A stretch of 35,997 nucleotides of DNA from Bacillota bacterium (lineage in GTDB: Bacteria > Bacillota > Dehalobacteriia > UBA4068 > UBA4997): positions 1-35,997 of the forward strand of contig JAETTP010000021.1 of assembly GCA_021769035.1 (NCBI GenBank). The letters run 5' to 3'. The notes under the pieces are model-generated. The model worked only from the letters and a program-made list of their open reading frames with translations. It ran no database searches and was not told the origin of the DNA. Positions 1-35,997 of the stretch are shown one piece after another. A program made the translations under genes and the position numbers. Every line of letters begins with the position of its first letter. Position 1 is the first letter of the stretch.

Positions 1-1
1 A

Positions 2-3000
2 GCTGAAGACAAAACGACCGAGATTGCAACAGCCACGAATGACGCTAATGGCAAAGTTCGCTTTGTTGTTGATAACGACAAGACTGAAAACAAGTATATC
101 GGTGATGAAAAAGGAAAAACTTATACATTTTATGTTCAAGAGGTTACTGGTAGTGATAATAATATTATTTATAACAGTGAACTTCATGAAGTACAAGTAA
201 AAGTTACTCTTAAAACGACAGAAATTAAGCTTGATGGGAACACAACAACAACAATAAAGAATTCTTTTGCGGAGCAGTTGCCTGATTATAAGAATGTGAC
301 TATCACCAACACATTGAAATCTGGCGACTTGAGCATTACCAAAAAATTGCAGACGGAATGGTGGCAGGATACTCCTGATGATTTAACGTTTAACTTTGAG
401 ATTAATATTCCGAAGTTGCCGAACGGTGACTACACTGTGGTTCGTACTGATAAAGCAGGAGCGGAAACAAGTTACAATGTTAATTTTGCAGAGGGCAAGG
501 CCACTGTTGTGTTGCATAGCGGTGAAACTATTCTTATTAAGGGTTTGCCGGCTGGCTTAACGTACAGTGTAATCGAGCAAGACACTGAGGGCTACAAACT
601 GGTAAACTCTGAAAATGCAGCAGGTACTATCACCGCAAATGTGACTAACGCAAACGGCGATACACTTACGGATAACACCGCTAAGGTTACTTTCACCAAC
701 AAGCGTGATTTGGTAAACCTGGCCGTAACCAAAAAGGTTGAGCTTGGCACGGACTCTGCCGAGGCTCCTGACGAAGAGTTCACTATCAAGGTGCAGATTG
801 GCGAAGTTACAGAGGATATAATGGGCGGTATTTTGGGTGATAATCACACAGATGGTGTTAAACCTAACAATGCCCTTTATGCTGGAGATGGTGTTTACAC
901 AATCACCTTAAAAGCAGGTGAAACCGCCACAATCCATGGTATTCCCAACAACACCAGCTATAAAGTTGTTGAGGAGTCTATTCCGAACGGTTTTACATTG
1001 ACAACTGATGCGGAAGATTTAAATGGTACACTGACGGAAGATAAAACAGTGACGCTTACAAACCATTACTTCAAAACTAAAACTATTGACATTCCCTTTG
1101 AGAAAACCTGGGCGGGTATCCCGGAGGATGGCAATGCGCTTTATCCCTCCTCCATTACGGTGCAACTTAACCGTGTTTGGATGGAGAATCGCAAGGTGTA
1201 TTTTGAAGCTGTTGGCGATCCTGTAACTATTACTAAAGGGGCCGATAACACCTACAGCTACATTTTTGAAGATCAGCCCTTGTGTAGGGCCGAGGGAGTG
1301 TCTTACAATAACTATTATGTAGCAGAAATCGACATTGAATACAACGCGGAAAGCGCCGCTGCTTTGGTTGCTTATCTGGATAAACAGGCGCAAACCTATG
1401 GCAAGCATTTTCACGATGTAGAAAATGTTGACAAGGCGAATAATACCTTTAAGATTTTGGGCACTTCCGAAACTACTGAGGGGCAACGGGAATTGCTGGG
1501 CGTCTTCACAGTCGATAGCGCAAACGCGAACGTAGACCCGTTTGACGCTGCTCCAAGCGCAAGCATGGTAAACACCTGGATTCCTGCCAGCGATACTGGC
1601 GAAAACTCCTTTAAGGTGGTTAAGCAAACAGCTGGTGAAAATCCGACAAAATTGCCAGGGGCAATCTTTAGGCTGACTGACGCGAACGGTTTAGTGCGTG
1701 AAGCTAAAACTGATGAAAACGGCGAGGCTGTTTTCCGTCTGCTGCCGGAGGGCACTTACACTTTGACTGAATACGAAGCTCCTTTGGGTTATCAAATTAA
1801 CCCGACTGAGTGGACGGTTGACGTGAAGAAAGAGCTTACTTCGGTTTCCGATGAAAGTGGCGCTTGGCTAAACACCTGGACATGGACAACAGACATTACT
1901 GGTGGTGAAGCTGGCGTGCTTACGGTTACTGACGAGCTTATCACTGGCAGAATCAGCATAACCAAAGCTTTGGCAATGGATACGCCTGAGCTTGCAGCAG
2001 CTTTTGCCAACCAGAATTTCGTCTTTAACATTTACGCAGGCGAAACCCCGGACGCGGAGGCTGAGCCGGTGGCAACCCTGACGGTGCAGCCGGGCCAAAC
2101 TGCAACCACCGAGGATCTGCCTTTTGGCGTTTACACTATCCGAGAGGCTAATCCGCCGCAGGAGCTGGGCAACAGCGCCTACAAGGGCGTGACCTTTGTT
2201 CTGGGCGAAACAACGGCTAACGGTTCCATTGTGGTTAATATCGCTGAACAACAAGCTGAACCTGTTGCGGTTACGGCAACCAACAATTACACCGGCTTCC
2301 CGTCCTATGCGCCGCAGGTAAATAAGGTTATCACGGGCGTAAACGTTCCGGCTACTGTTTTCAACTTCACTTTGGCAGCAGCCGATGGCAACAATGCGGC
2401 GGGCTACACAATGCCTGAGCAGCTGACGGCTACGGTGAACGGGGCGGGCACGGCCAGCTTCGGCAATATCCTGTTCAAGCAGGCTGGCACCTACAACTTT
2501 ACAATCACAGAGCAAAACGACGGTTACACAGGTTTTACCTATGATGAATCCGTTTGGACGCTTACTGTGACTGTGGCTGAAGAAAGCGGCAATTTGGCAG
2601 TTACCAATGCCAACTATACTAAAGAGGGTGTGGCAACCGCAAATGCTGCTCAATTCACCAACACTTATACCGAGCAGAGGCCTGCAAGCGTGAATATCAC
2701 GGTGCGTAAGGCCTGGGCGGGAGTTCCGGAGGGCCAAGCGCTGCCGGCTAATGCTCAAATGCAGTTAATGCGCAACGGCGAGGCTTTCGGCCCTGTGGTG
2801 GCGGTCAACGCCGCCGGCGGTTGGGCTTACACCTGGGATAACCTGGCTACTGCCGACGCCGAGGGCAATCCCTACACCTACACGGTGGCGGAAGTGAATG
2901 TGCCGGAGGGCTATCAATCGGTAGTTACCAGCGACGGTAACATTTTCACAGTCACCAACACCTATCAGGAGCCGGCAACCGGCAGCCTGACGATTAGTAA

Positions 3001-3649
3001 GGTTTTGGCGGGCAACGCCCTGACGGACGAAATCCGTGGCCGGGAGTTTACGGTTCAGCTGCTACTGTTTGCGGCTGACGGGCAAACTCCTTTGGCGGGA
3101 GCTTATCCGTACAGCGGCGCAACCAACGGCACGGTTGGCCACGAGGGCACAATCGTTTTGCGCGGCGGCCAAAGTGTAACTGTCACCGGTTTGCCGGAAA
3201 ATACGATTTACCGCGTGGTGGAAACCGATGCTAATGGCGCTAGTATGACTGAAACTTTCTATTCTGATTTAGGTTTGCCACACGTTATTAATGATGGCGA
3301 CGCGGACACGGTGGAGGTTCGTAATGTGTTTAACACCACCACGCCGGATAATCCTGGCGGTGGCGATGAAGGCGACAACACGCCTGAATTGCCCAACCCG
3401 AATGATCCTGGCACGCCGGATGAAATCACCATTTACGATGACGATGTGCCGCTTACTTATATGAAGGTGCAAGACCCGAACAACGAGGAGGAATTCGTTT
3501 ATCTGCCAGAGGACGAGGTTCCGCTAGCAGAAATGCCGGTTCCGAAAACGGGCGACACAAGCCGCACAGGTTGGCTGGCGTTGTTCACTTTGCTTTCGTT
3601 GACGGGTTTGGCAGTGCTGATTGCCAAAAAACCTAAGCAAGAGGCTTAA
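2..3649 (+). CDS. Large cell-wall-anchored surface protein with Cna-B/pilin-type Ig-like domains (5' partial)
   Basis: The frame is open from base 2 with no stop, so the true start lies left of the window; 1,215 residues are visible. The protein is a string of Ig-like modules of the kind found in Gram-positive pilins and adhesins. Several end in V-T-F-T-N or V-T-I-T-N-T signatures, as in FctA/Spy0128-type isopeptide domains, and one SpaA/Cna-B module has L-P-G-A-I-F-R-L followed by G-T-Y-T-L-T-E (coding about 1650-1800). The C-terminus has a sorting signal: a V-P-K-T-G-D motif (codons about 3539-3556, a variant of LPXTG), a hydrophobic segment and a K-K-P-K tail. It should therefore be linked to peptidoglycan by a sortase, none of which is in view. 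A terminator follows directly. It lies inside the presumed left element. Function as adhesin or pilus subunit is inferred from domains; the ligand is unknown. Confidence 0.88.
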   Translation, partial: AEDKTTEIATATNDANGKVRFVVDNDKTENKYIGDEKGKTYTFYVQEVTGSDNNIIYNSELHEVQVKVTLKTTEIKLDGNTTTTIKNSFAEQLPDYKNVTITNTLKSGDLSITKKLQTEWWQDTPDDLTFNFEINIPKLPNGDYTVVRTDKAGAETSYNVNFAEGKATVVLHSGETILIKGLPAGLTYSVIEQDTEGYKLVNSENAAGTITANVTNANGDTLTDNTAKVTFTNKRDLVNLAVTKKVELGTDSAEAPDEEFTIKVQIGEVTEDIMGGILGDNHTDGVKPNNALYAGDGVYTITLKAGETATIHGIPNNTSYKVVEESIPNGFTLTTDAEDLNGTLTEDKTVTLTNHYFKTKTIDIPFEKTWAGIPEDGNALYPSSITVQLNRVWMENRKVYFEAVGDPVTITKGADNTYSYIFEDQPLCRAEGVSYNNYYVAEIDIEYNAESAAALVAYLDKQAQTYGKHFHDVENVDKANNTFKILGTSETTEGQRELLGVFTVDSANANVDPFDAAPSASMVNTWIPASDTGENSFKVVKQTAGENPTKLPGAIFRLTDANGLVREAKTDENGEAVFRLLPEGTYTLTEYEAPLGYQINPTEWTVDVKKELTSVSDESGAWLNTWTWTTDITGGEAGVLTVTDELITGRISITKALAMDTPELAAAFANQNFVFNIYAGETPDAEAEPVATLTVQPGQTATTEDLPFGVYTIREANPPQELGNSAYKGVTFVLGETTANGSIVVNIAEQQAEPVAVTATNNYTGFPSYAPQVNKVITGVNVPATVFNFTLAAADGNNAAGYTMPEQLTATVNGAGTASFGNILFKQAGTYNFTITEQNDGYTGFTYDESVWTLTVTVAEESGNLAVTNANYTKEGVATANAAQFTNTYTEQRPASVNITVRKAWAGVPEGQALPANAQMQLMRNGEAFGPVVAVNAAGGWAYTWDNLATADAEGNPYTYTVAEVNVPEGYQSVVTSDGNIFTVTNTYQEPATGSLTISKVLAGNALTDEIRGREFTVQLLLFAADGQTPLAGAYPYSGATNGTVGHEGTIVLRGGQSVTVTGLPENTIYRVVETDANGASMTETFYSDLGLPHVINDGDADTVEVRNVFNTTTPDNPGGGDEGDNTPELPNPNDPGTPDEITIYDDDVPLTYMKVQDPNNEEEFVYLPEDEVPLAEMPVPKTGDTSRTGWLALFTLLSLTGLAVLIAKKPKQEA

Positions 3650-3681
3650 AACTTTTAGCCAATCTTGGCTGAAATAAACAA

Positions 3682-3715
3682 ACAGCTCCTGGGCATTTGC
3701 CTGGGAGCTGTTTTG
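3682..3715 (+). terminator. Rho-independent terminator after the surface protein gene
   Basis: A 13-bp stem (ACAGCTCCTGGGC with GCCTGGGAGCTGT, two G-T pairs) closes an ATTT loop and is followed by TTTT. It begins 33 bp after the stop codon. Confidence 0.85.
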
Positions 3716-3958
3716 CTAACTGAAAGGGATATTAAAGCGGCGCCTTTATTTGTTAATTTAGTGGTTTAGTAATGATAGACTTTCCTCCTTAAGGCGATAA
3801 ACAATATAGTAAGAATTTTCAATAAAGTTTTCTCTATATTATTTGATAACAAATTTTAATCCAATAATGAACCTTTAAAAACTTAATAATTTTTTTGAAT
3901 TATTATATAATTCAGGCCATATATTATACTGTTAATTTTTAATTAGGAGGCTGATTTT
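3716..3958. other. Gene-free A+T-rich stretch upstream of the recombinase cassette
   Basis: No open frame with a ribosome binding site is visible on either strand, and the missing 3' end of cotJC is not here. The one structure is a perfect palindrome-like repeat, GAATTAT-TAT-ATAATTC at 3897-3913, about 45 bp before the small gene that follows. It is placed like an operator, but its role is unknown. No clear promoter with good spacing was found. Confidence 0.5.
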
Positions 3959-4111
3959 ATGGCTGAAGAAAAAGTGAAATCTAAAAATGAATATTGTAAA
4001 AATATTTTTAGAGCAGGGGAGGATAAAATATCCAGAGATAATTTTACGCAGAAATGGATACAAATAATTAACTCACAGGAAAGAGATAAAACTTTAAGTG
4101 TAAATCAATAA
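3959..4111 (+). CDS. 50-residue protein preceding the serine recombinase
   Basis: ATG at 3959 follows a strong AGGAGG (3945-3950) with 8-bp spacing, and the frame runs 50 codons to TAA at 4109-4111. The protein is charged and hydrophilic, with a C-terminal half around N-F-T-Q-K-W-I-Q-I-I-N that suggests an amphipathic helix; there is one Cys and no membrane segment. It lies 101 bp upstream of the recombinase on the same strand, so the two may be co-transcribed. Small proteins in this position beside large serine recombinases can be regulators or recombination directionality factors; that role here is inference from position and size only. I do not recognise a named family. Confidence 0.7.
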   Translation: MAEEKVKSKNEYCKNIFRAGEDKISRDNFTQKWIQIINSQERDKTLSVNQ

Positions 4112-4119
4112 AAAATAGC

Positions 4120-4191
4120 CTGTTTTCATATTAAATAGATGTATAAATTTTATATCTGTGCTGTAATTACTATATGAAAACAGCTTGTTTT
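4120..4191 (+). promoter_or_regulatory. Alternative hairpins in the leader of recombinase 2
   Basis: CTGTTTTCATAT (4120-4131) is the exact complement of ATATGAAAACAG (4172-4183), 40 bp apart. The right arm overlaps a second short hairpin, AAAACA-GCT-TGTTTT (4177-4191), so the two structures exclude each other. The second one ends 6 bp before the AAGGAG of the recombinase. This could be an attenuator or a protein binding site; no function is shown. Confidence 0.4.
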
Positions 4192-4212
4192 ATCTCTAAG
4201 GAGAGATGAATT

Positions 4213-5766
4213 ATGAAAGTAGCTATTTACTGCCGTTTATCGGAGGAAGATAGGAACAAGCAATTTGCCACTGATGACAGCAACAGTATTCAAAATCAAA
4301 AATCTATGCTGTTGCAATATGCGTTGGAACAGGGGTGGGATATTTACAATATTTACAGTGATGACGATTACGCTGGGGCGGATAGAAAACGGCCGGAGTT
4401 TAACAAACTGCTGGTAGATGCTGAACAGCATAAATTTGATGTGGTGCTTTGCAAAACGCAATCTCGCTTTACCAGAGAGTTGGAACTGGTGGAAAAATAC
4501 ATTCACGGTTTGTTTCCAATTTGGGGCATACGTTTTGTGAGTGTTGTGGATAATGCCGATACGGCAAACAAAGGCAACAAAAAGTCACGTCAGATAAATG
4601 GTCTTGTTAATGAGTGGTATCTGGAGGATATGTCGGAAAATATTCGTAGCGTTTTGGATAACCGGCGGGCTAATGGTTTTCATATTGGATCATTCGCGCT
4701 TTATGGCTATAAAAAGGATCCGGAGCACAAAGGCCATTTGCTGATTGACGAGGAGGCTGCCGCTGTTGTGCGCGAGGTCTTTACGCTTTTTGCCCAAGGA
4801 TATGGTAAGAACGCTATTGCCAGAATGCTAAATGACCGTGGTGTACCAAACCCAACCGAATATAAACGTCTACACGGTTTGCGCTATCAGCAGCCCAAAA
4901 CGAAAAACAGCACTCTATGGAAATATTTTGCGATTGCCAATATGCTGCGCAATGAAATTTACATAGGCAATATGGTGCAGGGTAAATATGGCAGTGTTTC
5001 ATATAAAACGAAGCAAAACAAGCCAAAGCCCCAAAGCCAGTGGTTTGTGGTTGAGGGAACGCACGAGCCGATCATAAACCGGGAGCTTTGGGAAAGAGTG
5101 CAGTTTTTGCTGCAACAAAAAGCCAAGCCGTTTATTTTTGGGCAAATTGGTTTGTTTGCCCAAAAAACGCGTTGCGCTAACTGTGGCTATATTATGCGTT
5201 CTTCAAAATGCCAGGGCAAGTATTATCTGCAATGCCCAAACCGGCATGTCGCCAAAGAAGCTTGCGAGGGAGCTTTTATTTCGGTTGAAAGATTGGAGCG
5301 TATGGTTATTGATGAGCTCAATCGTCTGGCGGCTGAGTATCTTGATAAAGATGAGTTGGCTATGAAAATTGAGTTTTGTAATAACTTGCAAGAACAGAAA
5401 AAAACCTTGCTGGCGAATAAGGCCGTCTATGAAAAGAAAATTGCAGAATACGCCAAGGGCATGCAGGATCTTTATATGGATAAGGTAAAAGGCCTGATTG
5501 GTGAGGCTGATTTTGTCGCCTTGTCCAAAAATATTTCACAAGAGAAAGAACGCTTGCTGAAACTGGTTCAGGAGTTGCAAAGTAAGATTATTGCTATTGA
5601 TAATAAAATTACCGCCAGTGATAACCGGCGTGAGTTGATTGAGCAATATACTAATTTGGAGCATTTGGACAGAAATATTGTTGATACCCTGATTGATTAC
5701 ATAATTGTGGATAAGCGTATTCAAGGAACCCGTAACGTTCCGATTGAAATTCATTGGGCTTTTTAG
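4213..5766 (+). CDS. Large serine recombinase (recombinase 2), predicted to act at the second cotJC break
   Basis: 517 residues. The N-terminal resolvase domain (about 1-150) starts Y-C-R-L-S with Ser9 as the expected nucleophile; then comes a recombinase domain (about 160-275), a zinc-ribbon domain (about 320-365, C-A-N-C-G-Y then C-P-N-R and a further Cys) and a long charged coiled-coil region (about 375-470). This order is that of large serine integrases of the SpoIVCA/TndX type, which cut two sites and excise or integrate DNA. AAGGAG at 4199-4204 supports the ATG. The stop codon is about 90 bp from the point where the cotJC reading frame is lost (5857), the usual placement of an integrase next to its own attachment site. 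It points toward the other recombinase (6115-7665), with one cotJC segment between them. Which site it acts on is inferred from position. Confidence 0.93.
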   Translation: MKVAIYCRLSEEDRNKQFATDDSNSIQNQKSMLLQYALEQGWDIYNIYSDDDYAGADRKRPEFNKLLVDAEQHKFDVVLCKTQSRFTRELELVEKYIHGLFPIWGIRFVSVVDNADTANKGNKKSRQINGLVNEWYLEDMSENIRSVLDNRRANGFHIGSFALYGYKKDPEHKGHLLIDEEAAAVVREVFTLFAQGYGKNAIARMLNDRGVPNPTEYKRLHGLRYQQPKTKNSTLWKYFAIANMLRNEIYIGNMVQGKYGSVSYKTKQNKPKPQSQWFVVEGTHEPIINRELWERVQFLLQQKAKPFIFGQIGLFAQKTRCANCGYIMRSSKCQGKYYLQCPNRHVAKEACEGAFISVERLERMVIDELNRLAAEYLDKDELAMKIEFCNNLQEQKKTLLANKAVYEKKIAEYAKGMQDLYMDKVKGLIGEADFVALSKNISQEKERLLKLVQELQSKIIAIDNKITASDNRRELIEQYTNLEHLDRNIVDTLIDYIIVDKRIQGTRNVPIEIHWAF

Positions 5767-5841
5767 CTCAAAAAAATGACGACGCGCATATAAGCCCTCT
5801 GAGAGCTTAAAAAGTGCATTAGGGTATGGCACTATTTGTTC

Positions 5842-6069
5842 TTAGGCAATCGTACCTTCCGCTGCCATATCCTCATGCAAATCGGTGATAATATCTCCTT
5901 TAGATTGGAAATAGCTGGCGGTGAAAGGCATTCCCGCTGCTGAAGCAGGATAAATCCCTGTTGTGTGGTCGACAAAATAGCTGTCGAAGCCTTGTTCTTT
6001 GATTTCCTCAATGCTCAAATCCTTAGTCAGCTGGTATACGATAGCGCTAATCATTTCCAAATGCGCCAA
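5842..6069 (-). CDS. cotJC: cotJC middle segment (split spore-coat manganese catalase)
   Basis: This 75-codon frame encodes the centre of CotJC: A-H-L-E-M-I-S-A-I-V, then Y-F-V-D-H-T-T-G-I-Y-P and D-L-H-E-D-M-A-A-E. It has no ribosome binding site and no start except a TTG that is really an internal Leu codon, so it is not a gene by itself. The upstream part of cotJC ends at 9399 and continues here exactly in frame through the shared GAGTTGG. The segment contributes the His of the E-x-x-H manganese-ligand motif at its start and the next ligand Glu as its last true codon (5859-5857); G-T-I-A-stop after it is not cotJC. After removal of the 3,333-bp element alone, the fused frame would be 140 codons plus stop (199 + 224 = 423 nt), still lacking the C-terminal quarter with the last His ligand. 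Assignment rests on recognising the CotJC family sequence. Confidence 0.92.
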   Translation of the reverse strand: MAHLEMISAIVYQLTKDLSIEEIKEQGFDSYFVDHTTGIYPASAAGMPFTASYFQSKGDIITDLHEDMAAEGTIA

Positions 6070-6097
6070 CTCGTTGGTACACCAAAAATGGAAATGT
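6047..6097 (-). other. Left attachment junction of the 3,333-bp element
   Basis: The core CCAACTC (6066-6072; GAGTTGG on the minus strand) is shared with the other junction at 9399-9405. To its left is cotJC; to its right is the element arm GTTGGTACACCAAAAATGG (from 6073), which is mirrored by the arm at the far end. The stop codon of recombinase 1 is 43 bp away. Confidence 0.85.
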
Positions 6098-6114
6098 GGG
6101 AGGACGGGAAAAGA

Positions 6115-7665
6115 TTACCTTGGCAGCTTGGGATATATTGCCAGGGTTAGGTCGGTTGTCTGGCTCCAGCGCTGACTGATGGTTTTGCTGTAAACAACTT
6201 TGTCTAAAACACTTTTTAGCAATTCGTTTTTTGTTTCAGTAGTGGGTGCGTTGAAATAGCTTTCTAAAATAGTTTGCATTTCAGGGATTGTTGTATTGGG
6301 GGATTGTAAAAACTGTTGTTTGGCTGTTATTTTAGCTTCTAGTTCAACAGCCTGTTTTTCTAATTTATCCTGTTGGGCCGTCAGTTTGGCGGAGCGTTCT
6401 AAAAAGGTTGCAGGGCTGTATATATCTTTTTCCAGTAGTTCGTGGATACGTTGTTTTTGTTGTTTGCAGCTTGCCAACTCCTGCTGAATTCTTTTTAGTT
6501 GCATTTCCTCGCTGGTTTTGTCGAGAACTGTTTCAGCAAGCCAGTTGTCCGCAGGCTTATATTCCAGCAACCATTTACTAAGACATTGCAGCAGCACCTG
6601 TTCAATGTGTTCCAATTTATCGCCGACTATGGGGCAGCCTGGTGTGGTGCAAATCAGCATGTCAGGTCCTTTTTTGTTTGTACGTTTAAACATTTTTTTA
6701 CCGCAGTAAGCACAGGTTAACAAACCAACCAGCGGATTGCTCAAACCTTTGCTTTGTGGTCCTTTGGGGCTGCGGTTGCCAGTATGATTGCTGCTAAAAA
6801 GATTTTGGGTCAGATCAAATTGTTTCTGGCTGATGATGGGCTGGTGCAGGCCTTTGATCAGGGTGACGTCTTTCGCGGCGGCCCTGGGGCGGCTTTTGCT
6901 GATTTTGCCGTTGTTGGCGGTTTTGCTTTGGGCTCGGTTGCCCCAACGAATCCAGCCGGCATAAACCGGGTTTGTTAAGATACCGCGCACCACGCCGGGC
7001 TGCCAGGGCTTGCCTGATTGGGTTGGGTAGTTTAAATCGTTTAGGCGTTTGGCTATCTTGCTACAACCGAGCTGCTCCTTGGTGAACAAATTGTAAATAA
7101 GTTGAACGGTGGCGGCTTGTTCAGTCGGCTCCAACGTCCAGCCCTTTTGATTTTCTAGTTTCCGGCGTCGGTAGCCATAAGGCGGCTTGCTGCCAAGATA
7201 TTTACCCTCATTTACAGAAGCCAGCCGGCCCCGCTGTTGCCGCTGGTTAATCATCTTATATTCCCGCCGGCTCATAAACAGGCCAAACTCAAAGTATTCC
7301 TCATCAAATTCATTGGCAGGATTATATATTTTATCAGGAGTGATAATTTTGGTGTTGGAATACTTAAAAGCCTGCGCCACTATGCCCTGGTCAATGGTTT
7401 CCCCGCGGGCCAGGCGGGTGATTTCCATAACCAGAACGCCTTGCCACAGGCCGCGTTCAACCTCATTCAGCAGTTGTTGCATAACCGGCCGGCTGGCAAT
7501 GGTTTCTCCGCTGACCATTTCCTTGTATATGGCGGTGATCGTTAAATCCAGCCGCTCTGCCAGGGCAAGCAGGGCAGCCTCGTGTCGGCTTAAACTTTCA
7601 CCGGCGCCCTTGGACTCAGCTTCGGCATCGGCACGGGATTTCCTCAGATATAAGCAATAGGCCAT
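6115..7665 (-). CDS. Large serine recombinase (recombinase 1) of the cotJC-interrupting element
   Basis: 516 residues, of the SpoIVCA-like large serine recombinase class. The N-terminus reads Y-C-L-Y-L-R-K-S with Ser10 as the expected catalytic serine, followed by the resolvase core (about 1-150, including E-I-T-R-L-A-R-G and F-M-S-R-R-E-Y), a recombinase domain (about 160-285, with K-P-P-Y-G-Y), a zinc ribbon (about 315-350, C-A-Y-C-G-K and C-T-T-P-G-C) and a coiled coil (about 385-450). GGAGAG precedes the ATG at 7665-7663. The 3' end is 43 bp from the shared core, so gene and site travel together. By analogy with sigK-skin recombinases it should act in the mother cell, needing a partner or special expression for excision; a sigma-E-like promoter candidate lies 38-65 bp upstream. 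Confidence 0.94.
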   Translation of the reverse strand: MAYCLYLRKSRADAEAESKGAGESLSRHEAALLALAERLDLTITAIYKEMVSGETIASRPVMQQLLNEVERGLWQGVLVMEITRLARGETIDQGIVAQAFKYSNTKIITPDKIYNPANEFDEEYFEFGLFMSRREYKMINQRQQRGRLASVNEGKYLGSKPPYGYRRRKLENQKGWTLEPTEQAATVQLIYNLFTKEQLGCSKIAKRLNDLNYPTQSGKPWQPGVVRGILTNPVYAGWIRWGNRAQSKTANNGKISKSRPRAAAKDVTLIKGLHQPIISQKQFDLTQNLFSSNHTGNRSPKGPQSKGLSNPLVGLLTCAYCGKKMFKRTNKKGPDMLICTTPGCPIVGDKLEHIEQVLLQCLSKWLLEYKPADNWLAETVLDKTSEEMQLKRIQQELASCKQQKQRIHELLEKDIYSPATFLERSAKLTAQQDKLEKQAVELEAKITAKQQFLQSPNTTIPEMQTILESYFNAPTTETKNELLKSVLDKVVYSKTISQRWSQTTDLTLAIYPKLPR

Positions 7666-7702
7666 TTGTGCATCTCTCCATTTAAGTAATAAAGGCTATA
7701 AA

Positions 7703-7730
7703 AGCGTATTCCTTTTTGTGAGTATTATTC
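7703..7730 (-). promoter_or_regulatory. Candidate sigma-E-like promoter of recombinase 1
   Basis: On the minus strand GAATAAT (7730-7724) and AATACGCT (7710-7703) are separated by 13 bp. They match the sigma-E consensus KMATATT and CATACAHT at 6 of 7 and 6 of 8 positions; the spacing is one base shorter than usual. The start codon follows after about 38 bp. The match is suggestive only, because the local sequence is A+T-rich. Confidence 0.35.
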
Positions 7731-7836
7731 TAATAGCTTTTGCTTTAGGGATTTCCGAGCGTTGTTTGCTGCACAAAATTAAAGGAAATGGGCCGAGCTG
7801 TGAAGCATAGATATTAAGGGAAAGGGGTTGATAACA

Positions 7837-8034
7837 ATGCTTTGCGGAGATTGCAACGATAGGGGGTTGGCAGAAAAGGAGCATATTGTGGCAGATTACT
7901 CTTTTCCTGACGGCAGCCGGGGCGTGATAATGGATGCGTCTTACATAAATAAAACGCCGGAGGAAATAAGAGAGGTGGAAAAAAACTATCAACGGGTGAT
8001 TTGGAACATTATGCTTGAAAAAAAAGTGAGATAA
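7837..8034 (+). CDS. 65-residue protein of unknown function inside the cotJC element
   Basis: ATG at 7837 lies 9 bp after AAAGGGG; a TTG at 7828 is also possible but is too close to that sequence. The product begins with two cysteines (C-G-D-C), has a Y-S-F-P-D-G-S-R-G-V-I-M beta-hairpin-like stretch and a P-E-E-I-R-E-V-E-K-N helix, and ends K-K-V-R. It is transcribed away from the recombinase gene, with 171 bp between the two start codons, and a strong terminator follows directly. I do not recognise the family. Its size, charge and place make it a candidate regulator of the recombinase, possibly a directionality factor, but nothing in the sequence proves that. Confidence 0.65.
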   Translation: MLCGDCNDRGLAEKEHIVADYSFPDGSRGVIMDASYINKTPEEIREVEKNYQRVIWNIMLEKKVR

Positions 8035-8037
8035 TTA

Positions 8038-8086
8038 AGCAGACGATAGCAGCTCCTGAAATAGAGCCGCTATCGCCTGCTTGTTT
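8038..8086 (+). terminator. Terminator after the 65-residue gene
   Basis: AGCAG-A-CGATAGC (8038-8050) pairs with GCTATCG-C-CTGCT (8069-8081) with one mismatch, followed by TGTTTT. It sits between this gene and the end of the convergent kinase gene and may serve both. Confidence 0.8.
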
Positions 8087-8137
8087 TATATGATTTAGCG
8101 TAATTGATATGGTATCCGAGGCCAACCGATTGCTATT

Positions 8138-8917
8138 TCACAATGGCAGATCTATACAAATGGAACAGCCTTTTCCTGGCTGACCGGTTACGCTAATTGA
8201 ACCACCGTGCATTTGGACAATAGCCTGACAAAAACACGTTCCCAGGCCACTTCCAGACGTTTTTGTGGTGTAGTAGGGGGAGAAGAAGTTGGCCTGTTGA
8301 TCTGCGTTAAGGCCAATTCCATTATCTTCAATCAAAAGATGGATTATTTTTTGCTTTTCATCAAATAAAGTGCTGATAACAATGCAACCATCTGTTTGCC
8401 CTTTGTCCTTTATAGACTCGCGACTGTTATCCAAGCAGTTAATTAGCATTTGCTGGAAATTTTGCTTGTCCAACAGGATTGGGGGAAGATTTTCAGCCAG
8501 ATTGCTTTTCAGTTGGATTTGGAATAGAGCAAGCTGGTTTTGTTGACTTTGAATCACTTCTGTTATTAGTTGATTAAGTGAACATAGACGCAGGATTGAG
8601 CTTTCCTGACTATTTTTTAGGTAATTATTTAGTAAATTAATATTATGTTTGATTTCCTGATAAACAGGTTGTATGGAGATTATTTCAATGTATTTGAGCT
8701 CACATTGTTTTTCCCAAACTTGCAGCAAACCACTAATGCTTTGCAGACAGTTTTTAACTGTGTGAAATTTAAGTGTGTTGTAAACTGCTGACCTTTTATG
8801 GTCCAGGAGCTGTTGCTGAACAAATTCATCATTTTCAAATTGTTCATTTTCATTCCGTTCATTTTCGTTTGCCAACCTATTGTTATTCAAAATTTGTTCA
8901 GTTTTGTTTTCTAACAT
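8138..8917 (-). CDS. Orphan cytosolic sensor histidine kinase
   Basis: 259 residues. GAGGAGGT stands 6 bp before the ATG at 8917-8915. There is no signal peptide or membrane segment. The first 50 residues are Asn/Glu-rich and probably helical; a dimerisation helix with F-H-T-V-K-N-C-L-Q-S-I (about residue 52) supplies the phospho-accepting His, and the C-terminal ATPase domain has an N box (N-C-L-D-N-S-R-E-S), G1 box (E-D-N-G-I-G-L), F box (F-F-S-P-Y-Y-T-T-K) and G2 box (G-S-G-L-G-T). It is a complete kinase without a recognisable sensor domain and with no response regulator next to it, as is typical of kinases feeding the Spo0 phosphorelay or Spo0A. The residue after the His is Thr rather than the more usual Glu/Asp, which may reduce phosphatase activity. 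A role in sporulation is inferred from its place in a coat-gene element. Confidence 0.88.
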   Translation of the reverse strand: MLENKTEQILNNNRLANENERNENEQFENDEFVQQQLLDHKRSAVYNTLKFHTVKNCLQSISGLLQVWEKQCELKYIEIISIQPVYQEIKHNINLLNNYLKNSQESSILRLCSLNQLITEVIQSQQNQLALFQIQLKSNLAENLPPILLDKQNFQQMLINCLDNSRESIKDKGQTDGCIVISTLFDEKQKIIHLLIEDNGIGLNADQQANFFSPYYTTKTSGSGLGTCFCQAIVQMHGGSISVTGQPGKGCSICIDLPL

Positions 8918-8932
8918 TGTTTTACCTCCTCA

Positions 8933-8970
8933 ATTATAATAGCCGACAAGAAGGAGGAGGTGCACGACAA
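8933..8970 (-). promoter_or_regulatory. Promoter region of the kinase gene with two 0A-box-like sequences
   Basis: On the minus strand a TATAAT (8938-8933) lies 15 bp before the start codon, too close for a normal long leader but usable. No good -35 is seen 17 bp upstream. Instead TTGTCG occurs twice (8949-8944 and 8970-8965), exactly 21 bp apart, resembling the core of Spo0A boxes (TTTGTCRAA) but without the terminal AA. This could mean Spo0A control of the kinase; it is a weak match. Confidence 0.3.
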
Positions 8971-9050
8971 AATTTCTTTTTTTCTAACAAGATGTACAAC
9001 CTTATTTTTTTCTAAAATATCTTTTTATCAATGTGCCCATTTTGGCAATC

Positions 9051-9284
9051 TTAAGACGGCTCTGGTTCGATGGTAATCAGGCTTTCAATAGAATAGCCGG
9101 ATTCGATGCTTATATTGTAAGCTAGGGATACGGAAATGTTTTTATTCTTAGTTTTAAGATTGCGTAAATATCTGTCTGTGATACCAATTTCTTCTGCAAA
9201 CGCCTCCTGTGTCAAGCCGGATTCTTCGATTATCTCGGCAAATTTTTTGTGATTTAACAAAACATTTTTAGTTTTCTTTTTCAT
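9051..9284 (-). CDS. Small XRE-type helix-turn-helix regulator
   Basis: 77 residues from the ATG at 9284-9282, chosen over the TTG three codons upstream because AAAGGA lies at proper distance from the ATG. The protein is one HTH domain: K-F-A-E-I-I-E-E-S-G-L-T-Q-E-A-F-A precedes the turn and I-T-D-R-Y-L-R-N-L-K is the recognition helix. Single-domain XRE proteins are usually phage- or element-type repressors. It is the first gene after the right attachment site and has its own sigma-A-like promoter there, so it may be expressed in vegetative cells and keep the element quiet. It is followed 134 bp later by the kinase gene on the same strand. Its target is unknown. Confidence 0.85.
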   Translation of the reverse strand: MKKKTKNVLLNHKKFAEIIEESGLTQEAFAEEIGITDRYLRNLKTKNKNISVSLAYNISIESGYSIESLITIEPEPS

Positions 9285-9343
9285 AGCGCTCAATCCTTTC
9301 TTATTTTAAATATAATAAAAGAAATTGAGAACTTTTTACAGGA

Positions 9344-9373
9344 ATTATACTTCCGATTTGCTAAAAATGTAAA
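9344..9373 (-). promoter_or_regulatory. Sigma-A-like promoter of the HTH gene
   Basis: On the minus strand TTTACA (9373-9368) and TATAAT (9349-9344) are 18 bp apart, inside the element and 26 bp from the core, so element DNA rather than the host supplies this promoter. Confidence 0.6.
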
Positions 9374-9379
9374 ATTTTT

Positions 9380-9430
9380 CACTTCTAGTTTTGTTGTACC
9401 AACTCTTCTGTGCCAATATCGGTTAGCAGA
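9380..9430 (-). other. Right attachment junction of the 3,333-bp element
   Basis: The core CCAACTC (9399-9405) is the second copy of the 7 bp seen at 6066-6072. cotJC lies on its right. The element arm on the minus strand, GTTGGTACAACAAAACTAG (from 9403), matches the arm at the other end at 20 of 24 positions. Confidence 0.85.
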
Positions 9431-9597
9431 CCAGCCACATCGCGATAGGGAGCGCTGTAACGTTGGGAAAGATAGCGCAATGATGCTCCTAATTCGCCGT
9501 CAGGGCCGCCGTATTGGCTAATTATAACTTTGGCCGCTCTGGCGTTGGGATTTTTGATGTTGATAGGATATTGTAATTTTCTGTCATAATTCCACAT
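9385..9597 (-). CDS. cotJC: cotJC 5' segment (split spore-coat manganese catalase)
   Basis: The start M-W-N-Y-D-R-K-L-Q-Y-P-I-N at 9597 follows AAAGGAGG and lies 4 bp after the cotJB stop. The sequence matches the CotJC N-terminus through S-Q-Y-G-G-P-D-G-E-L (first ligand Glu), L-R-Y-L-S-Q-R-Y and D-I-G-T-E-E-L. After that it runs into element DNA and stops within four codons (V-Q-Q-N). The true coding part is 9597-9399, 66 codons plus one base. Intact CotJC proteins are about 190 residues and belong to the di-manganese catalase family, placed in the inner spore coat. The break separates Glu and His of the E-x-x-H ligand motif. The rest continues at 6065 in frame. The N-terminal piece alone cannot form the metal site. 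Confidence 0.94.
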   Translation of the reverse strand: MWNYDRKLQYPINIKNPNARAAKVIISQYGGPDGELGASLRYLSQRYSAPYRDVAGLLTDIGTEELVQQN

Positions 9598-9601
9598 TTG
9601 C

Positions 9602-9853
9602 TTATGCCTCCTTTTCCCAGGGCCAAGGCTCATTAATCCAGGTCCAGCCGTCTTCTGTATTGACGCTGTAAACGGTCAGCGGGCCAAATTTGTTTTCATA
9701 TTCGTCAGTTAAAGCAGTTAGCAGGTTGTTGTAATACTTAAAATACTCCAGGGCAGACTCGCAGGTGGGGTGGGTATCCAAAAAAAGCTGTGTATCCTTT
9801 ACCACAAAAGCGATAATTTGAATGTCCAGCAAAAGCTGTTTTTGGTCGGTCAT
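9602..9853 (-). CDS. cotJB: Spore coat protein CotJB
   Basis: 83 residues with the CotJB pattern: an I-Q-x-x-x-F stretch, L-F-L-D-T-H-P, A-L-E-Y-F-K-Y-Y, F-G-P-L-T and the C-terminal W-x-W-I-x-x-P-W-P-W-E. The ATG at 9853 overlaps the cotJA stop by 4 bp (ATGA), and GGAGG lies in the cotJA end. In the cotJ operon CotJA, CotJB and CotJC are made together in the mother cell, and CotJA and CotJC depend on each other for coat assembly. Here cotJA and cotJB are intact although cotJC is split. Confidence 0.95.
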   Translation of the reverse strand: MTDQKQLLLDIQIIAFVVKDTQLFLDTHPTCESALEYFKYYNNLLTALTDEYENKFGPLTVYSVNTEDGWTWINEPWPWEKEA

Positions 9854-10035
9854 CTGGCCTGCACCTCCGTTCTGCCTTGGATAATGTTAATTTTGGCATT
9901 GAAGGGCAGGTTGAGCTCCGGAAAAATGGTGCCGTTGGCAAAAGCGTCTTCCGGCCGATAAGTTTGGGCCCAGGCTTGAATAGGCACGCAGGCAATGCCT
10001 AGCTGCGGGCAATCGGTTGGCTGTTGTTGAATCAC
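9850..10035 (-). CDS. cotJA: Spore coat-associated protein CotJA
   Basis: 61 residues from a GTG at 10035-10033, which has AAGGAGG (10050-10044) at ideal distance; the longer frame to 10107 has no such site. The family pattern is clear: L-G-I-A-C-V-P-I-Q-A-W, then Y-R-P-E-D-A-F-A-N-G-T-I-F-P-E-L-N-L-P-F. It is the first gene of the cotJ operon and reads away from the ger operon, sharing about 170 bp of intergenic DNA with it. A sigma-E promoter is expected for cotJ, but no convincing one was recognised in this gap. Confidence 0.94.
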   Translation of the reverse strand: MIQQQPTDCPQLGIACVPIQAWAQTYRPEDAFANGTIFPELNLPFNAKINIIQGRTEVQAR

Positions 10036-10144
10036 TTTGCAGACCTCCTTAAAGTTTATCTTTTGTAATATATTGGTTTTGAGGTGGATTGGTGAGGGAA
10101 ATGCCAAAAATAAATTAAAACAGTTGGCTGGTCAGGCCTGTTTG

Positions 10145-10174
10145 GTATAGTTTTTTGCTGGTATTGCCATAATA
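10145..10174 (+). promoter_or_regulatory. Sigma-G-like promoter of the ger operon
   Basis: GTATA (10145-10149), 18 bp, then CATAATA (10168-10174). The sigma-G pattern is GMATR-18-CATNMTA; only one position differs. It is 31 bp before the gerA start, as expected for forespore-specific germinant receptors. Confidence 0.65.
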
Positions 10175-10205
10175 AAGCTGATTGACAAGCAGCGGAGGTG
10201 GCAAA

Positions 10206-11708
10206 ATGGCCTTAAAAAAGCCAGAGCGTATCTTTTTTGGCAGTGATTTAAACAAAAATATAGCCTTAATTGAAAGGTATGTAGGCGAATATGCGGATTT
10301 ACTGATACGTCGGCTGGAGGTGGCCGGGCAAACGATTGCCGCTTTGATCTATTTTGACGGTATGACAGATAAGACGGCCGTCAGCGAGTTTGTGGTTAAG
10401 CCGCTGCTGCAAAGGCCGGAGCAGTTGGTGGGCAAAACGCCGGAACAAATTGCCGCTGCCTGCCTGTATATCGCCGATTGGCAAACAGCCGATAACGACC
10501 AGGACTTTATGAACAGCATTTTTGCCGGTGACTGCGGCATTTTGTTTGCCGGTTCGCCCTGTGCGCTGATTAGCGATTTGAAAGGCTTTGAACGGCGCGG
10601 TATCAGCGAGCCACAAACGGAGATTGTGGTGCGCGGTTCCCGTGAGGGCTTCATTGAAAATCTGAAGACCAATATGTCAATGCTGCGGCGGCGGATTAAA
10701 ACGCCCAATTTGTGTTTTGAAAATTTGCAGCTGGGCACGGAAACCAACACCAGCATTTGTTTAACCTATATTCGAGGTTTGGCGGATCCGCAGCTGGTGC
10801 AGCGGGTGAAAGACCGCCTGAACAGTATTGAAATTGATGGGGTGCTGGAAAGCGGCTACCTGGAACAGCTGATTGAAGACGAGCCGTTTTCGCCTTTTCC
10901 CACAGTTGCCAACAGTGAAAAGCCGGACAAAGTGGTGGCCAAACTGTTGGAAGGGCGCGTGGGGATTATGGTTGATGGCACGCCCTTTGTGCTGACGGTG
11001 CCCACCTTGTTTGTGGAAAGCTTTCAGAGTGCGGAGGATTATTACTCTCGGCCATATATGGCTAGTATGGTGCGTTTTTTGCGTTTTTTTGCATTTATTT
11101 TTGCCGTTTACGGACCGGCCCTGTATATTGCTATCACTGGTTTTCATATTGAGCTGATACCGGCCAACTTAATGCTGAATATGTGGCAGGCTGCTGGCAG
11201 CACGCCGCTTTCAGCCGGCTGGTCGGTTTTCTTTTACGCCCTGGTTTATGAAGTGGTGCGAGAGGGCGGAATCCGTTTGCCGCGGCCGGTAGGCGCGGCC
11301 ATCAGCATTGTGGGCGGTTTGGTGATTGGCGATATGGCCGTGCAGGCCGGCTTAATTTCTGCTCCGGTGGTGATAATCGTGGCCTTTACAGCGATTGCGA
11401 TGTTTGTGGTAGACGCGCTGACCGACGCGGCCACAATTTTACGTTTTGCTTTTATTTTGCTGAGTTGGTGGCTAGGTTTTTGGGGGCTATTGCTGGGCAC
11501 TTTGCTGTTGTTGCTGCATTTAGTTTCGCTGGAATCATTTGGGGTGGCTTATTTTGCTCCCTTTGCGCCCTTGTTGCCTTATCAGCTGCGGGATACGGTG
11601 GTGCGCTTTCCTCTTTGGCTGTTGGGGCGACGGCCGGGCAATATTACGGTGGGCAGTAAATGGCGGCAGCGACAGGCTGTGCCGCCCAACCAGGTTAAGG
11701 AGGATTAA
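10206..11708 (+). CDS. Spore germination protein, GerA/GerKA family (receptor A subunit)
   Basis: 500 residues from ATG 10206, which sits behind GCGGAGGTGG; the TTG at 10182 lies upstream of that site and is rejected. The hydrophilic N-terminal half (about 1-275) contains the domain seen in GerA proteins, ending P-F-S-P-F-P-T-V and the motif S-A-E-D-Y-Y-S-R-P; the C-terminal half has about five hydrophobic segments and ends in a short charged tail. In spores the A subunit forms a receptor with B and C subunits in the inner membrane that senses nutrients. The C-subunit ATG directly follows the stop, so the genes are translationally linked. The germinant cannot be told from sequence. Confidence 0.95.
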   Translation: MALKKPERIFFGSDLNKNIALIERYVGEYADLLIRRLEVAGQTIAALIYFDGMTDKTAVSEFVVKPLLQRPEQLVGKTPEQIAAACLYIADWQTADNDQDFMNSIFAGDCGILFAGSPCALISDLKGFERRGISEPQTEIVVRGSREGFIENLKTNMSMLRRRIKTPNLCFENLQLGTETNTSICLTYIRGLADPQLVQRVKDRLNSIEIDGVLESGYLEQLIEDEPFSPFPTVANSEKPDKVVAKLLEGRVGIMVDGTPFVLTVPTLFVESFQSAEDYYSRPYMASMVRFLRFFAFIFAVYGPALYIAITGFHIELIPANLMLNMWQAAGSTPLSAGWSVFFYALVYEVVREGGIRLPRPVGAAISIVGGLVIGDMAVQAGLISAPVVIIVAFTAIAMFVVDALTDAATILRFAFILLSWWLGFWGLLLGTLLLLLHLVSLESFGVAYFAPFAPLLPYQLRDTVVRFPLWLLGRRPGNITVGSKWRQRQAVPPNQVKED

Positions 11709-12800
11709 ATGCGCATAAATTGGGCAAAAATGGTCGGTGTTGCCGGTTTGCTAGGGCTGATTGTGTTAGCGGCCGGTTGCAGCGGTATCGACGCGCTGGA
11801 CAGCGGGGATTTGAAGGATGTGGAGTTGGTTACAGCTTTGGCGGTTGATAAATCGGAGGACGAAAGTCAACTGATAGCAACGGTGCAACTGTTAAACCGG
11901 GATAAGGCTCTGGATAGGCAATACGCTGAAAGCTATTATAATCTGGCCGCAGCGGGCGTTAATTTGCCGGCGGCTGTTGGCGAGCTCTATCGTTTTGGCG
12001 CCAGGCAGCTGAACTTTTCGCATGCTTCCATATTGCTGCTGAGCGAGCAAAGCGCGGATTGCCAGCATTGGCTGGATTATGCTTTGCGTTCGCCGGAGCT
12101 TCGGCCGACTATTTATCCAGTTATTTGCCGAGCGAACGCTGGTGAGCTGTTGGCGGCAGAGGTTGAGAAGATAAGCCAGACGTATCTTCTCAATAATATT
12201 CTGGAGCCTTTGGGCAGCGGCCGGCCCGGTGCGGCGGCTATCAGCTTGCAAAGTTTTGTGGAGGATTTGCTCCAGCCTGGGATTGACCCTGTTTTGCCTT
12301 TGGTGGAACAGAGCCGGCAAGGCGTGGAGCTGGCTGGCTTGCTGGTGTTTAATGAGGCCGGCCAAGCGGTGGCGGCTTTGCCGGAGGAGGCTTGCTGGGG
12401 TTATATTTGGCTGACTAGGCCGCAGCATTTACGCGGTTACACGTTGGAGTTGCCACAGGCGGCGGTAGTTCAGGTAGAAAATGCTATTGTTAAGGCGGAA
12501 ACTACAGCTTTGGCGGACGGTTGCGCGTATGTGCAGTTTCAGCTGAAATTACGGGTGCGGCTTTTGAATAATCCGGCTGCGCTTTCTGAAAAGGAATTGC
12601 AAAAGCTAACGGAGGATCGTTTGCAGCAGTTGTTAGAAGCCGCTTTAAGCGAAAGCCGCCACTGGCGATTGGATTTTCTGGGCTTGGGGCGGGAAGTGTA
12701 TCGACATCAACCGCAGCTTTGGCAGGCTTGGCAGGAACAGGCCTATTTGGATAAGCTGACAGTCAGCTTGAGCGCGGAAACAGAAATTTTGCAATCTTGA
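11709..12800 (+). CDS. Spore germination lipoprotein, Ger(x)C family (receptor C subunit)
   Basis: 363 residues. The N-terminus is a lipoprotein signal: a positively charged start, a hydrophobic run and the lipobox V-L-A-A-G-C with Cys24. Downstream D-L-K-D-V-E-L-V-T-A-L-A-V-D-K marks the N-terminal domain of Ger(x)C proteins, followed by the three-domain length usual for the family. AAGGAGG at the end of the A-subunit gene (11697-11703) provides the ribosome binding site. The mature protein should be lipid-anchored on the outer face of the spore inner membrane and, with the A and B subunits, form the receptor. Family members vary strongly in sequence, so this call rests on the signal, the N-terminal motif and the operon. 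Confidence 0.93.
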   Translation: MRINWAKMVGVAGLLGLIVLAAGCSGIDALDSGDLKDVELVTALAVDKSEDESQLIATVQLLNRDKALDRQYAESYYNLAAAGVNLPAAVGELYRFGARQLNFSHASILLLSEQSADCQHWLDYALRSPELRPTIYPVICRANAGELLAAEVEKISQTYLLNNILEPLGSGRPGAAAISLQSFVEDLLQPGIDPVLPLVEQSRQGVELAGLLVFNEAGQAVAALPEEACWGYIWLTRPQHLRGYTLELPQAAVVQVENAIVKAETTALADGCAYVQFQLKLRVRLLNNPAALSEKELQKLTEDRLQQLLEAALSESRHWRLDFLGLGREVYRHQPQLWQAWQEQAYLDKLTVSLSAETEILQS

Positions 12801-12834
12801 TTAAAATGCCAGACAGTGAAACAGGGGGTGCAGA

Positions 12835-13965
12835 ATGCAGGGAAAAATTGGCCGGGCCGAGTTCTTTTCTCTGGCTTTGGTTTTGTGTTTAAGCAGCGTT
12901 CTGCTGCTTGGGGCGGTGGAAAAGGCGGCCGGGCCGCTGGCCTGGCTGTTTTTGACGGCGGCTTTGCCGGCCGGTTTGCTTTGCTGGTTGCTTTTTTACT
13001 TTTGGCTGAAGCTTTATGCCGGGCAAAGCTTTGGTGCGGCTTTGGAATATGCTTTTGGCCGGGCCGGCGGACGAATGGTTTTGTTTGCCTATGCTTTGTT
13101 TTGGCTGTTGCTGGTGGAGTTGTTTGGCGGCTGTGTGGCCGCCTTTTGGAGTTCTCTTGGCGCCAACAACCTGCCGCTTTGGTTTTACACAGCGCTTTTT
13201 TTGCTGGTGGTTGCCTGCTTTGCGGCCACCGGTGGCACGGCGTTGGCACGCGTGGCTTTGCTGGTGGTGGTGCCGGCCCTGCTTTTAACTTTGGTCAATT
13301 TGTGGTTGACGGTTTGGAATGCTGATTTTGGTAATTTGCTGCCTTGGCAACCTTTGCGTTCTGCTGAAAGTCAGGCTGCGCTTGGGCAAGGCTGGCGCTA
13401 TGGTTTGCTGGTGTTCGGCGGTTTTTCCGCTTTGCTGCCTATTTTACAGCACACACGAGAGGTTAAGAGGCGGATGAGCACTTTGGCAGTGGCCTTGGTG
13501 GCGGCGTTTTTGCTGTGGCTGGTTTTGGCGTTGGGCAGCCAGGTGGTTTTGGGAGCTTCCTTGCCGCTTTATGAATTTCCGATATTGCAGGTGTTTTGTT
13601 TGGCTGAGTTTGGCCATTGGTTCAGTCGTTTTGAGGTTATCGGGGCTGTGCTGCTGGTGATGTTGGCGCTGCTTAGGGCTGCCGCACTGTTTGGGGCGGC
13701 GGTTGCCAGTTTGTTGGAGCTCTGGGCGGTGGGGCCGCAACAGCGCGGCCGCATTTGGCTGATTTCCTTGGGCTGCTGGCTACTGTTAATGGTTGTGTAC
13801 TGGGCCGGTCAGTTTTATGCGCCACCAGGGGAGTTGCTTTTGGCAATCTGCGGCTGGTTGACGGCTTGTTTTGCCTTATTGTTGCCGGCATTGGCGGTGA
13901 TTTTGGGCGCGCTTAAATTTAAAAAGGAGCACAAAAACATTATCGTAAAGCACGCGCAGGATTAG
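12835..13965 (+). CDS. Spore germination permease, GerAB/GerKB family (receptor B subunit)
   Basis: 376 residues, almost entirely hydrophobic, with about ten predicted membrane helices. It begins G-R-A-E-F-F-S-L and carries the typical Y-E-F-P-I-L-Q motif in the second half; GerAB-type proteins belong to the amino acid/polyamine/organocation permease superfamily and bind the germinant. The gene is 34 bp after the C subunit, with GGGGGTG before the ATG. The order A-C-B instead of the B. subtilis A-B-C is common in clostridia. No terminator is obvious in the 9 bp before the convergent gene at 13975. Confidence 0.93.
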   Translation: MQGKIGRAEFFSLALVLCLSSVLLLGAVEKAAGPLAWLFLTAALPAGLLCWLLFYFWLKLYAGQSFGAALEYAFGRAGGRMVLFAYALFWLLLVELFGGCVAAFWSSLGANNLPLWFYTALFLLVVACFAATGGTALARVALLVVVPALLLTLVNLWLTVWNADFGNLLPWQPLRSAESQAALGQGWRYGLLVFGGFSALLPILQHTREVKRRMSTLAVALVAAFLLWLVLALGSQVVLGASLPLYEFPILQVFCLAEFGHWFSRFEVIGAVLLVMLALLRAAALFGAAVASLLELWAVGPQQRGRIWLISLGCWLLLMVVYWAGQFYAPPGELLLAICGWLTACFALLLPALAVILGALKFKKEHKNIIVKHAQD

Positions 13966-13974
13966 GCCGCCGCC

Positions 13975-14859
13975 TTACGGCGCATCGGAATAGATAAATT
14001 GGCGATATTGCAGATTTTGTTGCAAGATAGGCTTAATTTGCTGGTAGGCGGCCGGCGGGCAGCTGTAGAACTTATCTTGCAGCCGGTCGTATAGCATAGT
14101 CGCTTGCTTGGGATATTGCAAATCCGCCCCAGGCGCCGACTTGTAGTATTCTTTTACGACGGCGACCTCAAAAACGGTTTCGCCCGCCACATTTTGAAAG
14201 GAAAAAATTTCGTCCTGGAAATAAGCACCATAATCGGCAATGAACGGCTTAACCAGCTGTTCCGGCGCCGGGGTTTCCGTGCCGCGCCCGCTTTGCAGGG
14301 CGTTATAAATATTGCGCAGCAGTTGGTTGCCGCTCAGCTGATAATAATCGGAGCCGACGACGTGGCAGGGGTCCTCGTAAACCAGCTTGGCGATTGGTTG
14401 GCCGTTGATAGTGAAAGGCTCCGTGGCCATTGACACCATGCCGTCGTGATACCAGACTGTGCAGTCAAAGGCCTCCGCCACAAAGCGTAGCGGCACGTAG
14501 GTTGTATTTTGATATTCGTAAGGCGCGCCGGCCAGGGTGATTGGTTGCCCATTGCGGCTGGCCTGGCAGCTGCCGGACTGTAAGGTCAGGTTACTTTGGC
14601 CGTCGCTGATGGTGATTTGCGGCTCCTGCCAGCTGACGTTGGCATTGAAAAGCTCCGCGATGAAACGTAAAGGCACATAAGCAGTGCCGGCGCGTTCCTG
14701 GGCAAAAACTGTTGGCTGATCATCTGGCGCATAGGTTGGGGCAGAAAGATTTACACCGTCCAGCATAAGCGGCAAATTGGCTGAAGCGGCTAAGGTTGGT
14801 TGGGTTAGGGGTATTAGTAGAAATAATAAGCATAGGCCAAAAAATATTTTCTTCATCAT
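13975..14859 (-). CDS. Secreted copper-amine-oxidase-like stalk-domain protein
   Basis: 294 residues from ATG 14859, with AAGGAGG 9 bp upstream. M-M-K-K-I-F-F-G-L and a hydrophobic stretch to A-L-A-A-S form a Sec signal peptide. Residues about 40-145 hold two copies of the stalk-domain motif Y-V-P-L-R-F-I/V-A-E, each beside a beta-rich segment. The domain occurs at the N-terminus of copper amine oxidases and in many clostridial cell-surface proteins, where it is thought to bind wall or partner proteins. The C-terminal 150 residues match no family I know. The gene is convergent with the ger operon and divergent from yerC. Substrate and role are unknown. Confidence 0.8.
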   Translation of the reverse strand: MMKKIFFGLCLLFLLIPLTQPTLAASANLPLMLDGVNLSAPTYAPDDQPTVFAQERAGTAYVPLRFIAELFNANVSWQEPQITISDGQSNLTLQSGSCQASRNGQPITLAGAPYEYQNTTYVPLRFVAEAFDCTVWYHDGMVSMATEPFTINGQPIAKLVYEDPCHVVGSDYYQLSGNQLLRNIYNALQSGRGTETPAPEQLVKPFIADYGAYFQDEIFSFQNVAGETVFEVAVVKEYYKSAPGADLQYPKQATMLYDRLQDKFYSCPPAAYQQIKPILQQNLQYRQFIYSDAP

Positions 14860-15090
14860 AGGTGAGTGCCTCCTTAAAATATACATCTATACACTGTCAG
14901 GCTAAAATTTTATTCATTTGCTTTTATACTTTAGCAGGAAAAAGGAAAATTATGTAGAATAATTATAACATAGTTATATACGGATTGCAACCTTAAGAAC
15001 ATTTTTATAAGTTTATAAGCATTTTTAGCGTCGCTTGTCCGGTGTTTACTAAGACAGGCGAGTCGTTTTTATTTTGGAGGGGAATTGGCT
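14860..15090. other. Divergent intergenic region between stalk-protein gene and yerC
   Basis: It is A+T-rich and contains both ribosome binding sites at its ends. Several TATAAC-like or TAGAAT-like words occur around 14955-14975 but none has a convincing -35 partner, so no promoter is called. Confidence 0.4.
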
Positions 15091-15399
15091 ATGGCTTATA
15101 AAAGCAGGCTGGCTGGTAAGGAAGCTGATTTGCTGTGCGATGCAGTTTTAGCTCTGCAAACCCGTGAAGAATGTTATCGTTTTTTTGACGATTTGCTGAC
15201 GATGAATGAGTTTGTTTCAATGGGGCAACGGGTGGCGGTGGCGCGGATGCTTTATAATAATGAAAAATATACGGATATTACGGAAAAAACCGGCGCTTCC
15301 TCCGCCACTATTAGCCGGGTTAAACGTTGTGTTCAATATGGTGCGGACGGTTACACGCTTGTGTTGCAGCGCTTGGCTAAAAATGCCGATGATGAATAA
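15091..15399 (+). CDS. yerC: YerC/YecD family TrpR-like DNA-binding protein
   Basis: 102 residues. The ATG at 15091 has GGAGGGG at good spacing; a TTG six bases earlier is less likely. The protein has the all-helical TrpR-like fold: L-T-M-N-E-F-V-S-M-G-Q-R-V-A-V-A is the scaffold helix pair and T-D-I-T-E-K-T-G-A-S-S-A-T-I-S-R-V-K-R is the helix-turn-helix. The family does not bind tryptophan by necessity. In Bacillus yerC lies just before pcrA, the same order as here (38-bp gap), which supports the assignment. Target genes are not known from this sequence. Confidence 0.93.
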   Translation: MAYKSRLAGKEADLLCDAVLALQTREECYRFFDDLLTMNEFVSMGQRVAVARMLYNNEKYTDITEKTGASSATISRVKRCVQYGADGYTLVLQRLAKNADDE

Positions 15400-15437
15400 A
15401 GGGCTACAAAAAGGTTGATTGCTGAAAAGGTGAGAAA

Positions 15438-17690
15438 ATGAATATGGAGATTTTGCAGGATTTAAATGAAATGCAGCGTTTGGCTGTGGAAACCACCGAA
15501 GGGCCGGTGCTGGTGTTGGCAGGAGCCGGCAGCGGCAAAACCAAAGCCTTGGTGACGCGGGCCGCCTACTTGTTGCAAACCAAGGCCATCCGTCCCGGCG
15601 AGCTTTTGGCGTTTACTTTCACCAACAAGGCGGCGCGGGAAATGTGCGAGCGTATGGAAAAGCTGACCGGTTTTTCTGTCCGCAATATGTGGGTGGGTAC
15701 TTTTCACAGCATTTGTTTGCGTATTCTGCACCGCGAAGTAAAATATCTGCCTTTTGACGCCCAGTTTATTATCTACGACGACGCCGACCAGCAAACTTTG
15801 TTGAAGCGTATCCTCAAGGAAATGGGCCTTAGTAAGGATAAGGAATACCACCCCAGGGCAGTGGCAGCGGAAATTGGCAAATGTAAAAATCAGCTGATGA
15901 CGCCGGAGGATTACTTGCAGGAAATAGGCACGGAATGGGAAAACACGGTGGGCCGGATTTATGCGGCTTATCAACAGCGTTTGTTGGCTGCCAACGCTTT
16001 GGATTTTGACGATCTGATTATGTACACACTGCGCCTTTTTGAGAAGCACCCGGAGGTTTTGGCTAAATATCAGCAGCGTTTTCGCTATATTATGGTGGAC
16101 GAGTATCAGGACACCAACTATTCCCAATATTACCTGATTAGATTGCTGGCCGAGGGCAGCCGGAATATCTGTGCGGTGGGCGACCCGGACCAAAGCATTT
16201 ACGGCTGGCGCGGCGCGGATATTGGCAATATTTTGAATTTTGAGCAGGATTACAAGGATTGCCGCCTGATTAAGCTGGAGCAAAATTATCGCAGTACCAA
16301 AAATATTTTGGACGCGGCCAACAGCGTGATTGAGCACAACACTCAGCGCAAGCCCAAGGCCCTTTGGACGAACGCGCCGGCGGGCGAGCTGATTGAATAT
16401 CAGGAGCTGCCGGACGATCGCTCGGAAGGCATGTTTGCGGTGGAAACCATTGCTATGATGCGTGAACAGGGCTATGGCTACAAGGATTTTGCGGTGGTTT
16501 ACCGCACGCATACCCAGGCCCGCGTGCTGGAGGACGCTTTGCTGAAATATGGCTATCCTTATCACGTTTACGGCGGTCTGAAGTTTTACGAGCGCAAGGA
16601 GATTAAGGACACGCTGGCTTATCTGCGCTTGCTGGTGAACCCGGATGACAACCTGAGCCTGGGGCGGATTATCAACGAGCCCAAACGCAGCATTGGCGCG
16701 GGCAGCTATCAGAAGCTGGAGGAGGGCGCGGCCCAGTTGGGCCTTTCCGTTTATCGGGTGCTGACTATGCCGGAGGTTTTGCAAAACCTTTCGCCTACAG
16801 CGCAAAAAAGCGTGGGCCGCTTTGTAACTTTGATTACACACCTGCGCAGCCTGGTGCATGAGGTGGAAATCCCGGAGCTGCTGGACGCGCTTTGGACGGA
16901 AACCGGCTACTTTGATTATCTGGAAAAGCAGGACCCTACTTCGGCGGAATCGCGGAGGGAAAATTTGAAAGAATTTGCTGCTTCGGCAGTGGAATTTATG
17001 GAGAATATGGCGGAGGCGCAGCAGCTGGCCGGCGAGGATGAGTTTGACGATGCGGACGATAATTCGCCGACGCTGGAAAACTTTTTGGCGCGGATTGCCT
17101 TGATTACGGACACGGACAGCTACGACAGTGAGGACGGCAGCATAACCCTGCTGACGATGCACGCTGCCAAGGGGTTGGAGTTCCCGGTGGTGTTTATGGT
17201 GGGTTTGGAGGAGAAAATTTTCCCGCACGCCAGAGCCTTGACCGATGAGGACGATATGGAGGAGGAACGTCGCCTGTGCTATGTGGCGATGACCCGCGCC
17301 AAGGAACGCCTGATTATCACCAGAGCCATTCGCCGCAATTTGTTTGGCCAATATGTCAACCTGCCGCCCAGCCGTTTTGTGGGTGAAATCCCGCCGGAGC
17401 TTTTGAATATGCACACCCTGAGCTATCGGCGGCCGGAGCTTAAACGGGAACCGGCCCCGCCGGCAACCTCTCTGTTTGTCAGCCGGGCCAAACGTACCTA
17501 TGAGCCGCAGCCGGAGGCTAAAACCCAGCTTATTAATATTGGCGATAAGGTTCAGCACACCAAATTTGGCTTGGGCGTGGTGGTGAAAATTGAGGGCAGC
17601 GGCGAGGAAGCCTCGCTTTCCATTGCTTTTCCGGGCCAGGGTATTAAGGTGCTAATTCAAAAATATGCGCCGTTAAAGCTGATGAAATAA
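15438..17690 (+). CDS. pcrA: ATP-dependent DNA helicase PcrA (UvrD/Rep family)
   Basis: 750 residues, normal length. The superfamily 1A helicase motifs appear in order: Q motif L-N-E-M-Q-R; Walker A A-G-A-G-S-G-K-T (about 27-34); T-F-T-N-K-A-A (Ia); V-D-E-Y-Q-D-T-N (II); V-G-D-P-D-Q-S-I-Y-G-W-R-G (III); L-E-Q-N-Y-R-S (IV); T-M-H-A-A-K-G-L-E-F (V); Y-V-A-M-T-R-A-K (VI). The C-terminus has the Tudor-like module G-D-K-V-Q-H-T-K-F-G-L-G, used by PcrA to contact RNA polymerase. It unwinds DNA 3'-5' in repair and rolling-circle replication and removes stalled complexes. AAGGTGAG precedes the ATG. ligA, which often follows pcrA, is absent; a macrodomain gene stands there. Confidence 0.97.
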   Translation: MNMEILQDLNEMQRLAVETTEGPVLVLAGAGSGKTKALVTRAAYLLQTKAIRPGELLAFTFTNKAAREMCERMEKLTGFSVRNMWVGTFHSICLRILHREVKYLPFDAQFIIYDDADQQTLLKRILKEMGLSKDKEYHPRAVAAEIGKCKNQLMTPEDYLQEIGTEWENTVGRIYAAYQQRLLAANALDFDDLIMYTLRLFEKHPEVLAKYQQRFRYIMVDEYQDTNYSQYYLIRLLAEGSRNICAVGDPDQSIYGWRGADIGNILNFEQDYKDCRLIKLEQNYRSTKNILDAANSVIEHNTQRKPKALWTNAPAGELIEYQELPDDRSEGMFAVETIAMMREQGYGYKDFAVVYRTHTQARVLEDALLKYGYPYHVYGGLKFYERKEIKDTLAYLRLLVNPDDNLSLGRIINEPKRSIGAGSYQKLEEGAAQLGLSVYRVLTMPEVLQNLSPTAQKSVGRFVTLITHLRSLVHEVEIPELLDALWTETGYFDYLEKQDPTSAESRRENLKEFAASAVEFMENMAEAQQLAGEDEFDDADDNSPTLENFLARIALITDTDSYDSEDGSITLLTMHAAKGLEFPVVFMVGLEEKIFPHARALTDEDDMEEERRLCYVAMTRAKERLIITRAIRRNLFGQYVNLPPSRFVGEIPPELLNMHTLSYRRPELKREPAPPATSLFVSRAKRTYEPQPEAKTQLINIGDKVQHTKFGLGVVVKIEGSGEEASLSIAFPGQGIKVLIQKYAPLKLMK

Positions 17691-17725
17691 AACTTATGAG
17701 ATGATTGTTAAAAACAGAGGTTTTT

Positions 17726-18169
17726 ATGGAATATCAGGAAGTTAAACAGGATTTGTTTACGGTGGCGGAGGATTACTATTTGGCTCATTGTATCAGTGCG
17801 GATTTTGCGATGGGCAAGGGCATTGCCGTCCAATTTAATCAGCATTTTGATATGCGGAACAAATTGCGGGCGGCTTTTCCTGGCTATCTGACGGCCTGGC
17901 AGGCGCAGGGGCGCAACTGTGATTGTCTGTTGCAGGGGCGGGTGTTCAACCTGATAACTAAGGAGAGGTTTTTTCATAAGCCAACCTATCAGAGTTTGCA
18001 GGGCGCCTTGGCGATAATGTGCGAATTGTGCCGGCAGCGGCAAATTAAGCGTTTGGCAATGCCATTGATTGGTTGCGGCCTGGACGGCTTGCAATGGCCG
18101 CAGGTTTCGGAGATAATCCAACAGGTTTTTGCAGCGGCTGAGGGGCAAATTCTGGTTTGTATAAAATAA
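17726..18169 (+). CDS. TARG1/OARD1-like macrodomain protein (predicted ADP-ribosyl-ester hydrolase)
   Basis: 147 residues, one macrodomain. It resembles the human TARG1 (OARD1) branch: H-C-I-S-A-D-F-A-M-G-K-G-I-A near the start, L-I-T-K-E-R-F-F-H-K-P-T-Y in the middle and M-P-L-I-G-C-G-L-D-G-L-Q-W near the end. TARG1 uses a Lys in the I-T-K motif and the Asp of G-C-G-L-D to remove ADP-ribose from acidic side chains and to split O-acetyl-ADP-ribose; both residues are present. Bacterial relatives also reverse DNA ADP-ribosylation by DarT-like toxins; no such toxin is visible here. The ATG at 17726 is chosen because AGAGG lies just upstream; a TTG at 17705 also opens the frame. The 35-bp gap suggests co-transcription with pcrA. 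Confidence 0.87.
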   Translation: MEYQEVKQDLFTVAEDYYLAHCISADFAMGKGIAVQFNQHFDMRNKLRAAFPGYLTAWQAQGRNCDCLLQGRVFNLITKERFFHKPTYQSLQGALAIMCELCRQRQIKRLAMPLIGCGLDGLQWPQVSEIIQQVFAAAEGQILVCIK

Positions 18170-18189
18170 AAATATATTAAGCATTTTTG

Positions 18190-18242
18190 CGGCGCACCTT
18201 TCATATCCCTAAATAACAGGGCAGGGGAGGTGCGCCGTTTTT
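18190..18242 (+). promoter_or_regulatory. Hairpin that hides the spmA ribosome binding site
   Basis: CGGCGCACCT (18190-18199) pairs perfectly with AGGTGCGCCG (18228-18237), with an inner CCCT...AGGG helix. The right arm contains most of the GGGGAGGTG Shine-Dalgarno sequence (18224-18232), and TTTTT follows. It can be read as a terminator after the macrodomain gene, as a translational block on spmA, or both. Confidence 0.6.
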
Positions 18243-18825
18243 GGTTAATTTAATTTGGTTTTTACTGCTGCTGGCCGGCTTTGCGGCGGCGGCCTGGCAG
18301 GGAAATATTGGTTTGGTGACGCAGGCGGCCTTTGCCGGGGCCAACAAAAGCGTGGGCCTGATAATCTCGCTGGCCGGGGTGCTGATGTTGTGGCTGGGTG
18401 TTTTGGCCTTGCTGGAGAAAAGCGGTTTGCTGGCTAAGCTGGGCCGTTTTTTTGCGCCCTTGCTGCACCGGCTTTTCCCGGAGCTGCCGGCGGACAGCCC
18501 GGCTTTTTCCGGCATCGTGCTCAATTTTTGCGCCAACCTGCTGGGCTTGGGCAATGCGGCCACGCCCTTTGGTCTGCAAGCTATGCAGGAGCTGCAACGG
18601 ATTAATCCCCAGCCGGACACGGCTAGCAATAGCATGATAACCTTGCTTTTGCTGAACACCAGCGCCGTTACTTTGCTGCCCACCACGGTGATTGCTTTGC
18701 GCAGCAGTGCGGGCTCTGCTAACCCGGCGGAGATTGTGGGCCTTTGCATTTTATCCTCTGCTTTTGGTTTGCTGGTTGGTTTGCTGGCGCACGCAATATG
18801 CCGTCGGTTGGCTGGAGGGCGGTGA
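18241..18825 (+). CDS. spmA: Spore maturation protein A
   Basis: 194 residues from a TTG at 18241, placed 8 bp after GGGGAGGTG; no ATG competes. It is a multi-spanning membrane protein of the nucleoside-recognition (Gate) domain family. The signature N-F-C-A-N-L-L-G-L-G-N-A-A-T-P-F-G-L is complete and is followed by N-S-M-I-T-L-L-L-L-N-T-S-A-V-T-L-L-P. SpmA and SpmB together are needed for dehydration of the spore core in Bacillus. spmB follows with one base between stop and start. Mother-cell expression is expected, but no sporulation promoter was recognised. Confidence 0.95.
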   Translation: MVNLIWFLLLLAGFAAAAWQGNIGLVTQAAFAGANKSVGLIISLAGVLMLWLGVLALLEKSGLLAKLGRFFAPLLHRLFPELPADSPAFSGIVLNFCANLLGLGNAATPFGLQAMQELQRINPQPDTASNSMITLLLLNTSAVTLLPTTVIALRSSAGSANPAEIVGLCILSSAFGLLVGLLAHAICRRLAGGR

Positions 18826-18826
18826 G

Positions 18827-19375
18827 TTGGCTGAAATGGGAATGGCTGAAATTGTGCTGGGGCTTTCGCAGTGGGCCATACCGCTGTTTCTGATCTTGGC
18901 GCCCTTGTATGCGCTGTTTAAGGGCGTGGATGTTTACAATGTGTTTTGCGAGGGCGCAGCTAAGGGGTTTGGCCTTTTGGTGCAGATTTTGCCCTTTCTG
19001 CTTGGCATGCTAGTGGCGATAGAGGTTTTCAGCGCCAGCGGGGCAATGGAATTGGCTTTGGGTTGGCTGGAGCCGCTGGCGGAGCGCTTTGGGTTGCCGC
19101 CGGATATTCTGCCGCTGGCAGTGCTGCGTTCCCTTTCCGGCAGCGGCGCGTTGGCCTTGTGCTCGCAAATTTTGGAGGTGCATGGGCCGGATAGCTTTGT
19201 GGGGCGGCTGGCCGCCACTATGCAGGGCAGCACGGACACCACATTTTATGTGCTGACGGTTTATTTTGGTTCGGTTGGTATTATTCGTTATCGTCACGCG
19301 CTGGCCGTGGGCTTGCTGGCTGATCTGGCGGCTTTTGCGGCGGCCTTTTGGCTTTGCTCAATGGTTTGGGGTTAA
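18827..19375 (+). CDS. spmB: Spore maturation protein B
   Basis: 182 residues if started at the TTG at 18827 (GGAGGG 7 bp upstream); ATG codons at 18836 and 18842 are alternatives. The open frame reaches back to 18692 inside spmA, but those codons are the spmA sequence in another frame. The protein is hydrophobic with a second Gate domain: P-L-F-L-I-L-A-P-L-Y-A-L-F-K-G-V-D-V-Y, a R-S-L-S-G-S-G-A-L-A motif and A-T-M-Q-G-S-T-D-T-T-F-Y-V. These are conserved in SpmB. Together with SpmA it acts in spore core dehydration and heat resistance. The pair is followed by rluB, as in Bacillus. Confidence 0.94.
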   Translation: MAEMGMAEIVLGLSQWAIPLFLILAPLYALFKGVDVYNVFCEGAAKGFGLLVQILPFLLGMLVAIEVFSASGAMELALGWLEPLAERFGLPPDILPLAVLRSLSGSGALALCSQILEVHGPDSFVGRLAATMQGSTDTTFYVLTVYFGSVGIIRYRHALAVGLLADLAAFAAAFWLCSMVWG

Positions 19376-19390
19376 ATTAGAAAATAAACG

Positions 19391-19419
19391 TTGCTTTAAG
19401 GTCTTTTATTTGTTATAAT
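19391..19419 (+). promoter_or_regulatory. Sigma-A promoter of rluB
   Basis: TTGCTT (19391-19396), a 17-bp spacer and TATAAT (19414-19419), 55 bp before the start codon. It separates the housekeeping genes that follow from the sporulation pair before it. Confidence 0.8.
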
Positions 19420-19473
19420 TGGTATAGACGATTTATATTTACCAAAAACATCAGAAACAATTATAAAGAGAAA

Positions 19474-20226
19474 ATGCAGGAAAGATTACAGAAAATTTTG
19501 GCTCAGCACAACGTGGCCTCACGTCGGGCGGCGGAGCAGTTGATTTTGGCTGGGCGGGTTCAGGTGAACGGCCAAGTGGCCAAGCTGGGTGATAAGGCCG
19601 ATGCAGACGATGATGAGATTTTGTTGGACGGCCAACCGCTGCCGCCTGTGGCCGGCCTGCGTTATGTGCTGCTTTACAAACCGGCCGGCTACATCACCAG
19701 CGTGAAAGATGAGCGGGGCCGCCGCACGGTTTTGGATTTATTGCAGCAGATGCCAGAGGAGCGGCTTTACCCGGTGGGGCGGCTTGATTACGCTACCTCC
19801 GGCGTTTTGCTGCTGACGAACGACGGCGAATTGACGCAGGCCCTTTTGCACCCTAAGGGTGAGATTACCAAAGTTTATCAGTGCGCGGTGCGGGGCAAGG
19901 TAACGGTGGACAAGCTGCGGCGGCTGGCGCAAGGCGTTGAGCTGGACGACGGTTGGACGGCGCCGGCCAAGGCCCGGCGGGTGAATGACACCGTGGTGGA
20001 GTTGGCTATTCATGAGGGGCGTAATCGGCAAGTGCGCCGAATGATGGCGGCCGTGGGGTTGGAGGTTGTCTGGCTAAAGCGTATTAGCTTTGCCGGTTTA
20101 ACTTTGCTTGGTTTGAAGCCCGGCCAGTGGCGTGAGCTAACCACATCGGAACTGGAAAATCTTTTGCAGCTGAAAGCGCAGATACAGAATAAAAAAATGG
20201 AGGCGAGGAAAAATGACAGAGATTAA
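19474..20226 (+). CDS. rluB: 23S rRNA pseudouridine synthase, RsuA/RluB family
   Basis: 250 residues. An N-terminal S4 RNA-binding domain (about 1-60, L-A-Q-H-N-V-A-S-R-R-A-A-E) is followed by the catalytic domain with G-R-L-D-Y-A-T-S-G-V-L-L-L-T-N-D-G, where the Asp is the catalytic residue, and H-E-G-R-N-R-Q-V-R-R-M. RluB makes the pseudouridine near position 2605 of 23S rRNA; RsuA-like enzymes share this architecture, so the exact target is inferred from the spmA-spmB-rluB order found in Bacillus. The ribosome binding site is weak (AAAGAG). The last 14 bases overlap the next gene. Confidence 0.92.
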   Translation: MQERLQKILAQHNVASRRAAEQLILAGRVQVNGQVAKLGDKADADDDEILLDGQPLPPVAGLRYVLLYKPAGYITSVKDERGRRTVLDLLQQMPEERLYPVGRLDYATSGVLLLTNDGELTQALLHPKGEITKVYQCAVRGKVTVDKLRRLAQGVELDDGWTAPAKARRVNDTVVELAIHEGRNRQVRRMMAAVGLEVVWLKRISFAGLTLLGLKPGQWRELTTSELENLLQLKAQIQNKKMEARKNDRD

Positions 20227-20710
20227 AAGGAAAGGCGAAAGCACCGAGGAAAGAATGGAAATGGCCTACGAGGGCGCGCGCGGTTACTTTCGGCAGGGTT
20301 TGAACTGTGCCGAATGCGTGCTGAAAGCTTTTATGGAGGTTTACGATACCGGCCTGCCGGCGGAGAGCGTGGCCATGGCCACCGGTTTTGGCGCCGGCCT
20401 GGGGCACACCAAAGAGGGTGTTTGCGGGGCAGTTTCCGGTGCGGTGATGGCCCTAGGTACAATTAAGGGCCGCCGGGACCCGATGGAGGGCGAAGATATG
20501 GCGGAGCGCGTGGCAAAGCTTCAGCAGGAAATTTATCCGTTGTTTGGCGATTTGGTGCGGGAAATTCAGGCCGCCAACAATGGTTGCCTGCTTTGTAAGG
20601 ATTTGGTGGCGCCGTTTGAAGATTTTAACGATAAACCGCGCAAAAAGTTTTGTATGCAGATGATTGCTGAATGTGCCAAAATGGCGGCTAAGCATGCCGA
20701 TAAGGAATAA
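20213..20710 (+). CDS. C_GCAxxG_C_C family protein (putative redox or metal-binding)
   Basis: 165 residues with the pattern for which the family is named: C-A-E-C-V-L near residue 28, then G-F-G-A-G-L-G and V-C-G-A-V-S-G-A, and later Cys residues in C-L-L-C-K and K-K-F-C. The conserved cysteines suggest a metal cofactor or disulfide function, but no reaction is established for the family. Its ATG overlaps the end of rluB by 14 bp and has GGAGGCGAGG upstream. A corrinoid adenosyltransferase gene follows 32 bp later, on the same transcript. I would not assign a function. Confidence 0.88.
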   Translation: MTEIKRKGESTEERMEMAYEGARGYFRQGLNCAECVLKAFMEVYDTGLPAESVAMATGFGAGLGHTKEGVCGAVSGAVMALGTIKGRRDPMEGEDMAERVAKLQQEIYPLFGDLVREIQAANNGCLLCKDLVAPFEDFNDKPRKKFCMQMIAECAKMAAKHADKE

Positions 20711-20742
20711 ATAAATCAAACATAAAAACGGAGGCGGAGATT

Positions 20743-21288
20743 ATGGAGGCAGAAAGAACTCGTTTGCAGCAGGGAATGGTTCAGGTTTACACTGGCAACG
20801 GCAAAGGCAAAAGCACGGCGGCCTTTGGTTTGGCGCTGCGGGCGGCCGGCTGTAATATGCATGTGGTGATTATTCAGTTTATGAAAGTGAGCGGTCATTA
20901 CGCGGAGGACGAGGGCATTCGTCGCCTGGGTGAAACGGTGGAGCATTATTGCTTTGGTAATCCTGGCTGGGTAAAAAAAGGCGAGGGCAGCGAAGCGGAT
21001 TATGCCCAGGCCAAGGCTGGCATGGATAAAGCACGTCAGGCTTTGCAGGATCCGGATGTGGATATTGTGATTTTGGATGAAATAAACAATGCGCTTTACT
21101 TTGAGCTGGTGACGGAGGCTGAGGTTTTGGAGCTGGTGAAAAACAAGCTACCGAATATTGAGCTTTTGATGACCGGCCGCAATGCGCCGGATGCGATTAT
21201 TGAAGCCGCAGACCTGGTAACTGAAATGCGCGAGGTTAAGCATTACTATACTAAAGGTGTGCCGGTGCGGCGCGGGATTGAGTTCTAA
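20743..21288 (+). CDS. cobO: Cob(I)yrinic acid a,c-diamide adenosyltransferase (CobA/CobO/BtuR type)
   Basis: 181 residues. The P-loop Y-T-G-N-G-K-G-K-S-T-A-A-F-G-L begins at about residue 12, followed by V-V-I-I-Q-F-M-K and the I-V-I-L-D-E-I-N-N-A Walker-B-like segment, and M-T-G-R-N-A-P near the end. These are hallmarks of the family that transfers the adenosyl group of ATP to cobalt(I) corrinoids to make the coenzyme B12 form. GGAGGCGG precedes the ATG. No other cobalamin genes are in view, so it may serve salvage. The next gene starts directly after the stop codon. Confidence 0.94.
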   Translation: MEAERTRLQQGMVQVYTGNGKGKSTAAFGLALRAAGCNMHVVIIQFMKVSGHYAEDEGIRRLGETVEHYCFGNPGWVKKGEGSEADYAQAKAGMDKARQALQDPDVDIVILDEINNALYFELVTEAEVLELVKNKLPNIELLMTGRNAPDAIIEAADLVTEMREVKHYYTKGVPVRRGIEF

Positions 21289-22578
21289 ATGACCAACGTT
21301 TTGGTGATTGGCGGCGGTGCGGCCGGTTGTCTGGCGGCTATTTGGGCGGCCAGAGCTGGCGCGTCGGTGACGCTTTGGGAAAAAAACGACCGCCTGGGCC
21401 GCAAGCTGGCCATAACCGGCAAGGGCCGCTGCAATGTTACCAACGCCGCCCCGATTGATGAACTGATTGCTAATATTATCGGCAACGGGCGTTTTATGCA
21501 CAGCGCCTTTGCGGCTTTTGACAATCGGGCTGTGATGGAGTTTTTTGAGGATTTGGGCGTGCCCTTAAAGGTGGAGCGTGGTCAGCGGGTTTTTCCGCAA
21601 TCGGACAAAGCGGCTGATGTGATTAACGCTTTAGAAAGGGAATTGAAACGCCTAAAGGTGGAAATTTGCTTCAACACATCGGCCCGGCGTTTGCTGTCGG
21701 CGGGGCCGATGGAGGCGGCCGAGGGCCGGCGGGTGGTTGGCGCAATGGCCTCCGATGGACGTAAAAAACAGGCGGAGGCGGTTATCTTAGCGACCGGCGG
21801 CGCAACCTATCGGGCCACCGGCAGCAGCGGCGACGGTTATGCTTTGGCCGCGGCGGCCGGGCATCGGATTATTGAACCGTTGCCGGCGTTGGTGCCTTTG
21901 GTGGCCGCCGAGCCCTGGGTGGGCGAACTGGCTGGGCTTTCTCTGCGAAATGTGGAGTTTAGCCTTTATAAAAATGGCCTGCCTGGCAAAAAAAATTTAC
22001 TGGTGAAGCTTTTTGGCGAATTGCTGTTTACTCATTTTGGCCTTTCCGGCCCGGTGGTGCTCACTGCCTCCCGCCAGGCGGCCTTGTTCTGGCGGGATAA
22101 TCCAGGAGAGCAGCTGTTGGCCCAGATTAATTTGAAGCCGGCGTTGACGCAGGAGCAGCTAAACGCACGCCTGGAGCGGGAGTTGCTGGCAGGCCCAAAA
22201 CGGCACCTACATAATGTTTTAACGGACTGGCTGCCCAAATCATTAATTTTGCCCTTTTGTCAGCAAGCCGGACTGCCGCCGGACAAGCCGCTAAACACAT
22301 TGCAGAACAAGGAGCGGCAGCAGCTTTTTCAGACTATTCAAGCTCTGCCGATTAGGCTGCTTGGCACCAGGCCGCTGAATGAGGGCATTGTCACCTGCGG
22401 CGGTGTGTGCGTTAAGGAGGTTAATCCCAAAACCTTTGCTTCCAAGCTGGCTGCCGGTTTATTCATTGTGGGCGAACTGTTGGACGTTGACGCGCTGACC
22501 GGCGGTTATAATCTGCAAGTGGCGTTTAGCAGTGGGTATGCGGCCGGATTGGCGGCGGCTTCTGTAAATTGTTCCTAG
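21289..22578 (+). CDS. NAD(P)/FAD-dependent oxidoreductase, HI0933/BaiN-like family
   Basis: 429 residues. The N-terminal dinucleotide-binding motif is V-I-G-G-G-A-A-G-C-L-A-A with E-K at the end of beta 2, followed by G-R-K-L-A-I-T-G-K-G-R-C-N-V-T-N, the family fingerprint. A-T-G-G-A-T-Y-R-A-T-G-S-S-G-D-G-Y is in the middle, and the C-terminus has G-G-V-C-V-K-E-V-N-P-K-T and G-E-L-L-D-V-D-A-L-T-G-G-Y-N-L-Q. Members are flavoproteins of mostly unknown substrate; BaiN acts on bile-acid intermediates in some gut clostridia, but that cannot be inferred here. The gene starts right after the cobO stop codon and ends at a bidirectional terminator. Confidence 0.92.
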   Translation: MTNVLVIGGGAAGCLAAIWAARAGASVTLWEKNDRLGRKLAITGKGRCNVTNAAPIDELIANIIGNGRFMHSAFAAFDNRAVMEFFEDLGVPLKVERGQRVFPQSDKAADVINALERELKRLKVEICFNTSARRLLSAGPMEAAEGRRVVGAMASDGRKKQAEAVILATGGATYRATGSSGDGYALAAAAGHRIIEPLPALVPLVAAEPWVGELAGLSLRNVEFSLYKNGLPGKKNLLVKLFGELLFTHFGLSGPVVLTASRQAALFWRDNPGEQLLAQINLKPALTQEQLNARLERELLAGPKRHLHNVLTDWLPKSLILPFCQQAGLPPDKPLNTLQNKERQQLFQTIQALPIRLLGTRPLNEGIVTCGGVCVKEVNPKTFASKLAAGLFIVGELLDVDALTGGYNLQVAFSSGYAAGLAAASVNCS

Positions 22579-22598
22579 CAAACTCTACTAAACTAAAA

Positions 22599-22639
22599 AA
22601 CAGACTGTTTCGGAAAATTTTTTTCCAAAACAGTCTGTT
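22599..22639. terminator. Bidirectional terminator between the flavoprotein gene and rpsR
   Basis: AACAGACTGTTTCGGAAAA (22599-22617) pairs with TTTTCCAAAACAGTCTGTT (22621-22639) with one mismatch, flanked by A-runs on the left and T-rich sequence on the right, so it can stop transcription from both sides. Confidence 0.88.
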
Positions 22640-22655
22640 ATCTTTTAAGCTTAAA

Positions 22656-22922
22656 TTATTCAGCAGTGTAGGGCAGCAAAGCCACGATACGGCTGCGCTT
22701 GATAGCCTCAGTCAGCATACGCTGATGCTTGGCACAGTTGCCGGAAACACGGCGGGGCAAAATCTTGCCGCGCTCAGTGATATAGTTACGCAGGCGTGCG
22801 GTGTCTTTGTAGTCGATATATTGCGCTTTATCAACGCAGAAGCGGCAAACACGACGACGGCTGCGGCGGCCACGATTGCCACGGAAAGGACGTCTTTCCT
22901 CCCTAGCTTTTTCTTCAGCCAT
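22656..22922 (-). CDS. rpsR: 30S ribosomal protein S18
   Basis: 88 residues, standard length, with a basic N-terminus and the S18 core [20 protein letters not shown]. It is the zinc-binding form: C-R-F-C near residue 26 and C-A-K-H further on. S18 binds S6 on the platform of the small subunit. AAGGAGG precedes the ATG. It is the last gene of rpsF-ssb-rpsR. Confidence 0.98.
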
Positions 22923-22978
22923 GGGTTTTTCCTCCTTATATTATTGCAGTTAGCTGCAAATTTTTTCAAGTAAATTTG

Positions 22979-23413
22979 TTAAAACGGCAAATCATCGCTG
23001 GTGAGTGGCGCGGTGTTTTCAAAACTGTTGATAGCGCCAAGATTAGGGGATTCATAGCCAGTGTTGGTGTTGTTATTAGCGGCATTGCCCTCATTGCGGG
23101 AAGACAAAAAGCGCACATTGTCCGCGATAACCTCAGTAACATAACGACGTTGGCCGTCGTTGCCTTCGTACGAACGAATTTGCAGGCGACCATCCACTGC
23201 GGCCAGCCGGCCTTTAGCCAAATATTGAGCGCAGTTTTCCCCTTGTTTGTTCCAAACCACGATATTAATAAAATCCGTTTCCCGATTGCCGTCCTGGTTG
23301 GTGAAAGGTCTATCCACAGCCAGGGTAAAAGAACAAACGGCATGGCCGTTTGGCGTAAAACGCAGTTCAGGATCACGGGTCAATCTGCCGATTAAAACAA
23401 TTCGGTTTAGCAT
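22979..23413 (-). CDS. ssb: Single-stranded DNA-binding protein
   Basis: 144 residues. The OB-fold domain (about 1-105) starts [18 protein letters not shown] and is followed by a short Asn-rich linker and the acidic tail D-D-L-P-F, which recruits repair and replication proteins. It coats single-stranded DNA as a tetramer. AGAGGTG precedes the ATG. Its place between rpsF and rpsR is the normal one in Bacillota. Confidence 0.98.
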
Positions 23414-23425
23414 AAATTACACCTC

Positions 23426-23713
23426 TTATTCAGGCAAACGAGTGACAAGATAACGCAGAACGCTGTCGGCAATTCGGAAATTACGCTCCAGCTCCTGCGG
23501 CAATTCCGGCTCGGCTTTAAAGGTTACCAAAACGTAGTAGCCTTCGCGAAGTTTTTCGATTTCGTAGGCAAGCTTTCTTTTGCCCCAAATATCGGTTTTC
23601 ACAACTTCGCCGCCATTTGCCTGAATCAATGCGTTAAATTTTTCTACAGCAGCAGCATATTCTTCCTCGGTCATCTCCGGGCGCAGAATATACAAAGCCT
23701 CGTAATCACGCAT
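23426..23713 (-). CDS. rpsF: 30S ribosomal protein S6
   Basis: 95 residues, standard length, with M-R-D-Y-E-A-L-Y-I-L-R-P at the start, W-G-K-R-K-L-A-Y-E-I in the middle and R-N-F-R-I-A-D-S-V-L-R-Y-L at the end. GGGAGGTG precedes the ATG. It is the first gene of the operon; a sigma-A promoter and a structured leader lie upstream. Confidence 0.98.
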   Translation of the reverse strand: MRDYEALYILRPEMTEEEYAAAVEKFNALIQANGGEVVKTDIWGKRKLAYEIEKLREGYYVLVTFKAEPELPQELERNFRIADSVLRYLVTRLPE

Positions 23714-23820
23714 GTCAGCACCTCCCTTCGGACTTCTGGCTGCCTCAGTTTGGCCTGAAACAGCAGGGATATTTTCATCTGGTGGGCCGGCCTTTTCAGC
23801 CTTTGCAGCCCAGCCTTTAT
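23714..23820 (-). promoter_or_regulatory. Structured leader of rpsF (possible S6:S18 autoregulatory RNA)
   Basis: The mRNA leader of about 100 nt contains a 10-bp hairpin, GCTGTTTCAG (23764-23755) with CTGAGGCAGC (23748-23739), and a second helix GGGCTG/CGGCCC further upstream. A CCG triplet stands just before the GGGAGG ribosome binding site. Many bacteria control this operon by binding S6:S18 to such a leader; a match to that motif was not tested. Confidence 0.35.
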
Positions 23821-23849
23821 ATTATAGCAGATGTTTTTGCCAAAAACAA
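23821..23849 (-). promoter_or_regulatory. Sigma-A promoter of rpsF-ssb-rpsR
   Basis: On the minus strand TTGTTT (23849-23844), a 17-bp spacer and TATAAT (23826-23821). Confidence 0.8.
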
Positions 23850-23899
23850 GCCCCTAAAGGCAAAAAATTCTCAAAAAACCATTACCTGTTTGCTACTTT

Positions 23900-26800
23900 T
23901 TATGATTCGCTTAAAATAAGGGCGGTATCGGCATTAATAGTGTAAGTGTGGGAATGGCCGGCCTCCAGCATATTTGTGTAATACCAGGCATCGGGCGGAT
24001 TGTCCGGCCAACTGGGCAGGTTTGGCTGTTCCGTTAGATGTTCAGTACATGAGGCACGGTTGAACAGCAAGTTAAGCAATGTTACGGCCTCCGCACGGCT
24101 AACTGCCTGATTAGGGCGAAAAGTGCCGTCAGGGTAACCGTGCAGCCAACCAAAAGCCGCCGCTTGATTGATGGCTTCCGTGGCCCAATGTTCTGTGATG
24201 TCCGGGAAAGCGTTGGCAATAGAGTTGCTTGAATGATTGGAAAAATCTGTTGTTTGCAGGTTGTGTACCCGTACGGCCAGCGTTGCCATCTCTGCCCGCG
24301 TGAGATAGGCCTGCGCTTGCAAACTGCCGTCCTGATAGCCTTGCAGCAGCTCAGCCTGCTTGAGGAAATTAACCGCGTCGTCATACCAATTTGTTTCATT
24401 TGTTGTTGTGGGAGCGTCTGGATTTAACAAACGATAAAGCATAACAGCCGCTTCGGCTCGGCTCAGATAAGCGTTAGGCCGGATTGTACCGTCGGCATAA
24501 CCGTTGATATAGCTGGGGTGTGGCACCTTTTGCGGGGTTGGCGGTTGAGGTGGCTCTTCAGGCTGGGGTTGGGTCGGTGGTTGGTATCTGCCGCCGGAGC
24601 CGCCACCGCCGGGCCTGTCCATTGGCTGATTTCCCGGACTACCCTCCTGCCAAACGGCATACAGCGTCAGGGTTGGCTCTTTCCGGCTCAATGTTAGCTT
24701 ATCGCCGGGTTGATAGACGGCTGCGGTGGCTGTCGATTTTAAGGCCCAGCCTATAAATGTGTAGCCATTGCGCTTTGGCTGTTCGGCGGTTATTTCAAAT
24801 TGATATTCTTCAGCGGCGCTGTAGTAAACCTGTTCTGCCGGCGTTTCCAAGCCTCCGTTGCTGTTGTAGTATAAGCAAAAGGCGGTTTCCTGCGGTTTCT
24901 CCGGCGGCGGCGTGGGCTTCTCAGGGTCGGACGGGATTTCGGGGTTGGGCTGCCAAACTGCATAAAGAGTCAGCTTTGGGGCTTCCTTATGCAGGAAAAT
25001 TAATTGCCCTGCTTGATAGGCGGGCTGGTTAGCATCAGGCTGGACCGCCCAGCCAATAAACAGATAGCCGCGTTGCGTTGGTTCTTCCTGAGGGATAAAA
25101 AAAGCGTAGCTTTCACTTTCGGCACTAGCCATTTGCGGATAGGGCTCGTTGCTGCCGCCGTTGGCGTTAAAGGAAAGTTGATACTGATAAACAGGCTGAT
25201 GTTCTGCCGGTTCTGTGCAAATTAGCTTAAAGCATGGCAGCTGAGCATTTTCCAGCTGCCAGGTTTGGGTTGAGGTATTAAAATATAGCTGAATAGTTTG
25301 CTCGTTTGCAGCTTCTAAGGCAAGCTGGTGCGGGCCGTAGGTTGTGTTATATCGTTCAATATAAGGTTGGGCCTGAATGGTCAACAGGCAGCTGTAGGCG
25401 TTGTCGGAGCAAGGCCGGCTGGGGCCGATTTGCAGACCATTTGGCTCTAAACTTAGGCCAATAGGGTAATGCTCGGTTTGGGCGACATTGATACATTCCA
25501 ACCGTACCGGAATTAAAGTACCTAAAATTTGCGCCAGCTCAGTGTAGACAGGCTGGGCTGGCGCTTGGCAATTTACTATGAACGTAATCTTATTATAATC
25601 AGGGCTTGCGAGCCAGGCCGCCCTTTCTTCATCATAAAACAAGGTTAGCGCTTGTTCCCTTGACGAGGTTGCCAGCAGCCTGTGGCCGCTTATGTCGGCA
25701 TTGTAATCGTCCAGGTAGGCGGCAGGTTGAATTAGCAAACTGGCCGTAAAATTGTTATTGTCCGTTTGCTGGAGCTGAAAAGTGTAGCTATTTTCTTTAA
25801 GCGCAAAGCCGCAAAGCAAATGGCCGGCCGCGCTGTTGGCGCATTTGAGCCTTACAGCATCGGGTCCTAAAAGCTCTTTGAGGTATTCGTAGGGCGGCTC
25901 AGCCGGCAGCTTTTGCCAGACAGCATAAAGGGTGGTTTGCTTTTCGGTGGTGATTAAACTGCCGCCAGGTTGACAAATGGGCTGCGTGGCTTCGGCCTCA
26001 AGGGCCCAGCCTAAAAAGCTGTGGCCGGGGCGCTGAGGGGTTGCTTCTGCAATCGTAAACAGGCAATTTGCTGCTGTGCTTGTGACCTGCTGCTCATTTG
26101 GCGCGTTGAAACCACCGTTGGCGTTGTAAAACAGGGTATATTCAATTAGCTCTGGTTCCGGCGGCTGTTCTTGCTGTTGCCAAATAGCGTAAAGTATATT
26201 TTGCTCTTGCATAGCCAAAAAAACTTCATTGGTCTGGAATTGAGGCAGCGTCGCATTAGCGTCTGTATGCCAGCCGAGGAAATCCCAGCCGGGACGAATT
26301 GGTTTGGCGGCGCTTATTGTAAATACATGAAAAAAATCGAAATCATATTCAATCTGCGGCTCCGGGGCCAGAGCGCCGCCGTTAGCGTCGTAAATTAATG
26401 TATAGCAGTGCTCCAACGGCTGGTGGTTGTTCTTCTGCCAAACGGCATAAAGCGTGGTTAAGGGCGCGCTGGCCCAAAACTCATCGCCGGCCCTAAAGTC
26501 AGCGGATACGGCCTCTGACGAAGTACTCCAGCCTAAAAAAATATAACCAGTTCGCACAGGCTCGTCAAAGCTAATTTGAAAAGGGCAGAATATTTCCGCG
26601 CTTTGCGCAGTTTGGGCCGCAGGGGCTTGTGCGCCGCCGTTAGCGTCGTAAAGTAGGGTGAAAGTTTGGGATGGCTGCGGCTGGTTTGATTGCCAAACGG
26701 CATAAAGAATGGTTAGGCTTTCCGTAGCCAAAAACATATTGCCGGGCTGATATTCGGCCTGGGCAGCGTTTTCAGAACTGGCCCAACCGGCAAATATGTA

Positions 26801-27022
26801 GTTTTCACGGGTTGGTATTTCGTTGGAGATATAAAAAATGTTAGAGGTGCTTTGTTGAAAAGTCGGTGCATTATCACCACCGTTCGCGTCATACATAAGA
26901 AAATATTGAAAGGTTGGCTCGGCATTGTTGGCGTAAATATTGTTTGCCAATGCTGAGCTGTTGGATAAAAAAATCTGCGTCAAAATTGCGCAGAAAAACA
27001 AAGATATTTTTATAGTTTTCAT
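23900..27022 (-). CDS. S-layer-homology surface protein with six InlB-type B repeats
   Basis: 1,040 residues. A signal peptide (about 1-27, ending A-L-A) is followed by six repeats of about 75 residues of the Listeria-Bacteroides (InlB B-repeat) type, each opening with Y-D/N-A-N-G-G and closing L-Y-A-V/I-W-Q: four at about 41-370 and two at about 613-790. Between them are two copies of an unnamed domain of about 115 residues (about 375-610) with V-R-L-K/E-C near the start and a Y-D-E/F-N-T strand near the end. A Pro/Gln/Gly linker (about 790-825) leads to three SLH domains (G-Y-A-D-G-T, G-Y-Q-D-G-S, G-Y-P-D-G-T), which bind wall polysaccharide non-covalently. It is thus attached differently from the sortase substrate at the left end. 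It has its own sigma-A promoter. Ligand unknown. Confidence 0.9.
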   Translation of the reverse strand: MKTIKISLFFCAILTQIFLSNSSALANNIYANNAEPTFQYFLMYDANGGDNAPTFQQSTSNIFYISNEIPTRENYIFAGWASSENAAQAEYQPGNMFLATESLTILYAVWQSNQPQPSQTFTLLYDANGGAQAPAAQTAQSAEIFCPFQISFDEPVRTGYIFLGWSTSSEAVSADFRAGDEFWASAPLTTLYAVWQKNNHQPLEHCYTLIYDANGGALAPEPQIEYDFDFFHVFTISAAKPIRPGWDFLGWHTDANATLPQFQTNEVFLAMQEQNILYAIWQQQEQPPEPELIEYTLFYNANGGFNAPNEQQVTSTAANCLFTIAEATPQRPGHSFLGWALEAEATQPICQPGGSLITTEKQTTLYAVWQKLPAEPPYEYLKELLGPDAVRLKCANSAAGHLLCGFALKENSYTFQLQQTDNNNFTASLLIQPAAYLDDYNADISGHRLLATSSREQALTLFYDEERAAWLASPDYNKITFIVNCQAPAQPVYTELAQILGTLIPVRLECINVAQTEHYPIGLSLEPNGLQIGPSRPCSDNAYSCLLTIQAQPYIERYNTTYGPHQLALEAANEQTIQLYFNTSTQTWQLENAQLPCFKLICTEPAEHQPVYQYQLSFNANGGSNEPYPQMASAESESYAFFIPQEEPTQRGYLFIGWAVQPDANQPAYQAGQLIFLHKEAPKLTLYAVWQPNPEIPSDPEKPTPPPEKPQETAFCLYYNSNGGLETPAEQVYYSAAEEYQFEITAEQPKRNGYTFIGWALKSTATAAVYQPGDKLTLSRKEPTLTLYAVWQEGSPGNQPMDRPGGGGSGGRYQPPTQPQPEEPPQPPTPQKVPHPSYINGYADGTIRPNAYLSRAEAAVMLYRLLNPDAPTTTNETNWYDDAVNFLKQAELLQGYQDGSLQAQAYLTRAEMATLAVRVHNLQTTDFSNHSSNSIANAFPDITEHWATEAINQAAAFGWLHGYPDGTFRPNQAVSRAEAVTLLNLLFNRASCTEHLTEQPNLPSWPDNPPDAWYYTNMLEAGHSHTYTINADTALILSES

Positions 27023-27097
27023 AGTTTTCTACACCTCGAAATATAAAATATATTTAGGTTTTGACTATTTTATATAAAAAATCTTATATTGTTGCTT

Positions 27098-27126
27098 ATT
27101 ATAATACTTTTCATTCTTTTTCGCAA
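27098..27126 (-). promoter_or_regulatory. Sigma-A promoter of the SLH protein gene
   Basis: On the minus strand TTGCGA (27126-27121), 17 bp, TATAAT (27103-27098). The leader is about 70 nt and A+T-rich. Confidence 0.7.
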
Positions 27127-27230
27127 GACTTTTCTGGTAATTTTTTCCATAAATAGCGCAGGAGTTGGATTGTATTCTTAAAGTATTTTGTATTTTACGT
27201 TTTTTTGGAGCTAAATCTGCAAAATAAATA

Positions 27231-28645
<1,415 letters not shown>

Positions 28646-28687
28646 AGTTTTATCGCCGACAAAACGGCGGCGACTGTTTGCTGATGA

Positions 28688-28719
28688 AAGCTGTCTGCTT
28701 GTTTGCAGGCAGCTTTTGT
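28688..28719 (+). terminator. Terminator after gdhA
   Basis: AAGCTGTCTGC (28688-28698) pairs with GCAGGCAGCTT (28705-28715), one G-T pair, followed by TTTGTTG. Confidence 0.8.
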
Positions 28720-28754
28720 TGCATTGGCTTAAATTGGAGAAGGGAGCGGTAAAA

Positions 28755-29597
28755 ATGTCTGTTAATGTGTCGATTAAACTGTCCAATCAAAAACAAACTT
28801 TGCAAATTCAGGACGTGCTTTTTCAGGGAATGCGCTATGGCATTATGGACGCTGCTTATAGATTGTCGGAAAATGAAACGGGTGAGGTGATGGTAATTTT
28901 TAACACCGGCTACCTGGGGCGGGGATATGAGATTACTTTGCCGCAGGGAGCGATTGAACTGCGTTTGCCAATCCCCACCGGCGATACGGATATTCGCTTT
29001 TTCTATGCTTACTTGCAAAAGCTGTGCCAAAAATTTTCTACCACTGATTTTTGGCGCGAGGACGAAAAGGGCAGTTTTGCGGCGATTGCCGATTATATTA
29101 AGGAAGATATTGGTTTAAGCGAGCAGACTTTGCGGGTTATGGAGGCGGATATTGACGCCGGCAAGTACAACTCGATGTATCTTTTTGGCGTTCTCAATCC
29201 GATTGCGATTGGCAAAGCTGATTTGCGGGAAATTGACGGCAGTTTGTCAAAATTGGCAGCCTTTTTCCAGCGCCATCAGGCTATGGACGTTTATTATGCC
29301 AAACCCAATGTTTATCAGAGAAAGGACGAAACGCTGTTTGGCGTGTACGCCTTGCCGGAAAATGTGCCGGCGGTTTTTCCCAAGCAGCCTGGCTTGTTTA
29401 TGGGGCCTAAGGATATGCAGATAGACAATTGGTATGTTGGCTTTGTTATCAATGATGATTTGGCCGGGACGGTTTCCTATGCCGATTTTTTGGCTAATAC
29501 CAAGCCGTCTGCGGCATATGATGTGGAGCATTTTATCATCAGCCTGAATAAAAGGCAGATGACTAAATTGCTGAGTTTTCACGGTGCACAGCCGTAA
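28755..29597 (+). CDS. DUF4299 family protein
   Basis: 280 residues from ATG 28755, with GGAG/GGGAG upstream; an alternative TTG start at 28716 falls in the gdhA terminator. It looks like a soluble cytoplasmic protein without membrane segments or cysteine motifs. The recognisable stretches are F-Q-G-M-R-Y-G-I-M-D, F-N-T-G-Y-L-G-R-G-Y-E and Y-A-L-P-E-N-V-P-A-V-F-P. I recall this pattern as DUF4299, found in Firmicutes with no known function; the family name is from memory. It stands alone between two terminators. Confidence 0.7.
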   Translation: MSVNVSIKLSNQKQTLQIQDVLFQGMRYGIMDAAYRLSENETGEVMVIFNTGYLGRGYEITLPQGAIELRLPIPTGDTDIRFFYAYLQKLCQKFSTTDFWREDEKGSFAAIADYIKEDIGLSEQTLRVMEADIDAGKYNSMYLFGVLNPIAIGKADLREIDGSLSKLAAFFQRHQAMDVYYAKPNVYQRKDETLFGVYALPENVPAVFPKQPGLFMGPKDMQIDNWYVGFVINDDLAGTVSYADFLANTKPSAAYDVEHFIISLNKRQMTKLLSFHGAQP

Positions 29598-29612
29598 ACA
29601 GTTTTAAACGTA

Positions 29613-29650
29613 AAAGCCCTTTGCCGAAAATTTTTTCAACAAAGGGCTTT
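29613..29650 (+). terminator. Terminator after the DUF4299 gene
   Basis: AAAGCCCTTTG (29613-29623) pairs with CAAAGGGCTTT (29640-29650), a perfect 11-bp stem. Its right end overlaps the -35 of the tRNA promoter. Confidence 0.75.
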
Positions 29651-29676
29651 ACAAACCGCCTAAAAAATGGTATAGT
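29648..29676 (+). promoter_or_regulatory. Sigma-A promoter of tRNA-Gly
   Basis: TTTACA (29648-29653), 17 bp, TATAGT (29671-29676); the tRNA begins 14 bp after the -10. Confidence 0.75.
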
Positions 29677-29689
29677 ATATAAGTGTTCT

Positions 29690-29763
29690 GCGGGTGTAGT
29701 TTAATGGCAGAACAAGAGCTTCCCAAGCTTTTAGCGAGGGTTCGATTCCCTTCACCCGCTCCA
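29690..29763 (+). tRNA. tRNA-Gly (anticodon CCC)
   Basis: The 74 bases fold as a tRNA: acceptor GCGGGTG pairs with CACCCGC, the anticodon stem AGAGC/GCTTT closes the loop TTCCCAA with anticodon CCC (29722-29724), and the T arm has GGTTCGATTCC. The CCA end is encoded. It reads GGG codons. No integrase or attachment repeat adjoins it. Confidence 0.95.
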
Positions 29764-29777
29764 TTTTTAGATAAGAG

Positions 29778-29801
29778 GCTCTCCAGTTGGAGGGCTTTTT
29801 T
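29778..29801 (+). terminator. Terminator after tRNA-Gly
   Basis: GCTCTCC (29778-29784) pairs with GGAGGGC (29789-29795) around AGTT, followed by six T. Confidence 0.85.
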
Positions 29802-29816
29802 GCTGTTCGGAAATAA

Positions 29817-29854
29817 TTTACAGCGGCGTTCAATTTTGAAAACGCCGCTGTAAA
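29817..29854 (-). terminator. Terminator after the ammonium transporter gene
   Basis: A perfect 14-bp stem, TTTACAGCGGCGTT (29817-29830) with AACGCCGCTGTAAA (29841-29854), lies 35 bp beyond the amt stop codon. On the minus strand it is followed by TTATTT, a weak T-run. Confidence 0.65.
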
Positions 29855-29888
29855 TGAGTATGAAAGAGTATTACTTGATAGATTCGGA

Positions 29889-31595
29889 TTATTTGTCAAT
29901 TTCCGGGTACTGCAAAGCGTCGAAGCCCTCCTTGCCGGTGCGCACCTGAATAACGTTCTGCACGTCGTAAACAAAGATTTTGCCGTCGCCGTATGTTCCG
30001 GAATAGAGCACCTGTTTGGCAACCTCCACAATAGCATTTACCGGCACCTTGGAAACCACAACCTCCACCTTAACTTTCGGCACTAATTTGGTTTCCACGG
30101 CCACGCCGCGATAAAATTCCGTGGCTCCTTTCTGGAGGCCGCAGCCCATCACCTCGGTGACGGTCATGCCAGTTACGCCCAAAGCGGAGAGGGCATTTTT
30201 CAATGCTTCAAAACGGGTGCGTCGGGTAATTATAACCACTTTGCTGATACCGCTGCTGCCGGCGGCCGCTTCCGGGATAGTTTCCGCCAAATTGGGCAGG
30301 GTAACGGCGGCGGCGCAGGGAGCCTGCGGCTCCGTAACTTCATATATATTGTGGGTTACAGACATAAAATCAGCATAGGAGCTTACTAAGCCGTGTTCGG
30401 TAATATCCAGGCCGGCAATTTCCTCAGCCGGGGTAACGCGTAGGCCGATAGTTTTTTTCAGCAGATTAAAGATAATAAACATGGTAACAGCCACCCAGGC
30501 GATAACACTGACCACGCCCAGAGCTTGCACACCCAGGAAATGCAAACCGTGTCCGTAAAGCAGGCCCTCGTCCACGGAGAACAAACCGAGCAGCAGGGTG
30601 CCGCTGGCCCCGCAAACGCCGTGAACAGCAATCGCACCGACAGGGTCGTCAATTTTTAACCCCTTGTCAATGAACTCAACTGCAAATACAACCAGCAGGC
30701 CGCAGATAGCGCCAATGATGGCCGCGCCTAATGGCGAAACTGCGTCGCAGCCTGCGGTGATACCAACCAGGCCAGCCAATGAGCCGTTCAGGGTCATCGA
30801 AACATCAGGTTTGCCGTAACGAACCCAGGTCAGCAGCATAGTTACCAAGGTGGCCGCTGCGGCGGACAGGTTGGTGGTTACGAAGATGGAAGCCGCCGCC
30901 GTGGCGCTTTCTGCCGAGGAGATGGAAACAGTGGAGCAGCCGTTGAAGCCGAACCAGGCAAACCAGAGAATAAACACGCCCAGTGCGCCAAGGGTTAGGC
31001 TATGGCCGGGAATAGCGTGGCTTTTGCCGTTGCTGTCATATTTGCCAATGCGCGGCCCGATAATTGCCGCACCAATAAGCGCGGCCACGCCGCCCACCGT
31101 GTGCACCGCGGTGGAACCGGCAAAATCGTGGAAGCCCAACTGGCTCAGCCAACCGCCGCCCCAAATCCAGTGGCCGGAAACAGGGTAAATGCAGGCGCTG
31201 ATAAGCAAGGAGTAAAGGCAGTAGCTGGCAAATTTAGTGCGTTCCGCCATTGCCCCGGATACAATAGTGGCGGCGGTGGCGCAAAAAACTGTCTGAAAGA
31301 TGATAAACGCAAACGAGGTGTAGCCGCCGTCTGCGCCGTAATCGCCGCGGATTAGGAAATCCGGCGCGCCAATCAGGCCGGCGATGTCGGAGCCGAACAT
31401 CAGGCCGAAGCCCAGCAGCCAGAAGATAACGCTGCCAATGGCAAAGTCCATCACGTTTTTCATAATGATGTTGCCGGCGTTTTTAGCCCTGGTAAAGCCC
31501 GTTTCCACCATTGCAAAGCCGGGCTGCATAAAAAATACCAACGCAGCACCCAACAGCACCCAAAGAGTATCAAGACCGATAATAAGTTCATCCAT
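29889..31595 (-). CDS. amt: Ammonium transporter Amt fused to a C-terminal PII (GlnB-like) domain
   Basis: 568 residues from ATG 31595, with TTGGAG upstream; the frame extends further but lacks a site. Residues about 1-410 are an Amt channel with eleven helices, including G-F-A-M-V-E-T-G-F, G-G-V-A-A-L-I-G-A and the conserved pore region H-G-V-C-G. After a linker, residues about 455-568 form a complete PII module: K-V-V-I-I-T-R-R, V-M-G-C-G-L-Q-K-G-A-T-E-F-Y-R-G (T-loop with the Tyr position kept), L-V-P-K-V-K-V-E-V-V-V, G-D-G-K-I-F-V and R-T-G-K-E-G. Free PII proteins such as GlnK plug Amt pores when nitrogen is ample; here gate and channel are one chain. Such fusions occur in a minority of bacteria. 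It follows glnN, separated by a terminator. Confidence 0.95.
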   Translation of the reverse strand: MDELIIGLDTLWVLLGAALVFFMQPGFAMVETGFTRAKNAGNIIMKNVMDFAIGSVIFWLLGFGLMFGSDIAGLIGAPDFLIRGDYGADGGYTSFAFIIFQTVFCATAATIVSGAMAERTKFASYCLYSLLISACIYPVSGHWIWGGGWLSQLGFHDFAGSTAVHTVGGVAALIGAAIIGPRIGKYDSNGKSHAIPGHSLTLGALGVFILWFAWFGFNGCSTVSISSAESATAAASIFVTTNLSAAAATLVTMLLTWVRYGKPDVSMTLNGSLAGLVGITAGCDAVSPLGAAIIGAICGLLVVFAVEFIDKGLKIDDPVGAIAVHGVCGASGTLLLGLFSVDEGLLYGHGLHFLGVQALGVVSVIAWVAVTMFIIFNLLKKTIGLRVTPAEEIAGLDITEHGLVSSYADFMSVTHNIYEVTEPQAPCAAAVTLPNLAETIPEAAAGSSGISKVVIITRRTRFEALKNALSALGVTGMTVTEVMGCGLQKGATEFYRGVAVETKLVPKVKVEVVVSKVPVNAIVEVAKQVLYSGTYGDGKIFVYDVQNVIQVRTGKEGFDALQYPEIDK

Positions 31596-31655
31596 TGTTA
31601 AATCACTCCAATTTTGTTTATATAAAAATAATGTGTTAAACGAAAATAAAATAAA

Positions 31656-31698
31656 AAAGACGTGCTTTGTGAAGCGGAACTTCACTTGGCACGTCTTT
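31656..31698 (-). terminator. Terminator after glnN
   Basis: AAAGACGTGC (31656-31665) pairs with GCACGTCTTT (31689-31698), with an inner GTGAAG/CTTCAC helix. On the minus strand it ends in TTTTTTATTTTATTTT. amt is therefore likely to have its own promoter or to rely on readthrough. Confidence 0.85.
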
Positions 31699-31716
31699 GT
31701 GTCGAAATATTAAATT

Positions 31717-33804
31717 TTAGTAGAACAAAAGCTGACTGTAGGTCGGGAATGGCCAGTACTTAGCGGCGCACAGGCCCTCCAGCTGGTCGGCAACCGCCCG
31801 CAGCTCATTCATTTTGGGCAAAACCTTGTCGTGATAGTACATAGCTTTGGCTTCGGAATTGGGCGAGTCGCAGTCGTTCAGTAAAGCCTGTAAATCGGCA
31901 ATATTTTGAGCCAAGCCGTCGCTGCATTCGGAAATTTTAGTCAACAGTTTTTCCTCAGCCGTACAGCTGATTCCGGCGATTTGCTTTTTCGCCAACAGGC
32001 AATCGGCCAGTTCGTGCGAGTAGGTGAGCACCGCCGGTAAAATTTCCGTTTGGGCCATATCCAGCATGGTTAAGGCTTCAATATGCAAAACCTTGTGGTA
32101 TTCTTCCATAATGCTTTCCACGCGTGCCTGCATTTCCTTGCGGCTGTAAATACCCTGGCGGGCGAACATGGCCACGTTTTTGGCGTCCATATAGTGCGGC
32201 AACGCTTCCGGCGTGGATTTCAGATTTAGCAGACCTCGTCTTTCGGCCTCGTCAACCCATTCCGGCGCGTAATTGTTGCCGTTGAAGATAATGCGCTTGT
32301 GAGCCTGCAACTGAGTTTTCAGCAGCTTGTTCAGGGCCTCGTCAAATTCAGCCGGGCTGACGGCCTCCAACTCGTCGGCAAACACACACAAAGTATCAGC
32401 CACAATCGCGTTCAGGATAATATTGGGGCAGGCCAGCGAGAAGCCGGAGCCCAGCATACGGAACTCAAACTTGTTGCCGGTGAAAGCAAAGGGCGAAGTG
32501 CGGTTGCGGTCGGTGCTGTCCTTGGGCAGCTTGGGCATTGCACGCACCCCAAAATCCAGATAATCATTGCCCTGCTCTGTGTATTTTTCATCATTAGCCA
32601 GAGATTCGATAACCGCTTCCAGCTCGTCGCCGATGAAAACGGAAACAATGGCCGGCGGCGCTTCATTAGCGCCCAAGCGGTGGTCGTTGCCGGCGCTGGC
32701 AACGGAAATGCGCATTAAATCCTGATAATCGTCAACAGCCTTAATAATCGCGGTGAGATAGGTGAGGAACTGCATATTTTCCCGCGGCGTTTTGCCGGGC
32801 TCCAACAGATTTTCACCCAAATCAGTAGCCATAGACCAGTTGTTATGTTTGCCGGAGCCGTTTACGCCGTCAAAGGGCTTTTCGTGTAGCAGGCAGGTCA
32901 GGCCGTGGCGGGCCGCCACCTTTTTCATCATTTCCATTACCAGCTGGTTATTATCAGTGGCATTGTTGGTGGTGGAGTAAATGGTGGCCAGCTCGTGCTG
33001 GGCCGGCGCCACCTCGTTGTGGCGGGTTTTGGCTAAAATGCCCAGCTTCCAGAGCTCCTCGTCCAAATCCTGCATAAAGCTGATAACGCGCGGCCGGATA
33101 GCGCCAAAGTAGTGATCCTCCAGCTCCTGGCCTTTGGGCGGCATCGCGCCGAACAGGGTGCGGCCGGTGAAGCGCAAATCCTCGCGCTGCTTAAACATCT
33201 CTGCGTCAATCAGGAAATATTCTTGTTCCGGACCAACCGTGGTGCTGACGTGGGTGGCCTCCGTGTTGCCGAACAGGCGCAAAATCCGCAGGGCCTGTCT
33301 GTTGATAGCTTCCATTGAGCGCAGAAGGGGTATTTTTTTATCCAGCACCTCGCCGCCATAGGAACAGAAAGTGGTGGGGATACACAGGGTGTTGTCTTTG
33401 ATGAAAGCGTAAGACGTGGGGTCCCAGGCGGTGTAGCCGCGCGCCTCAAAGGTGGAGCGCAGGCCGCCGGATGGGAATGAGGAGGCGTCAGGCTCGCCTT
33501 GGATTAAATTGCGGCCGGAAAACTCCATAATCACATTGCCGCCCTCGGTTGGTTCAATAAAGCTGTCGTGCTTTTCCGCGGTGAAGCCGGTTAGCGGCTG
33601 GAACCAATGGGTGTAATGGGTTACTCCTTTCTGGATTGCCCAGTCCTTCATAGCCACCGCAACGGATTCGGCCAGGGAAGGGTCCAGGGGGTTGCCGGAT
33701 TGAATAGTTTTCTTCAAAGCCTTGTAAACAGCTTTAGGCAAGCGTTCCTTCATTACGTTTTCATTAAAGACATTGCTGCCAAACAACTCAGGAACATTAG
33801 ACAT
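31717..33804 (-). CDS. glnN: Glutamine synthetase, type III (GlnN)
   Basis: 695 residues, the long type III form (types I and II are about 450 and 350). ATG at 33804 follows TTGGAGGTG. The N-terminal type-III-specific region ([13 protein letters not shown]) is followed by the catalytic domain with [47 protein letters not shown] and [16 protein letters not shown]. It joins ammonium to glutamate using ATP. With gdhA and the Amt-PII fusion it makes up the ammonium assimilation set. The TTTAGC-GAAA-GCTAAA repeat at 33844-33859 upstream may be an operator. Confidence 0.97.
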
Positions 33805-33843
33805 AAAACGCACCTCCAAAAATTTCTTCCAATCATTTTATTT

Positions 33844-33859
33844 TTTAGCGAAAGCTAAA
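33844..33859 (-). promoter_or_regulatory. Inverted repeat upstream of glnN
   Basis: TTTAGC and GCTAAA are perfect 6-bp arms around GAAA, 40 bp before the start codon. It may be a regulator site or a short hairpin; no promoter with good spacing was recognised beside it. Confidence 0.3.
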
Positions 33860-33877
33860 GTTGTAAACAGTTTTAAT

Positions 33878-33913
33878 AAAAAAAGACGCCGCAGGTAAGA
33901 TTACCGCAGCGCC
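33878..33913 (-). terminator. Terminator after the amino-acid ABC transporter genes, or attenuator of glnN
   Basis: An imperfect stem around GGTAA/TTACC (33885-33913) is followed on the minus strand by seven T. It is 126 bp after the ATPase gene and 74 bp before glnN; if a glnN promoter lies further upstream, it would act as an attenuator. The remaining bases to 34039 show no gene. Confidence 0.6.
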
Positions 33914-34039
33914 TTTGCTGAATACTCTATTATTATACGCCATGCGCGGTTATTTGTCAATAGGGTAAATGAAATTTTTTTGCGTGAACACTTAACGATT
34001 TGCAAGACGTTAGACGAAACCACATATCTATTTTTAAGC

Positions 34040-34807
34040 TCAGTTATTCATAAAGCGGCTTAAAAACTCCTGTGTGCGCGGGTTTTGCGGGGCTGTGAAT
34101 ATCTGCTGCGGCGGGCCGGCCTCGGCGATAACGCCGGCGTTCATAAAGATGGTGTGGGTGCTCACGTCGCGGGCAAAGGCCATTTCATGCGTCACAATAA
34201 TCATCGTCATACCCTCCTCGGCCAGGCTGCGGATAACATCCAGCACCTCACCGACCATTTCCGGGTCCAGGGCGGAGGTGGGCTCGTCAAAAAGCAGCAC
34301 CTCCGGCTGCATAGAAAGCGCGCGGGCAATGGCCACCCGCTGCTTTTGGCCGCCGGAAATCTGGTTGGGCTTGGCCTTGATGTAAGGCTCCATACCAACC
34401 TTGGTCAGATATTTCATTGCCACTTCCTCGGCGTAGGCTTTGTTCTGCTTCAAAACCTGGGTGATACCAACAGTGCAGTTATCCAGCACGGTCATATTAT
34501 TGAACAAATTGAAGCTTTGAAACACCATACCCACTTTGGCGCGATATTTGGTGACGTTGTTTTTCTTGTCCAAAATATTGACGCCTTTGTGCAGAATTTC
34601 ACCACCGGAGGGGGTTTCCAGCACGTTAATGCAGCGCAGCAGGGTGCTTTTGCCGGAGCCGGAAGCGCCGATAATACTGGTGACGTCGCCGGGATAAATA
34701 GAGAAGTCAATATCCTTGAGCACCTGGTGGCTACCAAAGGATTTTTGCAGATGTTTAACCTCCAAAATCGGTTCTCTGGTTTTGGATTGGATTGTTTGTT
34801 CTGTCAT
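34040..34807 (-). CDS. glnQ: Polar amino-acid ABC transporter, ATP-binding subunit (GlnQ/HisP type)
   Basis: 255 residues. Walker A is [11 protein letters not shown] (about 43-53), the Q loop F-Q-S-F-N-L-F, the signature [14 protein letters not shown], Walker [14 protein letters not shown] and the switch His in [11 protein letters not shown]. The last motif and the length are typical of ATPases for polar amino acids. The start is 2 bp after the permease stop. The substrate (Gln, Glu, Arg, His or others) cannot be fixed; the symbol is generic. The neighbouring nitrogen genes suggest glutamine or glutamate. Confidence 0.94.
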
Positions 34808-34809
34808 AT

Positions 34810-35607
34810 CTATTGCCCCCTTCTGTCGTGTTGGGTAGGAGCCGCAGTCATACCGCTGGTGTGGGCCAATGTGTCGGTGGTGGACAAATCATAGTTATCC
34901 GCGCCGTCAATGCGTTTTTCCACCAGGCGCAACAGCCGGGAGGAAATCAGCGTCATTGTCAGATATACAGCGCAGGCAATGCCCATTGACTCAAAATAGG
35001 TGTAGTAAACGCCGGAAACGGAGCGGGCGAAGAACATCAGCTCTGTGGTGGAGATAACCGAAAGCACCGAACTATCCTTAATATTAATGATGAAATTGTT
35101 GCCAATTTGTGGCATAATATTACGGATAGCCTGGGGCAACACTACGAAAAGCATGGTTTGAAAGTGGTTCATACCGATAGCTTTGGCTGCCTCGGTTTGC
35201 CCCTTGTCTACTGAAAAAATGCCGCCGCGCATAGTTTCGGCCATGTAAGCGCCCGTGTTGATGGAGATAACAAAAAAACCGGCCAAAAGCGGACTAATAC
35301 GATAAGGCGTGTATTGAATTATACCATAATAAATGAAGCCGGCCTGAACCATCATCGGGGTGCCGCGGAAAAACTCTACGTAAACACCGATAAAGCCCTT
35401 AACCAGTCGAACGAAAACCTTTTTGGCCGGGCTGTCATTTTTTTCAACAGGAATAGTTTGGATAATACCGCAGATAAAGCCAATCAAACAGCCAAAAAAT
35501 GTACCAACCAGCGCCAGAAGCAGGGTTAGCTTGGCGCCGTCCAGATAGCCTGGGCCGTAATTTTGGATTAAAAACTGGACTTTTTCTAAAAAATTTTTTT
35601 CTCCCAT
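34810..35607 (-). CDS. glnP: Polar amino-acid ABC transporter, permease subunit (HisM/GlnP type)
   Basis: 265 residues from ATG 35607, behind AGAGG; the ATG at 35622 lies before that site. The hydrophobic protein has about five membrane helices and the family motifs Y-V-E-F-F-R-G-T-P near the middle and the coupling loop [22 protein letters not shown] that docks to the ATPase. It forms the membrane channel with the ATPase at 34040. The C-terminus has an extra stretch of about 30 polar residues. A hairpin lies between it and the binding-protein gene. Confidence 0.93.
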
Positions 35608-35640
35608 ATCTGATCCTCTCATTTATAGGTAAAATATACA

Positions 35641-35681
35641 CGCTCAAAAGGAGAGGCTAAAACTGTCTCTCCTTTCAGGCG
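35641..35681 (-). promoter_or_regulatory. Intergenic hairpin between binding-protein and permease genes
   Basis: AAAAGGAGAG (35646-35655) pairs with CTCTCCTTTC (35667-35676), with an outer CGC/GCG helix. There is no T-run, so it is more likely an RNA stability or processing element that keeps the binding protein mRNA abundant. Confidence 0.5.
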
Positions 35682-35721
35682 AAAATATTAAATTACTCGC
35701 GCTGCTCGCGCTGCTCGCAGC

Positions 35722-35997
35722 TTATTCATTGGTTAAAGGCTGAATTTCAATAGCCTTGTTCATCATCTCAACAAAATCTTCCTCGGTCATAGTGTTCAAA
35801 ACACCGTTCAGCTTGTCCAACAGCTCGGTGTTGCCTTTTTTCAGGGAGATACCAATGTTGATGTCCTCCTGGGAAGCCTCAAAATCCTTGCCCTCTTCCA
35901 TTTCCAGCAGCACAAAGTTGGGGTAAACCAGCTTGGCGGCCATGGCGGTGGGTTGGTCGGTCACCACCAAATCAACAGCACCGCTGTTTAAGGCAAC
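35722..35997 (-). CDS. Polar amino-acid ABC transporter, substrate-binding protein (5' partial, C-terminal part)
   Basis: The frame is open to the right edge; 91 codons plus the stop are visible. A-L-N-S-G-A-V-D-L-V-V-T-D-Q-P-T-A matches the domain-2 loop of solute-binding proteins of the polar amino-acid family, and the last part has S-L-K-K-G-N-T-E-L-L-D-K-L-N-G-V-L. The signal peptide and ligand pocket are beyond the window. It is upstream of the permease and ATPase on the same strand, giving a complete importer. The stop codon is preceded by a usual helical end. Confidence 0.9.
   Translation of the reverse strand, partial: VALNSGAVDLVVTDQPTAMAAKLVYPNFVLLEMEEGKDFEASQEDINIGISLKKGNTELLDKLNGVLNTMTEEDFVEMMNKAIEIQPLTNE

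Follow-up and report, generated by a model that had tools for sequence, protein, structure and literature searches.

CotJC is the inner spore-coat manganese catalase, and in the window analysed here (the whole 35,997-nt stretch of DNA) its gene is broken by inserted DNA, which raises the question of how a complete protein could be made from it. Profile matching with PF05067 shows that cotJC of the source genome, G000, lies in three fragments, split by two separate recombinase elements. The gene begins with an ATG at 9597 on the minus strand; it follows CotJC collinearly as far as 9404 and does so again from 6070. An earlier sequence-only reading of the window had recognised this start, the 3,333-bp interruption and the in-frame join, all of which are confirmed by intact orthologs and by the empty site of a close relative, G001; the loss and resumption of the gene, which it had placed at 9399 and 6065, fall here at the collinear ends given above. 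Its view that removal of the 3,333-bp element rebuilds the gene had to be abandoned, as cotJC is interrupted a second time at 5858 and its final 65 codons are found on a different contig. The first element and the two pieces in the window are:

9404 to 9597, minus strand: cotJC piece 1, codons 1-64 plus the GA of codon 65 (PF05067 match; rejoined protein)
6071 to 9403, minus strand: element 1 at site B, 3,333 bp including one copy of the core GA (junctions from the G001 empty site and intact orthologs; attP dyad 20/24)
9381 to 9430, minus strand: attL of element 1, core GA at 9404-9405
6046 to 6096, minus strand: attR of element 1, core GA at 6071-6072
5858 to 6070, minus strand: cotJC piece 2, the remainder of codon 65 through the GA of codon 136 (PF05067 match; rejoined protein; junctions against the empty site)

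Removal of element 1 joins cotJC as ...GTEELAHLEM with the frame kept. Past ...DLHEDMAAE, the frame of piece 2 runs into DNA of element 2, adding GTIA before a stop at 5842, so that the gene end formerly assigned to 5842 belongs to the second element. Piece 3, the final 65 codons, runs from 54504 downwards on contig C99; the source genome is a draft of 117 contigs, and we infer the join between contigs C99 and C16. Both excisions combined yield a CotJC of 200 residues that is collinear with intact orthologs and 92% identical to one from the same genus, both crossovers falling on the GA of a glutamate codon that specifies a manganese ligand. As judged by sequence comparison, the split by element 1 is far beyond chance, because the rejoined protein resembles intact orthologs, G001 carries the empty site and 20 of 24 positions round the GA form a dyad. 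Since the gene is interrupted again at 5858, excision of element 1 alone would leave cotJC incomplete, and two excisions are predicted to be required.

Element 1 contains four genes, and phage structural or packaging genes are absent from it:

9051 to 9284, minus strand: XRE-type regulator (HTH_3), 65% identical to a homolog in element 2
8138 to 8917, minus strand: cargo histidine kinase that lacks a sensor domain (HATPase_c)
7828 to 8034, plus strand: SM1, a small ORF of 68 aa with homologs scattered among other elements
6115 to 7665, minus strand: LSR1, a large serine recombinase placed by the tree in the site-B1 clade (domains: Resolvase, Recombinase, zinc ribbon)

The kinase shows partial similarity, below cut-offs, to the sporulation kinase KinD and to AtoS. 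A role of the XRE protein as a cotJC-specific controller is weakened by its membership of a multi-copy family found across the genus. SM1 was considered as a possible directionality factor; its homologs are spread over elements with differing recombinases, and no such factor was found for element 1.

Element 2, at site D, is at least 14.3 kb long and extends onto contig C99, where it occupies the stretch between the contig end and 54505. Its part of the window comprises:

1 to 5857, plus strand: element 2, window part
5834 to 5883, minus strand: attL of element 2, core GA at 5858-5859
4213 to 5766, plus strand: LSR2, a large serine recombinase that the tree puts in the site-D clade (recombinase domains)
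3959 to 4111, plus strand: SM2, a small ORF of 50 aa directly upstream of LSR2
2 to 3649, plus strand: cargo, the 3' part of the gene for a long surface protein (domains: SpaA, FctA, Cna_B), which runs off the contig start

The 5' part of the surface protein probably lies at the end of C99. The sequence available for element 2 likewise showed no phage structural or packaging genes. SM2 is retained upstream of the recombinase in each of the six site-D cases examined and is a candidate directionality factor for element 2.

Both elements use a 2-bp core, GA. When joined, the two ends of each element give an attP with dyad symmetry, whose arms match better within one element than between different elements. 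The heptamer GAGTTGG does occur at both junctions, as had been noted, but it is ruled out as the shared core: only GA is common across elements, the remainder being a match of the element arm. Among the elements compared, the cores GA, GA and GG are invariant. LSR1 and LSR2 have complete recombinase domains and carry the catalytic motif YxRxS at the N-terminus. With a 2-bp core, a dyad attP and a dedicated attB, the elements can be assigned to the integrative elements of large serine recombinases. In the recombinase tree, the clade predicts the insertion site in cotJC (none of 200 shuffles was as low), the LSR1 clade comprising 55 site-B rows. For the LSR1 family, 53 of the 73 genome loci with enough flank adjoin a fragment of cotJC whose break falls at the same residue.

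Related genomes place this architecture in a wider frame. Site B is empty in G001, which shares element 2 and carries an LSR2 ortholog that is 91% identical and sits at the same site. A search for uninterrupted cotJC, proposed in the sequence-only reading, returned intact same-genus orthologs. Sites B and D are both empty in G003, G005 and G007. The idea of a spore-coat gene interrupted by a skin-like element with a serine recombinase is well supported, a close relative having the site precisely empty, whereas that of a one-off kinase-bearing element is not: dozens of Clostridia have an element at the site of element 1, the same few positions of cotJC are split across Clostridia and in one Paenibacillus, and cargo differs between elements, the kinase being one of many unrelated cargos. 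Several relatives have two or three elements in cotJC, and the complete chromosome of Blautia parvula has four, which divide the gene into five pieces including a micro-exon of about 7-11 nt. Where tested, all pieces of multi-element genes rejoin in frame. The pieces are under strong purifying selection (pN/pS about 0.07). The site-D recombinase is equally diverged between G000 and G001, and element 2 appears to predate the divergence of these genomes.

The gene content of the source, a gut bacterium, indicates that the host is a spore former, because it includes a GerA-type germinant receptor operon, spo0A and an uninterrupted sigK, the last two elsewhere in the genome. A Sigma-E promoter scan performed no better than shuffles for most genes, a point against the proposal made below. 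Near cotJC lie:

9602 to 9853, minus strand: cotJB, the upstream partner of cotJC (PF12652)
10182 to 13965, plus strand: GerA-type germinant receptor operon, germination genes

We consider it probable, with good confidence, that cotJC is a split gene in dividing cells and that both elements are excised in the sporulating mother cell to rebuild it. This proposal builds on what the genomes establish, namely the split, the att cores, the paired attP dyads, the empty sites of relatives, the match between clade and site and the purifying selection. Two independent integrative elements would have entered cotJC, each large serine recombinase targeting one invariant site. During sporulation, in the mother cell, each recombinase, probably together with a small directionality factor, would recombine its own attL with attR and release its element as a circle, rejoining cotJC at the GA of the metal-ligand glutamate codon; full-length CotJC would require both excisions. 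The mother-cell chromosome is not inherited. We infer that excision takes place during sporulation, in the mother cell, because skin, SPbeta/spsM and gin work in this way. Among viral contigs, an exact search for the circle junction of element 1 gave no match, and no excision product of the source genome's own elements was seen.

Alternatively, ordinary integrative elements or prophages might land in a very conserved gene and inactivate it, leaving spores without CotJC or with a paralog and involving no programmed excision. The recombinase clade of LSR1 does include ordinary phages, which need no host programme and were counted against programmed excision; LSR1 relatives also occur on viral contigs, and some hosts, such as B. 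parvula, have an intact paralog as well. However, a profile search of G000 found no Mn-catalase match besides the cotJC fragments, and the pieces remain under strong selection despite the apparent age of element 2. Moreover, genes with two to four elements keep every piece open and in frame, whereas decay would be expected after the first inactivation, and we regard this explanation as unlikely. Still less probable, in our view, is stochastic excision that toggles cotJC in a fraction of growing cells, a phase variation with no link to sporulation. The metagenome assemblies G008 and G049 fork exactly at the att core, and empty and occupied sites therefore coexist in the same samples; excised circles of the yin element of yabG were likewise found at all time points (PMC10747680). 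Yet the forks may also be strain mixtures, and the target was a sporulation gene in every case seen; excision in the best-studied sporulation elements is restricted to the mother cell (PMC5025042). The G008 contig stops at core D, though its bin holds no ortholog of the site-D recombinase. That the pieces were wrongly combined by assembly or binning is scarcely credible: the draft state of the genome and the separate contig of piece 3 would allow it, but dozens of other genomes, the complete B. parvula chromosome among them, show this arrangement too, and invariant cores with paired dyads cannot arise by misassembly.

Mother-cell excision of both elements would set cotJC beside known systems, as single skin-like interruptions and multi-element heterocyst genes have already been described. 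Like skin in sigK (Bacillus subtilis SpoIVCA; Clostridioides difficile CD1231 with the directionality factor CD1234), the cotJC elements are serine-recombinase elements in a sporulation gene, and their removal would rejoin it precisely in frame. In contrast to skin, with one element per gene and sigK as target, cotJC has two elements here and up to four in relatives, with sigK intact; a small directionality factor is known for skin systems, and element 2 has a candidate for such a factor. SPbeta in spsM, the spoVFB and spoVR elements, gin in gerE and yin in yabG also interrupt sporulation genes by serine-recombinase elements, with other targets and recombinases and a single element per gene. 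Both gin and element 1 are without phage genes, at 28.6 and 3.3 kb, respectively. The cyanobacterial heterocyst elements (nifD, nifH, hupL, fdxN/XisF) reach four in Rivularia nifD, and their recombinase clade follows the insertion site (PMC4874684). They share with cotJC a terminally differentiating cell, several elements per gene and the clade-site match, but differ in phylum, cell type and genes, the cotJC elements having the dyad attP of large serine recombinases at metal-ligand codons. In the literature searched, we found neither several elements in one sporulation gene nor a split cotJC; the searches yielded only the phi027 prophage of C. difficile R20291, whose attR flanks the CotJC homolog CDR20291_1465 (PMC11222575). 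That study treats CDR20291_1465 as a bacterial gene next to the prophage and does not present it as a cotJC that is divided and later rebuilt; our comparison covers this neighbourhood.

With somewhat lower confidence, although still on the favourable side, we propose that cotJC is a multi-split gene of Clostridia, in which up to four unrelated serine-recombinase elements, placed at invariant metal-ligand codons or beside them, separate DNA-level exons as short as about 7-11 nt, with all elements excised in the mother cell and recombinase families specialised on cotJC. The positions suggest a landing-site rule, by which elements use codons that are unable to change since they bind the catalytic metal. 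The endospore mother cell would thus stand beside the cyanobacterial heterocyst as a terminal cell type whose genes gather excisable elements, and cotJC is apparently a bacterial gene that needs assembly from DNA pieces before use. A split cotJC is present in the cultured, non-pathogenic strains Lachnotalea glycerini DSM 28816, Papillibacter cinnamivorans DSM 12816, Clostridium viride DSM 6836, Clostridium methylpentosum DSM 5476 and B. parvula NBRC 113351. Type strains with split cotJC permit tests of multi-step excision, and the elements are a source of natural recombinase/att pairs and of a candidate directionality-factor family. The split also explains why cotJC appears truncated or absent in some annotations.

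The host genome (2.23 Mb in 117 contigs, the window being the entire contig C16) contains three cotJC fragments, not two, according to a family search of all contigs. The features concerned are:

9602–9853, minus strand: cotJB
9597, minus strand: cotJC start ATG (order on the minus strand: cotJB, cotJC, element 1)
Window: cotJC fragments at profile positions 1–67 and 64–151 (family search)
C99 54363–54515, minus strand: cotJC fragment at profile positions 147–197 (family search)

Compared with its family, cotJC is collinear from 9597 down to 9404 and picks up again at 6070 on the minus strand, its parts being separated by 3,333 bp of other DNA (6071–9403; element 1, at codon 65, site B). For this element, the coordinates, the common heptamer GAGTTGG and the restored frame described in the sequence-only reading are correct, and uninterrupted cotJC, sought in relatives, is present in three genomes of the same genus (G003, G005 and G007). 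The view that one element interrupts the gene holds for element 1 but not for the whole of cotJC, as a second element (element 2, at codon 136, site D) precedes the third piece on C99. The cotJC end formerly placed at 5842 belongs to element DNA: past ...DLHEDMAAE, the frame gives GTIA and a stop at 5842. Joining both window pieces and the C99 piece yields a 200-residue protein with 92% identity to the intact G007 ortholog and 85–87% to those of G005 and G003.

With its cotJC piece in minus-strand orientation, C99 has its end directed towards the beginning of C16. The 5′ part of a long plus-strand surface-protein ORF at the C99 end and the 3′ part at the C16 start apparently form one ORF, so that element 2 would comprise about 8.4 kb on C99, 5.9 kb on C16 and a gap. 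Its sequenced part encodes an XRE protein, a hemerythrin/response-regulator protein, a chemotaxis receptor, a SpaA/FctA/Cna_B surface protein, a 50-aa ORF and the recombinase LSR2. The contig break apparently falls within one long repetitive surface-protein gene, part of the element 2 cargo (window 1–3649; locus L004 17122–19905).

Split cotJC is real, precise and widespread. Within the genus, G001 has an empty site B and an occupied site D, and cotJC is split at site A in G006, at B in G008 and at both A and B in G004. In public genomes, 53 of the 73 loci of the LSR1 family (the element 1 recombinase) with at least 250 nt past the recombinase adjoin a cotJC piece broken at residue ~65; hosts of this family include Alkaliphilus, Tissierella, Clostridium, Papillibacter, Lachnotalea, Blautia and Paenibacillus. 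In a tree whose bootstrap is not fully settled, built from 75 recombinases located at cotJC sites, site A forms one clade (bootstrap only 77%), site D one and site B two (B1 and B2); the site labels require two changes, the minimum, and none of 200 shuffles was equally low.

Two elements with three pieces occur in the host genome, G151, G152, G153, G160, G164 and G171, and three elements with four pieces in G150 and G155. The complete chromosome of Blautia parvula NBRC 113351 (NZ_CP084061) carries five cotJC pieces with four elements between them:

G149:C1 94583–87545, 67138 and 6233570–6210334: B. parvula cotJC pieces, spread over ~130 kb

At its site B, two adjacent elements of different recombinase clades enclose a micro-exon, GGTACTGAGGA near 67138, which measures 7 nt when the common GGTA is assigned to the adjoining piece. 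Rejoined, the B. parvula pieces encode an uninterrupted 210-aa protein, and those of G150 and G155 likewise form full ORFs. Internal cotJC pieces between two elements were also seen in G156 and G157 (viral-classed contigs behind L242 and L217). Several cotJC fragments with overlapping gene parts stand in a row near an intact copy (G138:C2:792876–820939); they may be duplicated remnants or the product of some other rearrangement.

Known sporulation cases are skin (sigK), SPbeta (spsM), spoVFB, spoVR, gin (gerE) and yin (yabG). Among 87 interrupted genes of cyanobacteria, 10 contain several elements, with a maximum of four in Rivularia nifD (PMC4874684). We found no description of split cotJC in the literature searched, most subscription papers lying outside that search, and priority cannot be claimed; the nearest published case is the phi027 prophage in C. 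difficile R20291, which has a CotJC homolog next to its attR (PMC11222575).

The joined ends of element 1 read TTTTGGTGTACCAAC-GA-GTTGGTACAACAAAA, with a dyad match at 20 of 24 positions (17 of 24 for element 2). Where both ends of an element were available, its core is without exception GA (13 B1 elements), GA (5 D) or GG (8 A), the B1 elements L110, L150 and L165 having been excluded for a shifted printed boundary or a different layout. The two arms of one element are more alike than arms drawn from different elements in B1 (15.8 versus 11.2; 0 of 20,000 permutations), D (17.2 versus 14.0; p = 0.015) and A (17.0 versus 11.6; p = 5e-5), and letter-shuffled arms match at only ~6–7, far below same-element arms. 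In the site-D element of G150, both arms are altered jointly (GTTGCACTT with AAGTGCAAC, versus TTGTTCTT with AAGAACAA in other site-D elements), which is a compensating change. Alignment with the manganese catalase 1JKU places the GA of codons 65 and 136 at the codons for Glu66 and Glu148, metal ligands of that enzyme, and site A at Gly31, four residues ahead of the ligand Glu35. The landing sites of the recombinases are thus those codons of cotJC that can least change, and this constraint may be the reason why the recombinases choose them.

Between G000 (the host genome) and G001, 52–76% of synonymous and ~4% of nonsynonymous sites differ in the cotJC pieces; divergence is similar in the site-D recombinases (52% and 4%) and amounts to 87% and 10% in cotJB. 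These values are most simply explained by residence of element 2 in cotJC since before the two species split, with CotJC probably under purifying selection throughout; a later horizontal replacement retains a small residual probability. In two metagenome assemblies, contigs break precisely at a cotJC att core. In G008, contig C5 (end of L078) stops at the core, ...GCAGCAGA, with an exact 141-nt overlap with C13 (start of L079), which runs on through the empty site. In G049, C81 (start of L093) begins at the site-B core, with an exact 62-nt overlap with C60 (end of L092), which carries the empty site. Such overlaps would be the expected trace of an assembly-graph fork between empty and occupied forms in one sample, arising from either excision or strain mixture.

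We propose that the elements would be excised in sporulating cells. Both large serine recombinases have complete domains. Enzymes of this type integrate alone, and excision requires a directionality factor. For C. difficile skin, this factor is a small protein produced only in the mother cell (PMC5025042). The small ORF SM2 (~50 aa) lies directly upstream of the site-D recombinase in each of the six elements analysed, which come from various bacterial families, and is a candidate directionality factor for site D; among the element 1 ORFs, no such candidate stands out. Every element 1 gene except the small ORF SM1 runs in the cotJC direction, so cotJ operon transcription might extend into them. 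Given a hairpin 3′ of the element 1 kinase gene, identified by eye, and recombinases convergent to cotJC in other site-B elements, read-through is no general rule. In scans for sigma-E promoters, most genes scored no higher than shuffles.

The compact site-B elements (3.2–7 kb) carry cargo genes unrelated among elements: a kinase in element 1, and elsewhere genes resembling FeoAB, AgrB and amidase (named by eye from translations). Because cargo differs in this way, the kinase is best regarded as cargo. A small XRE protein is encoded in both window elements (window 9051–9284; G000:C99:54739–54963), and the same family occurs near the G006 site-A element and on several contigs of G007, G001 and G006. 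Since it is multi-copy in the genus, with seven matches in G007, it moves with other elements also. Cargo of the B2 clade includes collagen-like proteins (named by eye), for example in G012 and G017 (L080 3616–6221, L082 2524–4895), which are similar to spore-surface proteins.
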